Shown piece by piece: positions 1-64,000 of a DNA stretch of 64,000 nt. This DNA comes from Endomicrobium proavitum (GTDB lineage Bacteria; Elusimicrobiota; Endomicrobiia; Endomicrobiales; Endomicrobiaceae). The DNA is taken from the NCBI RefSeq assembly GCF_001027545.1, contig NZ_CP009498.1:1054001-1118000 (forward strand), given 5' to 3'. The number at the start of each line of letters is the position of its first letter. Position 1 is the first letter of the stretch. The notes beneath the pieces are model-generated. The model was not told the DNA's origin, searched no databases, and was given only the letters and a program-made list of their open reading frames with translations. Both the position numbers and the translations under genes were made by a program.

Positions 1-5
1 CGCTT

Positions 6-2579
6 TCATCTTACAAAAAACCTTTTTAAGAACTGTCTCATATTTTTTTCTTTCGGCGGCGAAATTAACGCCGTAAAATTTTTCAAAAACATCACTATGT
101 ATTTATCCGGGTGAACCGCTACGTATTTGTTGTGCCACACGGGAGAAAATTTATTTTTAAACTCGCGCAGTTTTGTTAAATCGTAATGAAAATGTTCCGC
201 AAACATGAAAATTTTTGCAAAATGTCTAACAGCGTCGGCGTCTTGAGAAACGTCCGGAAAATACGCAAGACCCAAATCAAACCACTTAAAGCCGTTGGAT
301 TTTGCCCATAAGATATTTTTAGTAAGAATGTAAGGGAAAATATCGTCGGCAATTTTTAAATATCTAACTACTCCGGTGGACATTTCATATTTATTTTTAG
401 CTGCCGCAAAAACTGAAAACGCGCAAATTTTGCCGTCCTTTCTTATTATGCTGAAATCCAAATCTTTCATGTAAGACTCGTCGTATTTGCCGGGAATAAA
501 GTTTATACGCAAGTATCCGTGCTCTTGTTCCCACGTTTTGTTAATTTGAGCAAATATTTCTCTGTATTTTTCAAAATCCGCGCTTTTAACAACCTCATAT
601 TCAAAACCCGAAGACTCCGCTTGCCGCTCAACCGACTGCATTGAAGTTAACAACTCTTTATTTTTATCAAAAGTTCTTAAAGGAATTTTAGCTTCCTGAC
701 CGATATTAAAAATATCAAGCCCTATGTCGTCGTAAAGCTGTTTGTATCTGTGATCTATTCCCACAAACGCCGGCTTTACGGATTCTTTATCCGCGGCTTC
801 TTTAAACTTCCACAAAAGTTCGCTCTTGTGAGAATAACCTCCGCCGACGGGATCTCCCAAAGATATAAGACTGTCTCCCGACTGCGCATACATTATAAAC
901 GCCGTTTTTTCATCGTTTACCATATAGCTTTTGCCCAACGCTAAAGCGTCAAAAGCGTAAGCGTAATCCGACGAGTAAGTAATTCTTTTTATATCGTTCT
1001 CGTCAAAAACCACGGGTTTTTTGAAATAGTTTTTAAATATTTGCTCAAGCGCCACTATTATAAATATAACAACAAGCCCGACAGTAGCTCTTAAAAACCT
1101 CGCGGCGTCCGAGGCGCCGAATAAGTTTTCGTATAACACGTCAAAACGTATCCACGAAAAAATATCTTGTTTGTTTATGAAAAAACCCGTCCACACAACA
1201 AGAACAAACACGCCGCCGATTGCGGAAAACCACCACATGCTAAGAGAAGCGTCAAGTATTGATATGTTTCTGTAAAAATATTTTTTTGCAAAAAGAAGCG
1301 CTATAAAAAGTATTATAAACGCCGCAAGAACAAGGGGCGGCTCGCCTATAGCCAAAATTAACAGTATTGCAAATCCGACGAGAAAACACGTCCATTTATA
1401 CGAACCCTTTATTCTCAGCTGCAGCGCTCTGGACAAGAAAAGCAAACTTGCCGCTGTTACGCTTAAAAGAAAATGAGATAAATCTTTAGTCCATACGGGA
1501 AGAAGTCTTAAAAAATTTTGTATCTGTTCTACGTTAAAAGGCGTTGACGCGGAAAACATGGCTATCATGCCCGCAAAAAAAGTTGAAACCGCAAGAACCT
1601 GAACAACCGCCGAAGAAACTGTTTTTCCGAAAATTCTTGTTTTGTCGTCAAACTTTTTCACAAGACGCGCGATTTCATAAAAACCAAACATGGAAAGAGC
1701 TATTACAAGCGGACAAAAATAAAATATGGCTCTGTATGCAAGAAGTCCGCCGATAACTCCCGGGTGCTTTGCGGCCTGGGGAAGCAAAAGCGCAATAGAC
1801 GCTTCAAAAACTCCCATTCCTCCGGGAACCTGACTGATAATGCCTAAAAGCTGCGCCACAAGAAATACTTTCAGCAAAATAAAATACGGTATCTCGCCCG
1901 ACGGCATAAGCATAAAAAGAGTAAGCGAAGCTATAATCCAGTCCGCGGTGGCAAGAAGTATTTGCGCGGCAACAATTTTAATATTAGGAAAAGAAATTTC
2001 CCATTTAAATATTTTTCTCGGTTTAGAATTAAAAGCGCTTAAACCAACGTAAGCGACAAGAATGAGAAGAAAAAATATTCCTATGCCTCTTGTGGACATT
2101 GCATATTTTGTTACGCCTTCAAGCGACACAGGGGTAGCCGTAAAAATAAGTCCGCCCACGGCAAGAAGCCCAAGCCAAATTGTTGCCGAAGAAAAAAACA
2201 AAACTTTGGTAACGTCCACCATGGAAACTTTATGCAAGGAATAAAGTCTATAGCGAATAGAGCCGCCAAAAAGCATTGAGTAGCCCGTATTGTTTCCTAA
2301 AACGTTGCTTATAAAACACGTAAAGAAAATATCTTTTGGTTTAAGAGGCGCTTTCGCATTAATGTATTTAAACGCTACAATATCGTATCCGCCAAGAAGC
2401 AAATAATAAGACAACGCAAAAAGAAGCGCTAAAATAATTCTTACAGACGGAATAGCCTGCAATGCGTTAACTATGTCGTCGTAACTTAAATCTTTCAGCT
2501 GATTGTTAAGAAGCGCAAGCGCGCCGACAAAAACCAAAAAACCCAAAGGAACCAAAATAAATTTCAACCATTTTTTCAT
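6..2579 (-). CDS. mprF: MprF-like phosphatidylglycerol lysyltransferase/flippase
   Basis: An 857-residue protein matching the two-part MprF architecture. Roughly the first 500 residues are a series of hydrophobic membrane segments (UPF0104-type flippase region). The soluble C-terminal part from about residue 530 is the DUF2156 aminoacyl-transfer domain, with the family-typical stretch SLGDPVGGG. Known MprF enzymes transfer lysine or alanine from aminoacyl-tRNA to phosphatidylglycerol and flip the lipid outward, giving resistance to cationic peptides; the amino acid used here cannot be told. It follows the ABC ATPase gene by 25 bases on the same strand, so the two may be cotranscribed. The stop lies at the left edge of the window and the gene appears complete. 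Confidence 0.88.
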   Translation of the reverse strand: MKKWLKFILVPLGFLVFVGALALLNNQLKDLSYDDIVNALQAIPSVRIILALLFALSYYLLLGGYDIVAFKYINAKAPLKPKDIFFTCFISNVLGNNTGYSMLFGGSIRYRLYSLHKVSMVDVTKVLFFSSATIWLGLLAVGGLIFTATPVSLEGVTKYAMSTRGIGIFFLLILVAYVGLSAFNSKPRKIFKWEISFPNIKIVAAQILLATADWIIASLTLFMLMPSGEIPYFILLKVFLVAQLLGIISQVPGGMGVFEASIALLLPQAAKHPGVIGGLLAYRAIFYFCPLVIALSMFGFYEIARLVKKFDDKTRIFGKTVSSAVVQVLAVSTFFAGMIAMFSASTPFNVEQIQNFLRLLPVWTKDLSHFLLSVTAASLLFLSRALQLRIKGSYKWTCFLVGFAILLILAIGEPPLVLAAFIILFIALLFAKKYFYRNISILDASLSMWWFSAIGGVFVLVVWTGFFINKQDIFSWIRFDVLYENLFGASDAARFLRATVGLVVIFIIVALEQIFKNYFKKPVVFDENDIKRITYSSDYAYAFDALALGKSYMVNDEKTAFIMYAQSGDSLISLGDPVGGGYSHKSELLWKFKEAADKESVKPAFVGIDHRYKQLYDDIGLDIFNIGQEAKIPLRTFDKNKELLTSMQSVERQAESSGFEYEVVKSADFEKYREIFAQINKTWEQEHGYLRINFIPGKYDESYMKDLDFSIIRKDGKICAFSVFAAAKNKYEMSTGVVRYLKIADDIFPYILTKNILWAKSNGFKWFDLGLAYFPDVSQDADAVRHFAKIFMFAEHFHYDLTKLREFKNKFSPVWHNKYVAVHPDKYIVMFLKNFTALISPPKEKNMRQFLKRFFVR

Positions 2580-2604
2580 TATGCGTTTCCCGATAAATTA
2601 AGAA

Positions 2605-3402
2605 TCACTTGCCGTTAAGCCAGCAAAATCCGTTTTTTTGCGTAAGTTCCACGTCCATGTCAAAAAGCTGCGATAATTTTTCGCTTGTAAAAACTTTTGC
2701 TCGCTCGCCGTCGGCAAAAACTTTTCCGTCTTTGAAAAATATAAATCTGTTTATTTCCGGAATTATATCGGACGCCAAATGCGTAACCAAAATAATTTTT
2801 GTTCCCGCTGCCGCAATCTTTCGCATTACGGCGTGAAGTTTTGCCGCCGACGCAATATCAAGGCTGTTTGACGGCTCGTCCAACACTAAAACTTTAGGCT
2901 CGTTAACCAACGCTCTTGCTATTAAAAAACGACGCGCCTCGCCGGAAGACATTGTGTCAATTGAATGTTGTTTAAGACGGCTTACTTCAAGAAACTCTAT
3001 CATTTTGCGCGCTTTTTCTTCCATCTGCAAGGTAACCGTGTGATTTTTTGCAATGCCCACGCTTGAAAAAAACCCGGACAGCACAGTTTCAAAGCCTGTT
3101 ATATCGGTTTGAAATTTATTTTGAAGCTCGCTTGTAACTATGCCCAAAGACTGCCTTAAATCGCTTATATTCCATTTATCGCGCCCAAAAAGCCTGCACA
3201 GCGTGTTGTCGCCGGTGTAAGACGGGTAAATATTTCCCGTAATAAGTTTAATAAACGTAGATTTTCCGGAACCGTTAGGCCCTATAACAGCAACGTTTTC
3301 ATCCGAGGCAATAGACAAGTTTACGTCGTTAAGAATAAATCTGTCTTGACGCAGAACCGACACATTGCGAAATTCTATAAATTGTTTATCAATTTTTTCC
3401 AT
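2605..3402 (-). CDS. ABC transporter-type ATPase (ModF/YlmA-like)
   Basis: A 265-residue single ATP-binding cassette. Walker A GPNGSGKST is at about residues 41-49, the signature MSSGEARR at 151-158, Walker B VLVLDEP at 171-177 and the H-loop histidine near 208. No membrane segment and no permease gene lies beside it. Stand-alone ATPases of this type (ModF, YlmA) are known but their substrates are mostly uncertain. It lies upstream of mprF on the same strand, so a role with the envelope is possible but only inferred. Family assignment is firm, function is not. Confidence 0.85.
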   Translation of the reverse strand: MEKIDKQFIEFRNVSVLRQDRFILNDVNLSIASDENVAVIGPNGSGKSTFIKLITGNIYPSYTGDNTLCRLFGRDKWNISDLRQSLGIVTSELQNKFQTDITGFETVLSGFFSSVGIAKNHTVTLQMEEKARKMIEFLEVSRLKQHSIDTMSSGEARRFLIARALVNEPKVLVLDEPSNSLDIASAAKLHAVMRKIAAAGTKIILVTHLASDIIPEINRFIFFKDGKVFADGERAKVFTSEKLSQLFDMDVELTQKNGFCWLNGK

Positions 3403-3460
3403 AAGATTTCCTATAAACTATAGCAACAGATTTTATAATATATGACATGATTATTCAATA

Positions 3461-3495
3461 AAAAAGACCGGTTTAAACCGCAAACCGGACTTCTG
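3461..3495 (-). terminator. Rho-independent terminator after the 170-aa secreted protein
   Basis: AGACCGGTTT at 3465-3474 pairs with AAACCGGACT at 3482-3491 with one mismatch. Read on the minus strand it is followed by a T run (A run on plus at 3458-3465). It closes the transcript of the gene at 3523-4035. Confidence 0.75.
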
Positions 3496-3522
3496 TTTAA
3501 ATATTAAAATTATCTTAAAAAA

Positions 3523-4035
3523 TTAATTCAGATTCAAAATATATTTTGCAGCATCAAAATCACCGGCGGAATATCTGGTAGGTTTAACGTAATAATCTTT
3601 CGAATCTTTTTTACTTTCCTGTTCAAGCAAATATTTTGCCGCGTCAAAATCCGACTTTTTAATCTTATCGGCTATTACATATTTTACAGTGTCATCTTTT
3701 ATAATAACGGCCTCTTTCATTTTTTCTTTACTGTGTTCAAACGTGCCCAAAAGAAGCTCTTTTGCAGCGTCGTAATTTTCATCATCGTACGAAAGCGATT
3801 TATAATCGTCAACTACTATTTCTACGGAATAATCATATTCAGGTTCAGGCTGGGTTGGTTGAAATTTTAATCTGTCGGCTTCGGTTAGATGTTCGTTACT
3901 TTCAGGTATTAAGCTGTCGTTAACTATCCATTCTATTTGAAATTTAGATATATCGTAATCGCTGTCATAGTCGGCAGCAACCCAAGACGGAAAAATACCT
4001 ATAGAAAACAATATTGCTACAAGTATCTTCTTCAT
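3523..4035 (-). CDS. Secreted protein with repeated DAAK-LL motifs, unknown function
   Basis: A 170-residue protein beginning with a clear signal peptide (about residues 1-21, ending VAADY). The mature part is acidic and lysine-rich and contains three versions of one motif: YDAAKELLLG, FDAAKYLLEQ and, at the very C-terminus, FDAAKYILNLN. The next gene upstream encodes FDAAAFLLGE in its linker, so the two products share a motif and may be functionally linked. The gene has its own terminator downstream and a second terminator separates it from the upstream gene. I do not recognise a family. Confidence 0.7.
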   Translation of the reverse strand: MKKILVAILFSIGIFPSWVAADYDSDYDISKFQIEWIVNDSLIPESNEHLTEADRLKFQPTQPEPEYDYSVEIVVDDYKSLSYDDENYDAAKELLLGTFEHSKEKMKEAVIIKDDTVKYVIADKIKKSDFDAAKYLLEQESKKDSKDYYVKPTRYSAGDFDAAKYILNLN

Positions 4036-4109
4036 AATGACCTCTTCAACGATAATGCATAATTATTATAACACAAACTTGAAAATTTGCAATTGCTTTT
4101 TATTTTTAA

Positions 4110-4152
4110 GCAAAAAAAGACCCTCCGGAAGAGATTATCCGGAGAGTCTTTT
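4110..4152 (-). terminator. Rho-independent terminator after the beta-barrel-like protein
   Basis: AGACCCTCCGG at 4118-4128 pairs with CCGGAGAGTCT at 4139-4149; on the minus strand the stem is followed by seven T residues. It ends the transcript of the gene at 4168-5361. Confidence 0.8.
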
Positions 4153-4167
4153 TTAAAATTCAAAATA

Positions 4168-5361
4168 TTAAAATAAATACCCTATGTATGCGCCCAATTT
4201 GCTGAATTTAACATCTTTATCAATATCCGCAGCTGTAAGATTGCGCGATAAATGAGAACTTGACACAGAATACAAAGCCTGAAGAACTACATTCCCTACC
4301 GATATTCCGCCGCCGAAAGCGTAATACAAACCGCCTCTGCTTTTTGCGTCGCCGATGTAGTCGTTATTTGCAAACATGAAGCTGTATCCTGCCTGACCTA
4401 AACCGTAAAGAGTAAACCAGCCCGCATCTATCGCTTTTAATTTTAAAGTTGCATAAACGGGCAGAAAGCTAAACGTTCCGGGAGTTTTTTCAAGATGTCT
4501 GTTAAACTCGTAACTTACGCCAACGCCCAATGCCGCCCAACCCAAAAAATATCCGTATCTTTCAATTGCAACGCTAAATCCGTAGTCTGTATTTTCTTTA
4601 CCGAGATCTTTTGCGACTGCGCCGATAATTTCTTTGCCGGAGGAGTCAAACTGTCCTTTTAAATCAAAAGCTACACCTACAAAAGTCTCATATTTTGCTT
4701 TTTCTTTGACAGGCTTAACAGGTTCAGGTTCATTATCTGCAACCGGGGGCGCTTGCGGAATACTGACCGCCGCTTCGCCAAGTAAAAATGCCGCTGCGTC
4801 AAAACCGTCATCTTCCACAGAAGCAGCAGCTTCAGGTTCTTGCACAACTGCCGAAGCTTCGTCTTGCGGCGCTGCAGGTTCAGCGGAAACTTCAGGCTGC
4901 CAAGGCTGCGCATCAGGAACCTGCTCCGGTTCTTCCGGCGGTTTTGGAACTTCTACCGCTTTTACATTGTATATTACAGACCCTGAATTATAGTCTGAAA
5001 CATAAGTCTGCGAGCCTTCCAAAGGCTGTGATGCGTCGCTGGTAAATTGTGTTTTTGCGCTGAAGTCTTCTTGGTCAACTTTTACAGGCGCGACAGCAGC
5101 AATTTCAGGTTCCGCGGGCGCTGCGGGAGCCTCAACCTGCACGGGCGCTGTCACAACAATTTTTTTCGTTTTAGTTATATCTATAATTTCTGAAATTTTA
5201 ATTTTTCTGTTTTTCGCTCCTACTTTAACGGTTATACCGGAGTTTGACTCGGCGGTTATTTTTCCTTCCACCACTTCGCCGGAACTCAAATATATATATT
5301 CCGCATAAGAGAAACTTACGCAAAACAGCATAACATAAAATATTGACGCTATTTTCTTCAC
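4168..5361 (-). CDS. Secreted outer-membrane-barrel-like protein with Pro/Glu/Ala linker
   Basis: A 397-residue protein in three visible parts. A signal peptide occupies about residues 1-20. Residues about 21-65 are a small beta-rich domain (YIYLSSGEVVEGKITAES and following), similar in style to SH3/Sm-like modules. A long linker rich in proline, glutamate and alanine follows, carrying FDAAAFLLGE. The last 180 residues alternate aromatic and glycine residues in the manner of an outer-membrane beta-barrel and end in GAYIGYLF with a terminal phenylalanine, a common signal for barrel insertion. It is followed by a terminator. Exact function unknown; location in the outer membrane is inferred. 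Confidence 0.65.
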   Translation of the reverse strand: MKKIASIFYVMLFCVSFSYAEYIYLSSGEVVEGKITAESNSGITVKVGAKNRKIKISEIIDITKTKKIVVTAPVQVEAPAAPAEPEIAAVAPVKVDQEDFSAKTQFTSDASQPLEGSQTYVSDYNSGSVIYNVKAVEVPKPPEEPEQVPDAQPWQPEVSAEPAAPQDEASAVVQEPEAAASVEDDGFDAAAFLLGEAAVSIPQAPPVADNEPEPVKPVKEKAKYETFVGVAFDLKGQFDSSGKEIIGAVAKDLGKENTDYGFSVAIERYGYFLGWAALGVGVSYEFNRHLEKTPGTFSFLPVYATLKLKAIDAGWFTLYGLGQAGYSFMFANNDYIGDAKSRGGLYYAFGGGISVGNVVLQALYSVSSSHLSRNLTAADIDKDVKFSKLGAYIGYLF

Positions 5362-5397
5362 TGTAAAACCTCGTTCGGCCTAATTTTAATATTCGGC

Positions 5398-6024
5398 CTA
5401 ATTTATAAGCTTTCCGGAAGAGTCATACTCTTTTCCGCCGATAAGCTCTCCGTTTTTCATAGTTCCGGAAAACTGAAGCTTGCCGCTTTTAAAATATTTT
5501 TTAACCTGACCTTCTCTCATTCCGTCAACTAGGGGGACTTGTTCGTAAAGCTCGCCTGTGTCATAGTATAGCTTGCTTATTCCGTTTCCGCCACCATCCA
5601 TTACAACTTCCTGCTTTTTGTTGCCGTTGGGGTAGTAAATAACTTCCGCCATTTTTTCTAAAGCTCTGCCGTTCCACTGATTTACCGTTACGGAAAGTTT
5701 AGCGCCGTTATCGTAAAATTCGGCTTCGTTTAACATAAGATTTGTTTTATACAGGGCTTTGCTTTTAACGGTTCCGTCCTGAAAATATTCCATAATTATT
5801 CCGTCGGGAATTCTGCCCTTTACTCCGGAAGAACGCCCTTCTATATGATAATATTCTCTGGCTATTTCCTTGCCTTCATCGTTATAAAAAACCATCTCTT
5901 TTTTAGGATTTCCTTCATAATAATGCGTTGCAACAACTTTTCTGGTGTTTTCGCCGTAAGCCTGCGCAACAAGCGGCAATATGCAAAAAATACTTGCAAA
6001 TACAACTAAAATAAATTTATTCAT
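5398..6024 (-). CDS. Secreted MORN-variant (YwqK-like) repeat protein
   Basis: A 208-residue protein with a signal peptide of about 22 residues (ending AQAYG). The mature part is built from repeats of the form DGxxxEYFxDGxxKSxxxYK, for example GIIMEYFQDGTVKSKALYK and KKYFKSGKLQFSGTMKNGEL. These are the MORN-variant repeats of the YwqK group; despite the database name toxin-antitoxin YwqK family antitoxin, no toxin partner is visible. The gene stands 36 bases upstream of the barrel-like gene on the same strand. Confidence 0.7.
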   Translation of the reverse strand: MNKFILVVFASIFCILPLVAQAYGENTRKVVATHYYEGNPKKEMVFYNDEGKEIAREYYHIEGRSSGVKGRIPDGIIMEYFQDGTVKSKALYKTNLMLNEAEFYDNGAKLSVTVNQWNGRALEKMAEVIYYPNGNKKQEVVMDGGGNGISKLYYDTGELYEQVPLVDGMREGQVKKYFKSGKLQFSGTMKNGELIGGKEYDSSGKLIN

Positions 6025-6109
6025 GTTTAAACTCCCTCAATTAAATAATAACATCAGTTAAAAATTAGACATCATATACTCTAAATATGTTACTCTTTTG
6101 GAAAGCGGT

Positions 6110-6139
6110 TTGCAAGATTTAGTTATAAAGATATATAAT
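6110..6139 (+). promoter_or_regulatory. Sigma70-type promoter for the MATE gene
   Basis: TTGCAA at 6110-6115 and TATAAT at 6134-6139 with an 18-base spacer, 23 bases before the start codon at 6163. A GAGG ribosome-binding site follows at 6154-6157. Confidence 0.65.
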
Positions 6140-6162
6140 AGTATAATTTTCCCGAGGTCACT

Positions 6163-7563
6163 ATGAACACGTTTATTACAATTAAAAACAGCTGGAACTC
6201 GCGCGGCGGGCAGCTTGAATTTTTAAAAATAGCCGCTCCTCTTATTATATCAACGGGAGCATGGGCTTTACAAAATTTCATCAACAGAGTTTTCTTGGCA
6301 TGGTACAGCCAAGACGCTTACGCGGCGTCCCTTCCCGCCGGACTTTTAAATTTTACAATTTTAAGCATTTTTATAGGAACTATTTCTTATATTGACGTTT
6401 TCATTTCGCAATATAACGGAAATAAAGATTACCATAAAATAGGTTCCGCCGTGTGGCAAAGCTGTTATTTGGCGGTTATAGCCTCGGCAGTTGTATTTAT
6501 ATTTTCTTTGTTTTCAGACGCTATTTTTAATTTGTCAGGGCACAGCCAAGCTGTAATAGCCGAAGAAATTAAATATTTTAAAATATTGTGCATGGGCTCG
6601 CTGCCGCTGCTTGCAAGCAACGCTTTAACCGGTTTTTACGCCGGTCGCGAAAAAACCGGAGTTATTTTGTTTGTAAATATAATAGGCATAGCCGTTAACG
6701 CTATAGCCGATTACGTTTTAATTTTCGGCAAACTCGGCTTTGCGCCAATGGGCATAGAAGGCGCCGCAATCGCAAGTATTTTAGCTTCGGTTGTAATGCT
6801 TTCCACATTTTTCCTTTTAATTTTTTTAAATAAGAAAAACAGAATTTACCAAATCAAAAACTTCAAGCCGGATTTTACTTTTATAAAAAAACTTTTTAAA
6901 TTCGGTTTTCCAAACGGCGTGGAATTTTTCTTTGATATGGGCGCTTTTACTTTTTTTGTAATACTTATGGGCTCCATTCAGAAAGATATACAATCCGCCA
7001 CAAATATAGTAATGAATATAAATCAGTTAATTTTTATGCCTTTGGTAGGGTGCGGAATTACGACATCCATTATGGTGGGAAATTACCTTGGGCAAAACAA
7101 ACCGGAATTAGCGTCAAAAAGCGTGAGAACTGCGTTGAAAATAGTTTACTCATATATTGCGCTTGTGGTTTTGGCTATTGTAATTGTTCCGGGATTTTTT
7201 ATTTTCCCGTTTGCAAACGGCGCCGAAGCGGAAATTGTTTTGAAAATAAAACCTTTAATTATAGAGCTTCTGCGTTTTGTGGCAATATACACGGTTTTTG
7301 ACCCGTTAAACGTAATTTTCTGCGCGGCAATTAAAGGCGCCGGCGACACGGCTTTCGTTATGAAAACTTTTATTGTATTGTCGGTTTGCGTTGCAATTGT
7401 CCCCATTTATTTTGTAATTTCAATTCTTCACCTTAACTTTTATATCGGCTGGTCTATTTTTGTTTTCTACGTGATAATGCTTGCTACAACATTCTTTTTA
7501 AGATATAAAACAGGCAAATGGAAGAAGATGCGCGTAATTGAGATGAAAATTATAGAGTCTTAA
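6163..7563 (+). CDS. MATE family efflux transporter
   Basis: A 466-residue polytopic membrane protein with about 12 hydrophobic segments in two homologous MatE halves; the segments around FINRVFLAWYSQDAYAA and the GEAAL-like repeat region are typical. MATE proteins export drugs or metabolites using sodium or proton gradients; the substrate is not predictable here. The start at 6163 follows a GAGG site and a good promoter. The stop codon TAA (7561-7563) is at the same time the first three bases of a heptamer-repeat element that begins TAACGACAAG. tRNA-Leu lies 160 bases downstream. Confidence 0.88.
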   Translation: MNTFITIKNSWNSRGGQLEFLKIAAPLIISTGAWALQNFINRVFLAWYSQDAYAASLPAGLLNFTILSIFIGTISYIDVFISQYNGNKDYHKIGSAVWQSCYLAVIASAVVFIFSLFSDAIFNLSGHSQAVIAEEIKYFKILCMGSLPLLASNALTGFYAGREKTGVILFVNIIGIAVNAIADYVLIFGKLGFAPMGIEGAAIASILASVVMLSTFFLLIFLNKKNRIYQIKNFKPDFTFIKKLFKFGFPNGVEFFFDMGAFTFFVILMGSIQKDIQSATNIVMNINQLIFMPLVGCGITTSIMVGNYLGQNKPELASKSVRTALKIVYSYIALVVLAIVIVPGFFIFPFANGAEAEIVLKIKPLIIELLRFVAIYTVFDPLNVIFCAAIKGAGDTAFVMKTFIVLSVCVAIVPIYFVISILHLNFYIGWSIFVFYVIMLATTFFLRYKTGKWKKMRVIEMKIIES

Positions 7564-7606
7564 CGACAAGTAGAAAGTAGGAAGGAGTAAGGAACAAGTA
7601 AGAAGC
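7561..7606 (+). repeat. Solo heptamer-type repeat element
   Basis: After TAACGACA comes a purine-rich run built of 7-base units (AGTAGAA, AGTAGGA, AGGAGTA, AGGAACA, AGT). The 32 bases 7568-7599 match the inverted repeats around the four-helix-bundle gene at 62 kb in 31 of 32 positions. The element starts exactly at the stop codon of the MATE gene. Confidence 0.8.
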
Positions 7607-7636
7607 AACACAATAAAAAGACGCAGCAATGATTAG

Positions 7637-7715
7637 AGTTTAGGCAAGGCTTGCCGCGACGAAGTTTGTTGGACACAAATGAGGAGCGGCGTAACGAAGC
7701 ATAAATCCAAAAGAC
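7637..7715 (+). repeat. tRNA-adjacent repeat, copy 1
   Basis: AGTTTAGGCAA followed, after a variable part, by a 30-base block at 7686-7715 (GCGGCGTAACGAAGC then ATAAATCCAAAAGAC). The block recurs next to tRNA-Thr at 15767-15796 with 26 of 30 bases identical. It ends 8 bases before tRNA-Leu. A short direct repeat, AAAAGACRCAGCAATG, flanks it at 7616-7631 and 7709-7724. Confidence 0.6.
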
Positions 7716-7723
7716 ACAGCAAT

Positions 7724-7805
7724 GCGGCGGTGGCGGAATGGCAGACGCGCAGGTCTCAGAAGCCTGTCCCGAAAGGTGGTGCGGGTTCAAATCCCGCCCG
7801 CCGCA
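7724..7805 (+). tRNA. tRNA-Leu (anticodon CAG)
   Basis: Acceptor stem GCGGCGG (7724-7730) pairs with CCGCCGC (7798-7804), discriminator A at 7805. Anticodon stem CAGGT/GCCTG encloses loop CTCAGAA with anticodon CAG. T arm is GCGGG, TTCAAAT, CCCGC. A long variable arm (TCCCGAAAGGTGGT region) fits a class II leucine tRNA. CCA is not encoded. Confidence 0.95.
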
Positions 7806-7824
7806 TAAAAAAAACAATAAAAAA

Positions 7825-7857
7825 GCCGAAAGATTTAAAAATCTTTCGGCTTTTTTA
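7825..7857. terminator. Bidirectional terminator after tRNA-Leu
   Basis: GCCGAAAGAT (7825-7834) and ATCTTTCGGC (7841-7850) form a perfect 10-bp stem with a 6-base loop, A run on the left and T run on the right. It serves tRNA-Leu and the convergent gene at 7874-8371. Confidence 0.9.
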
Positions 7858-7873
7858 TTGTTTTAACGACTAA

Positions 7874-8371
7874 CTATTTATCTTTTTTTAGTTCTATTTT
7901 TTCGGAGACTTCTTGGCCGGTTTCAGGGTCAATGCCGTGAAGGATGTAATAATATACTTTAGGAATGCCAAGCATTCCGTCTTTTGAAAAAACATAAACT
8001 TTTTTAAGATAGGCTTTTTTATTGTTTATAGTAATTTCAGCAACAGCCAAACCGTTGTGCGTGAAAAGTTTTATAGCCCTGTCTTCAACAGCTTTGAGAG
8101 CAAGTTCAAAATGTTTTTCGTTTGTATGTTTTGTTTTAAAACCGTAGGCTTTTTTTTCAAAAGCGCTAAGCTCTTCTCTTCTGCCGTCAATAGCGTGCAA
8201 AAGCCAATAAGCGTCTATAGGATTTTTTTCGTCTATCTTTTTATCGGTAATATTGGCGTCGTAATAGACAACGTTGGCGTTTTTATTTCTTTCAATAGTA
8301 AAAACGGTATGGTTTGCAAAAACAGAAGAACAGCTTAAAATGATAACGGCAAATATTATTGTAATTTTCAT
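7874..8371 (-). CDS. Secreted DUF4833-like protein
   Basis: A 165-residue protein with a signal peptide (about residues 1-19, ending VFANH). The mature region has the pattern FTIERNKNANVVYYDAN, PIDAYWLLHAIDGRREEL and FEKKAYGF, which I recognise as the DUF4833 family of small exported proteins. The biochemical role of that family is unknown. It stands alone between a terminator and the addB-like gene. Confidence 0.65.
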   Translation of the reverse strand: MKITIIFAVIILSCSSVFANHTVFTIERNKNANVVYYDANITDKKIDEKNPIDAYWLLHAIDGRREELSAFEKKAYGFKTKHTNEKHFELALKAVEDRAIKLFTHNGLAVAEITINNKKAYLKKVYVFSKDGMLGIPKVYYYILHGIDPETGQEVSEKIELKKDK

Positions 8372-8389
8372 GTCGGGTATTTTAACATT

Positions 8390-11173
8390 TTATCTGCAAA
8401 TATAAAAGTACTTACAAGAGGCGCAATTTTTAAAGTCTTGCGGATCGGCTTCAAAATAGTCTCCTTGTGAAATTTCGTCTAAAATATATTTTAATACTTC
8501 AATACACTTTTCATAGACGTCTTCATCCGCAGGAAAATCCGCTATTTCAGCTTTTTTTATATCATACAAACCGCAGCTTATAACTTTTTTGCCCGTCTCT
8601 TTTTCAAAGACATACTTATACAACGGAAGCTGCAAAGATTTTACCGCTTTCTTTATATTTTCTCTGTGAATATCGCTTAAAAGAAGCTCGTTAAATTTTG
8701 CGGAAATTATAGGAGCATCCACTTTGCCGGTTTTATAATCGTAGAGCGCGTAACCGGAATCCGTTTGGTCAACTCTGTCTATTATGCATTCTAAAGCATA
8801 TTCTCCCAAAGAAGATTTATATTTTGCTTCGCTTTTATATATAGTTTTAAAAGGTTTGTTTTTTTCAAGCTCTAAAAATTTTCCCATTCTGTAGAGCAAA
8901 ACTTTTTTTATAAGAAACGCGTCTTCTCTTGAACGCATACCCAAAGACACGTCAAAAGATTTTTCAAGTTCGCCCATATACGCTTTGTTAAAATTCTCGT
9001 CTTCAAATTGCCGGCGCGTTAAATTTTCATGAAACGTATTTTGCAAAAATTTGTGAATAAAATTTCCGATATCGCTGCCGTCAAGTTCCGCGCCTATTTC
9101 AACGTTTTCGTCAAGTCCTAAAACGTATTTAAAATAAAACGCAAGCCTGCACTTTAAATATGCGTCTATTTTGCTGTATGAATACGGCATTTTTTTTAAG
9201 TAATTTTTTATTTCTTCCGTTTTTTCGTATTTTCTTTTAAGAGCATTCTGTTTTCCTATAACGCCCAAATCAAATTTTTTTACCTCTCCCGCGGTTAAAT
9301 CTTTTTTCTCAAATTGTTTTTTCCATACGAGAGATTCTATAAATCTGCTTCTTTCTTCCTTGCCGTTATCCGGATAAATCAGAAAAACTTTTTTCGCTCC
9401 AGCAACGAGTCTTTTAAAATGGTAAGACTGTATTTCAAATTCTTTAGCGACTATTTCTATACCCAAAGCCTGCATAATTTCTTTCGGTATAAGCGGAAAA
9501 TTTTTTGATATTTGAGGCACGACGGAATCCGTCATGGAAACTATAAAAACATTTTCAAACGAAAGATTTCTTGACTCTAAAAGACCAAGCACCTGAAGAC
9601 CTTTAAGAGGGGAACCGGGCAAAGAGATATTTTGTTTTTCAATAAGATTTAAAAATATATTTATAATTTCCACCGGAGAAAACTTATTTTTTGAAACCTC
9701 CCCATATTTCAATTCGTTTGCGCAACTTATTAAAAGCGCCGCCGACTGGGAATTAAGCGCATAATTTCCCGCTGCGCTGAGCTTTAAAATTTTATCCGTA
9801 AATTCAAGCAGCACGGCAGAAAATTCCGACAAAGTTTCTATATCTTCCCACTCCGTAAAAAACGCGTCAAATGCTTTTTTAACGGCGCTTTTTATTTTCT
9901 CGCCTTGAACGAAATCCCACGCTTTTGTTACCGTTAAACCTATTTCTTTTTGAAGTTCTTCGTCCGAAAGCAGCTCTTGGCAGCTTACAAAAAGTTTTCC
10001 GGCTAAAATACTTTTTGAAGAAGAGTCTAAAGCGTTTTCTATTTTATGCGCTATTATTCGCGAAACCGACGGATCTCCGAAAAATCTCATATTTTTAGAC
10101 AAAGGGTTTGAAAGAACTTTCATTAAATCTTTAGAATAATAATTTTTACCGTTTCTTGAAAGCTGCGCGCCTAAAATATCTTTTATCAAAGAAAACAAAG
10201 CCGTTTTAGACGCAGGGTATCCCGCGGACACATTGTAATCAATACCGAGCGATTCAATTTCGGAAATTACCGATTGAACGCTTTCCGGCTTTGGAACTAT
10301 AACAACGGTTTTGTCAGTTTTATCTTGCGGAATTTTTGCGACAAGATTTTTTAAAAGCCTTGCCTGCGACTGCTGGTCAAAAGCGCAGAAAATTTCAGAT
10401 TCAAAATTCTGCTCGTCTTTAACTTCGGAAGGCTTAACTTTGAAAAATCCGTATATTTCTTTTAAAACAGGAAAATCTTCCGGATTTCCGTGAAGAATAA
10501 TCGTAAGTTTTCCGGCAGCAAACAGCTTTTTATAAATTTCAATTTCGGTTTTATGCAAATAAAACGGAGCAAGCAATATTATCTCGTCAAATCTTTCAAG
10601 CAACGCGCCAACGTCGCTTTGCAAAGATTTTATAAAAGTATATCCCGACGTTCTTTTTGCCGAACTTTCCAGTTTTGCGTGAAATACTTTTCTTATAACG
10701 CTGATATTTTTTAAAATATTATTTATATTTTGCGGAACTTCAAAACCTATATCCGCGTTAGCTTTAACGTTTTCAAGATGTTGGTCGCCGATATTTTGCA
10801 TATCAAGCTGATCTATAAAAGAAAGAATTTCATACGCCCACTGCAAAAAGTTTTCAAAAGAAGCTTTACCTTTTAAAAGCTCGGGCGCGCTTTCGCCTAT
10901 TACCTGATACAAAATATAAGCCGCTTCCAAATCCGGCATTTTCTCAAACGGAAAACTTTCAAAAACCAAATTCTCTATAAAAGATTCGTTTGTAAAAAAT
11001 TCAGGCGGATAAAAAGCTTTGTTTATTTTTTGCGCGAGCTTTTTCTTTATAAAAAGCTCAGGGCGTTTTCCTCCGCTTATAACGGCTGTTTTTTTTGCGG
11101 ATTTTAAAATGTAATCCGCCGTAAAATCAGTTATATTTTCATGCAAAGCAATGTTTAGAACGCGCGAAGCCAT
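8390..11173 (-). CDS. addB: AddB/RexB-like nuclease subunit of a recombination helicase-nuclease
   Basis: A 927-residue protein whose C-terminal quarter is a PD-(D/E)XK nuclease: an aspartate-rich strand, then ALYDYKTGK carrying the catalytic D and K. Four cysteines are placed as in AddB iron-sulfur nucleases: one in YLKCRLAFYFKY and three in the C-terminal NCASCKYFYICR. The N-terminal two thirds resemble an inactive helicase fold. AddAB resects double-strand breaks and loads RecA. It lies directly downstream of the addA-like gene, one base apart, clearly one operon. Confidence 0.85.
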   Translation of the reverse strand: MASRVLNIALHENITDFTADYILKSAKKTAVISGGKRPELFIKKKLAQKINKAFYPPEFFTNESFIENLVFESFPFEKMPDLEAAYILYQVIGESAPELLKGKASFENFLQWAYEILSFIDQLDMQNIGDQHLENVKANADIGFEVPQNINNILKNISVIRKVFHAKLESSAKRTSGYTFIKSLQSDVGALLERFDEIILLAPFYLHKTEIEIYKKLFAAGKLTIILHGNPEDFPVLKEIYGFFKVKPSEVKDEQNFESEIFCAFDQQSQARLLKNLVAKIPQDKTDKTVVIVPKPESVQSVISEIESLGIDYNVSAGYPASKTALFSLIKDILGAQLSRNGKNYYSKDLMKVLSNPLSKNMRFFGDPSVSRIIAHKIENALDSSSKSILAGKLFVSCQELLSDEELQKEIGLTVTKAWDFVQGEKIKSAVKKAFDAFFTEWEDIETLSEFSAVLLEFTDKILKLSAAGNYALNSQSAALLISCANELKYGEVSKNKFSPVEIINIFLNLIEKQNISLPGSPLKGLQVLGLLESRNLSFENVFIVSMTDSVVPQISKNFPLIPKEIMQALGIEIVAKEFEIQSYHFKRLVAGAKKVFLIYPDNGKEERSRFIESLVWKKQFEKKDLTAGEVKKFDLGVIGKQNALKRKYEKTEEIKNYLKKMPYSYSKIDAYLKCRLAFYFKYVLGLDENVEIGAELDGSDIGNFIHKFLQNTFHENLTRRQFEDENFNKAYMGELEKSFDVSLGMRSREDAFLIKKVLLYRMGKFLELEKNKPFKTIYKSEAKYKSSLGEYALECIIDRVDQTDSGYALYDYKTGKVDAPIISAKFNELLLSDIHRENIKKAVKSLQLPLYKYVFEKETGKKVISCGLYDIKKAEIADFPADEDVYEKCIEVLKYILDEISQGDYFEADPQDFKNCASCKYFYICR

Positions 11174-11174
11174 T

Positions 11175-14100
11175 TTACACCTTTACTATTTTTTTTGAAT
11201 TAATTTCCACCAAAAAGCCGAATACCGGTTTTTGTCCGTATATTTCACCGAGATGCTTTTTATACTTCTCAACCTGCCTTATATTTTCTTCGGTTATCTG
11301 CGAACTTTTAAAATCGTAAACAATAACCGCGTCCGTTTTTTCAATCAGTTTATCTGCTCTTAAAGTATCGCCTGAGGCGGTAACAATTTCTTTTTCGTTA
11401 AAAACTTCACGCTCGTTAAAATTAAATATTTCTTGTATTTTATCGTTTTCAAAAAAGGATTCTAAATTTTCCGGAATGTTTTTTAAACCGTCAAACAAAA
11501 ATTTTCTTTTCGCGCAATCCGCCGCCGCGGAAATTTCTTTTTTGGCGTCTTTATTTTTTAACGTCGTTATTTTTGACAACGCAAAATGCATCATAGCGCC
11601 GTAACGTTTGGCGTCGTCGCAGTCAACGGCTTGCAAATCGGTTTCAGGCAAGTTATAAGATACCGCTTTATATCCTCCGGAAACGTCGTCTGAAATTTTT
11701 TCATATTTAACTTCTTTTATCTTATATATTTCTTTAGAACCGTCCTTAAAAACGTTTGAGCCTAAAAGCGCCGCGACCGTGTTTTTAGTTCTTCCTTTTT
11801 GCGTTGTTATAGCGTAAAGCTCGCACTCCGCTCTTGTCATGGAAACATATAAAACGTTAATTTCCGAAAGCAAAAGCTTGGCTTTTTCCATATCGTAAAT
11901 ATTTTTTATTTTCTTTGAAAATTTAGCGGTGTCTTGGGAAACATATAAAAGTTTTATATCTCCGCCAGAATTATCAAAATAAGGTTTGTCTATTTTTTGT
12001 TCCGAAAGTTTTAAAAAAGGAAGTATAACAACTGGAAACTGCAGCCCCTTGGCTTTATGAACCGTCATAACTTTTATTGCGTTTGCCGACGAATTTTTTA
12101 CATATAAAATTTCCTCATTCGCATTCAGCAAATTAAAATACGCCAAAAAATTATTAATTCCCGAATCTTCTTTTTCAAACTCTTTTACAAGCTCTAAAAA
12201 TCTTAACGCAAAAATTTTATCTTCCGGAAAGCTTTCAATAATTTTTAATTTTTCAAAAACGGATATCGTAAGTTCATATACGGGAATAAAACCGGCTTTT
12301 AAGAAAAATTCTTCAATATACGCATTCCAAAGTTCCGGATATTTATCCTGAAAAGCTTTATAGAAAACTTCATTTTTTTTATTTTTATTTTGTTCAAACA
12401 AAAATTTATCGCACTCTTTTGAAGAAATTCCGGCGGCTTTCTGAAAAACTTCTCCCGATATAAAAGACGCAAAAGAAAGCGCGTCAAGCGGAGAGTTTAT
12501 AAAAGCCATAAGCGAAATTATTTGTTTTACTAAAGAATTGTTTTTTAAATTTAACGTCTGTTCCGACTCTACGTTATAACCTTCTTCCAAAAGCCATGCG
12601 CCGGCTTCAAACGCTTCGCCGTTTGTTCTGCAAAGAACTGAAATATCCTGCGGCAAAAATCTTTCAAGAGCGCTTTTGACATGCTCTAAAAACTTAAGCT
12701 TTGGCGCATCTTCCGACAAATCGCCGTCAAGAACTTCAATATCCACGTATCCTTTTGTTTTTTTTGCGTTAAAATTTTGACCGGAAGAAGAATAAACATT
12801 AAGAATGTTGTCGTAAATTTCCAAATTATCGTCTTCATAAACTTCTTTTAAATAACGCTCTAAATTTTCGCGCGAAAATATTTTATTGTTAAAATCAACT
12901 ATTGTTTTATGACTTCTATAATTTTCGCCAAGCGTAATAACTTCGCTTTCTCTTTGAGGGAAATCCTGCAGCGCTTTATAAAATATTTCAGAACTGCCGC
13001 CGCGAAAATCGTAAATAGACTGTTTTGCGTCGCCAACGTAAAAAAATGTTCCGCCGTTGGCCAGCGTTTCTTCCAAAAATCTTTTTAAAACAGACCACTG
13101 AACAAAACTTGTATCCTGAAATTCATCCACTAAAAAATGCTTATACCTTTCCGAAAGCCTGTAATAAACTTCCGGCATTATAGAATCCGCGCTTTTAAAA
13201 AAATCGGTGGTTTTTCTGTTTATCTCGTTTAAAAAAACTATCTCTTCATTTTTTGCCTGCCTGTCAAACTCAACGCTGATATTAGAAAAAATCTTTCCGT
13301 AAACGCCGTAATAATTTTGCGCGTAAAACTCATACAGTTCCGACACCGCGGAAACAATCTCTTCCCATAAAGAATCAGCGGCAATATCGCGAGCGGCGTT
13401 TGCATTATATTTCAGTTCCGTTGAAGAGAATTTTTTCGGAACTTTTAACCGGTGAAATATTTTATCGTCTTCTTCCAAAACTTTTTTAACCGCATTTTTA
13501 AAATGTCCGTTAATATCAAGCTTTAAATATTTATCCGCAAACGTTTGCGTTAAATTTCGTATCTTAACGCTTCTTGACACAAGCCCTTCTTCAAAACCGG
13601 ACTCAACGCTTTCTATATTTTTACCAGTGTATCCCGTTTTTCTGAAAACATTTTTAACTTCGTTATAAATATCGTTTTTTGGAAACCAGCCGGACTTCTC
13701 CAAAATAAGATATTGCATTATATATTCCGACAATAAGTTTTTATACGACGAAGATTTGGAAGCTTTTTTTAAAAAAGAATCCACTGAAAAGGAAAGATTT
13801 TCGGATATGTCTTTTTCTATTTTAAAGTTTGGAGATATTCCTACGTTTATCGCGCAGGCTTTTAATATGCGGTTTATAAAACTGTCTATAGTGCTAATGT
13901 TGAAGTTATCGTAATTTTCAAGAATATCGTTTAAAATTTTTGCGCTACAGACGGATTTTTCTTTTTCGGATAAATTCAAATCCTTTAAAATGTCGCCGGT
14001 ATCCAAAGACAACGCCGCTTTTTTCAGATATTCAATTACTCTGTATTTCATCTCTACTGCGGCTTTATTTGCAAAAGTTACGGCTATAACGTTTTTAATT

Positions 14101-14225
14101 GAAACAGGCGAAGCGCTATCGGAACGCTCCAAAAGAAGAGTTATGTAGCGCTTTGCGAGATTGTAAGTTTTTCCGGACCCCGCAGACGCCTGAACGGACG
14201 TAATTTGAGGTTTATCATTTTTCAT
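11175..14225 (-). CDS. addA: AddA/RecB-like UvrD-family helicase-nuclease
   Basis: A 1016-residue superfamily 1 helicase. Walker A is ASAGSGKT at residues 13-20. The Walker B box is VDEFQD around residue 370, followed by GDAKQSIYDFRGG and LGENYRS, and later TVHKAKGLQFPVV and LLYVSMTRAECELY-type motifs. The C-terminal 100 residues contain VIVYDFKSSQ, the PD-(D/E)XK nuclease core. With the neighbouring AddB-like subunit it forms the double-strand break resection complex. Its start overlaps the stop of the GH26-like gene by 11 bases. Confidence 0.9.
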   Translation of the reverse strand: MKNDKPQITSVQASAGSGKTYNLAKRYITLLLERSDSASPVSIKNVIAVTFANKAAVEMKYRVIEYLKKAALSLDTGDILKDLNLSEKEKSVCSAKILNDILENYDNFNISTIDSFINRILKACAINVGISPNFKIEKDISENLSFSVDSFLKKASKSSSYKNLLSEYIMQYLILEKSGWFPKNDIYNEVKNVFRKTGYTGKNIESVESGFEEGLVSRSVKIRNLTQTFADKYLKLDINGHFKNAVKKVLEEDDKIFHRLKVPKKFSSTELKYNANAARDIAADSLWEEIVSAVSELYEFYAQNYYGVYGKIFSNISVEFDRQAKNEEIVFLNEINRKTTDFFKSADSIMPEVYYRLSERYKHFLVDEFQDTSFVQWSVLKRFLEETLANGGTFFYVGDAKQSIYDFRGGSSEIFYKALQDFPQRESEVITLGENYRSHKTIVDFNNKIFSRENLERYLKEVYEDDNLEIYDNILNVYSSSGQNFNAKKTKGYVDIEVLDGDLSEDAPKLKFLEHVKSALERFLPQDISVLCRTNGEAFEAGAWLLEEGYNVESEQTLNLKNNSLVKQIISLMAFINSPLDALSFASFISGEVFQKAAGISSKECDKFLFEQNKNKKNEVFYKAFQDKYPELWNAYIEEFFLKAGFIPVYELTISVFEKLKIIESFPEDKIFALRFLELVKEFEKEDSGINNFLAYFNLLNANEEILYVKNSSANAIKVMTVHKAKGLQFPVVILPFLKLSEQKIDKPYFDNSGGDIKLLYVSQDTAKFSKKIKNIYDMEKAKLLLSEINVLYVSMTRAECELYAITTQKGRTKNTVAALLGSNVFKDGSKEIYKIKEVKYEKISDDVSGGYKAVSYNLPETDLQAVDCDDAKRYGAMMHFALSKITTLKNKDAKKEISAAADCAKRKFLFDGLKNIPENLESFFENDKIQEIFNFNEREVFNEKEIVTASGDTLRADKLIEKTDAVIVYDFKSSQITEENIRQVEKYKKHLGEIYGQKPVFGFLVEINSKKIVKV

Positions 14226-15183
14226 TTAATGGCTTTTGAATTGTTTTATATAAATCGTCCAGCCAAACAAAACGATTGGACGCAATATTTTCAATCCAGA
14301 TTTTTTCTATTTCGGCAGTCACGCTTATTTTACTGTTTCCCCAATTGTAATGCGCAAACATCCCTTGAGCGTTCCAGTCGCAGTTAATGTACGAAAACGC
14401 TTTAATGTTTCTTTCTTCTATAAATTTAAAAAGAACTTTATACCAATACGGTTTTTTTGCTTCCGTAAGCCCAAACCACGTCATCGGCGCGCTTTCGGCA
14501 ATCATCAAAGGTTTGGAATGTTTTTGAGAAAATTTCAACATGGGAAGCCAGTCGTTTCCCGCAAAATACGATATTGCGCACCAATCCACATACTCGTCGC
14601 CCGGATACCAAACGTCCAGCCCTTTGGGGTTTGACGCCGCGTAAGAATGCCACACGTATGCAACATTTTCAACTTTTAAAGAATCCATTTTTTCAATTAT
14701 GTATATGAACGCTTTTTTATAAATTTCAGGCTCGTAGCCGTTTTCAGGATTATCAAACTCGTAGCCGATTCTAAGAAAAACAGGCGACTTCGTTTTTTTT
14801 ATCCACTTGGCAAATTCCTTAATATTGCCGTCTAATGTGCCGTTTACAATATTTTTAAGAGAACCTACAAGATAAAGCCCAATCTGTACTGCCGCGCCGG
14901 GATATTTTTTAACAAGTTCGTCCGCAAACATATCGCCGGTGCCCACGTTATTTATCTCGTCAAGCCCCTTTAAGTCGGAAAGGGCGACGTAAGTCATAAA
15001 ACCTGCGGGAACTTTTTTATTTACCGCAACAAATTCGTCAAAATCAGCGTTGTTTTGTCCGGCAAAAAGTAAAGTTTTACCGTCGGGAGGCACAAATCTT
15101 CCGGTCATATTAATGCTCCTTGCAGCTTGCGCTGCGGAAATAAAAATAAATATCGTAAACAAAACCGTAAAAAGTTTTTTCAT
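14215..15183 (-). CDS. Secreted GH26-like glycoside hydrolase
   Basis: A 322-residue protein with a signal peptide (about 1-20, ending AQAAR). The segment PVFLRIGYEFDNPENGY fits the acid/base region of family 26 glycoside hydrolases, and PLMIAESAPM carries the glutamate expected for the nucleophile; WCAISYFAG lies between. Family 26 enzymes include beta-mannanases. Substrate and secretion are inferred. The gene is translationally coupled to addA by an 11-base overlap, an unexpected partner for a recombination enzyme. Confidence 0.65.
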   Translation of the reverse strand: MKKLFTVLFTIFIFISAAQAARSINMTGRFVPPDGKTLLFAGQNNADFDEFVAVNKKVPAGFMTYVALSDLKGLDEINNVGTGDMFADELVKKYPGAAVQIGLYLVGSLKNIVNGTLDGNIKEFAKWIKKTKSPVFLRIGYEFDNPENGYEPEIYKKAFIYIIEKMDSLKVENVAYVWHSYAASNPKGLDVWYPGDEYVDWCAISYFAGNDWLPMLKFSQKHSKPLMIAESAPMTWFGLTEAKKPYWYKVLFKFIEERNIKAFSYINCDWNAQGMFAHYNWGNSKISVTAEIEKIWIENIASNRFVWLDDLYKTIQKPLNEK

Positions 15184-15184
15184 T

Positions 15185-15646
15185 TTAAAATTTACGCACG
15201 CCTTCTCTTGCCAAATCTCTTTTAACGTCTTTAGCTTTTATGGTTTCTTTTTTATCGTAAGCGGCCTTGCCCTTGCCAAGCCCTACAAGAAATTTTATTT
15301 TGCCTTTGGGCGAGATATAAACTTCAAGAGGAATCGCCGTAAGCCCTTTTTCTTTTATTTTCTGCGAAAACTTATTTATTTCATCTTTGCGCATAAGAAG
15401 TTTTCTTTTTCTTTTTGCGTCATAATCCGAAACATGTGAAGACATATGCTCGTAAGGCGCTATAAAAACGTTATCGGCAAACGCCTCTCCGTTTGAAAAA
15501 CGAACCACGCTGTCTACAAGACTGATATTTGATTTTCTGGCAGATTTAACCTCATAGCCCGACAAAACCGCGCCCGCTTCTATTTTCTCAAGAATTTCAT
15601 AATTATGAAAAGCCTTTCTATTGGTATTAAGTATCTTTTTTTCCAT
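15185..15646 (-). CDS. smpB: SsrA-binding protein SmpB
   Basis: A 153-residue protein typical in length and sequence for SmpB: NRKAFHNYEILEKIEAGAVL, the SVVRFSNGEAFADNVFIAPY region, and a basic tail with KGKAAYDKKETIKAKD. SmpB binds tmRNA and brings it to stalled ribosomes. The tmRNA gene itself is not in this window. Only one base separates it from the GH26-like gene downstream. Confidence 0.95.
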   Translation of the reverse strand: MEKKILNTNRKAFHNYEILEKIEAGAVLSGYEVKSARKSNISLVDSVVRFSNGEAFADNVFIAPYEHMSSHVSDYDAKRKRKLLMRKDEINKFSQKIKEKGLTAIPLEVYISPKGKIKFLVGLGKGKAAYDKKETIKAKDVKRDLAREGVRKF

Positions 15647-15670
15647 AGTTATATGTTACCAAAAATACAC

Positions 15671-15699
15671 AAATAAAAAAACAGCCCTGAAAGGCTGTT
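15671..15699 (-). terminator. Terminator downstream of tRNA-Thr
   Basis: AACAGCC (15680-15686) pairs with GGCTGTT (15693-15699); on the minus strand the stem is followed by a T-rich run. It is oriented to end the tRNA-Thr transcript before smpB. Confidence 0.75.
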
Positions 15700-15741
15700 A
15701 ATAAAACAACTTATAGAAACCCTTTTTTACGAAGTATTTTA

Positions 15742-15796
15742 AGTTTAGGCAAAACCTAAATGGCAAGCGGCGCAACGCAGCATAAACTCAAAAGAC
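15742..15796 (+). repeat. tRNA-adjacent repeat, copy 2
   Basis: AGTTTAGGCAA at the left and a 30-base block at 15767-15796 (GCGGCGCAACGCAGC then ATAAACTCAAAAGAC), 26/30 identical to 7686-7715. It sits 12 bases from the 3' end of tRNA-Thr, whereas copy 1 sits at the 5' side of tRNA-Leu. Confidence 0.6.
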
Positions 15797-15808
15797 GAAG
15801 TAAAAAAC

Positions 15809-15881
15809 AGCCGACGATAGGGTTTGAACCTACGACCTGCGGTTTACAAAACCGCTGCTCTACCAGCTGAGCTACGTCGGC
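15809..15881 (-). tRNA. tRNA-Thr (anticodon TGT)
   Basis: On the minus strand the acceptor stem GCCGACG pairs with CGTCGGC, discriminator T. The anticodon arm GCGGT/ACCGC holds loop TTTGTAA with anticodon TGT. D arm GCTC/GAGC and T arm with TTCAAAC loop are normal. CCA is not encoded. Confidence 0.95.
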
Positions 15882-15905
15882 ATACGGATTATTGCGCTGG
15901 CGGTT

Positions 15906-15934
15906 ATGATATAAAAAAATACGAATAAAGTCAA
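15906..15934 (-). promoter_or_regulatory. Promoter of tRNA-Thr
   Basis: On the minus strand TTGACT (15934-15929), 17-base spacer, TATCAT (15911-15906), ending 25 bases before the tRNA. It is back to back with the argF promoter. Confidence 0.7.
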
Positions 15935-15939
15935 TTTCA

Positions 15940-15968
15940 TTGATTTAGCGCATATTTTTTGGTAGAAT
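15940..15968 (+). promoter_or_regulatory. Promoter of argF
   Basis: TTGATT at 15940-15945, 17-base spacer, TAGAAT at 15963-15968. A GGAGAG ribosome-binding site at 15987-15992 precedes the ATG at 15999. No ARG box is evident. Confidence 0.65.
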
Positions 15969-15998
15969 TACTGGGCATTTTAATATGGAGAGTCTCAA

Positions 15999-16928
15999 AT
16001 GGCAAAAAAAGATTTGTTGTCTATTTATGATTTAACTAAAAAAGAAATTGAAGCGTTACTTGCAAAAGCTTTTGAATTAAAATCAAAAAGAAAACATTTA
16101 ACCGACCTGACGGGAAAAACGTTAGGGCTTATATTTGAAAAACCTTCAACAAGAACCATGGTTTCTTTTGCTGCCGCTATGGCGCAGCTTGGCGGAACCC
16201 CCATCCTTTTAAACGCGCAAAACCTTCAGCGTAAAAGAGGCGAATCCATACACGATACCGCTCTTGTGCTTTCAAGCTATGTAAGCGGTCTTATGATAAG
16301 AGCTTTTAAACATTCGGACGTGGAAGAGTTTGCGAAATACTCGTCTATTCCCGTGATAAACGGACTTACGGATTACGAACATCCCTGCCAAATTCTTGCA
16401 GACATTATGACCGTAATGGAGCTTCTCCTTAAAACAAAAACAGTTGAAGCGCTGAAAAAACTGAAAATAGTCTTTGTGGGAGATTCTAATAACGTTGCAA
16501 ACTCTCTTATTGCGGTTTCGGCAGTTTTAGGCTTGGATTTTACTTTGATATGCCCTAAAGATTACGCTCCTAAAAAAGCTATTTTAGACAAAGCGTTAAA
16601 ATACACCGCGCAGACCGGCGCAGAAATAAAAATAACAAGCGACATAAACGAAGCAAAAAACGCAGACGTAATATATACCGACGTTTGGACTTCAATGGGC
16701 GCAGAAAGCGAAGCAAAAAAAAGAAAGAAAGCTTTCGCTCCTTATCAGGTGAACTCGGAACTTCTTAAAAAAGCCTCTTCAAAATGCATAGTTTTGCATT
16801 GCCTTCCCGCATTACGCGGAGAAGAAATAACCGCAGAAATTATGGACAAATACGAAACCTCCATTTTCACGCAGGCGCAAAACAGACTTTATGCGCAGAA
16901 AGCAGTGCTTTTATCTTTATTAAAATGA
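15999..16928 (+). CDS. argF: Ornithine carbamoyltransferase
   Basis: A 309-residue enzyme that makes citrulline from ornithine and carbamoyl phosphate. The carbamoyl-phosphate motif STRT is at residues 50-53, HPCQ near 127 and the ornithine-site HCLP near 266. Length and motifs are full. Its stop overlaps the cutA start (ATGA), and cutA overlaps maf, so argF-cutA-maf is one transcript from the promoter at 15940. Confidence 0.93.
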   Translation: MAKKDLLSIYDLTKKEIEALLAKAFELKSKRKHLTDLTGKTLGLIFEKPSTRTMVSFAAAMAQLGGTPILLNAQNLQRKRGESIHDTALVLSSYVSGLMIRAFKHSDVEEFAKYSSIPVINGLTDYEHPCQILADIMTVMELLLKTKTVEALKKLKIVFVGDSNNVANSLIAVSAVLGLDFTLICPKDYAPKKAILDKALKYTAQTGAEIKITSDINEAKNADVIYTDVWTSMGAESEAKKRKKAFAPYQVNSELLKKASSKCIVLHCLPALRGEEITAEIMDKYETSIFTQAQNRLYAQKAVLLSLLK

Positions 16929-17239
16929 ACTTCTTAACCGTATTTGTCACCGTCCCCAATCTTAAAACCGCAAATAAAATTACCGATATAGTTTTAAAAA
17001 ACAAATTGTGCGCTTGCGTAAGCGTTTTAAAAAACGCCGATTCTTATTATTGGTGGAAAAACAAAATAACCCGCTCGCGCGAAGCGCTGCTTATAATGAA
17101 AACTTCCCGCAAAAATTTCCGCAAACTTGAAAAACAAATCAAAGACGTTCACCCTTATGAAGTTCCTGAAATAGTATCGTTTAAAATAGACAAAGCAAGC
17201 AAAGATTACCTTAACTGGATAAAAAAATATGCGGGGTAA
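16925..17239 (+). CDS. cutA: CutA1 divalent-cation tolerance protein
   Basis: A 104-residue protein with the CutA1 hallmarks: NFLTVFVTVPNLKTA at the N-terminus, CACVSV, YYWWKNKI and the C-terminal VHPYEVPEIV. CutA1 forms trimers and is linked to copper or other metal tolerance, although its precise role is debated. I start it at the ATG at 16925, which overlaps the argF stop; the longer open frame from 16784 is only the argF sequence in another frame. Confidence 0.92.
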   Translation: MNFLTVFVTVPNLKTANKITDIVLKNKLCACVSVLKNADSYYWWKNKITRSREALLIMKTSRKNFRKLEKQIKDVHPYEVPEIVSFKIDKASKDYLNWIKKYAG

Positions 17240-17825
17240 AAAAATAATACTTGCTTCGGCTTCTCCCAGAAGAATCTCGCTTCTTAAAGAGTGGGGTCTT
17301 AAATTTGAAGTTTTGCCAAGCAATATTGACGAAAGCACAAAGCTGTCCAAACCTTCTTCCATAGTAAAAAATCTTGCGCTGCAAAAAGGTTCCGACATTG
17401 CCTCAAAAATAAAAGGCGACGCAATTATTATTTCCGCCGATACGATAGTTGTTTTAAACGGAAAAATTACAGGCAAACCAAAAAATAAAAAAGATTGCGA
17501 AAGAATTGTCCGCGAGTTAAACGGCAGCAAACACAAAGTATATACGGGCGTTGCAATTATAGACCGCGCTTTAAAAAAAGAAACCGTATTTTACGACTGC
17601 GCCGTTGTGAAAATGAAAAAGCTTCCCGAGAATAAACTCAAGAAGCTTTTTGGAAAACATATGGATAAAGCCGGCGCTTACGCCGTACAAGATTCAAACG
17701 ACGGCTTTGTAGATACAATTTTCGGCGATTACTATACCGTAGTGGGGCTGCCTTACATAAAACTCAAGAAAGAACTTAAAAATTTCAGCGTTATAATTAA
17801 ATCTCCCCGAGAAGTTTCTCATTAA
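17229..17825 (+). CDS. maf: Maf-family nucleotide pyrophosphatase
   Basis: A 198-residue Maf protein with the signature KKIILASASPRRISLLKEW at the N-terminus and later SADTIV and YTGVAI segments. Maf enzymes hydrolyse modified or excess nucleoside triphosphates and have been linked to septum formation. It overlaps cutA by 11 bases. Its 3' end overlaps the convergent SurA-like gene by 29 bases. Confidence 0.92.
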   Translation: MRGKKIILASASPRRISLLKEWGLKFEVLPSNIDESTKLSKPSSIVKNLALQKGSDIASKIKGDAIIISADTIVVLNGKITGKPKNKKDCERIVRELNGSKHKVYTGVAIIDRALKKETVFYDCAVVKMKKLPENKLKKLFGKHMDKAGAYAVQDSNDGFVDTIFGDYYTVVGLPYIKLKKELKNFSVIIKSPREVSH

Positions 17826-18477
17826 CAATAATTTTTCCGTCGGCAAATGCGTCGTTTAGCAAACCCATATACCATTCGTTAAGTATTTGATTGCTTTTTG
17901 CGCGCGCCAAATCGTTAAAAATAATTTTAGAATTTACTTTTTTTGCCGCGGCAAATTCATTATCAAAAACTTTTACGGATGCAAATAAAAATCTCTGCAA
18001 CTTAATTCCCGCTATCTGTTTTCTGGTAAGCTCTTCGTATTTATTAGGAGTCATTCTAAGTTCGTTTAAAAAAGCAAAATACGCGCGAGCGTCAAAAGCG
18101 TTGTTGTTTCTAAACATCGGGTTGCTCTGAAGATACGAATCAAGCTCCGCGTCTGAAACGGTTACTCCGTATTTCTTAGCCTGCGCCGACATTACTTCCG
18201 TTTGAACAAGCTCGTAAAGAATAGAAGTTTTTATGCGGTTTTTCTGCTCGTCGGTTAAATCCGTTTCGGAATTGTTTGACGCCGTGCGCACGGAAATACT
18301 ATACATAGACATATAAGTTTCAAACGGAATTTTTTCTCCGTAAACTTTGGCAATGCTTCTGTCGTCGGCAGCTCCTCCGCCCAGCGATTGCGCGCCTATC
18401 CAAAAAATGCTGCCCACAAACACCACAATAACTAATATTAAAATCTTACGGTTGTGCTTCCTTAAAAAATTCATCAT
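17797..18477 (-). CDS. Membrane-anchored SurA_N-type chaperone, no PPIase domain
   Basis: A 226-residue protein with a single N-terminal membrane anchor (residues about 11-29) and a periplasmic helical domain of the SurA N-terminal type, including YGVTVSDAELDSYLQ and FLNELRMTPNKYEELTRKQI. PpiD/SurA relatives normally carry a parvulin domain; none is present here, so it is probably a chaperone only. It is coupled to the bactofilin gene upstream by a 4-base overlap. Confidence 0.75.
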   Translation of the reverse strand: MMNFLRKHNRKILILVIVVFVGSIFWIGAQSLGGGAADDRSIAKVYGEKIPFETYMSMYSISVRTASNNSETDLTDEQKNRIKTSILYELVQTEVMSAQAKKYGVTVSDAELDSYLQSNPMFRNNNAFDARAYFAFLNELRMTPNKYEELTRKQIAGIKLQRFLFASVKVFDNEFAAAKKVNSKIIFNDLARAKSNQILNEWYMGLLNDAFADGKIIVNEKLLGEI

Positions 18478-18851
18478 TTGCTTTCGTCCTCGCTGTTTTC
18501 CTCGTTAGCTATCATGGAAGATTTGCCTTCAAAATACGCGCCTTCTGCTATTGTAAAAATATTGGTTTTAATATTTCCTACAACTTTTGCTTTACTTAAA
18601 ATTTCAACGCTGTCCGAAGCGTTGATATTGCCATCCACGGTTCCGCCAACCATAACTATTTCGGCTTTTATGTTTCCGTCAATGCGAGCATCCGCGCCTA
18701 TAAGAACTCCGGAAGCGTCAATATTTCCTATTATTTTACCGTCTATACGCACGGTTTTATCGGTTTTAATATTGCCTTCAAAAAAAGAAGACGCGCCGAC
18801 GATTGTTTCTACCGAATCCAAAAGATTTTTTGAACTTTTCTTGCTGATCAT
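18474..18851 (-). CDS. Bactofilin (polymer-forming cytoskeletal protein)
   Basis: A 125-residue protein composed of short repeats of a right-handed beta-helix (ANIKTDKTVRIDGKIIGNI-like turns, GGTVDGNINASDSVEI). Bactofilins polymerise without nucleotide and organise cell shape or wall enzymes. Its neighbour upstream is an M23 peptidase; bactofilin-M23 pairs are a known shape-control arrangement. The frame on the opposite strand is a shadow. Confidence 0.9.
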   Translation of the reverse strand: MISKKSSKNLLDSVETIVGASSFFEGNIKTDKTVRIDGKIIGNIDASGVLIGADARIDGNIKAEIVMVGGTVDGNINASDSVEILSKAKVVGNIKTNIFTIAEGAYFEGKSSMIANEENSEDESK

Positions 18852-18864
18852 CTAATATTTCCTT

Positions 18865-19818
18865 TTATGACAAAGAATTATCTTTAAGATAAGACATAGG
18901 GTTTACGGCTTTGCCTTTGTAATGCACTTCGTAGTGAACATGCGTTCCCGTAGCTACGCCGGACGCGCCCATTTTGCCTATTTCCTTGCCGCGCTCAACA
19001 TAATCTCCGACTTTAGCAAGTCTCTTTGCAAGGTGTCCGTATGCAGTTCTTAAACCGTATCCGTGGTCTATAACCACAATATTTCCGTATCCCGACTGCC
19101 AGCCTGAGAAAACAACTCTACCGTTGGCGGTACAGTAAACAGGAGTGTTTAATTCGTTAGCTATATCAAGTCCGGAATGAAAATCTTTGCTTTGGAAAAA
19201 CGGGTGAAACCTGAAACCGAAATTGGAAGTTACTCGTCCTTCGGCCGGCCAGCCGCGAGGCGTTGCCATAAATACCGCTCTTTGGTATTTTATATTATTC
19301 ATTATTTCGCTGTAACTCTTTTGCATAAACTCGTATTTTTTATTCAACTCAACAGCCTGATTAGCAAGAGAGGTGTAATTTACTTTATTAATTTTTCCGG
19401 ATAAAACAAGAGCAAAAGCGTTAGACTGATTCAAACTTGGTCCGCCCGCGCCTGTGTAAGACTGCGGAGCAAGGTCTCCCTCAATAATGGCTTTTTTAGT
19501 ATCCAGCGCCAAGAGAGAACGTATTTTATCGTCGTTATTTTGCAAACGTTCAATAAGATTTTTGGTGTTTTCAAGCTGCGTGGCAAAAAGCATAAGCCTG
19601 ACTTTCATTATTTTATTATCGGTTTTAACTTTAAGATAATCTATATGTCTGCTTGCCAAATAGCCTGACCACACGGTAACGCCTGTCCAAGAAACCATAA
19701 AAACGCAAAAAAGCAACAACGAAACGCTTAATTTCACAGGTTTTAATTTACCGTGAGGTATAAGCATTATGGTTACTTTGCGTTTTAATTCTTGTTTAAA
19801 CGTTTTAAACAAATTCAT
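18865..19818 (-). CDS. M23 family peptidoglycan endopeptidase
   Basis: About 317 residues from the ATG at 19818; an upstream ATG at 19908 would add 30 hydrophobic residues with no better support. One membrane segment lies near residues 35-55, then a coiled-coil region. The C-terminal LytM domain has the zinc motifs HSGLDIAN and GTHVHYEVHYKGKAVNP. Such enzymes cleave cross-links or act as activators in the periplasm. It is followed by bactofilin 13 bases downstream, suggesting joint control of cell shape. Confidence 0.88.
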   Translation of the reverse strand: MNLFKTFKQELKRKVTIMLIPHGKLKPVKLSVSLLLFCVFMVSWTGVTVWSGYLASRHIDYLKVKTDNKIMKVRLMLFATQLENTKNLIERLQNNDDKIRSLLALDTKKAIIEGDLAPQSYTGAGGPSLNQSNAFALVLSGKINKVNYTSLANQAVELNKKYEFMQKSYSEIMNNIKYQRAVFMATPRGWPAEGRVTSNFGFRFHPFFQSKDFHSGLDIANELNTPVYCTANGRVVFSGWQSGYGNIVVIDHGYGLRTAYGHLAKRLAKVGDYVERGKEIGKMGASGVATGTHVHYEVHYKGKAVNPMSYLKDNSLS

Positions 19819-19912
19819 AGCTATAAAAATGATACCAATAAAAGATTTTGCTGTCAAGAAAAACAATTGAAAATATATGAAGATTTTCAAACTTCCCGTG
19901 TTGCGCAAAAGC

Positions 19913-19941
19913 TTGATAATATCGCAATAAAAAGGTATGAT
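19913..19941 (+). promoter_or_regulatory. Promoter of the citrate-synthase-like gene
   Basis: TTGATA at 19913-19918, 17-base spacer, TATGAT at 19936-19941. A strong AAGGAGG site at 19956-19962 precedes the ATG at 19970. Confidence 0.7.
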
Positions 19942-19969
19942 ATTTGCTTATATTTAAGGAGGTATTAAT

Positions 19970-21343
19970 ATGTTAACTTTCAACAAAAGAACAAACAAGC
20001 TTGAACTTGAAGCATATCATTTTGAACTTCAGGACGTAAAGGAACCGAATCTTTTCAGAGAAACGTTTCAGTACACCGATGTTCCAAAGATTTTTTTCAA
20101 CAATGAAGTAGTCCCGATGAATCCTCCGGACGACATTTGGATTACCGACACAACTTTTCGCGACGGCCAGCAGGCAATGAATCCGTTTACCGTAGAGCAA
20201 ATTTTAAAACTCTACGACCTTATGCACAAACTCAGCGGACCTAACGGCGTAATTCGCGCGACGGAATTTTTTCTTTATTCGGACAAAGACAAAGCCGCCG
20301 TCAGAAAATGTCAGGAAAGAGGCTATCAGTTTCCGCAGATAACATCTTGGATAAGAGCCACAAAAAGCGATTTTAAACTTGTCAAAGAAATGGGTCTTAA
20401 AGAAACGGGAATTTTAACGTCCTGCTCGGACTACCATATATTTTTAAAACTTAAAAAAACGCGCAGAGAAGCGCTTGATATGTATTTAGATATAGTCAAA
20501 GCGGCTCTTGCCGAAGGGATAGTTCCGCGCTGCCATTTTGAAGATATTACAAGAGCCGACATTTACGGCTTTGTAGTTCCTTTCGCAATGGAGCTTATGA
20601 AACTTTCAAAAGAAGCAAAAACGCCTATAAAAATAAGAGCTTGCGATACGCTCGGGTTTGGAATAAGCTACCCGGGGGCGTCGCTGCCCAGAAACGTCAA
20701 CGGAATTATGCATGCTTTAACGCATTACGCGGGCGTTCCTTCGGAATACATTGAATGGCACGGGCATAACGATTTTCACAGAGCGTTAAGCAACGCTACC
20801 GCGGCATGGCTTTACGGCTGCGCCGGAATTAACGGAACTCTGCTTGGAATAGGCGAAAGAACGGGAAACACTCCCATTGAAGCCCTCGCTATGGAATACG
20901 TAGCTTTAAGAGGAAGCAACAACGGCATGGACTTAACCGCCATAACGGAAATTGCCGAGTTCTTCAAAAAAGAACTTCATTATGAAATTCCAAAAAACCA
21001 GCCGTTTGTAGGCGCAAACTTTGCAATGACAAAAGCCGGCATACACGCCGACGGTCTTTTAAAAGAGCAGGAAATTTACAACGTATTTGACACGCAAGCT
21101 ATTTTAAACCGCCCGCCGGAAGTTGAAATTACCGACAGAGCGGGGCTTGCGGGAATTGCGTATTGGTATAACACGCAGCTTACAAAACTTAAAGACAGCA
21201 AAAACAAGCTGGACAAAAACGACGAAGCAATTGTAAAAATTAAAGAAGCTATAGACGCGCTGTTTAAAGAAGGAAGAGTTGCGGCAATGTCTCATGAAGA
21301 AATGTTTGAACTCGCAAAAAAATATCTGCAAAAGTATATTTAA
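19970..21343 (+). CDS. Re-citrate synthase-like enzyme (isopropylmalate/homocitrate synthase family)
   Basis: A 457-residue HMGL-like TIM-barrel enzyme. The N-terminal metal motif is TDTTFRDGQQA, with RCHFEDITRAD in the middle and EWHGHNDFHRAL carrying the two metal-binding histidines. The strings NGVIRATEFFLYSDKDKAAV and ETGILTSCSDYHIFLKLKKTR match what I recall of the Re-face-specific citrate synthases of strict anaerobes rather than LeuA. It would make citrate from acetyl-CoA and oxaloacetate for glutamate synthesis. No leu genes are nearby. A 2-isopropylmalate or homocitrate synthase role is the alternative. Confidence 0.7.
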   Translation: MLTFNKRTNKLELEAYHFELQDVKEPNLFRETFQYTDVPKIFFNNEVVPMNPPDDIWITDTTFRDGQQAMNPFTVEQILKLYDLMHKLSGPNGVIRATEFFLYSDKDKAAVRKCQERGYQFPQITSWIRATKSDFKLVKEMGLKETGILTSCSDYHIFLKLKKTRREALDMYLDIVKAALAEGIVPRCHFEDITRADIYGFVVPFAMELMKLSKEAKTPIKIRACDTLGFGISYPGASLPRNVNGIMHALTHYAGVPSEYIEWHGHNDFHRALSNATAAWLYGCAGINGTLLGIGERTGNTPIEALAMEYVALRGSNNGMDLTAITEIAEFFKKELHYEIPKNQPFVGANFAMTKAGIHADGLLKEQEIYNVFDTQAILNRPPEVEITDRAGLAGIAYWYNTQLTKLKDSKNKLDKNDEAIVKIKEAIDALFKEGRVAAMSHEEMFELAKKYLQKYI

Positions 21344-21356
21344 AACTTAACGCATA

Positions 21357-21400
21357 AAAAAGCCCCGGAACTGAAATTCAGTTTCGGGGTTTCTGTTTTT
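21357..21400. terminator. Bidirectional terminator between convergent genes
   Basis: CCCCGGAACTGAA (21363-21375) pairs with TTCAGTTTCGGGG (21377-21389), with A-rich left and T-rich right flanks. It separates the citrate-synthase-like gene from hisS. Confidence 0.85.
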
Positions 21401-21408
21401 ATTTAATA

Positions 21409-22671
21409 TTATTTTTCCAACTTATCAATTACAGTGTTATCGCTTTTAAAAATACCCCAATGCGTAAAACCTACGGCTTTTAATTTTTCAAGCTGGTTTG
21501 CCATATTTTTCTGACGCTCAAAAATTGAAACAACATCATATTTGCTTCTAAAACTTTCGGACAATTTAATAATATCGCAATAGTTATCTTTATCGGAAGA
21601 ATATATTAACGCGGCTTTTTTTACTACGCCGGCATTTTGAGCGTCTGAGCCGGAAAAGAAAGCGTCAATTATTCTTTCAAACCCCAAAGAAAAACCGCAG
21701 GCTGAAATATCTTGTCCCGAAAAGCCGCCTATCATATTATTGTAACGTCCGCCGCCGCCGAAAGATATACTGCCGTTTATTTCGTTAACTTCATAAATTG
21801 TGCCCGTATAGTAATCCATACCGCGCACAAGCGCAGGGTCAAATCTGATACTTACATCGCCTAAAAGAGTTTTAACGGTTTCAATTATTAACTTTAAGCT
21901 ATCGCTTGATTTTAAATAATTTTCATGCTGATTATTTTGTCCGGTTTTCAAACTCTCAAAAGTATTTTTTATCTTTAACAAAACGTCTTCGGCAAAACTT
22001 TTTTTTCTCAACTCCTCAATAACGTCATCTAAAGATTTTTTATCAAGCTTATCCAAAGCTATCAGAAAATCTCTATACTGATTGTCGTTGTTAATACCGC
22101 AATTTTCGCTGATTTTTTTTAATATCTGTCTGTCGTTAATTCTTACTTCAAAATTTTTTATTTTAAGTTCCTGAAGAGTTTTGCACGTAACATAAATTAA
22201 TTCTATTTCACAATTAGCAGTAGGGTCGCCGATTATGTCTATATCGCACTGGGTAAATTGTCTGTAGCGGGATTTTTGCGGTCTTTCGGCTCTCCACACA
22301 TTGCCTATTTGAAATACTTTAAAAGGTTTTGGAAGTTTATCTTTATAGTGCGCATAATAACGAGCAAGCGGAACGGTAAGGTCATAACGCAAGCCGAAAT
22401 CGGCTATATCGTTTTCATCGGCGCTGCCGTTTTTTAACGCCTCTTTTAATTCATCGCCGCGTTTTAATATTTTAAAAATAAGCTTTTCATTTTCCCCGCC
22501 TTTTTTGCCGACAAGGTTTTCAAGCTTTTCCAAACTTGGGGTTTCAATAGAATTAAAGCCGTATTTTTTATAGCCGGAAGTTATTTTATAAATAACGTCG
22601 TTTCTGATTTGCGCGGATATCGGTTCAATATCTCGCGTTCCGGTAGCCGGTAAAAAACTTTCCTTGCTCAT
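21409..22671 (-). CDS. hisS: Histidyl-tRNA synthetase
   Basis: A 420-residue class II aminoacyl-tRNA synthetase. Motif 2 appears as FKVFQIGNVWRAERPQKSR followed by FTQCDIDIIG; the histidine-specific segment is LVRGMDYYTGTIYEV and motif 3 lies in GFSLGFERI. The C-terminal anticodon-binding domain is present. Length is normal. It follows the phosphohexomutase gene by 31 bases on the same strand. Confidence 0.95.
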   Translation of the reverse strand: MSKESFLPATGTRDIEPISAQIRNDVIYKITSGYKKYGFNSIETPSLEKLENLVGKKGGENEKLIFKILKRGDELKEALKNGSADENDIADFGLRYDLTVPLARYYAHYKDKLPKPFKVFQIGNVWRAERPQKSRYRQFTQCDIDIIGDPTANCEIELIYVTCKTLQELKIKNFEVRINDRQILKKISENCGINNDNQYRDFLIALDKLDKKSLDDVIEELRKKSFAEDVLLKIKNTFESLKTGQNNQHENYLKSSDSLKLIIETVKTLLGDVSIRFDPALVRGMDYYTGTIYEVNEINGSISFGGGGRYNNMIGGFSGQDISACGFSLGFERIIDAFFSGSDAQNAGVVKKAALIYSSDKDNYCDIIKLSESFRSKYDVVSIFERQKNMANQLEKLKAVGFTHWGIFKSDNTVIDKLEK

Positions 22672-22702
22672 TTTGCTTGCCTCTGTATTTCAAAGTTCTT
22701 AT

Positions 22703-24124
22703 TTATTTTTTGTAAACAAATTCTTTTCCGGCTTTCAAAAGTTTATTTAATTTTACCTGCGTGTCGGATTCCGCATAAACGCGCACAACTGGTTCCGTGC
22801 CGGAAAGTCTGAAACCTATCCACGTTTTATCGTCTAAAATAAATTTGTCGCCGTCTATAGTAATTTTTTTCTGAACTTTCAAACCGGCTATACTGTCGGG
22901 AGAATTAGTTTTAAGCGTATTTCTGAAATTTTCCATAACATCCTGCGGCAGGCGGAAATTAAGCCGGGAAGTTAAAACTTCTCCCGTTAATTTTTTTATA
23001 TCTTTAATAATTGCGCTTACGGATTTTTTGCTCATAGCTACGGCTTCGGCAATTAGAAGACACGCTAAAATTCCGTCTTTTTCGGGAACGTGTCCGCGTA
23101 TGGTAAGCCCGCCGGATTCTTCGCCGCCGACGATAAATTCTTTAGGACGTTCCGTCATAATTTCGCCGATATACTTAAAACCTACCGGAGTTTCGGCAAC
23201 TTCAACGCCAATCTTTTGGGCAAGCCGGTCTATCATATGGCTTGTCATAACGCTTCTTGCGGCTACGCCTTTCCAGCCTCTGGTTTTATTTAAGTGGTAA
23301 AGCGCAACGGGAATAACTTCGTTGGGAGTTATAAACTCTCCGTTAGAATCTACTATGCCGAACCTGTCTGCGTCGCCGTCGGTGGCTATGCCTAATTTAA
23401 ACGATTCTTTTTTAACTATCTGGTAAAGCTCCGTAATATTTGCGCTGTTTGGTTCCGGCGCGCCGTTAGGGGCAAACATTGTGTCTCTGTTTTTATTTAT
23501 TGTTTTTTGCTTTATGCCGGCTTCGTCAAGAAGCGCGTCAAGATAATCGCTGCCGGTGCCGTGCAAAACGTCTACCGCTATTTTAAGATTTGCTTTTTTA
23601 ATGGCTTTAAAATTTATAAGCTCTTTAATTCTCTTTAAATACGCCGGACGCGGGTTATAAAGTTCTATAAGTTTATTTTTTACGCCGTCTTCATAGGAAA
23701 CTCTTTTAACGTTTCCCGCTGAAATCGCCGCGCAGTATTTTTCTATTCTCTGCGTTGTTTCCGGTAAAGCCGGACCGCCCCACGACGGAGAATATTTAAG
23801 ACCGTTATATTTATAAGGGTTATGACTTGCCGTAAAATTTATTCCCCCGTCAAGCTTTGAGCGGATTATTTCAAAAGCTATTACAGGCGTGGGCGTATCT
23901 CTTTTGCAAAGAAGCGCTTTTATGCCGTTAGCCGCCAAAACTTCAGCCGACGCCTTTGCAAAATCTTCCGACATAAAACGCGTATCGTAACCTATAATTA
24001 CGGAGCCTTTTTTACTTTCTTCGTTTACAAGCTTTGCAATAGCCTGCGTAACTATGCGCACGTTTTCGTAAGTAAATTCTTCGGCAATAATGCCTCTCCA
24101 ACCCGACGTTCCAAATTTAACCAT
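22703..24124 (-). CDS. Phosphoglucomutase/phosphomannomutase
   Basis: A 473-residue alpha-D-phosphohexomutase. The catalytic serine loop is TASHNPYKYNGLKYS, the magnesium loop GDADRFGIVD, the sugar-binding loop GGEESGGLTIRGH, and the phosphate-binding RLSGTEPVVRVY lies near the C-terminus. It interconverts hexose 1- and 6-phosphates for sugar-nucleotide and wall synthesis. The preceding gene is a nucleotidyltransferase-mutase fusion, so the pair likely supplies activated sugars. Confidence 0.9.
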   Translation of the reverse strand: MVKFGTSGWRGIIAEEFTYENVRIVTQAIAKLVNEESKKGSVIIGYDTRFMSEDFAKASAEVLAANGIKALLCKRDTPTPVIAFEIIRSKLDGGINFTASHNPYKYNGLKYSPSWGGPALPETTQRIEKYCAAISAGNVKRVSYEDGVKNKLIELYNPRPAYLKRIKELINFKAIKKANLKIAVDVLHGTGSDYLDALLDEAGIKQKTINKNRDTMFAPNGAPEPNSANITELYQIVKKESFKLGIATDGDADRFGIVDSNGEFITPNEVIPVALYHLNKTRGWKGVAARSVMTSHMIDRLAQKIGVEVAETPVGFKYIGEIMTERPKEFIVGGEESGGLTIRGHVPEKDGILACLLIAEAVAMSKKSVSAIIKDIKKLTGEVLTSRLNFRLPQDVMENFRNTLKTNSPDSIAGLKVQKKITIDGDKFILDDKTWIGFRLSGTEPVVRVYAESDTQVKLNKLLKAGKEFVYKK

Positions 24125-24161
24125 TTTATTCCTCTTGTAATATTTTCAGCCGTTGTTTTTT

Positions 24162-24194
24162 TAATTTGTAATTTGTAATTACTAATTGCCGTTA
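24162..24194 (-). repeat. Heptamer-type repeat at the stop codon of the fusion gene
   Basis: On the minus strand it reads TAACGGCAATTAG then TAATTACAAATTACAAATTA, the last part being two copies of ATTACAA. The TAA at 24194-24192 is the stop codon of the upstream gene, as at the other elements of this type. Confidence 0.6.
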
Positions 24195-26696
24195 TTCCTG
24201 CCACTGTTTTATTTTTTCGGAATATGTTTCTAAAAAACCGGTTGCCGTTGATTTGTCTTTTGCCTCCGCCCAAATGTGAAAATACGCTTCGTCGGGATCC
24301 GGAACCAAAAGAACCCAGCCGTTATTTGCGTATATTTTTACACCGTCAATAAGTTCAACTTTTTGACCTTTTGTGTCTTCTATGGCTTTGCGCATTGCCT
24401 GCCCTTTTTTATCCCACGAGCACGGCACGGTTTTATGCAAAACTTCAAAAGAAGGAATTTCTCTGCTTACTTTGCTTAACGAAATTTTTTCTTCCGCCAT
24501 CATCTCTATAACTTTTCCTATTGCATACATAGCGTCAAAAGCGTTTTGAAATTCCGGAAAAATAAATCCACCGCGGCCGTCGCCTACAAAAACTACGTCT
24601 TTATCTTTTGCGGCCGCCATTATATTTCTGGGGTCGGTGGCGGTTCTTTTTACTTTTACGCCGAATTTTGCCGCAAGCTCGTCTATAACAGAAGAAGTGT
24701 TTACGGGAACGGCTATTGCAGCATTTTTATTTTTGCTGTCTTTCATAACAAGGTAGGCTACTATAAGCATAGCCAAATCGTCCGGCAAAATTTTACCTTT
24801 TTCATCAACCAAAAACAGCTTTTCTGCGCCGGTGTCTATTAAAAAACCCGCGTCGCTTTTAAGCGTTGTAACAATATCCGAAAGCTGATTTAAAGAGTTG
24901 GCAAACTCTTCCTGAGATTTTGTAATTTTTGAAGAATTTACAAAAGCGTTAAGCGCCACAACCTCTACGCCGAGTTCCCCGAGTATCGCCGGAAAAATCA
25001 TTGATACCGACGAATACGCGTAGTCTATAATAATTTTAAGACGAGAATTGCGGATGTTATCTTTTTTAATGGTATTTAAATATCCTGTTTTATAATATTC
25101 CACGGCGCGCGGAGGAACCGTAATTTCGCCGACTTTGTCTATATCGGCGCGTTTAAAATCTTCCCTGAAAAAAAGCTGTTCTATGGCTTTTTCCTGACTT
25201 ATGGAAATGTCGCCGCCTTTGGAATCGAAAAATTTTATATCAAAAAATCTCGGATCATAAGGAGACTGCCTCATGTGAACTCCGCCGGCTTCGCCCTCGT
25301 TTCCTATTTCATAGCGGACAACGGGAATTGGAGAGCTGGTTAAATCGCCTACTTTTACGCCTGCGGACAGAAGTCCGGAAATGAGTCCTCGTTTTATCAT
25401 TCTTGTGGTGCGGTGATCGTCTCTTGACGTTAAAACATAAGCGCCCTGCCCAACGTAAGCTCCGTAAGCGGAGCCTATTTTTGCCGCAAATTCCGGAGTA
25501 ATTTCAATATTTCCAAGACCTGTAATTCCATAGGCGTTAAACAAAGCTTTGTTCCACTTTTCGCCCCACACAAGACTGCTTGAAAGAATTGCGCCGGCTT
25601 CTACGACTTTATGAGGCCAAATTCTTAAATTTGTTCTTATTACCGCGTCGGCGCCTATGGTGCAGTCGTCGGCTATAATGGTGCCAACCTGCACAACGGC
25701 TCTGTCGCCTATTTTTGTAGAACTGCCGATGACGTCTTCCTTAAGCCTTGCTTCGGTGCCTATGGTTACGTTATCCCAAACAATTGCTCCCAAAACATCG
25801 GCGCCCGCCCCTATTTTTACGTTTGAACCGATAACCGAGCGCGAAATTCTTGCTCCGTCTTCAATTGTAACATTGTTTCCGAGTATAACCTGCCCGTCAA
25901 CCTCAACGTTTTTTCCGATAACCGCGTTTTCGCCCGCAAGAATTTCTTTGGAGCCGACAATAATTTTTTTACCTTCAAGCCGCATATCAACTTTACCGTC
26001 TAAAATATCGTAGTGGGCAAGCCTATATTCGTCGTGATTTCCTATATCTTTCCAATAACCTTCGGCCACATATCCGTAAAGCGCTTTTTTATTTTTTAAC
26101 AATTCGGGAAATAAATTTTTGGAAAAATCAAAAGATTTGTCCGACGGAATATAGTCAAAAACTTCAGGTTCTAAAATATAAATGCCGGTATTAATGGTGT
26201 CTGAAAAAACTTCCCCCCACGACGGTTTTTCAAGAAATCTTTCTATTTTACCTTCTTTATCCGTGATAACAACGCCAAACTGCAAAGGATTGTTAACGCG
26301 CGTAAGCACCATTGTGGCAACCGCTTTTTTTTGTTTGTGAAACTCTATTGCTTTAGACAAATCAAAATCCGTCAACACATCGCCGGAAATAACTATAAAC
26401 GTATCTTTAATGTTTTTTTGCGCAAATTTTACGCTGCCCGCCGTGCCGAGATCCGCCTCGGGACGCAAATATTTTATATCAACGCCGAAATCTTTACCGT
26501 CGCCGAAATAATCCGTAATTATTTCCGGCTGATAGTAAAGCATCATTGTTAAATCGTTAAAATTGTATTTTTTGAGTAGGTTTAATATGTGCCAAAGCAT
26601 CGGCTTGTTAGCCGTAAGCGCCATGGGCTTTGGAATGCTGCAAGTGATAGGTCTAAGTCTTGTGCCGAAACCGCCCGCCATAATTACAGCCTGCAT
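24192..26696 (-). CDS. Sugar-1-phosphate guanylyltransferase/phosphomannomutase fusion
   Basis: An 834-residue fusion. Residues 1-230 are a nucleotidyltransferase with AVIMAGGFGTRLRP and PKPM; residues about 250-375 are a left-handed beta-helix of hexapeptide repeats (VIGKNVEVDGQVILGNNVTI); the rest is a phosphohexomutase-like domain. In that domain the serine loop reads TSRDDHRTTRM, and the magnesium and sugar loops are poorly conserved, so mutase activity is doubtful. This architecture is common in bacteria and archaea as ManC-like GDP-mannose or NDP-sugar enzymes. Its stop codon is the first base triplet of a heptamer-type element. Confidence 0.82.
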   Translation of the reverse strand: MQAVIMAGGFGTRLRPITCSIPKPMALTANKPMLWHILNLLKKYNFNDLTMMLYYQPEIITDYFGDGKDFGVDIKYLRPEADLGTAGSVKFAQKNIKDTFIVISGDVLTDFDLSKAIEFHKQKKAVATMVLTRVNNPLQFGVVITDKEGKIERFLEKPSWGEVFSDTINTGIYILEPEVFDYIPSDKSFDFSKNLFPELLKNKKALYGYVAEGYWKDIGNHDEYRLAHYDILDGKVDMRLEGKKIIVGSKEILAGENAVIGKNVEVDGQVILGNNVTIEDGARISRSVIGSNVKIGAGADVLGAIVWDNVTIGTEARLKEDVIGSSTKIGDRAVVQVGTIIADDCTIGADAVIRTNLRIWPHKVVEAGAILSSSLVWGEKWNKALFNAYGITGLGNIEITPEFAAKIGSAYGAYVGQGAYVLTSRDDHRTTRMIKRGLISGLLSAGVKVGDLTSSPIPVVRYEIGNEGEAGGVHMRQSPYDPRFFDIKFFDSKGGDISISQEKAIEQLFFREDFKRADIDKVGEITVPPRAVEYYKTGYLNTIKKDNIRNSRLKIIIDYAYSSVSMIFPAILGELGVEVVALNAFVNSSKITKSQEEFANSLNQLSDIVTTLKSDAGFLIDTGAEKLFLVDEKGKILPDDLAMLIVAYLVMKDSKNKNAAIAVPVNTSSVIDELAAKFGVKVKRTATDPRNIMAAAKDKDVVFVGDGRGGFIFPEFQNAFDAMYAIGKVIEMMAEEKISLSKVSREIPSFEVLHKTVPCSWDKKGQAMRKAIEDTKGQKVELIDGVKIYANNGWVLLVPDPDEAYFHIWAEAKDKSTATGFLETYSEKIKQWQE

Positions 26697-26782
26697 AGCG
26701 CACCTCTCGTAGAAAAGTTGCTGATTTGTAGGTAAATTTTACAAAATTAGCCTTAAAAAGACAATTAATTGACCGTTTCTTT

Positions 26783-26811
26783 TTGACACCTTACTCTTTA
26801 TAAAATATAAT
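26783..26811 (+). promoter_or_regulatory. Consensus sigma70 promoter of the PBP1A gene
   Basis: TTGACA at 26783-26788, 17-base spacer, TATAAT at 26806-26811: a perfect consensus promoter. The GGAG at 26834-26837 is 6 bases before ATG 26844. Confidence 0.85.
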
Positions 26812-26843
26812 CAATCTTTAGAGAAAAATTTTTGGAGAAACCG

Positions 26844-28955
26844 ATGAAAAAAAATAAAAAATTTAAACGTGTTTTAAAGATTGCCGGATTTGTGGCGGTT
26901 CTGGCGCTTGTTTTTTGGATTGCGCTTGAAATAATGCTTGCGGATTTGCCGTCAATAAGCCGGCTTGAAGATTATACCCCTAATCTTTCTACAAAAATTT
27001 ACGATAAAGACAACAATCTTATAGCCGAACTTTTCACCGAAAGAAGAGTTCTTGTGCCCATAAACGATATTCCGGTAAATCTTCAAAACGCTTTTATAGC
27101 AATTGAAGACAATGATTTTTTTGAGCACTGGGGCATTTCTACAAAGGGTATAATGCGCGCGTTTTCAAGAATATTTATTAAAAGAAGAGTTGCCGAAGGC
27201 GGTTCTACAATAACGCAGCAGCTTGCAAAAACCATATTTTTAACTCCTGAAAAAACCGTAACCAGAAAAATAAAAGAAGTTTTACTGACGATACAGCTTG
27301 AAAAAGAGTATTCAAAAGATGAAATTTTACAATTTTACATAAACCAAATTTACTTCGGAAACGGCGCATACGGAGCGCAGTCTGCGGCAAAAATATATTT
27401 TAATAAAAACGTTGAAGATTTAAATCTTGCGGAATGTGCAACGCTTGCGGCTATGCCGAAATCTCCGAATTATTACAATCCTTTTAAAAACCCGAAAGCC
27501 TCTTTAAACAGAAGAAACACGGTTTTAGACAGAATGCAGAGCCTTAACTACATAACAAAAGAGCAGGAAGACGAAGCGTTGAAAGTTGCTTTACCCGTAA
27601 AAGAAACGCCGGAAAACTTTGTTGCAGGCAACTACTTTGTAGAATTTTTGAGGATAATGCTTGAACCTAAATACGGAACAAACGTTTTATTTAGAGGCGG
27701 GCTTTCCATATACACAACGCTTGACATGCAAGCTCAAGGCGCAGCGGAAAAATCTCTAAACGAAGCGCTTGCAAAATTTGACGAAACCAGAACCGGATAT
27801 TTTGAAGCGGCAGGCAGAGAACCGGTGAAAGTTCAGGGCGCGCTTATTGCCATGGACGTAAAAACAGGCGCCATACGCGCAATGGTAGGCGGAAGAGATT
27901 TTAAAGATTCTCAATTTAACAGAGCCACGCAGGCTAAACGCCAGCCGGGTTCTTCTTTCAAACCGTTTGTATATCTTGCGGCAATAGAGTCCGGGCTTAA
28001 CGCCGCCACGCTTCTTGACGACGAGCCGATGGTTTTTGTGCACAACGGAACAAATTACGATTTACTTTCAAGAGATCCCGCATACATTGAAGATATTGCG
28101 GAAACAATAACCGAAGAAGATTTAATTGACACAAATAAAATATGGATGCCCTCAAACTACGGCAAAACTTTCAGAGGTTCGGTAACTTTAAGAACCGCGC
28201 TGGCGCTTTCAATAAACATCTGCGCGATAGAAACTATAATGAGAGTAACTCCTATGGCGGTAATACGCGAAGCAAGAAAACTCGGGCTTACAACGCCGCT
28301 TACAAACACAATGTCTTTGGCTTTGGGTTCCAGCGACGTAACGCTTCAGGAAATGGTTTCGGCATACGCCACTTTTGGTTCCGGCGGAGTAAAAACTACT
28401 CCCTATGTTATAAATAAAATTACCGACAAAGACGGAAAAATTTTAGAGCAGAATATTCCCCAGCAGCAAGAAGTGCTGTCGCCGCAGGTTTGTTTTGTTA
28501 TGACCAACATGCTTAAATCCGTAATAGAAAGAGGAAGCGGCTGGTATGCAAAATATTTAGGAAGACCCGCCGCCGGAAAAACAGGAACCACAAACGAATC
28601 AAGCGACGCATGGTTTATAGGATATACTCCGCAGCTTGCCGCAGGCGTTTGGGTAGGATACGACGACAGAACTATTTCTCTTGGAGAAAAATCTACCGGC
28701 GGAGCTCTGGCTTGCCCTATATGGACAAACTTCATGAGAGACGCTTTGGCCGGAAAACCGGTGTTAGATTTTAACCAGCCCGATAACATAGAGTGGGCGT
28801 TAATAGACGCAAAAACCGGACTTCTTGCATTAAGCAAAACTCCCGGCGCGTTTCTGGAAGCGTTTATAAAAGGAACAGCCCCGTCGCAATATTTTGACAG
28901 AGCATTTTCAGATTCCGAAAGACAAGCGCTAACCATTGAGGAAGCGGGATTTTAA
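26844..28955 (+). CDS. Penicillin-binding protein 1A (bifunctional)
   Basis: A 703-residue class A penicillin-binding protein starting at ATG 26844 (SD GGAG 6 bases upstream; a TTG at 26832 would only add four residues). One N-terminal membrane segment, then the glycosyltransferase domain with AIEDNDFFEHWGIS and GGSTITQQLAK, and the transpeptidase domain with PGSSFKPF (SXXK), SIN and AAGKTGTTN. It polymerises and cross-links peptidoglycan in the periplasm. Its TAA stop is shared with a heptamer-type element beginning TAAACGACAATTAG. Confidence 0.93.
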   Translation: MKKNKKFKRVLKIAGFVAVLALVFWIALEIMLADLPSISRLEDYTPNLSTKIYDKDNNLIAELFTERRVLVPINDIPVNLQNAFIAIEDNDFFEHWGISTKGIMRAFSRIFIKRRVAEGGSTITQQLAKTIFLTPEKTVTRKIKEVLLTIQLEKEYSKDEILQFYINQIYFGNGAYGAQSAAKIYFNKNVEDLNLAECATLAAMPKSPNYYNPFKNPKASLNRRNTVLDRMQSLNYITKEQEDEALKVALPVKETPENFVAGNYFVEFLRIMLEPKYGTNVLFRGGLSIYTTLDMQAQGAAEKSLNEALAKFDETRTGYFEAAGREPVKVQGALIAMDVKTGAIRAMVGGRDFKDSQFNRATQAKRQPGSSFKPFVYLAAIESGLNAATLLDDEPMVFVHNGTNYDLLSRDPAYIEDIAETITEEDLIDTNKIWMPSNYGKTFRGSVTLRTALALSINICAIETIMRVTPMAVIREARKLGLTTPLTNTMSLALGSSDVTLQEMVSAYATFGSGGVKTTPYVINKITDKDGKILEQNIPQQQEVLSPQVCFVMTNMLKSVIERGSGWYAKYLGRPAAGKTGTTNESSDAWFIGYTPQLAAGVWVGYDDRTISLGEKSTGGALACPIWTNFMRDALAGKPVLDFNQPDNIEWALIDAKTGLLALSKTPGAFLEAFIKGTAPSQYFDRAFSDSERQALTIEEAGF

Positions 28956-29033
28956 ACGACAATTAGAACAGCAAAGTGGAAAGTGAAAAGTGAAATTAAC
29001 GGCAACTGCTAAACGGCAATTACAAATTATTAA
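28953..29033 (+). repeat. Composite heptamer-type repeat after PBP1A
   Basis: It begins at the PBP1A stop codon (TAAACGACAATTAG), continues with AGTGGAA, AGTGAAA, AGTGAAA units at about 28976-28996, then TTAACGGCAACTGC and AAACGGCAATTACAAATTA. The first array resembles those around the four-helix-bundle gene at 61 kb; the second resembles the one at 24162-24194. Confidence 0.65.
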
Positions 29034-29034
29034 T

Positions 29035-29072
29035 AAAAAAGAGTCGCGCATAATATGCGCGACTCTTTTTTA
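29035..29072. terminator. Bidirectional terminator
   Basis: GAGTCGCGCATA (29041-29052) pairs with TATGCGCGACTC (29054-29065); A run on the left, T run on the right. It lies between PBP1A and the convergent HD-domain gene. Confidence 0.88.
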
Positions 29073-29108
29073 TTATTTGTTATCCTAAACAAAGTGTTCG
29101 TAATGGTT

Positions 29109-30287
29109 TTATCTAAAGTAGTCAAAAATCTGTTTAAAATTTAAATTGCCTTTTTTAATGTTTGAGTATTTATCATAAACGGTTTGTTTGGATTTTAGAA
29201 GGGTTTCGGATTTTATTCCGTATTCCAAAGACATTGAGGCTTCAACATAGGCGCAAAGTTTGTCGCAAATTTCAGTGAGCGTTCCGTCAATAGCGTTATA
29301 TTTTGCATCGTTAAAATCCGCGGCGTTTTTTACTTCTTTAACTTTCCCGTTTTCCGTTATTTTATCCGCAAATTCGTTTTCTATAAAATACTGCATTTGC
29401 GCATGCCAGCTTTCGGGAATTAACGGAAGAATTTTTTCATCAACCTGTTTTTTCTCATAAATTTTTATTATATCTTCAAGCCCGGCTATGGAAGATTTTA
29501 TGGGTTTTACTATATCTTTTGTAAGAATCTCCGGCAAATCGTGAAAAAGCGCCGAATAGAAATTATTAAAAATTCTGGCGTCTGAAGCATTCATTTCTTT
29601 TGAAAATATATAAGAAAAAATAGCCGCGGTAAGCATGTGCCCAAGAACCGTTGTTTTAGGAATTCTGAAAGCCTGCGCCCAGCGCTGCTGAAAACGCAAC
29701 TGTCCGCACAAATCCAAAAAACCGTAATATTTTTTATTTATTATCAGCTTTCTTATTCCTGACAAATCGTCAAAAGTAGCGATGGCTTCGTCTATTGACT
29801 GTTTAGTTTTTTCTATGCCGTAAAGCATTGCGTTCCAAGGATATATTATGCCGAACTCCCACTTTGTGGACATGCAGTGAGCGGCGCTTAAAATTCTTTT
29901 TTCAAATTTTGCATAGTCAGGATTTGTAAAATATTCGTCAAAATTTTCTCTTATGCCGCCGCCCAAAGCGGACAAATCTTCATCAAGATTTTCAACCACC
30001 CATTTGTGCAGCTCTTTTTCTTTTTTGGACATTAACTCGTGAAAAACTTCAGGTTTTAAATCCGTAAGCATTATACGCTGGAAAAATTCAAAAATTCCGC
30101 CTTCTATTAATTTTATCCAGTCAACGCTGCGCCCGTTTTCTTCCTCAAATTTTGCCACAATATAAGCAATAATCATTTTGTGAGCCTGTTTATCAAGCTC
30201 AAAAAAATCAAACGGGCGGATATGGTCGTTCCACCTTAATATATTTGCGGCGGAAAAAATTCTTAAAACTAAATCTTTCGTTATCAT
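29109..30287 (-). CDS. HD-domain phosphohydrolase
   Basis: A 392-residue protein. Metal-binding HD residues are seen in TVLGHMLTAAIFS and SALFHDLPEILTKD, the pattern of YfbR-like nucleotidases and related HD hydrolases. The N-terminal 180 residues are helical and also look HD-like without the full motif set. Substrate is unknown. It overlaps the downstream membrane-protein gene by 4 bases, within a run of same-strand small genes. Confidence 0.75.
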   Translation of the reverse strand: MITKDLVLRIFSAANILRWNDHIRPFDFFELDKQAHKMIIAYIVAKFEEENGRSVDWIKLIEGGIFEFFQRIMLTDLKPEVFHELMSKKEKELHKWVVENLDEDLSALGGGIRENFDEYFTNPDYAKFEKRILSAAHCMSTKWEFGIIYPWNAMLYGIEKTKQSIDEAIATFDDLSGIRKLIINKKYYGFLDLCGQLRFQQRWAQAFRIPKTTVLGHMLTAAIFSYIFSKEMNASDARIFNNFYSALFHDLPEILTKDIVKPIKSSIAGLEDIIKIYEKKQVDEKILPLIPESWHAQMQYFIENEFADKITENGKVKEVKNAADFNDAKYNAIDGTLTEICDKLCAYVEASMSLEYGIKSETLLKSKQTVYDKYSNIKKGNLNFKQIFDYFR

Positions 30288-30661
30288 TTGCGCTTCCCGT
30301 AAACTTTAATTTCGGCGTTATTTGTTCCGATAAACAAATTTAAAATTATACTTACTATGCTAAACACTGCCGCTCCCCAAAACGCGCTCCAAAAACCCGC
30401 TACATAAAAACCTTTCACTAATTCCGAAGTTAAATACAGCAAAAAAGCATTTATTACAAGAGTAAAAAGTCCGAGAGTTAAAATATTTACGGGCAAAGTT
30501 AAAATTAGAAGTATCGGTTTTATTACGGCGTTAAGAATTGCTATTACAAGAGCTGCCGCAATGAGCGTTCCCCATTGCGTTATGCTTGTTCCGCCGACTA
30601 CGTTTACAACCACAAGCAGAGCGAAAATATTTATTATTATTCTGATGATAAAGTTTTTCAT
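30284..30661 (-). CDS. Small phage-holin-4-family membrane protein
   Basis: A 125-residue protein with about four membrane segments (INIFALLVVVNVVGGTSI, VIAILNAVIKPILLILTLP, GLFTLVINAFLLYLTSELV, FSIVSIILNLFI). This matches the PF04020 family, named after phage holins but found widely as a chromosomal membrane protein of unknown role. No phage genes adjoin it. Confidence 0.8.
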   Translation of the reverse strand: MKNFIIRIIINIFALLVVVNVVGGTSITQWGTLIAAALVIAILNAVIKPILLILTLPVNILTLGLFTLVINAFLLYLTSELVKGFYVAGFWSAFWGAAVFSIVSIILNLFIGTNNAEIKVYGKRK

Positions 30662-31374
30662 TATTTTTTCTCCATGTAATATTTTCTCTTTTGCTGCGGC
30701 ACTTTCTCTAAAGAATATCTAAGCATAGTTCTTGGCATAACAGCGGCGTATTTATCTAAAAACCCGTAAAGCGCGCCTATATTGCGCTTGCCTGCTTCTC
30801 TTAACATCCAACCGGACGCTTTATGCATTAAATCGTGTTTGTGGTTTAAAAAAAATTCGGCAAGCTTTAAAGTTTCAGCCGTTTTACCGCGCTTAATAAA
30901 ATAAAAAGTTGAAAGCATTGCAATTCGTTCTTCCCAAAGGTTTTTGGATTTGGCAAGTTTCCACAAATCTTCAGACAAATTATTATACCAATACTCGCCG
31001 GTAATTAACGGAGCGGTTAAATCAACCAAGTCCCAATTGTTGATGTATTTTGTATTTTTTAAATATATTTTTACTATCTTTTTTTTCTCTTTAATGTCTG
31101 CGCGTTTATATTTTTCAATTAAAACAGTCAAAGCAAAAAAACGAACTTCGTGCACTTTATGTTTTAAAAAAATTTCCGTTTCCTTAAGCGTAAGTTCTTT
31201 ATAATACTTTTTAGATATAGCGCGCGTTTGAGGAACCGTTAAACCCCAAAATAAGTCGCCCTCGCCGTATTCGCCTTTTCCGGTTTTAAAAAACCTAAGG
31301 TGATGCTGCGCCAAAACTTTATTTCCGTGTTTTTTAATTTCAGATAGTATATTTACCGTTTTTTTATCTGACAT
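30661..31374 (-). CDS. AlkD-like DNA alkylation repair protein
   Basis: A 237-residue helical-repeat (HEAT/ARM) protein of the AlkD DNA-glycosylase family, recognisable from GVTVPQTRAISKKYYKEL-like text, the LHKVHEVRFFALTVL repeat, INNWDLVDLTAP and MLREAGKRN. AlkD removes 3- and 7-alkylated purines. It begins within the last bases of the upstream HhH gene (11-base overlap). Confidence 0.88.
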   Translation of the reverse strand: MSDKKTVNILSEIKKHGNKVLAQHHLRFFKTGKGEYGEGDLFWGLTVPQTRAISKKYYKELTLKETEIFLKHKVHEVRFFALTVLIEKYKRADIKEKKKIVKIYLKNTKYINNWDLVDLTAPLITGEYWYNNLSEDLWKLAKSKNLWEERIAMLSTFYFIKRGKTAETLKLAEFFLNHKHDLMHKASGWMLREAGKRNIGALYGFLDKYAAVMPRTMLRYSLEKVPQQKRKYYMEKK

Positions 31375-31618
31375 CTTTCCAGTTCCACCATTTTAATTTT
31401 TGAGGGTTTCTGCCGCCACGGGCAAAATAGACGGCGCACCTATATACATAAAGAACGCATCTGTCTTGTTTTTTAGAAGTTAATTCGCAGAGACGGTCGT
31501 ATAACGCTTGCGGATTTTTATTTTTTAAATCTTCCGCAAAATTTATCCCAAGCGACAGCAAATCTTTTTTTGTGCTTTTGCCTACGCCCGGGATAGTAAG
31601 TAAATCTGTTTTAATCAT
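31364..31618 (-). CDS. Cdd1-like helix-hairpin-helix protein
   Basis: An 84-residue protein: a helix-hairpin-helix (LLTIPGVGKSTKKDLLSLGI) followed by a conserved cysteine-containing half (DRCVLYVYRCAVYFARGGR) and KLKWWNWKD at the end. This is the Cdd1/pathogenicity-locus family, probably nucleic-acid binding. It lies upstream of the AlkD-like gene and overlaps it, suggesting a DNA-repair context. Confidence 0.82.
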   Translation of the reverse strand: MIKTDLLTIPGVGKSTKKDLLSLGINFAEDLKNKNPQALYDRLCELTSKKQDRCVLYVYRCAVYFARGGRNPQKLKWWNWKDVR

Positions 31619-31791
31619 TAGAAACTAAAATGCACGTTGCTTACAAAAAGCCAGAAATACAATAAATAGACGAGCGCGGAAAAAATTAAAACCGACACAA
31701 ATTTCGGTTTAAAACTTTTTTGGAAAATAGGAAACAAAAGCGCAAAAACAACGCCGAAAATTAAAGCGTAAACCAAAAGATTAAGCGACAT
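31618..31791 (-). CDS. 57-residue predicted membrane protein
   Basis: An open frame of 57 codons starting ATG at 31791 with a good AGGAG site 6 bases upstream, and ending TAA at 31618-31620 which overlaps the ATG of the HhH gene (TAATG). Two hydrophobic segments are visible: LLVYALIFGVVFALLFPIF and SVLIFSALVYLLYFWLFV, separated by a basic KSFKPKF. It is the first gene of the operon. A 7-bp hairpin (AGCGCAA, CAACA, TTGCGCT at 31826-31844) lies in its leader. Function unknown. Confidence 0.7.
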   Translation of the reverse strand: MSLNLLVYALIFGVVFALLFPIFQKSFKPKFVSVLIFSALVYLLYFWLFVSNVHFSF

Positions 31792-31899
31792 GTTTTTCTC
31801 CTTTTTAAGGACACCGTCTTTTTTTAGCGCAACAACATTGCGCTGAGATGTTATAATTTTATCAAATTAAATTTAAAAAAATACATATATTATATTATG

Positions 31900-31929
31900 T
31901 TGAAAAATACGCCTGAACAATGATATAAT
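31900..31929 (+). promoter_or_regulatory. Promoter for the tRNA-Ser locus
   Basis: TTGAAA at 31900-31905, 18-base spacer, TATAAT at 31924-31929. Transcription would begin just before 31944, where the tRNA-Ser-like 5' end starts. Confidence 0.75.
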
Positions 31930-31943
31930 TTCAAAGCTGTAAC

Positions 31944-32106
31944 GGAGAGGTGTCCGAGTGGGCGACAGTCTGACGAATAAGTCAGACGCGTCTTGGAGCG
32001 GGCGCGAGTCGGTGAGCGCACCGGAACCAACTCATGGGCAAGATGTAAGTTTACAATTTGATTAATGAGTTTCATATAGTTGCAACATACATATATGTTA
32101 ATACCT
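31944..32106 (+). ncRNA. 163-bp structured segment starting with a duplicated tRNA-Ser 5' end
   Basis: The first 18 bases are identical to the first 18 of the intact tRNA-Ser at 32107 (GGAGAGGTGTCCGAGTGG), but the rest is not tRNA. It contains a strong hairpin GTCTGAC, GAATAA, GTCAGAC at about 31969-31988, then a nested structure: TCTTG pairs with CAAGA, GAGT with ACTC, and CGGTG with CACCG around loop AGCG. It lies between the promoter and the real tRNA. It may be a processed leader RNA or a small insertion that regenerated the tRNA end. No known RNA family is recognised. Confidence 0.45.
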
Positions 32107-32193
32107 GGAGAGGTGTCCGAGTGGTTGAAGGAGTTAGTCTCGAAAACTAATATACGGGAAACCGTATCGGGGGTTCAAATCCCCCCCTCTCCG
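32107..32193 (+). tRNA. tRNA-Ser (anticodon CGA)
   Basis: Acceptor GGAGAGG pairs with CCTCTCC, discriminator G at 32193. Anticodon stem TTAGT/ACTAA holds CTCGAAA, anticodon CGA. The long variable arm TACGGGAAACCGTA and T loop TTCAAAT are typical for serine tRNA. CCA is not encoded. Confidence 0.95.
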
Positions 32194-32299
32194 TCGATTT
32201 TTGAGAATTAAAAACCGGACATGTAGCAAATAAGCCAAAGCGCCGAAGACGGGTATGCCGCTGTTTGTCTATATTGATTAAACGCTCACAGGACTTAAA

Positions 32300-34306
32300 A
32301 TGATTAAAGAATACAATTTTGAAAAATACTTTGATTGTCTTTTAAAAATAATTCCTATCAGCATAGCCGCGCTTATAGCGCTTAGCGTTTATAGGATTTT
32401 TTTCTTTTTTCATTTTGCGGATTTTACAACGCTTAACGCAATGACCTTTTACGTTTTAAAAGCTTTTTGGCTTGGGTTTCGTTTTGATCTTGCGGTCGTG
32501 GCGTATATTAACTCTTTCGTAATAGTTATTTTAACATTCATTCTTCTTTTTAGAAGTTTAAAGGTTTTCAAGTTTACGGTTTTTATAATAAAAATATATT
32601 ATTGGGTAGCATTTAGCTTTTTAGCGTTTCTGGCGGCTGTAGATTTTGGTTTTTACACATATTTTAACGAGCGTATAAATATTTTAATTTTTGAATTTTT
32701 CCGCGACGACACACCGGCGCTGATGTCCACAATAGTAAAAGATTCTCGCTTTCCCGTAGCGGTAATAATACTTTTTACCGTAAGCGTAATTTCTTACAAA
32801 TTAAGCTCGTGGACTGCAAAAAAATTTTTAAACAGACAGTGTATAATAGACACGTCTTTCTGGGGCGGGTTTTTAAAAACTTTCATTATTATTTTTACGC
32901 TTTTTATAACTTTTGTTTTTATGCGCGGAACCGTTTCAATGTTTCCCCTCGGTATTTTCCACACGCAGATTTCTCCGAACATTTTCATAAATAAAATTTC
33001 AATTTCGCCGGCGCACGCGCTTACCGACGCTATACAATCTAAAGCCGAACAAGCGAAAACCGTGGACGTTGCGGAAAAAATCGGCATTCCCAAAGAAGAT
33101 ATTAATATTTCAGCGTTTTACAAAACTTCGCAATTTAACAATGCCGCGCAAGAAATTCGCCCTAACGTAGTTTTTATAGTTATGGAAGATTTCGGCGAAC
33201 TTCCCGTTTTATACAACAGCAAAAAATTTGACGTTTTGGGCGAGCTCAAAAAACATTTTGACGAAGATATTGTTTTCTACAACTTTTTAGCGGCGGGAAG
33301 AATAACCATTCACGCGCTGGAAACCACAATTCTTAATATGCCGCAAAGACCGTATGCGCTGCAGATTACGCAAAGCCCTGCCGCTTTTAACAAGTATGCA
33401 AGCGCCTCGGTTGTGCCGTATAAAAATTCAGGATACAATACTTCCGCAATTTACGGCGGAAGTTTAAAATGGCGCGCAATAGATTCATTTTTTATTACTC
33501 AGGGGTTTGATAATATTTACGGCGAGGGCGACATAAAAAATGAATATAGGCATCAGTGGGGAATAAACGACGCTCAATTTTTTGAACTTGTTTTAAGAGA
33601 GCTTAAAAAAGAAAGCGATGCTCCGAAATTTATTTACGGCATGTCCACCGGCGCACATGTGCCGTATGAAACGCCCCCTTATTACAAACCGCTGCCTCTT
33701 GAAACGCCTAAAGAACTTTTAGAAAAAATGCCCGGCATGTCAAAAGAATATATTGACCAAATGTTTAAAACCTATCAGTTTGCAAACAGAGAAATTGCAA
33801 AATTTATAAGCGCGGTAAAAAAATCAGAGCTTGCGGACAACACAATAATAGTTGTTACCGGCGACCACAATTTAAGAGAATTTCCGGGGCTTACGCGCGA
33901 AGAATTATTTAGAAAATACGCCGTGCCGCTTTATATTTACGTTCCTAAAAAATTAAAAAGACCCATGAACATAAACGAAGCCGGCAGTCATACGGACATA
34001 ATGCCTACGCTTTACGATTTGTCGCTTTCAAGACAAAAGTATATTTCAGCCGGAACAAGTTTGGCAGACAACGGTAAAAAACACATAGCTTTTAACAGCG
34101 ACGGTTTTATTTTATCGGGCAATAAAGCGGCGCTCTATAACGTAGATTCTAAAACCGCTCAATATTTTATTTTTGATTTGAAAACAAAACTTTTATCCGA
34201 AACCCAAGCAACAAAAGAACACAACGACATGATTGAATATTACAAACAAACCATTGCCGCAGCCGACGTTTATTTAAATCAAAAAAATCAAAACAAAGGA
34301 GAGTAA
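32300..34306 (+). CDS. LTA synthase-like membrane phosphotransferase/sulfatase
   Basis: A 668-residue protein with about five N-terminal membrane segments (to residue about 220) and a large extracytoplasmic sulfatase-fold domain. VVFIVMEDFGE provides metal-binding acidic residues, GRITIHALETTILNMPQRPY places a threonine or similar at the nucleophile site, and VVTGDHNLRE and the terminal SHTD give the remaining metal ligands. The family includes LtaS and phosphoglycerol or phosphoethanolamine transferases. In a diderm it more likely decorates a glycan or lipid than makes lipoteichoic acid. LemA follows after one base. Confidence 0.82.
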   Translation: MIKEYNFEKYFDCLLKIIPISIAALIALSVYRIFFFFHFADFTTLNAMTFYVLKAFWLGFRFDLAVVAYINSFVIVILTFILLFRSLKVFKFTVFIIKIYYWVAFSFLAFLAAVDFGFYTYFNERINILIFEFFRDDTPALMSTIVKDSRFPVAVIILFTVSVISYKLSSWTAKKFLNRQCIIDTSFWGGFLKTFIIIFTLFITFVFMRGTVSMFPLGIFHTQISPNIFINKISISPAHALTDAIQSKAEQAKTVDVAEKIGIPKEDINISAFYKTSQFNNAAQEIRPNVVFIVMEDFGELPVLYNSKKFDVLGELKKHFDEDIVFYNFLAAGRITIHALETTILNMPQRPYALQITQSPAAFNKYASASVVPYKNSGYNTSAIYGGSLKWRAIDSFFITQGFDNIYGEGDIKNEYRHQWGINDAQFFELVLRELKKESDAPKFIYGMSTGAHVPYETPPYYKPLPLETPKELLEKMPGMSKEYIDQMFKTYQFANREIAKFISAVKKSELADNTIIVVTGDHNLREFPGLTREELFRKYAVPLYIYVPKKLKRPMNINEAGSHTDIMPTLYDLSLSRQKYISAGTSLADNGKKHIAFNSDGFILSGNKAALYNVDSKTAQYFIFDLKTKLLSETQATKEHNDMIEYYKQTIAAADVYLNQKNQNKGE

Positions 34307-34307
34307 A

Positions 34308-34874
34308 ATGCTTAACGCAATTTTAATTATTTTGATAATTCTTATACTTATCGCAGGTTTGTATTTTTTAGCTACATACAATAAATTTGTAACTTTAAAA
34401 AACAGGGTTAAAGAAGCATGGAGCGACATTGAAGTTCAAATGAAACGCCGCTATGACCTTATTCCTAACCTTGTGGAAACCGTAAAAGGTTACGCCAAGC
34501 ACGAAAGCGGAACTTTAGAAGCCGTAATAAAAGCAAGAAACGCCGCGATATCGGCAAACTCGGTTGAAGATAAAGCAAAAGCCGAAAACGTTTTGTCGGG
34601 AACTTTAAAATCTATTTTCGCGCTTTCCGAAAGTTACCCTAACCTTAAAGCCAACGAAAACTTTTTAGAACTTCAGCGCGAGCTTACCGACACGGAAAAT
34701 AAACTTCAGGCGGCAAGAAGATTTTATAACTCCAACGTTTTAGCGTTAAATACAAAACTTGAAATGTTTCCAAGCAATATAATAGGGAATGCGTTTGGAT
34801 TTAAAGCGCAGGAATTTTTCAAACTTGACGAAACCGAACAAGCCGCAAAACAACCCGTAAAAGTTTCTTTTTAA
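34308..34874 (+). CDS. lemA: LemA family protein
   Basis: A 188-residue protein: one N-terminal membrane segment (about 4-24) and a helical domain with the LemA pattern NKFVTLKNRVKEAWSDIEVQ, KRRYDLIPNLVETVKGYA and RRFYNSNVLALNTKLEMFP. LemA proteins are of unknown biochemical role but commonly accompany HtpX-type peptidases, which follow here after three bases. Confidence 0.92.
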   Translation: MLNAILIILIILILIAGLYFLATYNKFVTLKNRVKEAWSDIEVQMKRRYDLIPNLVETVKGYAKHESGTLEAVIKARNAAISANSVEDKAKAENVLSGTLKSIFALSESYPNLKANENFLELQRELTDTENKLQAARRFYNSNVLALNTKLEMFPSNIIGNAFGFKAQEFFKLDETEQAAKQPVKVSF

Positions 34875-34877
34875 CAA

Positions 34878-35876
34878 ATGCCAAAAATAACAACTTACGA
34901 TTTTATAGATTCCAACACAAGAAAAACCGCATTGCTTATGGTTTTATTTCCCATAAGCCTTGCGGCTTTAATTTATATTGCGCTTTTAATTTTAGGCGCC
35001 GCGCATTCCGCCGACACAACGGCAAACGCGGCAAAACTTTCGCCCGTAATGTTTGCCAATGAAATTGCAATTTACGCTATCCCCGTAATTTCCGCGGCTG
35101 CAATTTTGTGGGTAATAATAAGTTATTTTTTCGGACAGAATTTTATTTTGTCTGCCGCGGGCGCAGTTGAACTTACAAAAAACAACTCTCCGGAAGTTAT
35201 AAGAATTGTAGAAAATATAGCGTTGACCTCAGGGCTTCCAATGCCGAAAGTTTACGCAATTAACGACGAAGGTCTTAACGCTTTTGCCACAGGAAGAGAT
35301 CCGAAACATTCTTACATAGCTTTAACAAAAGGCATTATAAATAAATTAGATAAACCGGAACTTGAAGGCGTTATAGCGCACGAAATGGCGCACATAGGAA
35401 ACAGAGATATCAAACTTATGCTTATAACGGTTGTGTGCATAAGTTTTGCCACAATTGCCGCGGAAATTCTATTAAGAGTAGCGCTTTCAAAAGGAAGAAG
35501 CTCTTCAAAAAATAAAGGGCAAGCGCAGCTTTTATTTTTAGCTCTTGCTTTGGTTTTTTACATTTACGGATACTTTGTAGCCCCGCTTATTAAACTTGCT
35601 CTTTCAAGAACAAGAGAATATCAGGCAGACGCAACGGCAGCGTTAATAACAAGAAACCCTCAAGGGCTTGCAAGCGCCCTTCGCAAAATTTCAGAAAATT
35701 CAACGGTTGAAAAATTAAAAGATAAAGAAACCGTAGCGGCAATGTGCATAGAAACCCCGTTGTCTAAAGAAAAACAAAATTCTCTTTTCTCAAAAATATC
35801 AGGACTATATTCAACCCACCCGCCAATTGAAAAAAGAATTAAAGCTCTAATGGAAATGGATGGGCAGAGAACGTAA
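34878..35876 (+). CDS. htpX: M48 family membrane metallopeptidase (HtpX-like)
   Basis: A 332-residue peptidase with four membrane segments (two before, two after the zinc site). The zinc motif is HEMAH within GVIAHEMAHIGNRD, and the third ligand lies in SRTREYQADATAA. It would degrade misfolded membrane proteins. It is paired with lemA, a conserved arrangement. The start at 34878 follows the lemA stop closely. Confidence 0.92.
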   Translation: MPKITTYDFIDSNTRKTALLMVLFPISLAALIYIALLILGAAHSADTTANAAKLSPVMFANEIAIYAIPVISAAAILWVIISYFFGQNFILSAAGAVELTKNNSPEVIRIVENIALTSGLPMPKVYAINDEGLNAFATGRDPKHSYIALTKGIINKLDKPELEGVIAHEMAHIGNRDIKLMLITVVCISFATIAAEILLRVALSKGRSSSKNKGQAQLLFLALALVFYIYGYFVAPLIKLALSRTREYQADATAALITRNPQGLASALRKISENSTVEKLKDKETVAAMCIETPLSKEKQNSLFSKISGLYSTHPPIEKRIKALMEMDGQRT

Positions 35877-35945
35877 AAAATAATTTTAATTTATATAATA
35901 AAACAAATGCTTAATGTAAATTTTTTGCAACTTTGCGGAGGCGTT

Positions 35946-37142
35946 ATGAATTTAAATTACATTAAAACTCCTCAAAAATTTGTTCAGCCCGACTTATTTT
36001 CTTCCGAGAATTTTATTTACGCCAACCTTGACGCAGAATTCCCTTTATTTTTTGATACCCTCGTTCATTGGCAATTTAATGAAAATCTTTTCTATCTTGT
36101 ATCAAAAGATTTGTCGCACCTTATTGTTTCAGGATACGGCGTTCACTTATCAAAAAAATCCGAGCGGCTTATTATTAAAGATAATAAAAAATGTATTTAC
36201 GAACTTCCGTTTTTTAGACTAAAAACAGTGGCAATTATGTCAAAAGGCATCGGTATATCTTCGGACTTAATAGAAGAATTTTCAAAAGCGCAAATCAATC
36301 TTTCTTTCCACGACTTTTCCGCAAAACCGCACTCTTTACTGCAATCTCTTTGTTTCTCGCAACACGCCGACTTAAAACGCAGGCAAATTTTAGCTCAAAA
36401 TTCAAAAACCGGCATATCTTTTATGGCAGCCGTAGTGTGCGGAAAAATTTCAAATCAAGCGGCAGTTTTAAAATATTGCGTAAAAAATATTAAACCCGAC
36501 AAAAATATAAACATACACAAATTACAAACCGCCAAAGAAGCATGCGCGCAAATGCAACAATGCTATAACCAGTGTTTAGCTTTATCAAGAAATATAAGCG
36601 ATATTTTTGAAGCCCGTCAAAAATTTATGGGCTACGAAGGAACTGCGGCAAGAATTTATTGGAATGCGATATCTGCAATTATTTCTGAAAAAATTGAATT
36701 CTCGGGCAGGCAAACAAAACCGCTTCCCAAAGATGCCGTAAATACTTTATTAAATTACGGATACGGTATTTTATACTCAAAAATATGGAGCGCGGCGATA
36801 ATTGCCGGATTAGACCCTTATGTCGGGTTTTTACATACCGATCAATCAGGAAAACCGGCCCTTATTTTTGATTTAATAGAAGAGTTTCGCGCGCCTATTG
36901 TAGATAGAGCGGTTATTGCTTTTATTATGCTAAACAGAAATATTCAAATAACTCAAAATTTACTTGATATAAAAACAAGAGAAAAATTCAGCGAGAAAAT
37001 TATTGAACAATTAACATCCGCGCAATATTACGAAGGTCAAAAAGTAATGGTTTCAGATATTATCCTCTCTCAAGCAAGAAAACTTGTCGCTTTTATAGAA
37101 GAAAGACAAAAAGAATATTCCACGTTTAGTTTTAAGTGGTAA
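35946..37142 (+). CDS. cas1: CRISPR-associated endonuclease Cas1
   Basis: A 398-residue Cas1. I use the ATG at 35946, which has GGAGG at 35937-35941; the ATG at 35907 lacks a site. The usual Cas1 start motif appears as LIVSGYGVHLSKKSERLII only after about 55 extra residues. The catalytic region is visible: the metal-binding glutamate in FMGYEGTAARIYWNA, and GYGILYSKIWSAAIIAGLDPYVGFLH with FDLIEEFRAPIVDRAV supplying the histidine and acidic residues. Cas1 integrates spacers with Cas2, which follows 16 bases later. No interference gene and no array are seen in the window. Subtype cannot be assigned from this alone. Confidence 0.92.
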   Translation: MNLNYIKTPQKFVQPDLFSSENFIYANLDAEFPLFFDTLVHWQFNENLFYLVSKDLSHLIVSGYGVHLSKKSERLIIKDNKKCIYELPFFRLKTVAIMSKGIGISSDLIEEFSKAQINLSFHDFSAKPHSLLQSLCFSQHADLKRRQILAQNSKTGISFMAAVVCGKISNQAAVLKYCVKNIKPDKNINIHKLQTAKEACAQMQQCYNQCLALSRNISDIFEARQKFMGYEGTAARIYWNAISAIISEKIEFSGRQTKPLPKDAVNTLLNYGYGILYSKIWSAAIIAGLDPYVGFLHTDQSGKPALIFDLIEEFRAPIVDRAVIAFIMLNRNIQITQNLLDIKTREKFSEKIIEQLTSAQYYEGQKVMVSDIILSQARKLVAFIEERQKEYSTFSFKW

Positions 37143-37158
37143 CACGGGAGACGCTTGC

Positions 37159-37497
37159 ATGGAAGAACTCACTACTCTTGTTTTCTACGACTTGCGTAAA
37201 GAAAAACTAAAAATTAAACTTGCGGAAAAATGTAAAGATTACGGTCTTAAAAAAATGCACAAAACCGGTTTCTGCGGCAAATTAAGCAGAGAAAAAAGAG
37301 AACGCTTAAAAAAAGATTTATCAGAAATTATCTCTGATAATAAAGCAAGATTAATTATTCAAACGGTTTGTTCAAGATGTCTTGGAGAAGTATTTATTTC
37401 CGACTCTACCGCAAAAAATAAAAAAACAAAAGAGAAGCCATCGGCAATACATTTTGGAATGAAATTAAACAAAGCATACTTACACGATGAAAATTAA
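37159..37497 (+). CDS. cas2: CRISPR-associated protein Cas2
   Basis: A 112-residue protein with the Cas2 ferredoxin fold start TTLVFYDLRKEKLKIKLAEK and KMHKTGFCGKLSREKRERLK; the aspartate of FYD is the conserved position. The second half (QTVCSRCLGEVFISDS) has a cysteine pair not usual in Cas2, and the C-terminal tail is basic. A GGGAG site at 37145-37149 precedes it. It would form the integration complex with Cas1 upstream. Divergence of the C-terminal half makes this slightly less certain than cas1. Confidence 0.8.
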   Translation: MEELTTLVFYDLRKEKLKIKLAEKCKDYGLKKMHKTGFCGKLSREKRERLKKDLSEIISDNKARLIIQTVCSRCLGEVFISDSTAKNKKTKEKPSAIHFGMKLNKAYLHDEN

Positions 37498-37712
37498 TTA
37501 AACTTTTAGGCTAAAATTTCTCAACCATTGAGCATTTTTACAGCTTTTTGACAGTTGAGAAAAAACCACATTTAAAAAAACACATTGATTTTACTATTCT
37601 TATGTTAAAATTTTAAAACAATTGCAATTAACGACGACAGCCACCGCTTGAGTTATTATTTCCCAAATACTGCAAAAAACCTATTGATAAATATAGTTAT
37701 TTTTTATATACT
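37498..37712. other. Intergenic region between cas2 and the first dif-like site
   Basis: No gene and no repeat-spacer array. TTTCTCAAC (37517-37525) and GTTGAGAAA (37554-37562) form an inverted repeat 28 bases apart. A weak promoter-like TTGATT is at 37586. It could be a remnant of a CRISPR leader, but no repeat unit is recognisable. Confidence 0.4.
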
Positions 37713-37740
37713 TTGTCCTATAATAATAGTTATGTTTAGT
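37713..37740 (+). other. dif-like XerC/XerD site 1
   Basis: Left arm TTGTCCTATAA, spacer TAATAG, right arm TTATGTTTAGT, followed by ATAC. The right arm resembles the E. coli XerD half (TTATGTTAAAT), and the ATAA-N6-TTAT centre is the dif hallmark. Identical to site 2 over 37 bases including flanks. Confidence 0.75.
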
Positions 37741-38027
37741 ATACGAAAACAAAAACAATCTACATCGCCGGAAAAATAAACGGCGATAAAAACTACAAGG
37801 CTAAATTTGCCAAAGCGGAGCGATATTTGAGGCGCAAGGGGTATAACGTGCTTAACCCCGCAAATATAAACGCTAAAGGCAACGGCGACGCCTTTATTAG
37901 GGCTTTAAATTTGCTGTTTAAGGCGGACGCAATATATTTGCTTAAAGACTGGGCAAGCAGCAATGGAGCGTTTATTGAGCGCCACATTGCTATTTATTTA
38001 AATAAAGAAGTTTTATACGAGGATTAA
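37740..38027 (+). pseudogene. DUF4406-like (nucleoside deoxyribosyltransferase fold) gene lacking its start
   Basis: The open frame gives TKTKTIYIAGKINGDKNYKA and, later, GYNVLNPANI, LKDWASSNGAFIERHIAI and a C-terminal end typical of phage DUF4406 proteins. The family normally starts just before IYIAGKI, but here the codons between the in-frame TAG inside dif site 1 (37737-37739) and IYIAG include no ATG, GTG or TTG. The first TTG is at 37827, after the nucleotide-binding motif. The dif ATG at 37732 is in another frame (one inserted base would join them). Either a broken gene or one using a rare start. It heads the phage-like cassette A. Confidence 0.6.
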
Positions 38028-38028
38028 A

Positions 38029-38346
38029 ATGGAAAATTTTTTACCGATTAGATTTAAGCACAATTTTTTAAAGTTGGAAAATCAAAGCAGTGCACAGCTG
38101 ATTTTAGCTAAAGAAATTAATTTTAAAAATGATAAAGATTTTGTTTTTGTAAATTACGACGCAGCGTATCTCACCGACGATTGTAGTATTAAATTTCATG
38201 ATTTGCCCGACGGAAAATATCTGCTTTTGCTGTTTGTTGGCTACGATAACATACTGTTTACAACTTTGCGAAAAAACAATAAAGAAAACAGGGAAAAATA
38301 CGCAAAAAACGTTGGAAGATATTTTGAGATAATCATAGAGGAATAA
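38029..38346 (+). CDS. Hypothetical phage-type small protein
   Basis: A 105-residue protein I do not recognise. It follows the DUF4406-like gene directly with GAGG before the ATG, and the repO-like gene starts right after its stop, so the three form one translational unit. It has a central FHDLPDGKYLLLLFVGYDNILF and an otherwise charged sequence. Similar unclassified genes are common next to phage replication genes; the function is unknown. Confidence 0.6.
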   Translation: MENFLPIRFKHNFLKLENQSSAQLILAKEINFKNDKDFVFVNYDAAYLTDDCSIKFHDLPDGKYLLLLFVGYDNILFTTLRKNNKENREKYAKNVGRYFEIIIEE

Positions 38347-39279
38347 ATGGCAAATCCACAGAAAAAGAACGGTTTTACAAAATATCCGAATGATTTTTTA
38401 GAGAAGATTACCGCATCATCCTTAACGAAAGAGGAAATACGGATAGTTATGCTTATAGCCCGATACACGTGGGGTTATAACAAGGAAATGGAAATCATTG
38501 AACAAAAATTTATTGCCGAAAAATTGGGGCGCAATAAAGGCAACGTTTCAAGAACCGTAAAAAACTTATTTTTAAAGAATGCATTAATCTACAATTCCAC
38601 AACCGGAGCCGTGGGAATTAACCAAAATTATGAAGCTTGGATTAAAAAAACTATTAAGGAAAAAACCCCCAAATTGTGGGGAGTTGCAGAAATGACAACC
38701 AAAAATGACAACCAAGAATTACAACCAGAAATGACAACCAAAAATGACAACCAAGAATTACAACCAAAAATGACAACCAAAACACGAAAAAATGACAACC
38801 AAAACACGAAAAAAGCACAACCTAACTATAAGGTAGTTAAAGAAAACAATAAAGAAAACATAAAGAAAGAGTGCGCGCGCGCGAGTTTTGGGGAATTTCA
38901 AAACGTAAAACTTTCGGAAACCGAAAAACAAAAATTAGAAAACGAAAATGGAAAAGAAAAAACCAAAGAGGCAATAAATTTTTTAAGCTTATACAAAGCC
39001 GAAAAAGGCTATAAAACAAAATCAGACTATCTGACCCTTAATCGCTGGGTTTTGAAAGCTGTTGAGGAAAGGCAGGCTAAACCGCCGCCGTTGTCTTTTT
39101 CGGCTAAAATAGCCGCCGAAGAAGCCAAAAAACAAGAGCAGGAACGACGGCGCGATAAAGCGTTAAAAGAATTTGCTCAAAGGCAAAGAGCAATAGAAGA
39201 AAGTAACAAAACCGGCGTTGAAATTGACGCTGCGTTAAAAAAATTACGAGAGGAGTATAAAATATGGCTGACGATATAA
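38347..39279 (+). CDS. Phage lambda O-like replication initiator
   Basis: A 310-residue protein. Residues about 8-110 are a winged-helix DNA-binding domain of the bacteriophage replication protein O type: NGFTKYPNDFLEKITASS, EEIRIVMLIARYTWGYNKE and KFIAEKLGRNKGNVSRTVKN. A threonine/asparagine/glutamine-rich linker follows, encoded by iteron-like repeats (see 38692-38802), then a charged helical C-terminus. Protein O binds iterons inside its own gene and recruits helicase loaders. No helicase-loader gene is in the cassette. The next gene overlaps its end by 16 bases. Confidence 0.78.
   Translation: MANPQKKNGFTKYPNDFLEKITASSLTKEEIRIVMLIARYTWGYNKEMEIIEQKFIAEKLGRNKGNVSRTVKNLFLKNALIYNSTTGAVGINQNYEAWIKKTIKEKTPKLWGVAEMTTKNDNQELQPEMTTKNDNQELQPKMTTKTRKNDNQNTKKAQPNYKVVKENNKENIKKECARASFGEFQNVKLSETEKQKLENENGKEKTKEAINFLSLYKAEKGYKTKSDYLTLNRWVLKAVEERQAKPPPLSFSAKIAAEEAKKQEQERRRDKALKEFAQRQRAIEESNKTGVEIDAALKKLREEYKIWLTI
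38692..38802 (+). repeat. Six iterons inside the repO-like gene; candidate origin
   Basis: ATGACAACCAA occurs at 38692, 38705, 38731, 38744, 38770 and 38792 (spacings 13, 26, 13, 26, 22). Two further ATTACAACCA variants lie in the 26-base gaps. A-rich sequence follows at 38820-38870. In phage lambda the origin has the same plan: iterons within gene O followed by an AT-rich stretch. Confidence 0.65.
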
Positions 39280-39455
39280 CAAACAATTGCAAACTGTGCG
39301 GCGAGTCCTCGGAGTGTTTTAAATGCGCAAGCAATTATAACAACACCTGTTTGTCGTCGGGAAAATATAAAAATTGCGAACGATATAAAAATAGCTATTT
39401 TCGCAGCAGAGGGTTGATTGCGGCGGAACAAATTATCGGATACTTTGTCCTATAA
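39264..39455 (+). CDS. Small cysteine-rich protein ending in dif site 2
   Basis: A 63-residue protein with five cysteines near the N-terminus (CKLCGESSECFKCASN, then NTCLSSGKYKNC), suggesting a metal-binding knuckle. It overlaps the repO-like gene by 16 bases. Its last codons, YFVL and the stop, are encoded by the dif-like site 2 (TACTTTGTCCTATAA), so the natural C-terminus may have been replaced when the cassette formed. Function unknown. Confidence 0.55.
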   Translation: MADDITNNCKLCGESSECFKCASNYNNTCLSSGKYKNCERYKNSYFRSRGLIAAEQIIGYFVL

Positions 39456-39472
39456 TAATAGTTATGTTTAGT
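39445..39472 (+). other. dif-like XerC/XerD site 2
   Basis: Identical to site 1: TTGTCCTATAA, TAATAG, TTATGTTTAGT. Its left arm supplies the stop codon of the cysteine-rich gene ending at 39455. Confidence 0.75.
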
Positions 39473-39566
39473 ATACAAAGATATTAACTTGGTTTGGTAT
39501 TTCCCAATTTAATAATCTGCCGTTTAAAATTAAATACCAAAATAAAACAAAAGGAGAAGTCAAAAA

Positions 39567-39995
39567 GTGAAGAAAAAATTGATGTCTGCAGTGTGTTTGG
39601 TATTGTTATTGTCATCTGTAAGTTTTGCGGCTACGCCGTTTAAACTTTCGTTGCTGGGACCCATTACGGTGCCGGCTAATCAAGATGTAACAGGTTTGGC
39701 AATCGGTTTAATAGGGTCTAATGTCAATACGCTTCAAGGCGTTCAATTAAGTTGGATTTACAATGTGGCGGAAAACGGCGCCGGAGTTCAAGCTAGCGGT
39801 ATATATAACAAGGTTGCTGGAGAATTTACCGGTGTGCAATATGCAGTTGTAAACATAGCGGGTTCAGTGAAAGGTTTGCAATTTGGTTTCTATAATCAGG
39901 TTAGAAGTATGGCAGGAGTTCAAATCGGACTTATAAATATAAATCCGAAATCATCGTTTCTAGCATTCTTCCCATTCATTAACTTCCAGTTTTAG
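39567..39995 (+). CDS. Secreted LA_2272-type surface repeat protein (cassette paralogue)
   Basis: A 142-residue protein starting at GTG 39567 with AAGGAG at 39551-39556. A signal peptide (about 1-22, ending SFAAT) is followed by repeats of the form GVQLSWIYN, GVQASGIYN, GVQYAVVN, GLQFGFYN, GVQIGLIN, the pattern of the LA_2272 surface repeat family. A longer paralogue lies at 47803-48327. The C-terminus FFPFINFQF matches WFPFINAKI of the paralogue. Function unknown; surface or periplasmic. Confidence 0.75.
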   Translation: MKKKLMSAVCLVLLLSSVSFAATPFKLSLLGPITVPANQDVTGLAIGLIGSNVNTLQGVQLSWIYNVAENGAGVQASGIYNKVAGEFTGVQYAVVNIAGSVKGLQFGFYNQVRSMAGVQIGLININPKSSFLAFFPFINFQF

Positions 39996-40024
39996 TTAAA
40001 TAAAGAAAACAGAAGTTATAAACA

Positions 40025-40066
40025 AAAAATCCGCGCCGAATTTTAAAAATTCGGCGCGGATTTTTA
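40025..40066 (+). terminator. Terminator after the cassette surface-repeat gene
   Basis: AATCCGCGCCGAATTT pairs with AAATTCGGCGCGGATT across 40028-40062, with T run to the right. A very stable hairpin. Confidence 0.9.
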
Positions 40067-40074
40067 ACAGTTAA

Positions 40075-40240
40075 CATGCAAATTATTAAACCAACGATGC
40101 GCCTATATTCTTCATTGCAGTTTGCAAGTCTTTTTTTTCTTGAGCCGGTTCGCTTCTTGTGCCTGTAATTACTGCCGCGTCTTTTACATCAAATTCCAAC
40201 AGCTGAAACATTTTTTTGTGTAATCAATATATGTTTGAAA
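40075..40240 (-). pseudogene. Duplicated 3' end of the flavoprotein gene
   Basis: Bases 40075-40240 are nearly identical to 46002-46168, which hold the last 50 or so codons of the flavoprotein gene at 46013-46573 and the ATGC next to dif site 6. The copy has a few substitutions and one T fewer in a T run (7 instead of 8), giving a frameshift. It stops abruptly at 40240 inside the gene. Confidence 0.85.
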
Positions 40241-40633
40241 GGGTTAATGTTCAAAAAGTGTGGTTAAAAGCGGCATTTTTCTAATCAGATTACGACGACA
40301 AAAAGAAATATTGATACAATGATTATCAAAAAGGTTTGATAAACGTGTTAAAAACGCTGTCGGTATTGTAAAAGCAATGCCGTAAGAATTCATGGAAAAA
40401 CAAAGCAAAACAAAACAAGATTTAAGTGTCTTAAATGCTTAAGAAAAATGATGGTGTAGTAGAAATGTTTGTTTTTAAAAATGGCGGACATACATTGAAT
40501 TCAGAAGCATATTATAAAGCTATAATAAATTTGTCTAATCTTAACTGAATAAATGTAAAACTCATCAAAAAATTTGATCTGTGCTTGTACGGCATGGTTT
40601 TATGTGCAAATAGTTTTTTGTTATACGGTAAAT
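40241..40633. other. Degenerate stretch in cassette B
   Basis: About 390 bases with no convincing gene. A 37-codon frame at 40435-40548 on plus encodes DGVVEMFVFKNGGHTLN and similar; it looks like the tail of a decayed gene but I do not recognise it. Nothing else is seen. Confidence 0.4.
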
Positions 40634-40744
40634 TTATACTTGCCCTATAATACTAATTATATTTAGCATACAGTGTACCTCAACATAAATCTTGTTATTT
40701 CTTTTGTATATGATTTTATAAATATATCCTGAATATCTTTCCAT
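40634..40744 (-). pseudogene. Truncated GIY-YIG nuclease, cut at dif site 3
   Basis: A 36-codon minus-strand frame with a strong AAAGGAG site before the ATG at 40744. The product starts MERYSGYIYKIIYKRNNKIY and then VEVHC, matching the GIY-YIG N-terminus (GYIYK...NGKIYVG) up to the point where the sequence runs into dif site 3. The remainder of the nuclease is absent. It is evidence that cassette borders cut genes. Confidence 0.55.
40640..40667 (+). other. dif-like XerC/XerD site 3 (diverged)
   Basis: TTGCCCTATAA, spacer TACTAA, TTATATTTAGC. The right arm is identical to that of site 6. A truncated GIY-YIG gene on the minus strand reads into it. Confidence 0.68.
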
Positions 40745-40889
40745 ATTGTTCTCCTTTATTTTAGTAAATGATTAAAATGTATAACAAAAAAAATCAACAG
40801 AATTATGGATAAGAGCGATATAAATTGGTTGTTAAATCTATTTTTTATATAATTATTATATCGAAATTTATCTTTTAGGAAATTACAGA

Positions 40890-42197
40890 ATGGAAAACAA
40901 TCATACGAAATATAAAGAAACATTAACTGATGATTTAGAGAAAGAAGTTGTTTCTTTTCTTAACTCTACAGGCGGTGAAATTCATATTGGAGTTAAGGAT
41001 AATGGTGAAGTTATTGGTGTTGCCAACTCTGACAAACTTCAATTAAAAATCAAAGACAGGCTAAAGGATAATGTTCGTCCAAGCATTATGGGCTTGTTTG
41101 ATATTTTTACACAAGAAATAAATGGGAAAACAATAGTTATAGTTAATATTGCAAGCGGAGCAGAAACGCCTTATTACATAAAACAAAAGGGTCGTTCTGA
41201 AGCAGGCTGTTTTATACGCATAGGAAGTTCTTCTCAACCTATGACGGAAGAAATGATACATAAGTTAATGATGAAACGCCATCCTATCTCTTTAAGAAAT
41301 TTGCCGTCAAGAAACCAAGAATTAACATTTACGCAATTAGCCATATATTATGCAGGCAAAAACAAAACTTTAAATAAGAATTTTGCTAAAACGCTTGATT
41401 TTTATACTGATGATAAAGAATATAACCAAGTAGCATACTTATTTGCTGACGAAAACAGAGTTTCAATCCATTTGGCAAAATGGGCGGGCAAAGACAAAAC
41501 CAATTTAATACAAAATGAAGAATATGGCGACCAGTGTTTGATAACGGCATTAAACAGGGTTTTGGATAGATTGGATGTTGAAAATATTACCCAAGCAAGA
41601 AAAGGATTTCCTTATCGCATTGAGAAAAAATATATTGACAGCGATGTTTTGAAAGAAGCCGTTATAAATGCTTTTGTTCATAACGATTATTCGCAAGGCG
41701 ACACTCCTATTTTTGAAATTTATGATGATAGATTTGAAATAACAACTTATGGGGACCTGTTTGATTGGATACCAAAAGAAGATTTTTTTGCAGGTTCATC
41801 AAAACCAAGAAACCCTGAAATTATGAGAGTTTTCAAAGATATTGAACTCGTGGAACATTTAGGCTCAGGTATCCCTCACATAGTAAAACTATACGGTAAG
41901 GGCATATTCCATTTTTCAAAAATCATAACAAGAATGTCTTTAAAATTTGATAAGAGCATGGAAAAAGAAACGCTGAAAAAAACTATAAAGAAAAGTAGCC
42001 TGAAAAGTAGCCTGAAAAGTGACCTGAAAATTTTTGAAGTAATAAAGAATAATCCGCAAATAACAATTGAAGAAATCTCAAAGATAGTCAAACTCTCTAT
42101 TGCAGGTATAAAAAAGAATATTATCAAACTTAAAGAGCAAGGCAAAATTCGCCGTGTAGGAGCCGATAAAGGCGGACATTGGGAAATTATTGAGTAA
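40890..42197 (+). CDS. AlbA_2/Schlafen-type ATP-binding regulator with winged helix
   Basis: A 435-residue protein of the COG2865 type. The N-terminal AlbA_2 domain has YKETLTDDLEKEVVSFLNST and GGEIHIGVKDNGEVIGV. Residues about 250-350 are a HATPase-like region (LKEAVINAFVHNDYSQ, EIYDDRFEITTYGD, LVEHLGSGIPHIV). After a KSSLKSSLKSDLK repeat the C-terminus is a winged helix (NPQITIEEISKIVKLS). Such proteins are often in defence islands or act as regulators, but no role is established. Codon use is less host-like than in flanking genes. It is the only intact gene of cassette C. Confidence 0.78.
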   Translation: MENNHTKYKETLTDDLEKEVVSFLNSTGGEIHIGVKDNGEVIGVANSDKLQLKIKDRLKDNVRPSIMGLFDIFTQEINGKTIVIVNIASGAETPYYIKQKGRSEAGCFIRIGSSSQPMTEEMIHKLMMKRHPISLRNLPSRNQELTFTQLAIYYAGKNKTLNKNFAKTLDFYTDDKEYNQVAYLFADENRVSIHLAKWAGKDKTNLIQNEEYGDQCLITALNRVLDRLDVENITQARKGFPYRIEKKYIDSDVLKEAVINAFVHNDYSQGDTPIFEIYDDRFEITTYGDLFDWIPKEDFFAGSSKPRNPEIMRVFKDIELVEHLGSGIPHIVKLYGKGIFHFSKIITRMSLKFDKSMEKETLKKTIKKSSLKSSLKSDLKIFEVIKNNPQITIEEISKIVKLSIAGIKKNIIKLKEQGKIRRVGADKGGHWEIIE

Positions 42198-42231
42198 ATG
42201 AGATATACATTATCATTTTTGATATAAGTAT

Positions 42232-42259
42232 ACTAAACATAATTACTATTATGGACAAA
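42232..42259 (-). other. dif-like XerC/XerD site 4
   Basis: On the minus strand TTTGTCCATAA, spacer TAGTAA, TTATGTTTAGT. One T of the left arm is missing compared with site 1. The spacer is identical to that of site 5. Confidence 0.7.
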
Positions 42260-42545
42260 TTATATGGAAATGATCCACAACATTGACTAAGCCGCTGACG
42301 AAGCGCACAACCTTGTCTGGACTGCCTTCCGGAAGGCAACGGGAAAGTAGGTTTTTTGCCGGAGCGTCTGTGGATTTCCGGACACTCCGGTTTGTGGGAA
42401 AAAACCAATGTTCCGGAGTGATGCAAAACGGTGAAGCAGATACGGAATGCCAGGCGAAATGCCCTAACCGTAAAAAATCAATAATAATATAAAAAAATAA
42501 GGTTTGTTCCAAAGGGGACTTGACAAAAGGAGATTTTTGAGTATA
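42260..42545. other. GC-richer leader of cassette D
   Basis: 286 bases without a convincing gene. It holds strong inverted repeats: GCCTTCCGGAAGGC near 42322-42335 and CACTCCGG (42383-42390) with CCGGAGTG (42413-42420). An AAAAGGAG at 42525-42532 lies 13 bases before the acyltransferase ATG. A non-coding RNA is possible but unproven. Confidence 0.35.
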
Positions 42546-43771
42546 ATGACAACAACCAACAACCAACAACCAACAACCAACAACCAACAACCAACAACCA
42601 ACAACCAACAACCAACAACCAACAACCAACAACCAACAACCAACAACCAACAACCAACAAACAACAAACAACAACCAACAACCAACAACCAACAACCAAC
42701 AACCTTCATCATTCTGAAGCAAGACTTATTCCGTTAGATGGAATAAGAGGTATTGCGGCTCTAATTGTTGCGTTTGTCTGGCATTATCAACATTTCGCGC
42801 CGGAAACATATCCTTTTAGTAAAATATTGTATTGGCCTTATAATTTTGGTTGGATAATGGTTGATTTATTTTTTATATTATCGGGTTTTATATTTTATAG
42901 CATTTATCGCAAACATATAGAAAACCATACCTTGTCTTTCAGGAATTTTGCTGTTTTACGAGTTAGCAGATTATACCCGCTTCATTGGCTTACTCTAATT
43001 GTAATTCTATTGTTCCAAATATTCCGCAAATACAATGGACTTGAAAGCTTTCCAATTTATTATAGCCGTAATCCTATTTTGTTTTTATTCAATATTCCAA
43101 TGTTGCAAAACGGGTGGCTGATAACAGATATTTCATATAATGGCCCAACATGGTCTCTTTCAATTGAAATAATGATGTATATACTGTTTTTTGCGGTTTT
43201 TTGTCATGCAAAATCAAATAAAAATTACATCATCTATTGCTTGTTATTAATATGTCTTGGTATAATAATGACCTTTTCTGGACAAAACATTCCTTTCTTC
43301 AATGGTCAGGTTGCACGAGGATTAATGGGATTTTTCCTTGGGTGTATCACTGGAGAAGTATATATTTATTGTAATAACAATCGTAAATTTGGAAATATGC
43401 TTACTGTATTTTGTATATTTGTGGCATTATTCTTAATAATTGTGCCTATTATATTTGGATACGGTATTTTAAGAAATTGGGTGTTAGTTTATACATTTGC
43501 TTTTTTCCCTGCATTTATACTTATTGCATTGAGAATTGGTTTTATCGAAAAAATATTTTCATTAAAACCATTTATATATTTTGGTGAATTATCATACTCA
43601 ATATATTTATTGCATTATCCAATGCAACTTATTGTAAAAACGATAGATGAATATTTAGGTTTGGTAATTGATTATTCAAATCGGATATTTTTTATAGGAT
43701 TTAGTATTATAGTAATAATTGTATCGCATTTTATACATTATTATTTTGAAAAAAAATACAAAAATATATAA
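42546..43771 (+). pseudogene. Acyltransferase-3 family membrane protein, apparently phase-OFF by repeat length
   Basis: The ATG at 42546 is followed at once by 22 heptamer units (42549-42702). From that ATG the frame ends at 42737. The acyltransferase frame is one base off: it begins after the repeats with LHHSEARLIPLDGIRGIAAL, the universal N-terminal motif of acyltransferase-3 proteins, and runs to 43771 through about ten membrane segments. It has no ATG, GTG or TTG before the TTG at 42827, which would lose that motif. Adding one 7-base unit, or losing two, restores the frame. Family members O-acylate surface glycans. It therefore looks like a contingency gene rather than a dead one. Confidence 0.75.
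42549..42702 (+). repeat. 22-unit heptanucleotide array (CCAACAA)
   Basis: Units of 7 bases from 42549: ACAACAA once, 15 perfect CCAACAA (42556-42660), two ACAACAA (42661-42674), four CCAACAA (42675-42702). Total 154 bases. In any frame it encodes repeats of TTNNQQP. It sits between an ATG and the coding region of the acyltransferase. Confidence 0.95.
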
Positions 43772-43917
43772 GAAATAAGTTTAGAGCATAATGTGTAAAG
43801 TACGGGCACTGCACATAATATGCGCTATGCGAAATGCCCCAAAGACACAAGTGTATAAAATATGATACACCAAAAATATGACGCCGGGGGAACGGGCAAA
43901 GTACGACAATAAGGTAT

Positions 43918-43945
43918 ACTAAACATAATTACTATTATAGGACAA
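43918..43945 (-). other. dif-like XerC/XerD site 5
   Basis: On the minus strand TTGTCCTATAA, spacer TAGTAA, TTATGTTTAGT, both arms identical to sites 1 and 2. Confidence 0.75.
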
Positions 43946-43983
43946 AGTGTTATTTGTTTGATATTAAAATAAGGTTATTGAAT

Positions 43984-45777
43984 ATGATTAAATTTAGTTC
44001 CTCTGATGAAGATTCTTTTATAACTATAGACAAGAAACCTCGTACCCACGAAAAATACAGGGCTGACGGTGATTTTTTTATTAAAAAACGTTCTTTGGCT
44101 ATTGTCATGCAAGGAAGTATTTTGCATGAAAATGACTTTACTTTAGAAACGGTTAAAATATATAAAGAAACCTTTGCAGAGTGTCCAATTATAGTTTCTA
44201 CATGGCAAACAGAGCCGCAAGAAGCTATTTGGGCATTGGAAAATGCAGGCGCTATAGTGCTAAAAAATGCGCCGCCGGAAGTAAAATGTTTTGACAATAC
44301 AAATTATCAAATTAAATCTACTCAAGCAGGCTTGAAAAAAGCAAAGGATATCGGCGTTAAATACGTTATTAAGACAAGAACAGATCAGCGTATGTATGAA
44401 ACAAACCTTCCCGAATATTTTATGGATTTACAGGAAACCTTCCCGTTAGATACAGATATAAAAACACAACAGAAAAGATTGATTGCCATATCATTAAATA
44501 CATTTAAGTATCGTTTATATGACATATCAGATATGTTTTTATTTGGTACTATAGACGATGTTTTAAATTTTTGGAGTTGTGATTATGAGCGCAGAACAGT
44601 TTTTCCTCCGTTTGAAACGATTTTAGATTATTGCAAAAGTTGTCCTTGCGAAATAGGGTTTACTATAAGTTACTTGGAGCGTATAGGTTATAATCCTACA
44701 TTTACGCTAAAAGATAGTTGGGAATCTTATGCAAAGTACTTTTGTGTTATTGATGCCTCTTCTGTCGGATTATATTGGCCGAAATATACAAATGAGACCT
44801 ATCGTTGGCGTAATTTTTTTGGAAACAATCGTTTATTAGAAGAGCTTACATTTAAAGAATGGCTTTCCCTTTACAACCATACTAAGAAGTATATTCCTGA
44901 ACACATATTAAAAATGCCATATAATCAACCCTATAAAGAAAAACCTTCTATATTACAAAGAACTGCCTGTTTAGGCATTTTTACTTTACAAAAATTAAAC
45001 ACATCAGTTTTTAATTGTATCTCATTTCAAAAAAATCGCATTGATTATTGTTTAGAAGTAAAGAATAATCCTGAATTTAGAGTTGATATAGATTCTCTGG
45101 AAAAATACGCTAAGAAGGAATGGACGTTATCATTATTATTTCGGACACAACAAAAAGATATTTTTGGAGTTAAGAATGCAAATATTTTGTTAATGGATTC
45201 TTTTTCTGAATTAACCGATAAGCTCTTTATAAATAAAAAAACAGGGAAAAGATTTTGTGCTCATTTTAGTGATATTAACACCGATACGGATTTTAATGAG
45301 CTGTATAATTGTTTAGGAATGTTATCTTTAGAAGAAATGGAAAAGGCTTATGATAGCTTCTTTTCTCAAATTGTAAAATCTTATGGCAATATTCCAATAA
45401 TTTATCTTCACTTTCCAACAGATTTTGAAACAAGAGAGGAGTTTATCTTGCGTGCCCGTAAAATAAAAGAGACTATTGCTAAACTGTCCGAAAAATATAG
45501 TAATATTCTTTCTATAAACGTTGATTTTTTAGAAAGAGCGCCGGAAGATGATTTTCCATATCATTTTTCTGAGAAAACATATAATTATATAGCGCGCAAA
45601 CTGGCGAGCACCAAATTATTTGAACTACCTTGTATTGTTATGCCAAAAAGTTTAAAAAATAGATTTCGATATAAAATTTGGAGTTATTTAAAAAAGAAGA
45701 AAAAATGTGGTTTTATTTCTAAACGAATATGGAAAGCATTAGATACAAAACTTAGGAAGAAAGGACTTACAAAGTGA
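43984..45777 (+). CDS. WavE-like lipopolysaccharide-synthesis glycosyltransferase
   Basis: About 597 residues from ATG 43984 (AAGG 9 bases before; a TTG at 43954 would add ten residues). The segment SLAIVMQGSILHENDFTLE, then VSTWQTE, KTRTDQRMYE and DISDMFLFG, are the conserved blocks of the WavE family of putative glycosyltransferases acting on surface polysaccharide. The C-terminal 250 residues are a second region of unknown type (IPIIYLHFPTDFETREEF). Codon use is AT-rich and unlike its neighbours, suggesting transfer. It is the sole gene of cassette E. Confidence 0.72.
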   Translation: MIKFSSSDEDSFITIDKKPRTHEKYRADGDFFIKKRSLAIVMQGSILHENDFTLETVKIYKETFAECPIIVSTWQTEPQEAIWALENAGAIVLKNAPPEVKCFDNTNYQIKSTQAGLKKAKDIGVKYVIKTRTDQRMYETNLPEYFMDLQETFPLDTDIKTQQKRLIAISLNTFKYRLYDISDMFLFGTIDDVLNFWSCDYERRTVFPPFETILDYCKSCPCEIGFTISYLERIGYNPTFTLKDSWESYAKYFCVIDASSVGLYWPKYTNETYRWRNFFGNNRLLEELTFKEWLSLYNHTKKYIPEHILKMPYNQPYKEKPSILQRTACLGIFTLQKLNTSVFNCISFQKNRIDYCLEVKNNPEFRVDIDSLEKYAKKEWTLSLLFRTQQKDIFGVKNANILLMDSFSELTDKLFINKKTGKRFCAHFSDINTDTDFNELYNCLGMLSLEEMEKAYDSFFSQIVKSYGNIPIIYLHFPTDFETREEFILRARKIKETIAKLSEKYSNILSINVDFLERAPEDDFPYHFSEKTYNYIARKLASTKLFELPCIVMPKSLKNRFRYKIWSYLKKKKKCGFISKRIWKALDTKLRKKGLTK

Positions 45778-45832
45778 TTCAATTGTAAATAAAAAGGCCA
45801 AATAAGCAACCTGTTGGATTATTATTTTATTT

Positions 45833-45980
45833 TTAATTTTGTTTTGCAATCCTTTCAACACGCCATGTTATTTGCGCGAGTGCTTCGTTGTACCCGTAAT
45901 ATTGAAATCCAAACCGAGTTGTTGATACTGTTTGTTCTGAAATTTTAATTACAGTTCCGCCATTCAATAATACTTTGTCC
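45833..45980 (-). pseudogene. C-terminal fragment of an unknown gene, cut at dif site 6
   Basis: A minus-strand frame opening inside dif site 6 with no start codon: DKVLLNGGTVIKISEQTVST, RFGFQYYGYNEALAQI and ending RIAKQN then TAA. It reads like the tail of a real protein (about 48 residues) whose 5' part was removed at the site. Family not recognised. Confidence 0.45.
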
Positions 45981-46002
45981 TATAACAGCAATTATATTTA
46001 GC
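45975..46002 (+). other. dif-like XerC/XerD site 6
   Basis: TTGTCCTATAA, spacer CAGCAA, TTATATTTAGC, followed by ATGC. It lies 10 bases from the 3' end of the flavoprotein gene and forms the right border of the island. Confidence 0.72.
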
Positions 46003-46012
46003 ATGCAAATTA

Positions 46013-46573
46013 TTAAACCAACGATGAGCCTATATTCTTCATTGCAGTTTGCAAGTCTTTTTTTTCTTGAGCCGGTTCGCTTCTTGTGCCTGTAATTACT
46101 GCCACGTCTTTTACATCAAACTCCAGCAGCTGAAACATTTTTTTTGTGTAATCAATATATGTTTGAAATAAACCGGCATCAGGATTGCCTTGTGTAAACG
46201 CAAGAACCAGCTTTTTTGCGGCATTTTCTTCTTTAAATTGCGGAGAAAATCTCGGAGAAAATTGAGCATACAGTCTATCGGTAAATATTTTTGCCTGAGC
46301 GCTCATTTGCCCCATATAAATTGGCGAGCCAAAAACAAGAGCGTCGGCGGACTTTAGCGCGCCGTAAAGTTTTTGCATATCATCATTTATAATGCACCCT
46401 TGATTGCCTTTCTTGCAGCCGTAACAGCTTTGGCAAGGCTTTATATCAAGATCATTAAAATAAAAAACCTGAATTTTAGCGCCCTGTTCTTTAGCGCCTT
46501 CAAGTATTGCGTTTACTGCCCACGCAGTGTTGCCTTTTTTGCGAGGACTTGCAACAAACCCTATAATGTTCAT
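46013..46573 (-). CDS. NADPH-dependent FMN reductase/iron-sulfur flavoprotein family
   Basis: A 186-residue flavodoxin-fold protein. FVASPRKKGNTAWAV is the FMN phosphate loop, FGSPIYMGQMSAQAKIFTDR the isoalloxazine region, and CQSCYGCKKGNQGC a cysteine cluster as in iron-sulfur flavoproteins. It reduces FMN or transfers electrons to unknown partners. Its last 50 codons are duplicated at 40075-40240 in cassette B. Its 3' end lies 10 bases from dif site 6. Confidence 0.85.
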   Translation of the reverse strand: MNIIGFVASPRKKGNTAWAVNAILEGAKEQGAKIQVFYFNDLDIKPCQSCYGCKKGNQGCIINDDMQKLYGALKSADALVFGSPIYMGQMSAQAKIFTDRLYAQFSPRFSPQFKEENAAKKLVLAFTQGNPDAGLFQTYIDYTKKMFQLLEFDVKDVAVITGTRSEPAQEKKDLQTAMKNIGSSLV

Positions 46574-46623
46574 TTTTTCTCCGGTAGTAAAATTTATTTC
46601 CGGTCAACACATCTGCCAATGAC

Positions 46624-47376
46624 CTATTTTATTTCAATTGATATCGGGCAGTGATCGGAACCTTTTACGGCAGTTTCTATGCTTGCGGATTTTAGGTTTG
46701 AAGTAAAGTTTTTTGAAATGAAAAAATAATCTATTCTCCAGCCTACGTTTCTTTCACGGGCGGCGGTTTTATAATCCCACCAGGTGTAGTTATCCGGTTC
46801 TTTGTGAAAGTATCTGAACGTATCTACAAAACCTGCGTCGGCTAAATTGTCTAATTTTTTTCTTTCAGCAGGCATAAAGCCGGAAGTTTCTTCGTTTTGT
46901 TTTGGTCTGGCAAGGTCTATCGGAAAGTGCGCTGTGTTGTAGTCGCCGCAGATAATTATATTCTTTTTTATTTTTTTGACAAAATCTATAAAGTAATCGT
47001 AGAAATCTAACTTATATTGCAGCCTTTCTTCGCCCGAACCGCCGTTAGGAAAGTAAATATTGAAAAGGACGAAGTCCTCAAAATCTAACCTTACTATTCT
47101 GCCTTCGTTATCAAACTTTTCATTTTCTATTGATGCGCTTGCGGCAACGGGTTTTATTTTAGACCAAACTGCCGTGCCGCTGTAGCCCTTGCGCCCGCCG
47201 GCGGAAAAATAAAAATTATACCCGTCTATTTCACGCAAATCTTTTGGAAACTGCTCGCCGTCCGCCTTTGTTTCCTGAATACAGACAATGTCCGCATTTT
47301 CTTTTTTAAACCAATCCAAAAAACCTTTTTTGTGAACGGCTCGTATTCCGTTGACATTCCACGATATTATTTTCAT
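46624..47376 (-). CDS. xth: Exodeoxyribonuclease III
   Basis: A 250-residue AP endonuclease of the ExoIII family: KIISWNVNGIRAVHKKGF, DIVCIQETKADGEQFP with the metal-binding glutamate, IICGDYNTAH, and the terminal GSDHCPISI with catalytic D and H. It repairs abasic sites. It overlaps the preceding TPR-like gene by one base. Confidence 0.95.
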   Translation of the reverse strand: MKIISWNVNGIRAVHKKGFLDWFKKENADIVCIQETKADGEQFPKDLREIDGYNFYFSAGGRKGYSGTAVWSKIKPVAASASIENEKFDNEGRIVRLDFEDFVLFNIYFPNGGSGEERLQYKLDFYDYFIDFVKKIKKNIIICGDYNTAHFPIDLARPKQNEETSGFMPAERKKLDNLADAGFVDTFRYFHKEPDNYTWWDYKTAARERNVGWRIDYFFISKNFTSNLKSASIETAVKGSDHCPISIEIK

Positions 47377-47798
47377 TATTTTAATTCTTTTAAAGCTTTT
47401 TTTGCTTCGCCGATATTTACATTTACTTCCGCGGCGCCTTGAGTATCTTTTATTTCTTCGTATATTTTAAGAGACTCATTAAAAAGTTCTAAAGATTTTT
47501 TAATTTGCGATTTATCTTTAGCCTTGTCTGCAATTGCAAAAACATTCAACGCCTGATTGTTTTTTATTTTTGCAATTAGCTTTTTATTGTCCGGTTTAAC
47601 TTTCCCCAAAGCCTTCTCGTATTCATTAAGGCTCTCGGAAAAATTTCCGCCGGCATAAAATTTCTCGGCTTTGGATATGCTCCATGCTGAAGAAATTCTG
47701 CCGGCGGAAGAACTTGCGGCGATTATTAAATCTCCCAAAACTCCGGAGATTGCAAGACCTGCTATGAAGCCTATGATAATAGTCGCCGGTCTTTTCAT
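47376..47798 (-). CDS. TPR-like membrane-anchored protein
   Basis: A 140-residue protein with an N-terminal membrane segment (TIIIGFIAGLAISGVLGDLI) and a helical part resembling two or three tetratricopeptide repeats (AEKFYAGGNFSESLNEYEKAL and SLELFNESLKIYEEIKDTQG). TPR units mediate protein contacts. It lies between the surface-repeat protein and ExoIII; partner unknown. Confidence 0.6.
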   Translation of the reverse strand: MKRPATIIIGFIAGLAISGVLGDLIIAASSSAGRISSAWSISKAEKFYAGGNFSESLNEYEKALGKVKPDNKKLIAKIKNNQALNVFAIADKAKDKSQIKKSLELFNESLKIYEEIKDTQGAAEVNVNIGEAKKALKELK

Positions 47799-47802
47799 TA
47801 AA

Positions 47803-48327
47803 TTATATCTTTGCGTTTATGAAAGGGAACCAGCCGTTCAATACTTTTATGCTTGAATTGCCGATATAGTTTATAAGCCCTATCTGAATTGCAAAATCTC
47901 CGGCGCTTTCGGCATAATTAATAAATCCGAAAGCAATTCCCGTTAAAGTTTTGTTGTAGTTAAGAAAACCAAAGTGCAAACCTGTAAAATCTCCGCCGTA
48001 GTTAACAGCTGCGCCCTGCAAGCCTGTAACTGAACCGGTGTTATAAGTTACAAACGCGCCCTGAAGACCTGTGAAATTTCCGGTTACCTGACCGAGTAAA
48101 CCTATTTGCCATGCAATAGGAGCATCATTTGTTTTTGCCCAAATAAGATTCCACTGAAGGCCTGTTACGCTTGAAAGATTTGAGCCGATACCAAGTTCAA
48201 TGCCGGCAACTGCGTTGTCAGCCGGAATTGCAATTTTGTCCCAAAGAAACAACTGAATAGGAGTCGTTGCAAAAGAAACTCCCGCAAAAACCACTGCCGC
48301 CACCAAAGCCAATAATACTTTCTTCAT
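47803..48327 (-). CDS. Secreted LA_2272-type surface repeat protein
   Basis: A 174-residue protein with a signal peptide (about 1-20, ending SFATT) and repeats such as GLQWNLIW, GLQGAFVTYN, GLQGAAVNYG, GLHFGFLNYN and IAFGFINYA, the LA_2272 surface repeat pattern. It ends WFPFINAKI. A shorter relative sits in cassette B at 39567-39995. Function unknown. Confidence 0.75.
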   Translation of the reverse strand: MKKVLLALVAAVVFAGVSFATTPIQLFLWDKIAIPADNAVAGIELGIGSNLSSVTGLQWNLIWAKTNDAPIAWQIGLLGQVTGNFTGLQGAFVTYNTGSVTGLQGAAVNYGGDFTGLHFGFLNYNKTLTGIAFGFINYAESAGDFAIQIGLINYIGNSSIKVLNGWFPFINAKI

Positions 48328-48367
48328 TTACTGCTTCCTTTTTTAAGGTGAGATTGCCCACCTTGAA

Positions 48368-48946
48368 CTACTTTAAAAATTTAACTATGTCCGCGCGGAA
48401 CTTATCAATGCCGGTATTTTTTTTTGCGCTTACGGCAAAAACAAAATTTTGCCCGACTTCAAAAATTTCCGCTGTTTTTTTTATTATTTCGTTTAAATCA
48501 GGCTGAGAAATTTTATCGCATTTATTTGCAACTATTTTATAATCAACATTATAGTCTTTAAGCCAATCCGCCATATTTAAATCTAATTCCGTAGGCCCTA
48601 CAAGCGCGTCTATAATTATATATACCGTTTTTTTGCTTTCTCTTTCTATAATGCATTCTTCAATCATTTGCTTCCAAAGTTCTTTTTCCGCAGGGCTGAC
48701 CCTTGCAAAACCGTATCCGGGTAAATCTATAATCCACTTTCTCATTACAACGCTGTAAACGTTTACGCTTCTTGTTCTTCCCGGAGTTTTAGAGGTGCGC
48801 GCTAAATTTTTTCTGCCGCACAAAGCGTTAATTACGCTGCTTTTGCCAACGTTAGAACGCCCTGAAAAAATTACTTCCGCAACGCTTTGCGGTAAAGTTT
48901 TCACGTCGGTTACGGCTCTAAAAAATTCTGTTTTTTCTAACACCAT
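48368..48946 (-). CDS. engB: Ribosome-assembly GTPase EngB (YihA/YsxC)
   Basis: A 192-residue small GTPase: G1 GRSNVGKSSVINAL, switch TPGRTRSVN, G3 DLPGYGFA, G4 NKCDK and G5 SAKK. EngB helps large-subunit assembly and is essential in many bacteria. It is followed closely by the surface-repeat gene and preceded by a BI-1-family gene one base away. Confidence 0.94.
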   Translation of the reverse strand: MVLEKTEFFRAVTDVKTLPQSVAEVIFSGRSNVGKSSVINALCGRKNLARTSKTPGRTRSVNVYSVVMRKWIIDLPGYGFARVSPAEKELWKQMIEECIIERESKKTVYIIIDALVGPTELDLNMADWLKDYNVDYKIVANKCDKISQPDLNEIIKKTAEIFEVGQNFVFAVSAKKNTGIDKFRADIVKFLK

Positions 48947-48947
48947 A

Positions 48948-49658
48948 TTAATCTCTTGTTTTTGCCAGCAGTCTTAACATTTCAAGGTAAAGCCAAACAA
49001 GCGTTACCATAAGAGAAAAAGCGCAATACCATTCAAAATATTTCGGCGCGCCGCGGCGGGCTCCTTTCTCTATCATATCAAAATCTAAAATAAGGTTAAA
49101 CGACGCTATTGTTACTATAACAAGACTGATAATTATTCCGCCTGTTCCGGAATCGTTAATATACGGAAAACGTCCCGCGCCGAAAGCGCTCAACAGTATA
49201 TCTATAAGGTAAACGACGGCAATTGAAAGCGTTGCGATTATTACAACTTTTCTAAACATAGGCGTCGCTTTTAAAAGCCCTGTTTTATATGCACCAAGCA
49301 TACACAACAACGCGCACGTCGTAAGCAAAACCGCGTTTATTACAATTCCGGGATAAGATTTATTAAATGACACTGATATAAGCCCTAAAACTATTCCCTC
49401 GCACGCCGCATAAACAGGCGACAGCAACGGAGACGCGGCTTGTTTAAATATTGAAATCATTGCAAGAACAAAACCCGCAATAAGCGCCACCCAAATGTAA
49501 GGCATAAAAATATTTGCGTATGTCCAAGGAAAATATGCGCCCGCCAAAAGAATTATCAGCAGGAAAATACTTTTATTTATAGTTCCCGAAACGGTCATGC
49601 CTGCGGACGCGCGTTCGGCGTTTTCAAAAACTTTCTCACTTATTAAAGGATTGCTCAT
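48948..49658 (-). CDS. Bax inhibitor-1/YccA-like membrane protein
   Basis: A 236-residue protein with seven membrane segments, of the bacterial BI-1 (BaxI_1) type: an N-terminal soluble stretch, then ANIFMPYIWVALIAGFVLAM, PVYAACEGIVLGLISVSF and DFDMIEKGARRGAPKYFEWY with the conserved acidic residues. Relatives act as pH-sensitive calcium leak channels; the role here is not known. It overlaps the NUDIX gene by 4 bases. Confidence 0.85.
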   Translation of the reverse strand: MSNPLISEKVFENAERASAGMTVSGTINKSIFLLIILLAGAYFPWTYANIFMPYIWVALIAGFVLAMISIFKQAASPLLSPVYAACEGIVLGLISVSFNKSYPGIVINAVLLTTCALLCMLGAYKTGLLKATPMFRKVVIIATLSIAVVYLIDILLSAFGAGRFPYINDSGTGGIIISLVIVTIASFNLILDFDMIEKGARRGAPKYFEWYCAFSLMVTLVWLYLEMLRLLAKTRD

Positions 49659-50101
49659 ATGCCCTCCGTTTTTATAATTGCTTCGTTTGCAAGCTCAAGC
49701 ATTTTTTTTTGATTTTCAAATGATAATTTATTTTTTGCGTCAGCCTTGTTAAACCACGCAACTTCGGAAATTTCATTTACGTCGTATTTTTCCGTTTCGA
49801 TTAAAGCTTTTGCTAAAAAATAAACCGAATGTTTTTCTACGGGCTTGTCTTTTGTTTCTTTCAACGCACCGCTTATAATATAGGTGTCTTCCGCTCTGAA
49901 ATTTCCTACAAATTCTATTTCCGATATTCCCGTTTCTTCAAAAATTTCCCGTTTTGCGGCGGATTTTTCAGTTTCGCCGGATTCAATATGCCCTTTAGGA
50001 AATCCCCAGTTGCCGTTTCTTTTGGAAAATACCAGCAAAAAAACGGGCTGTCCGGATTCAACTTTATAAACTACCGCGCCGCATGAAAATTCTTTTAACA
50101 T
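49655..50101 (-). CDS. NUDIX hydrolase (Ap4A-type)
   Basis: A 148-residue NUDIX protein; the box is GHIESGETEKSAAKREIFEE then TGI, with all key glutamates. NWGFPKGHIE directly before it is typical of diadenosine tetraphosphate hydrolases. It probably clears Ap4A or a related nucleotide. Confidence 0.88.
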   Translation of the reverse strand: MLKEFSCGAVVYKVESGQPVFLLVFSKRNGNWGFPKGHIESGETEKSAAKREIFEETGISEIEFVGNFRAEDTYIISGALKETKDKPVEKHSVYFLAKALIETEKYDVNEISEVAWFNKADAKNKLSFENQKKMLELANEAIIKTEGI

Positions 50102-50110
50102 TCTATTCTC

Positions 50111-50884
50111 TTAAAACAAATTAAATGACAACCCGAGCGACGCGTAAAACATGGTTTCAACATCGTTTGGCCAGCTGTGCGCTGGAATTCTTGAATTATC
50201 AAAATAAACTATATAGCCAAGCTCCGTAGTAAACCACGGACCGGTTTTTAAAAACAAACGGTTTTGCCACTGCAAATTTTCGCCGTGCGCAAAAGTTTCA
50301 AACACTCTTGCTTCAGACGTAAATTTTAAAACTTTCAAATACTGCAAAGTGTAATTAGCAACCGCTTCCGCGCCCGTTTCTCTTTGATTACCCATCAATG
50401 AATTATCAACCTGACGCGCTGCCGCTCCGGCGCGCGTTTTTAATGTGTGAAGCTTATTATCAAAAACAGTAAAACTTAAACCTGCCGATTCCATGTATGT
50501 TATCGGATCCCAAAAAACATCGTTCTGCGTTAGAAGGTAAAAAGAAGCGTATGGCTGCAAATACTCATAAAATTTATAACTCCACACGGTGTTAAACTCA
50601 ATCATGTCCGTAAGTATAGAGTGAATTCCCGCCGCTTGGCTTTCTCCGTATTTTTCCTGAAACGATGTAGTCCAATTAGTTTTTTCGCTTATTCTTTCAG
50701 CCGTAAGGGTAAGACCCAGCTGCCACGACCTTACAAAAGTTTCTTTGCCTGTCCAATTACGGCTTACGTCGGTTTGATTATAGCCCCACGTAAAAATTCC
50801 GGACGTTTTCCAAGTTGCGCTGCTTTGCGCGCGCGCTGCCGTGGCTGCGGTAAAAAGTAAAATTCCAATGATAAGTTTTCTCAT
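50111..50884 (-). CDS. Secreted DUF3078-like outer-membrane protein
   Basis: 257 residues from the ATG at 50884, chosen because GAGG lies 6 bases upstream and a clean signal peptide follows (MRKLIIGILLFTAATAARAQ). The mature part is rich in Trp and Tyr and alternates like a beta-barrel: GIFTWGYNQTDVSRNWTGKE, FFYDNSRIPAHSWPNDV-like region and C-terminal LGLSFNLF ending in phenylalanine. This is the DUF3078 pattern. Function unknown. Confidence 0.68.
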   Translation of the reverse strand: MRKLIIGILLFTAATAARAQSSATWKTSGIFTWGYNQTDVSRNWTGKETFVRSWQLGLTLTAERISEKTNWTTSFQEKYGESQAAGIHSILTDMIEFNTVWSYKFYEYLQPYASFYLLTQNDVFWDPITYMESAGLSFTVFDNKLHTLKTRAGAAARQVDNSLMGNQRETGAEAVANYTLQYLKVLKFTSEARVFETFAHGENLQWQNRLFLKTGPWFTTELGYIVYFDNSRIPAHSWPNDVETMFYASLGLSFNLF

Positions 50885-50891
50885 TTTCGCC

Positions 50892-51368
50892 TCAAAACTT
50901 TTTGATGTTAACTTTTTTCTTATATTTTGCAAGAACATCTTTTATTTTTTCCGTTATTTCGGCCCTCGGCAACATTTCATGTTTTTTAAAAAAGTCCTGC
51001 GTCTGATTTTTATTTTCCGCCGAGCCGATAAAAAAATTTATCTCATCGCATTCGCTAAGAAGTTTACCAAGCTCTTCCCCTGTTTTTGACAAAACTTCTC
51101 CGCAAGAGAGAAATTTAAAACAATGATTTAAAGTTACAGCGCCTTCAGACGCAAAATCTATTCCTTCAATATGGTAATAAGCCGGGTTGCCTTCTTTAAA
51201 ACTTTCAAAATTCGCCGCGGAATTTTTTTCTGTTACTCTGCAAAACGCAGCAAGCGTTGAAGAGCCGCAAATAATTTTTTTACCGTCAAGCGCAAGGAAC
51301 TTTTTAAAAACTTCTCTGTCGCCGCTTTTATCTTTCGGCAAACCGGAAAGCAAATTTACTTTTTTCAT
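50892..51368 (-). CDS. Unknown protein similar to a SpoIIE-associated domain
   Basis: A 158-residue protein. VNLLSGLPKDKSGDREVFKK and GKKIICGSSTLAAFCRVTEK resemble the small domain that follows the phosphatase core in some SpoIIE-type proteins (consensus GKKIVCGGTT). No phosphatase domain is present, so it stands alone. It lies between CinA and the DUF3078-like gene on the same strand. Assignment is from memory and weak. Confidence 0.4.
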   Translation of the reverse strand: MKKVNLLSGLPKDKSGDREVFKKFLALDGKKIICGSSTLAAFCRVTEKNSAANFESFKEGNPAYYHIEGIDFASEGAVTLNHCFKFLSCGEVLSKTGEELGKLLSECDEINFFIGSAENKNQTQDFFKKHEMLPRAEITEKIKDVLAKYKKKVNIKKF

Positions 51369-51370
51369 TT

Positions 51371-52684
51371 TTATTTTTTGCCGACCGCTTTTTTGTTTTT
51401 TACCGGTTCTTCTTTTTGCGACAGTTCTCTTCTTAAAAGATCAAGCGCGGCGTTAGATGAGCGTTCCCTTATATCTTCCCTTGTTCCAAAAAAATTATAT
51501 TTAAAAACTTTTGTCCCTTTTTTTGAAGCCATGCCTATATAAACTAAACCTACCGGCTTTTCCTTAGTTGCGCCCGTCGGACCAGCAATGCCCGTTATTG
51601 AAACGGCATAATCGCTTTCTGAAAATTTTAAAACGCCCGCCGCCATTTCAACGGCAGTCTCCGCGCTTACCGCGCCGAAAGAATTAAGCGTTTCTTCTTT
51701 TACCCCGAGCATTTTTATTTTAGACTCGTTAGAATACGTTACGCAAGAGCTTTTAAAATATTCGCTGCTTCCGGAAACGTCCGTTATTTTTTTTGCAATA
51801 AGCCCGCCCGTGCAAGATTCTGCAAAAGCTACGGTTTTTTTATTATGCAATAAAAGTTTTCCGCAAACCGACGCCAAAGTTTCGCCGTCTTGACTGAAAA
51901 TATTATCTTTTAAAACTTCTTCAAAACCGGATTTAATATTGCTTACCGTTTCGTCAACAAGCATTTCATCCGTTCCTGAAACGGAAAATTTAACATCTAC
52001 AATTGATTTATGCGCAAGAATTCCAAACTCCACAAACTTTTCTTCGCCAAAAGACACGGCATTGATAACAGGTCTTATCATTTCTTCAACCGCAGATTCG
52101 CCAAGTCCAAATACGCTTATTACAAAATTTTTTCTAATTCCCGAAGCGTAACTTCTAAAAAACGGCACGGCGTTTTCTTCAAACATCGGCTGCAATTCTT
52201 TAGGCGGTCCCGGAAATAAAAACAAAGTTTTTCTTAAGCGTTTTTGTCCGTCTAAATATTCAAAATGCAGCATTTGCCCCGGAGCGGTTCCGTTGCGGTT
52301 TTCTAAAACTTTTGCGCCTTTTATTATGTTTGCCTGTCTGTCGTTATTTTTTGTGGGAGAAGTTATATTGAGCTTTGCAAAACGTTCGGCTATGGCTTCT
52401 AAAACTTTTTTATCCTGATAAATTTTCAGCCCGAAAGTTTCCGCCATGGTTTCAACGGTTATATCGTCAAAGGTAGGGCCTAACCCGCCGGTAAGTATTA
52501 CCACGCTGTTTATTTCAAACGCTTTTTTCAGCTCTCTTGAAAGCTCTTCTTTTCTGTCGGCAATATCGGTAACGCAGGAAAGTTCAAGACCTAAAGAAAA
52601 AAGTCTGTCGCCGATAAAGGCAGCGTTGGTGTTGGCTTTGCCCGTAAGAAGTTCGCTGCCCGTTGAAATAAGAGCGATTTTCAT
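51371..52684 (-). CDS. cinA: CinA-family nicotinamide-nucleotide amidase
   Basis: 437 residues from the ATG at 52684 (MKIALISTGSELLTGKANTN); the upstream in-frame ATG adds 13 unrelated residues. The N-terminal MoaB/MoeA-like domain has STGSELLTG and GGLGPTFDD; the C-terminal amidase domain has AESCTGGLIAKKITDVSGSS. CinA recycles NMN to nicotinate mononucleotide and hydrolyses ADP-ribose. It follows the DUF3467 gene by 4 bases. Confidence 0.92.
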   Translation of the reverse strand: MKIALISTGSELLTGKANTNAAFIGDRLFSLGLELSCVTDIADRKEELSRELKKAFEINSVVILTGGLGPTFDDITVETMAETFGLKIYQDKKVLEAIAERFAKLNITSPTKNNDRQANIIKGAKVLENRNGTAPGQMLHFEYLDGQKRLRKTLFLFPGPPKELQPMFEENAVPFFRSYASGIRKNFVISVFGLGESAVEEMIRPVINAVSFGEEKFVEFGILAHKSIVDVKFSVSGTDEMLVDETVSNIKSGFEEVLKDNIFSQDGETLASVCGKLLLHNKKTVAFAESCTGGLIAKKITDVSGSSEYFKSSCVTYSNESKIKMLGVKEETLNSFGAVSAETAVEMAAGVLKFSESDYAVSITGIAGPTGATKEKPVGLVYIGMASKKGTKVFKYNFFGTREDIRERSSNAALDLLRRELSQKEEPVKNKKAVGKK

Positions 52685-52688
52685 ATTT

Positions 52689-52991
52689 TTAATTAATATA
52701 TTCCGGTTTGGAATTGCCTGCACGCGCCGCAGATTCTTTTATAACGCCGTATTTAGCTTCGTATTTTGCCGTGTTTTCTTGAAGCGCGGCTATAAGGCTT
52801 TTAATGTGCGCCGGAGAAGTGATAATTCTTGTTCTGACTTTTGTTTTTGAATTCTGTTGCGGCTGGAAAAATAAAAAATCAAGTATGAACTCTGTTTCGG
52901 AATGACTTATCATGGCAAGGTTAGAATATACCCCGTTTGAAGTTTCTTCATCTATTTCTATTTTTATCTCGGCATGTTTTTTCTCTTCCAT
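52689..52991 (-). CDS. DUF3467 protein
   Basis: A 100-residue protein with the DUF3467 pattern: NGVYSNLAMISHSETEFILD, FLFFQPQ and TRIITSPAHIKSLIAALQEN. Widely conserved but without known function. It lies directly upstream of cinA and 15 bases downstream of thrC. Confidence 0.8.
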   Translation of the reverse strand: MEEKKHAEIKIEIDEETSNGVYSNLAMISHSETEFILDFLFFQPQQNSKTKVRTRIITSPAHIKSLIAALQENTAKYEAKYGVIKESAARAGNSKPEYIN

Positions 52992-53006
52992 GTTATCCCC
53001 CGGAAT

Positions 53007-54074
53007 TTATAAATTTATAGCGGCAATTATTTCTTTTATGTCGGCTTTAACTTTTTTTGGACTAACAGCATTTGAAACCGCTGTGTCGGGATCTTTCAAA
53101 CCGTGGCCGGTAAGAATACAAACAACTTTTACTTTTTTAATATTTTTGAAATATCCCTGTTTAATATATTTTATAAGTCCGGCAAGCGATGACGCCGACG
53201 CAGGTTCGCAGAAAACGCCTTCGCAAGCCGCAATCAATTTATAAGCTTCTAAAATTTCTTCATCGGTAACTTTGTCTATAACGCCGCCGGACTCGTCTCT
53301 GGCTTCTTCCGCGCTTTTCCACGACGCAGGATTTCCTATTCTTATAGCCGTAGCGATTGTTTCCGGTTTTGTTATAGGGTGTCCGTCAACTATAGGGGCA
53401 GACCCTGCAGCCTGAAAACCCATCATTTTAGGAAGAGGATATCTGTCGGAATCCGACGTGTAGCATTCTTTATAACCTTTCCAGTAAGCCGTAATATTTC
53501 CCGCATTTCCCACGGGCATAAACTGATAATCCGGAGTGCGGCCAAGCGCTTCGCATATTTCATAAGCCGCTGTTTTCTGCCCTTCTATTCTGAAAGGATT
53601 TATTGAATTTACCAAAGTAAGAGGGTATTTGTTGCTTAACTCTTTTACAAGATTTAACGCTTCGTCAAAATTTCCGTCCACAGCCAAAACTTCCGCGCCG
53701 TGCATAACAGCCTGCGAAAGTTTTCCCAAAGCAATTTTACCTTCGGGGATTAGAACCACACATTTGATGCCGGCTCTTGCCGAATATGCGGCGGCCGACG
53801 CCGAAGTGTTTCCCGTGGACGCGCAAATAACGGCTTTGCTGCCTTCTTCAACGGCTTTTGAAACGGCAAGCGTCATGCCTCTGTCTTTAAAAGAACCCGT
53901 CGGATTCATGCCTTCAAATTTAAAATATATCTCGCCTTTAAAGCCTAGTTTTTTTACAAGATTTTTTGCGGCAATAAGCGGAGTATTGCCTTCGTTAAGA
54001 GATATTACCGGAGTTTTTTCAGTAACCGGCAAAATATTTCTGTATTTTTCAATCAAGCCTTTATATGCTGCCAT
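53007..54074 (-). CDS. thrC: Threonine synthase
   Basis: A 355-residue PLP enzyme converting O-phosphohomoserine to threonine. The PLP lysine is in [11 protein letters not shown], the phosphate-binding loop is [11 protein letters not shown], and EGNTPLI at the N-terminus is the substrate motif. Length matches the short type. It is followed by DUF3467 and cinA on the same strand. Confidence 0.93.
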
Positions 54075-54159
54075 TTCAATTCCTTTTACTGCAAAATATT
54101 AACAAAACCTCAAGTTAAATTGTATTATTTTTAGCGTCGCAAATCAAATAATTCTACGT

Positions 54160-54777
54160 CTAAAAAACAAGCGACAGCTGTCTTTCTTCGGTTTTATTTT
54201 TTCTGTATGAAAAATAATTGTCCGCGCCGCAAAAAGTACAGCCGCAATGAACGGAAATATCTTTTACGCCAACCGCTTTAAGTTTGCTTTCAGCGGCTTG
54301 CGAAAGCGAAAATTTATTGTTTATAAGAGCAACGTTAAATATTTTTTCAAAATCCGAATTCACTTCGTAACAGCATTGTTTTATATGCGGACCTACGGCA
54401 ACTTCTATGTCTTCCGGCAAAACATTAAAATCTTTCTTAAAAATTTCCACTGCGTTTTCTATAATACCGTCCGCCAAACCTCTCCAGCCGGCGTGCACCG
54501 CGGCGCGGACATACCCGTTTTTTGAAGACATCAAAACCGGCATGCAGTCGGCGGTAAAAATACCAAGGATTAAGCTTTTGTCGCAAGTTACAAGCCCGTC
54601 GCAACTTTCCGCAAATTTTCCGGCGTCGGCGCGGTTAACCGCCGCAACACGGTTTCCGTGAATCTGCTTTGCAAGCACTAAATTTTCAGGACTTAAATTT
54701 AGAAACCGCAAAAGAATATTCCTTGACGTTTCGTCTTTCATATTCCCTTGCGGTTTTGAAGTAAAATATTTATTCAT
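54160..54777 (-). CDS. pgeF: PgeF/YfiH (laccase-domain purine nucleosidase)
   Basis: 205 residues from the ATG at 54777, which overlaps the ftsZ stop (TAATG). Metal-binding residues are seen in AAVHAGWRGLADGIIENAV, CCYEVNSDFE and VHCGCTFCG. The C-terminal FSYRKNKTEERQLSLVF is characteristic. The family was described as polyphenol oxidase and later as purine nucleoside phosphorylase/deaminase and cell-wall error-editing PgeF. Its position after ftsZ is a common arrangement. Confidence 0.9.
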   Translation of the reverse strand: MNKYFTSKPQGNMKDETSRNILLRFLNLSPENLVLAKQIHGNRVAAVNRADAGKFAESCDGLVTCDKSLILGIFTADCMPVLMSSKNGYVRAAVHAGWRGLADGIIENAVEIFKKDFNVLPEDIEVAVGPHIKQCCYEVNSDFEKIFNVALINNKFSLSQAAESKLKAVGVKDISVHCGCTFCGADNYFSYRKNKTEERQLSLVF

Positions 54778-55883
54778 TAACCTAACTTTCTGTTTTTCCA
54801 ATGAAGATACGCCGGTTTTGACCAATCAGGCTGCGAAGAAGACGCAGGCTGTGCGGCAGGTTGAGAATCGTCAAACAAACTCGCCTGTCCAAGCCCTCTT
54901 TTTTGCACGGCGGCATGTTTGAAACCGGCCGCTATTACCGTTATTTTAATTTTTCCGTCAAGCCTATTATCGTATGTTTGTCCGCTGTAAATGTGGCCTT
55001 TCATGTTAAACTTTTCTTTAATGGCGTTAAAAATTTCTTTCGCTTTACGCGCAGAATAATTAGAGTTTGACGTAATATTTATTATCGCTTTCTCAGCTTC
55101 CAAAATATTGTAATTATCAAGCAGCGGGTCGGAAATTGCGCCGTTAATTGCGTTTTCGTAGTCGTCGCCGTTACTTTCGCCTATCCCCACAAGCATGCTT
55201 CCGGCATTTGCAATAACGGTTCTCACGTCCGCAAAGTCCATATTTATTTCGCCGGGAATAGTTATTATATCGGTAATAGCCTGAATACATTTTCTTAAAA
55301 CATCGTCTATAAATTGAAACATAAGATACATAGGAGTATCTTCTTTTACCAAGTTGCTTGTAAACACTCTTTCATTGGGTATAACAATTAAAGCGTCCGT
55401 CTGCTCTTTTATATTATCAACGCCTTCTTTTGCCTGAGTTATTCTTATTTCCGCTTCGTGATCAAAAGGGGTGGTAACAACGCCGACGGTTAATATTCCT
55501 TCTTCTTTTGCAATTTGCGCTACAATCGGCGCTGCGCCGGTTCCTGTTCCGCCGCCCATTCCCGCGGTAACAATAACCATATCGGCGCCTTTAACAATTT
55601 CCCGTATATATTCCGTATTTTCTTCCGCAGCTTTTTTGCCAAGCGCCGGATTTCCGCCCACGCCAAGTCCCTTTGTCATCTTCTCGCCGATTTGAACTTT
55701 CGTCGGAGCTTTAGAACGCATAAGCACCTGCGCATCGGTATTTATGGCTATAAAATCCACGCCGCCCACGCCGGCGTCAACCATTCTGTTGACGGCGTTA
55801 GATCCGCCGCCGCCCACGCCTATCACTTTTATTACGGCGGGCTGGCCGTTAGAATTATGTTCGGAAGGAAGTATTATTTTCAT
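54777..55883 (-). CDS. ftsZ: Cell-division tubulin FtsZ
   Basis: A 368-residue FtsZ: N-terminal [16 protein letters not shown]-binding signature [16 protein letters not shown]7-loop [11 protein letters not shown]. After a short linker the tail [13 protein letters not shown] takes the place of the usual conserved peptide that binds FtsA. It assembles the division ring. It follows ftsA by two bases. Confidence 0.96.
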
Positions 55884-55885
55884 TT

Positions 55886-57124
55886 TTAAATTCCTTCAAG
55901 CATTCCTTTGAGTTTAGTAAACCAGCCTTTTGCCGACGATTTTTGTCTGTATAAAGGATACGTATTTGAAAACGGCGAAGCAATTGCGCCAATCGCCGCG
56001 GTATATACGGGGTTTTCAATTATTTCGTCGGCGCCTACTACTTTTGACAAGTCCGGTCTTCCCGGACGCGCCGCGCAGCCGAAATATTTTTCAAAAGCTT
56101 TCACAATTCCGTCAAGCCTGCTTCCGCCGCCCGTAAGAATTATTCCGCCCGATAAAAACTCCGCTCCAAACGAACTTTTTTTCATAGCGTCTTCTATTGC
56201 AAAAAGAATCTGCTCTACTCTGGGCTGAATTATATCCACAAGCTGAAACTTATCAAATTTTTTCACGCTTATTCCATCGGCGCCGTCGTAATCAAACTCC
56301 GCATTTTGAAACCCGTCGTATTTAAACGCCGCGCCTCTGGTTTCTTTAACTTCTTTGGATACGGAAAAAGACGCTCTCAGCTTATGCATTATGTCTCTTG
56401 TTATATGGTCGGAACCTACCTGAACTTCATTTGTGTATCTTATTATTGCTTCTGCATAATGAACAAGCCCCGTCGTAAGCCCGCCGAAATCAACCACAAG
56501 GCACCCAAGCTCTTTTTCTTCTTTTGTAACAAGAATTTCGCCGGCGGCGTGATAAGAATAAACTCTGTCGTCGCAATTAACGCCTGCAAGATTCATAGCT
56601 TTAAAAATATTTCCTATATTGCTGCTTGAAGCCACAAGCGCGTGCACATCCACTTCAAGAACGTTGCCTTCCATGCCTATAGGGTTTTGTATGCCTTTTT
56701 GTCCGTCTAAAATAAACTCTCTGGGAATAATCTGCAAAACTTCATGATCGGAATTAATTTTAATTTTTTGTCTTGCGTTATCAAGCGCGTTTATCACGGT
56801 GTCTTCGGTAACTTCTTTATCCGAATGATTAATATTTGCGCTCGCCTTAACGCTTCTTGATTCTATAAAATTTCCTCTTATAGCGGCCGTTACGGAACTT
56901 ATTTGTCCGCCGGCGGATTTCTCGGCTTCTTCAATAGCTTTAGAAATAGCCATGGCGGCTTCCTGAATATTTATTACCGCGCCGGATTTTATTCCGTCGC
57001 TGGAAGGCACAACCGCCGAGCCCAGCACTTTTACAAGTCTCGTTTGATCGTCTCGCACTCCGGCAACGCAGCAAACCTGATTGCTTCCGATATCAAGCCC
57101 GGCTATAAGAGTTTGTTTTGCCAT
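55886..57124 (-). CDS. ftsA: Cell-division actin homologue FtsA
   Basis: A 412-residue Fts[17 protein letters not shown] at the phosphate-1 motif, the SHS2 1C domain, [15 protein letters not shown] at phosphate-2, [12 protein letters not shown] at the adenosine motif. The C-terminus [13 protein letters not shown] is an amphipathic membrane-targeting helix. It tethers FtsZ to the membrane. Operon with ftsQ upstream and ftsZ downstream. Confidence 0.95.
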
Positions 57125-57147
57125 TTTGAATTCCTTTGCCTTGAAAT

Positions 57148-57963
57148 TTATATTTTGGGTTTTATAACGGCTCTGCCGAAATCGTAAAGAGCCATATTTA
57201 TATACTCTATTTTTTTATGTTTAAGCACGGCGTCGGCGTAAATTTTTTGAAATTTATCAAATCTGTATTTCAATCTGTCGGCTCTGTCGTCGCCCCAAAA
57301 AATAAGAGTTCCGTCGCGGGTTACAAGAATTATATCGTCGGTATTTGAGAATTTAACTTCGTCTATTGTGTCAAGAAAATCTCTGCACACAGGTTTAAAC
57401 GCTTTAAGAAATCCTAAAAGTCTGGCTCTTTCCTGAGAATCTTTGCATATTATTTTGGGAACTTTCATCCCGCTCATAAACCCGCGCAAAGGAAAAGGTT
57501 TATCGTCAAAATCCACGCCCGCAAGCTCTCTGCCCGAATACACAAAAGCTTCCGGAGTTCTCTCGTAAAGCCGCACGCGGACTTTTTTCCAACGTCTGCT
57601 TATTGTTATATCTTTAAGTTCCGGCTTTATCTTTTTTATTTCGTCTTCGGCGTCGGATAAATTTATTTTTAAAAGATTGTCGCCCACGTCAAACGGAAGA
57701 AGCTCTTTTATCTCCGTCTTTGTAACGTTTTTGCCGCCGACAATTTCTATGTCTTTTACCGAAATACTTTCCGAACCGTATGCGTAATCTACAACTTTTC
57801 CGCAGCCTTTATACGCAAAAAAAACAATCAAAAATAAAATAATTAAATATGCCGAAAGTTTAACGGCTTTCCGTCCTCTTTTTTTAGGAGAGCGCGAACA
57901 ATAATTATGGCTTGCCGTAACTCTTCCGGTGTAAGAATATCTCTTTTTTTTAAATATTCCCAT
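57148..57963 (-). CDS. ftsQ: Cell-division protein FtsQ
   Basis: A 271-residue protein with a basic cytoplasmic start, a membrane helix (LSAYLIILFLIVFFAYKGCG), a POTRA domain (VKDIEIVGGKNVTKTEIKEL) and a beta domain with LVTRDGTLIFWGDDRADRLK. FtsQ links early and late division proteins. It overlaps the ddl stop by 14 bases. Confidence 0.88.
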   Translation of the reverse strand: MGIFKKKRYSYTGRVTASHNYCSRSPKKRGRKAVKLSAYLIILFLIVFFAYKGCGKVVDYAYGSESISVKDIEIVGGKNVTKTEIKELLPFDVGDNLLKINLSDAEDEIKKIKPELKDITISRRWKKVRVRLYERTPEAFVYSGRELAGVDFDDKPFPLRGFMSGMKVPKIICKDSQERARLLGFLKAFKPVCRDFLDTIDEVKFSNTDDIILVTRDGTLIFWGDDRADRLKYRFDKFQKIYADAVLKHKKIEYINMALYDFGRAVIKPKI

Positions 57964-58873
57964 TTCCCAATGAACACTCTAATATTTTTAAAATTAAGTC
58001 GGCAAACGTTAAACCTGCGGCCTTCGCCTCGTCGGGAAGAAGCGACGTTTCCGTCATTCCCGGCAAAGTGTTATTTTCAAGCGCCCAGACTTTATCGTTT
58101 TTATCTACTATAAAATCTACTCTGCACACGGCGCGGCAGTTAAAAGTTTTAAAAACTTTTTTTGCATAATTCTGGGCGGCAGCGTAAGCTTTCTGGCTTA
58201 TGCGCGCCGGAATTATATGCTTTGAGCCGCCCTTGGCGTATTTAGATTTAAAATCGTAAAACTTACCCTTGGGAACTATTTCAACAACCGGAAGCGCGCC
58301 GCCGTCTAACACGCCTACCGTAATTTCTTTACCTTTTATAAATTGTTCAATTAAAATTTCGTCGTCATATTTAAACGCTTCTTTAGCGGCTTTCGCAAAA
58401 TCTTTACGCGATTTAACCACCGACACGCCTATTGCAGAACCTTGCGTTGCAGGCTTTACGACTATCGGAAATTTTTTTATTTCGGGCACAGGTTCAAACT
58501 TTCTTACAACCGCCCACTCGGGCGTAGGAACTCCGGCGCTTTTAAAAAATATTTTTGAAATATTTTTATCCATAGACGCGGCGCTTGCAAAAACTCCGCA
58601 GCCGGTATAAGGCACGCCCATTATTTCAAGCATTCCCTGAATAGTTCCGTCTTCGCCCATAGGGCCGTGAAGCATTATGCAGGCAATATCAATTTTTGCT
58701 TTTTTTATTTTCTCGGAAACGTTTTTGTCAACGTCAATACCTACGGCGTTAAGTTTTAATTTTTTTAAAGCGTTTAAAACAGCTTTGCCGGATTTGAGCG
58801 ATATTTCTCTTTCGCTTGAGGTTCCGCCGTATAAAACGCCTATTTTTTTATTTTTAAGTTTTTGAATTATCAT
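57950..58873 (-). CDS. ddl: D-alanine-D-alanine ligase
   Basis: A 307-residue ATP-grasp ligase: IGVLYGGTSSEREISLKSG, MLHGPMGEDGTIQGMLE, PATQGSAIGVSVVKSR and ENNTLPGMTETSLLP, all typical. It makes the D-Ala-D-Ala dipeptide of the stem peptide. Its start overlaps the murB stop by 4 bases. Confidence 0.95.
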   Translation of the reverse strand: MIIQKLKNKKIGVLYGGTSSEREISLKSGKAVLNALKKLKLNAVGIDVDKNVSEKIKKAKIDIACIMLHGPMGEDGTIQGMLEIMGVPYTGCGVFASAASMDKNISKIFFKSAGVPTPEWAVVRKFEPVPEIKKFPIVVKPATQGSAIGVSVVKSRKDFAKAAKEAFKYDDEILIEQFIKGKEITVGVLDGGALPVVEIVPKGKFYDFKSKYAKGGSKHIIPARISQKAYAAAQNYAKKVFKTFNCRAVCRVDFIVDKNDKVWALENNTLPGMTETSLLPDEAKAAGLTFADLILKILECSLGNGNI

Positions 58874-59775
58874 TTTATTATTTTTATTTCGTATTCTAAA
58901 TTTATATTAAATTTTTCTTTAACCGTTTTTTTTGCAAGTTCCGCAAGATATAAAACATCGTCGGCTTTTGCAGCGCCCGTGTTAACTATAAAATTTGCGT
59001 GAATTTCCGATATTTTGGCGCCGCCGTAACTTTTGCCTTTTAGCCCCGACTCGTCTATAAGTTTTCCTGCGCTTGCGTCTTTAGGATTTTTAAAAATACA
59101 ACCTGCGTTTGGAGTGTTTAACGGCTGCGACTGCGCGCGCCTGTTTATGCTTTCTGAAATCTCTTTTAAAATATCATTTCCGGCTGCTTTTTTCAAGGTA
59201 AAATTGATTTTTGTAATGACGACATTTTTTAGATTGCTTGATCTGTATTCAAAAACAATTTCTTCTCTTTTTAACAACTCTTTTTTTGCGTTTCTAAATA
59301 CTTCAACGCTTTCTACCGAATTTGATATCCACTTTGCAGCGCTGCCCGCATTGCCTAAAACCGCGCCGCCGACAGTTCCGGGAATTCCCGCAAGAGATTC
59401 AAACCCTGACAAATTATTTTCTGCCGCAGCTTTTACAACAAGAGGCAAACTTGCCCCCGCGCCGCAGGTAACTGCGTTACCTTTTATAGAAAACTGCGCA
59501 AACTCTTCCGTTAGTTTTACAATTGCGCCTCTATAGCCGTTATCCGAAAAAAGTATATTTGTTGCGCCGCCTAAAATAAAAAAATTTTCTTCGCCGATAT
59601 TTTGCAAAAAAACAAGCAAGGCTTTTTCCGTGGGAATTTCAACAAAAAAATCGGCGCCGCCGCCGATTTTAAAAGAGCAGCGTTTGCTCATCGGTTCGTT
59701 TTCTAAAATTTTACAGCCTGCCAAAGATAGAGTTTTTATTAAATCAGCGTTAATAACTCTTCTCCTTTTTTCCAC
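58870..59775 (-). CDS. murB: UDP-N-acetylenolpyruvoylglucosamine reductase
   Basis: A 301-residue FAD enzyme: KIGGGADFFVEIPTEKALLV, GFESLAGIPGTVGGAVLGNA with the FAD motif, CIFKNPKDASAGKLIDESGL carrying the catalytic serine. It lacks extra loops of the long type. The start codon is GTG at 59775, inside the murC end (37-base overlap), with GGAG 4 bases upstream. Confidence 0.93.
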   Translation of the reverse strand: MEKRRRVINADLIKTLSLAGCKILENEPMSKRCSFKIGGGADFFVEIPTEKALLVFLQNIGEENFFILGGATNILFSDNGYRGAIVKLTEEFAQFSIKGNAVTCGAGASLPLVVKAAAENNLSGFESLAGIPGTVGGAVLGNAGSAAKWISNSVESVEVFRNAKKELLKREEIVFEYRSSNLKNVVITKINFTLKKAAGNDILKEISESINRRAQSQPLNTPNAGCIFKNPKDASAGKLIDESGLKGKSYGGAKISEIHANFIVNTGAAKADDVLYLAELAKKTVKEKFNINLEYEIKIIK

Positions 59776-61088
59776 ACGTCTCCGGCGCCAAGCGTTAAAA
59801 TAATTTCTCCGCCTTTAAGCGTTTTAGACAACGCTTGCGCGGATAAAAATTTTTCCGCTTCGCTTTTATTTGCTTTTAAAGCTTTTAATATTAAATCCGA
59901 GCTGACGCCTTTTATCGGCGGCTCGCCGGCGGAATAAATATCCAAAACTTTTACAAAATCAGCGTTGCCAAAACTTTTGCCGAACTCTTTATAAAGGTTG
60001 CGCGTTCTTGTGTATCGGTGAGGCTGAAATAAAACTATAAGTTTCCTTTTAGGCCAAAAATGTTTTATGGCGCTTATGGTAGCGGCTACTTCCGTAGGGT
60101 GGTGCCCGTAATCGTCAATAACCGTTACGCCGTTTTTTTCGCCTTTAATTTCCATGCGGCGACCTACGCCGTCAAATTTATTTATAGCGTGGGCAATGTG
60201 GTTAAATGAAATATTAAGGCAAAGCCCTACGCCTATAGCGGCTAAAGAATTTGTAATGTTGTGCAGTCCCGGAACTTTTATGCAAACTTTCCCGAGTTTT
60301 TTGCCCTTGTAAATAACGTTGTAAGACGTGCATTCCGCAAGCGTTTTTATATCGGCAGCTTTTATATCCGGGTTGCCGGTTAAGCCGTAAGTAATATATT
60401 TTCTGTTTATACGCGGAAGAATTTCCCTGACAAGAGCATTATCCGTGCAAACTATTGCGGCTCCGTAAAACGGAACGCTGTTTATGTGGCGCACAAAAGC
60501 GTCTTTCAAATTTTCCATATTTCCGTAATAATCCAAATGGTCGTTATCAATATTTGTAACAACCGTAATTACGGGAGAAAGTTTTAAGAACGACCCGTCG
60601 GACTCGTCGGCTTCCGCAACTATGTATTCGCCGCGCCCCATACGCGCGCTGGTTTTAAGATTTTTAAGTTTTCCGCCTATAACTATTGTGGGGTCTAAAC
60701 CGCCTTCGTCTAAAACTAAAGACGTAAGCGAAGTTGTCGTAGTTTTTCCGTGCGTGCCGGCAATGGTAACCGCATATTTAAGACGAGCAAGTTCCGCAAG
60801 CATTTCAACGCGCGGAATAACCGGAATTTTATTTTTAAGGGCGGCAACTACTTCGGGATTTGTTTTGCTTACGGCGGTTGAGGTTACAACTACTTGGGCA
60901 TTTTTTATGTTTTTTGCGTTATGACCTATAAAAACTTTTGCGCCGATATTTTTTAAATGTTCCGTAACGTCGGTTTTTTTCAAATCCGATCCGGACACAT
61001 TGTGCCCCAAATTAATTAAAACCTCTGCAATCCCCGACATTCCAGACCCGCCGATACCGACAAAATGTATGTTATTTTTTTTAAACAC
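59739..61088 (-). CDS. murC: UDP-N-acetylmuramate-L-alanine ligase
   Basis: 449 residues from the GTG at 61088, which has GGAG 6 bases upstream; the TTG at 61100 overlaps that site and is less likely. HFVGIGGSGMSGIAEVLINLG is the N-terminal UDP-binding loop, VTIAGTHGKTTTTSL the ATP loop, DDYGHHPTEVAATISAI a conserved C-terminal block. It adds L-Ala to UDP-MurNAc. It heads the cell-wall/division cluster. A heptamer-type repeat ends immediately upstream of its ribosome-binding site. Confidence 0.95.
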   Translation of the reverse strand: MFKKNNIHFVGIGGSGMSGIAEVLINLGHNVSGSDLKKTDVTEHLKNIGAKVFIGHNAKNIKNAQVVVTSTAVSKTNPEVVAALKNKIPVIPRVEMLAELARLKYAVTIAGTHGKTTTTSLTSLVLDEGGLDPTIVIGGKLKNLKTSARMGRGEYIVAEADESDGSFLKLSPVITVVTNIDNDHLDYYGNMENLKDAFVRHINSVPFYGAAIVCTDNALVREILPRINRKYITYGLTGNPDIKAADIKTLAECTSYNVIYKGKKLGKVCIKVPGLHNITNSLAAIGVGLCLNISFNHIAHAINKFDGVGRRMEIKGEKNGVTVIDDYGHHPTEVAATISAIKHFWPKRKLIVLFQPHRYTRTRNLYKEFGKSFGNADFVKVLDIYSAGEPPIKGVSSDLILKALKANKSEAEKFLSAQALSKTLKGGEIILTLGAGDVWKKGEELLTLI

Positions 61089-61098
61089 TGTTAACTCC

Positions 61099-61140
61099 AA
61101 AGTGAAATGTGTAAAGTGAAAAGTGAAATTAACGACAAAG
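61099..61140 (-). repeat. Heptamer-type repeat between four-helix gene 1 and murC
   Basis: On plus AAAGTGA, AATGTGT, AAAGTGA, AAAGTGA, AATTAACGACAAAG. It is the inverted partner of 61529-61578, so the pair encloses four-helix gene 1. The end ACGACAAAGACGTTAA is itself palindromic around the stop codon of that gene. Confidence 0.7.
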
Positions 61141-61143
61141 ACG

Positions 61144-61509
61144 TTAAATCTTTTTATTCAAATTAGTTCTCACCGTTTTTGTAGTAGCAGACAATATTCT
61201 TCTCAACTCTTCACAATTTTTTATAGTATTTGCAAACTCTTTTTCATTTATAAACTTAGTCGCATATAATAATTCAAGCCAATATTTTGTTTCAGCGCAT
61301 TCTTTTAATGATATATATATTTTTAATAAAAAATCCTTTCTGCTAATTGCGCATTCCGATTCAGCAATATTTGCGCCAATACTTGTTCCGCTACGTAAAA
61401 GCTGCTTTGACATAACAAATTCTTTTTTAACATCATATAGATACTTGTATAAATTTATTACCTCTATAGCAAAAATCTTACTCTTATCTTTAACGATATT
61501 GTCTTTCAT
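61144..61509 (-). CDS. Four-helix-bundle protein 1 (S23/IVP family)
   Basis: 121 residues from the ATG at 61509; the longer frame from 61560 would translate repeat sequence (KSGKWNFTATKKKERF). VINLYKYLYDVKKEFVMSKQ, LLRSGTSIGANIAESE and LKECAETKYWLELLY are hallmarks of the four-helix-bundle family named after proteins in 23S rRNA intervening sequences, also related to Avd of diversity-generating retroelements. Function unknown. A paralogue lies at 62092-62445. Both are enclosed by inverted heptamer arrays. Confidence 0.85.
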   Translation of the reverse strand: MKDNIVKDKSKIFAIEVINLYKYLYDVKKEFVMSKQLLRSGTSIGANIAESECAISRKDFLLKIYISLKECAETKYWLELLYATKFINEKEFANTIKNCEELRRILSATTKTVRTNLNKKI

Positions 61510-61528
61510 AAATCTCTCTTTCTTTTTA

Positions 61529-61578
61529 GTTGCCGTAAAATTCCACTTTCCACTTTTCACTTTCCACTTTGCCGTTTA
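61529..61578 (-). repeat. Heptamer-type repeat between queF and four-helix gene 1
   Basis: On the minus strand TAAACGGCAA, then AGTGGAA, AGTGAAA, AGTGGAA, AGTGGAA and TTTTACGGCAAC. It encodes the last seven or so residues of QueF (KRQSGK then TGA) and ends 19 bases before the ATG of four-helix gene 1. Confidence 0.75.
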
Positions 61579-61943
61579 CAGTATTGCGCGGATACCGTAG
61601 TAGTTATTCCACCGCGGATGCCGAATTCAATGTCTATGGTTAATTCTTTCGGGGATATTGCTTTTACCAAATCGTTGAGTATATTATTGACTACGCTTTC
61701 GTGAACCATTCCTACGTTTCTGTAAGACTGAAAATACATCTTAAGAGATTTTAATTCTACAACGGTTTTAGACGGCGTATAGTTGATAACAACATAAGCA
61801 AAATCCGGCAAACCAGTCCACGGGCAAAGGCATGTAAACTCTTCGGTTTCAATGCAAACGTTAATGTCTTTTCCGGCGTATTGATACGGCATGGCTTCCA
61901 AAAGCTTTGGCGTTACTTTGTCAAAAACAGGCGTATTTTTCAT
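61557..61943 (-). CDS. queF: preQ1 synthase (NADPH-dependent nitrile reductase)
   Basis: A 128-residue QueF: TEEFTCLCPWTGLPDFAYVV with the catalytic cysteine, ELKSLKMYFQSYRNVGMVHE the substrate loop. It reduces preQ0 to preQ1 in queuosine synthesis. The last residues KRQSGK are encoded by the heptamer-type repeat, so the native C-terminus seems to have been replaced. A GGAG site is 5 bases before the ATG, and TATAAT on the minus strand lies at 61977-61972. Confidence 0.92.
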   Translation of the reverse strand: MKNTPVFDKVTPKLLEAMPYQYAGKDINVCIETEEFTCLCPWTGLPDFAYVVINYTPSKTVVELKSLKMYFQSYRNVGMVHESVVNNILNDLVKAISPKELTIDIEFGIRGGITTTVSAQYCKRQSGK

Positions 61944-62054
61944 AAATTCTCCATTATGTTTTTTACGTCAACATTATAGCATTTTAATAATGCCAAAAAT
62001 AAGCGGTTTGCCATTTTATACTTTGTGTGGTAAAATAACGCATCTCAACATAAT

Positions 62055-62493
62055 AAGTAGAAAGTAGGAAGGAGTAAGGAGCAAGTGGAATATGAAAGAC
62101 GATATATCTCAAGTTAAAAGCGAATTGTTTGCTGTTAGGATTATAGAGCTTTATAAATATTTGAGTGGCAGTAAGAAAGAATTTGTTCTTTCAAGACAAA
62201 TATTGCGTTCAGGCACAAGCATTGGCGCAAATATTTCGGAAGCGGGATATGCTATAAGTAAAAAAGATTTTTTGTCAAAGAAATATATAGCTCTAAAAGA
62301 AGCTGTTGAAACATTATATTGGCTGAGATTATTGCACAAAACAGCTTTTTTGCCTGAAACTGAATTTAACAGTCTTTATAAAGATTGCCAAGAACTCGTA
62401 AAAATTTTAGTTGCAGCTACAAAAAGTATAAAAACAAAATTATAGGAAGGTTGTGCCGTAAACTTGCTCCTTACTCCTTCTTACTTTCTACTT
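62055..62493 (+). mobile_element. 439-bp unit: four-helix gene 2 between 32-bp inverted repeats
   Basis: The left repeat 62055-62086 (AAGTAGAAAGTAGG, AAGGAGTAAGGAGCAAGT) and the right repeat 62462-62493 are inverted copies, identical in 31 of 32 positions. The left one also provides GGAG before the ATG of the gene. A solo copy lies at 7568-7599. No transposase and no clear target duplication are seen. Confidence 0.65.
62092..62445 (+). CDS. Four-helix-bundle protein 2 (S23/IVP family)
   Basis: A 117-residue paralogue of the protein at 61144-61509, with IIELYKYLSGSKKEFVLSRQ, ILRSGTSIGANISEAGYAIS and LKEAVETLYWLRLLHKT. About half the positions are identical between the two by eye. It lies on the opposite strand from paralogue 1, with queF between them. 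Its Shine-Dalgarno appears to be part of the left inverted repeat. Function unknown. Confidence 0.85.
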   Translation: MKDDISQVKSELFAVRIIELYKYLSGSKKEFVLSRQILRSGTSIGANISEAGYAISKKDFLSKKYIALKEAVETLYWLRLLHKTAFLPETEFNSLYKDCQELVKILVAATKSIKTKL

Positions 62494-62509
62494 TAAAAAA
62501 AGGATATTA

Positions 62510-64000
62510 ATGTTTAAACCAAAACTGTTTACTTTACTTAAAAACCGGTCGCAGGAATTTACGGCAAAGCGGATTTTTACCGATATTAACGCCGGGCTTA
62601 TAGTTGCATTTATCGCTGTTCCGTTGTCTATAGCTTTAGCTATAGCGTCGGGCGTTATGCCGGGCAAGGGGCTTGTTACCGCTGTTGTCGCGGGGTTTTT
62701 AATTTCTTTTTTCGGCGGAAGCCGCGTTCAAATAGGCGGACCTACCGGCGCGTTTGTAATAATTGTTTACGGAATAATTCAAACTTACGGGACTTCCGGA
62801 CTTATTACCGCTACGGCAATGGCGGGAGTTTTTCTTATTTTAATGGGACTGTTGAAATTCGGGAAAGTCATAAAATATATTCCCGACCCGATAATTATAG
62901 GTTTTACAAGCGGAATAGCGGTTGTGCTTTTTTCTACGCAAATTAACGATTTTTTAGGGCTTGGTCTTACAAGCGTTCCGTCGGAATTTATTGCAAAATG
63001 GGCGCTTTATTTAAAGAGCATTTCACATATAAGTCTTCCAACGCTGGCAATAGGCGCAGGCTCTCTTTTGCTTATGGTTTTTTATCCTAAAAAACTTAAA
63101 TTCTTTCCGGCGCCTTTAGCTGCCATTATACTTTCAACGCTTATAGTTAAATTTTTCGCGCTCCCCGTGGATACAATTTTTTCACACTTCGGAGATATAA
63201 CAAACTCCATGACTTTTTCTCCCGAAATGCCGGCGTTTAGCGTTTCTATGATGGGTAAACTTTTCCAGCCTGCGCTTACAATAGCTTTGCTTGCGGGCAT
63301 AGAATCTTTGCTTTCAGCGGTTGTTGCCGACGGAATGATAGGCAAAAAACATAATTCCAACACAGAACTTATAGCGCAGGGGATAGCCAACATGGGCTCT
63401 GCTGTTTTTGGCGGAATACCCGCCACCGGCGCAATTGCGCGCACAGCCGCAAACGTAAATAACGGCGGAAGAACCCCTATAGCCGGAATTGCGCACGCTG
63501 TTTTTATACTAATAATTATGCTTGCGTTTATGCAGTATATTTCGCTTATCCCAATGGTAACTCTTGCGGCAATACTTTTTAGCGTAGCATATAGAATGGT
63601 GGATTTTAGAGCGTTTCAAGAGCTTATCAAAGCGCCAATGAGCGACTCGTTGGTTTTGCTTATAACTTTTTTTCTGACTGTTTTTGTAGATTTAGTTTAC
63701 GCCATAGAAATAGGAATGATTTTAGCGGCGCTGTTATTTATGAAAAGAATGGCAGACATTACCGGCGTGGAAGACGATTCCGACGACATATACGAAGGCA
63801 TTGAAGAAGACGACATAGAAAATAAAAAGAAGCTCAAAGACGTTGTAGTTTACGAAATTAACGGGCCGTTCTTTTTCGGAGCGGCAAGCGCTTTTATAGA
63901 CCGTTTGGAAAAAGTCAAAGACGATAAAGTTATAATTTTAAGAATGCGAAAAGTTCCCGCAATAGACGCCACCGGATACCACGCTCTTTACAAAATTTAC
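62510..64000 (+). CDS. SulP-family anion transporter, 3' end beyond the window
   Basis: Starts ATG 62510 with AAAGG at 62499-62503 and stays open for 497 codons to the window edge. About ten to eleven membrane segments carry the SulP pattern (SIALAIASGVMPGKGLVTAV, GGSRVQIGGPTGAFVIIVYG, GGIPATGAIARTAANVNNGG). From about residue 440 a STAS domain begins (VVVYEINGPFFFGAASAFID, ILRMRKVPAIDATGYHAL), as in sulfate or bicarbonate transporters. The start follows the right inverted repeat of the four-helix unit by 16 bases, so that unit may affect its promoter. Confidence 0.9.
   Translation, partial: MFKPKLFTLLKNRSQEFTAKRIFTDINAGLIVAFIAVPLSIALAIASGVMPGKGLVTAVVAGFLISFFGGSRVQIGGPTGAFVIIVYGIIQTYGTSGLITATAMAGVFLILMGLLKFGKVIKYIPDPIIIGFTSGIAVVLFSTQINDFLGLGLTSVPSEFIAKWALYLKSISHISLPTLAIGAGSLLLMVFYPKKLKFFPAPLAAIILSTLIVKFFALPVDTIFSHFGDITNSMTFSPEMPAFSVSMMGKLFQPALTIALLAGIESLLSAVVADGMIGKKHNSNTELIAQGIANMGSAVFGGIPATGAIARTAANVNNGGRTPIAGIAHAVFILIIMLAFMQYISLIPMVTLAAILFSVAYRMVDFRAFQELIKAPMSDSLVLLITFFLTVFVDLVYAIEIGMILAALLFMKRMADITGVEDDSDDIYEGIEEDDIENKKKLKDVVVYEINGPFFFGAASAFIDRLEKVKDDKVIILRMRKVPAIDATGYHALYKIY

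Follow-up and report, generated by a model that had tools for sequence, protein, structure and literature searches.

Endomicrobium proavitum Rsa215 lives freely in the termite gut and belongs to the phylum Elusimicrobiota (PMC4505116). In its chromosome, 22 tandem heptanucleotides separate an ATG codon from an intact O-acyltransferase gene that lies one base out of frame with it. With moderate confidence we read this as a contingency (phase-variation) locus, in which slipped-strand changes in the array would switch the translational frame and which would be OFF at 22 units. The gene lies in a window of 64,000 bases, the whole stretch of DNA that was analysed, corresponding to bases 1,054,001-1,118,000 of a single contig of 1,588,979 bp. 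Unless stated otherwise, positions are those of the window, and the main features are collected in Table 1.

Table 1. Features of the acyltransferase gene and the surrounding cassette cluster (window coordinates).
Feature	Position	Strand	Remarks
dif-like site	37713..37740	+	left end of cassette cluster
dif-like site	39445..39472	+	between cassettes
dif-like site (diverged)	40640..40667	+	before Schlafen/AlbA_2 gene
dif-like site TTTGTCCATAA-TAGTAA-TTATGTTTAGT	42232..42259	-	left border of acyltransferase cassette; one base missing in XerC arm
Perfect sigma-70 promoter TTGACA-N16-TATAAT	42520..42547	+	-10 box overlaps ATG 42546
Alternative start TTG	42537..42539	+	same frame as ATG 42546; 4 nt from Shine-Dalgarno
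Short frame, OFF product, 63 aa	42546..42737	+	ATG through array to stop 42735-42737
Tandem array, 22 heptanucleotides	42550..42703	+	(CAACAAC)15 (CAACAAA)2 (CAACAAC)5, read unit by unit
Acyltransferase-3 (PF01757) coding region	42704..43771	+	frame +1 relative to ATG; no ATG/GTG/TTG before 42827
dif-like site TTGTCCTATAA-TAGTAA-TTATGTTTAGT	43918..43945	-	right border of acyltransferase cassette
WavE-family surface-glycan gene	43987..45777	+	next gene downstream of acyltransferase, in neighbouring cassette
dif-like site (diverged)	45975..46002	+	3′ end of flavodoxin-like gene; right end of cluster

According to the proposed mechanism, the enzyme would be a phage-type Acyltransferase-3 (AT3) O-acyltransferase that was acquired horizontally and that acylates a glycan of the outer surface. 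The array would sit between the start codon, either ATG 42546 or the in-frame TTG 42537, and the first membrane helix, and initiation at either codon would require a transcript start upstream of 42537. The number of units would vary in cells through slipped-strand mispairing. Since 7 leaves a remainder of 1 on division by 3, every third unit count (17, 20, 23, 26 and so on) would give an enzyme of ~400 aa that carries (NNQQPTT)n as an N-terminal tail, and the counts in between would give peptides of roughly 50-70 aa.

Units 16 and 17 of the array are CAACAAA, and the other 20 are perfect copies of CAACAAC. TRF returned a period of 7 with 22.1 copies (42550-42704, score 296), and in five shuffled versions of the window no heptamer was perfectly repeated three or more times in a row. 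The array begins one base after ATG 42546. A preliminary description made from the letters of the sequence had placed 22 heptamers just after this codon and the end of its frame at 42737, and both are exact. It had also stated that the enzyme frame is one base off and has no start of its own upstream, which proved correct. Bounded by a TGA stop at 42521, this open frame extends from 42524 to 43771; its earliest ATG, GTG or TTG is TTG 42827, which lies past the catalytic motif, and ATT 42533 is the sole start-like codon on the 5′ side of the array. Simulated indels bore out the claim that the gain of one unit or the loss of two turns the gene ON, each producing a single frame of ~400-410 codons; the gene was ON at 17, 20, 23 and 26 units and OFF at all other counts.

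The same description pointed out that the array does not interrupt the enzyme frame. This is true, but it carries no evidence, because the CAACAAC heptamer has no stop codon in any forward frame. The informative part is the stretch of ~350 codons that remains open in the enzyme frame after the array (~7e-13 expected from base composition); the two remaining frames have 30 and 21 stops downstream of the array. A gene on the minus strand through the array was rejected as a candidate, as the repeat has no stop there either and open minus frames are uninformative.

A search of the genome for CAACAAC found no second array of this heptamer, and its presence at one locus rules out a genome-wide heptamer network in the style of TAACTGA in Beggiatoaceae. 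No CAACAAC array was found in any other related genome searched. Elsewhere in the window, a short array of a different heptanucleotide, TTCCACT (4.3 copies, 61541-61570), is situated where a QueF-like gene meets a four-helix-bundle gene, close to the start of the latter. On a viral contig (IMGVR_UViG_3300048576_000538, L088; reverse strand 2948-3283) there is a gene that reads ATGAAAACAAC(CAACAAC)10, in which this heptamer follows the start codon directly and continues in frame into another 84 residues, to which no function was assigned.

The protein encoded downstream of the array matches PF01757 at positions 4-322 of 326 (E 5e-26, 92 bits against a curated cut-off of 31) and its closest phage family, PHROG 3333 'O-acetyltransferase', at positions 5-356 of 372 (E 1.3e-43). 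Near-complete coverage of both families indicates that the acyltransferase is not decayed. The N-terminal Arg/Lys...His motif near the first helix is present (RGIAALIVAFVWH), with the same spacing as in three relatives (L027-L029). These families were matched in place of a hexapeptide-repeat (left-handed beta-helix, NeuO-type) fold. No other PF01757 protein is present in the genome, and no relatives of the acyltransferase were found at 1e-15 in 59 related genomes, genus and family included. The nearest relatives are 31-35% identical and come from Clostridia MAGs, and a relative with ~31% identity is carried on an E. coli plasmid, where it adjoins a tail-fibre assembly gene. The G+C content of the gene is 28% vs. 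38% for the window. The absence of relatives in the family, the low G+C and the nearest relatives in Clostridia MAGs suggest that the gene was probably acquired horizontally.

Relatives that have no array start 10-30 residues before the conserved motif, about where the array ends here; the repeat tract thus takes up the position of the N-terminus. The frame in related genomes had been proposed as a check. Among the AT3 genes examined in 15 Endomicrobiaceae genomes, some at partial loci, no heptanucleotide or comparable array was found at a gene start. One of these genes has a short hexamer run of 3 copies ~200 bp upstream.

The arrangement resembles two switches that have been proven in other bacteria. 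For the enzyme family, a precedent in Haemophilus, as first suggested, is valid; the closest precedent, however, is NeuO of E. coli K1. In the neuO gene, borne by prophage CUS-3, a heptanucleotide lies 2 nt past the start codon in 2-93 copies, and enzyme production is limited to copy numbers that are multiples of three (PMC3046976). In a set of 64 genomes with 3-53 repeats, ~66% were OFF (PMC13001214). As in neuO, the array is placed directly behind a putative start codon, every third copy number would lead to the full enzyme, and each of the three repeat frames encodes one and the same heptapeptide. Copy numbers of 20-22 and a location on DNA that is mobile there and putatively so here are further likenesses, and NeuO is an O-acetyltransferase for a surface glycan, as is predicted for the E. 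proavitum enzyme. In contrast to the integral-membrane AT3 protein described here, NeuO is a soluble left-handed beta-helix; its gene has the repeat AAGACTC, encoding the heptad RLKTQDS, and its variation is proven, whereas here we infer it. The array in E. proavitum also differs in that it overlies a promoter and belongs to a gene in a dif-like cassette. That the layout of the NeuO switch recurs here with an enzyme of another fold suggests that heptanucleotides behind the start codon were adopted convergently for the O-acylation of glycans.

The oafA gene of H. influenzae encodes an AT3 surface O-acetyltransferase that is reported to be phase-variable and is associated with simple sequence (tetranucleotide) repeats (PMC9558356, PMC6479036). 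Membership of the AT3 family, simple sequence repeats and, as far as the sequence predicts, O-acetylation at the surface would be common to both genes. In oafA, unlike the present gene, the repeats are tetranucleotides, and acetylation of LOS heptose was shown in that other organism. Hence the original idea of a phase-variable acyltransferase is sound in its anatomy, which is real and fits the neuO and oafA switches, while the variation itself is presumed.

The preliminary description missed a perfect promoter that overlaps the start of the gene. It matches TTGACA-N16-TATAAT at 12/12 positions, a match that is expected 0.05 times per window and was observed twice; the other occurrence precedes the PBP1a gene, which has a normal leader and start, and looks genuine there. 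Transcription from the promoter at 42520-42547 is predicted to start at ~42554, inside the array, and such transcripts would lack both ATG 42546 and TTG 42537. As they carry no start codon in the enzyme frame, the switch depends on transcription that begins further upstream. No other good promoter-like site was found at 42220-42519. The Shine-Dalgarno sequence AAAGGAG at 42526-42532 lies 13 nt from ATG 42546, which is untypical, and 4 nt from TTG 42537, compared with 4-10 nt in other genes of the window. A riboswitch or structured RNA in the leader was rejected, since the leader had no Rfam match and its fold is unremarkable (z -1.5).

The overlapping promoter, the spacing of the ATG and the lack of a promoter candidate upstream lend some weight to two other explanations. 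TTGACA-TATAAT could be the real promoter of a relic whose enzyme is made at no repeat number, the native leader and start codon having been replaced by repeat expansion or by a deletion and fusion. The placement of the -10 box of a perfect promoter over the ATG, the enzyme frame devoid of a start codon from the promoter to 42827, and the related AT3 genes, which have no arrays where checked, are all consistent with this. We nevertheless regard it as rather unlikely, because ~350 intact codons with all domain features would not be expected in a gene that has long been dead; a recent loss would not show. Alternatively, the predicted transcription start at ~42554 would put the array in a 5′ untranslated leader, the length of which tunes expression, with translation beginning at an unusual start such as ATT 42728, an in-frame codon immediately ahead of the LDGIRG motif. 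Effects of leader repeats on expression have a precedent in Moraxella uspA1 and uspA2, in which the tracts lie between the promoter and the start (PMC4679880). No Shine-Dalgarno sequence is apparent before 42728, however. Non-canonical AUU start codons are also rare, and control by leader length appears improbable.

The frame switch can also be weighed against an error in the sequence. The chromosome was assembled from PacBio RS data alone, at >20x average coverage, and short-read polishing was not reported (PMC4505116). The unit count is the state of this one PacBio-only assembly, and an indel would alter the called ON or OFF state; the earlier statement that the gene is currently OFF holds at 22 units, within that limit. 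It is highly improbable that the array has in truth another number of units or another sequence, with the gene simply ON. One of the dif-like sites is one base short when compared with its sisters, which would fit such errors, but the reads, from 8-12 kb inserts, easily span 154 bp, the array has no long homopolymers, and the rest of the gene is in an intact frame. Moreover, an error of this kind would change the called state alone and not the existence of the array.

Taken together, the exact array and its frames, the ~350 intact codons, the neuO and oafA precedents and the viral gene with ten CAACAAC units after its start argue for the frame switch. A surface-glycan cluster elsewhere in the genome could supply a substrate; it contains a WavE protein, and, as read from their sequences, a nucleotidyltransferase, a glycosyltransferase and an aminotransferase. 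The promoter over the ATG, the 13-nt Shine-Dalgarno spacing, the single array in the genome and the array-free AT3 genes of Endomicrobiaceae argue against it.

The dif-like cassette setting of the gene, which was also missed at first, is more surprising than the switch. Six copies of a 28-bp site, TTGTCCTATAA-NNNNNN-TTATGTTTAGT, some of them diverged, are found between 37.7 and 46.0 kb. The native dif, at 626,282-626,309 of the genome, is TTGTCCGATAA-GATACA-TTATGTTAAGT. The arms of the site match it at 20/22 bases in the same 11+6+11 layout, and the centres differ. Most Endomicrobiaceae genomes have one site of the native dif form. The six sites, which are oriented F F F R R F along the cluster, bracket five segments (about five cassettes). 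From left to right, these contain a phage-type replication gene accompanied by a small neighbour, a gene for a small secreted protein, the Schlafen/AlbA_2 gene, the acyltransferase and the WavE gene. Both sites flanking the acyltransferase have the same orientation and the same centre, TAGTAA, the layout expected of an excisable cassette. At 1,225,006-1,225,530 of the genome (L076), two more sites flank a 0.5-kb segment with a single small lipoprotein-like gene. A search of the genome for tyrosine recombinases (PF00589 proteins) yielded one XerC-like and one XerD-like protein and no others. The eight dif-like sites with about six small cassettes, counted apart from the native dif at 626282, may represent a dif-module system. 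The possibility that these ~35-nt repeats are CRISPR repeats of the nearby cas1-cas2 was rejected on account of their spacing of 1.2-2.1 kb, their mixed orientation and their arms, which are those of native dif. The site pattern was not found in viral contigs.

The dif or pdif modules known from plasmids and chromosomes of Acinetobacter are small cassettes with a 28-bp site at each border, which consists of an 11-bp XerC arm, a variable centre of 6 bp and an 11-bp XerD arm; additional sites on the chromosome depart from the main dif mostly in this centre (PMC6449649, PMC12907356). The literature found on dif modules concerns Acinetobacter alone. The E. proavitum cluster resembles these modules in its bordered small cassettes, in its multi-module array and in extra sites that differ mainly in the centre. 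It differs in phylum, in cargo and in the mixed orientation of its sites. It is possible, and we propose it tentatively, that surface-glycan genes of this free-living Endomicrobium are swapped as single-gene cassettes by the host XerCD at dif-like sites, with the heptanucleotide switch in one of them. In three other Endomicrobiaceae genomes, secondary dif-like sites with the left arm CCTA(T/C)AA occur beside a native CCGATAA dif (G061:C3:63229, G062:C4:57416 and G064). The last has three identical secondary copies (C46:28213, C54:35927, C55:36689), one of them 3.9 kb from the native dif.

If the switch is confirmed, it would be a contingency switch in the Elusimicrobiota, a phylum without one described in the literature found, and its carrier is a commensal of the termite gut and not a pathogen. 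The dif-like cassettes, if real, would extend gene shuffling of the Acinetobacter type to a distant phylum, an extension that the Endomicrobiaceae genomes with secondary sites make testable. With XerCD cassettes and a switch both at work, surface variation would operate on two levels, one nested in the other, in a relative of intracellular symbionts.

The WavE gene next to the acyltransferase has its paralogue in the surface-glycan cluster, and WavE homologues were not found in the related genomes at 1e-15. On the left, the cassette cluster adjoins cas1 and cas2 (35907-37497); no effector cas gene is apparent beside them in the window. The 3′ terminus of the flavodoxin-like gene (46013-46573) is covered by a duplication of 170 bp (~97% identity), with copies at 40071-40240 and 45998-46168. 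The latter begins beside a dif-like site, and the duplication looks like a scar of integration or recombination. The phage O-like replication gene is intact and contains ~9 copies of a 13-nt repeat (38687-38804). These repeats are presumably origin iterons, as in lambda, and not a switch.
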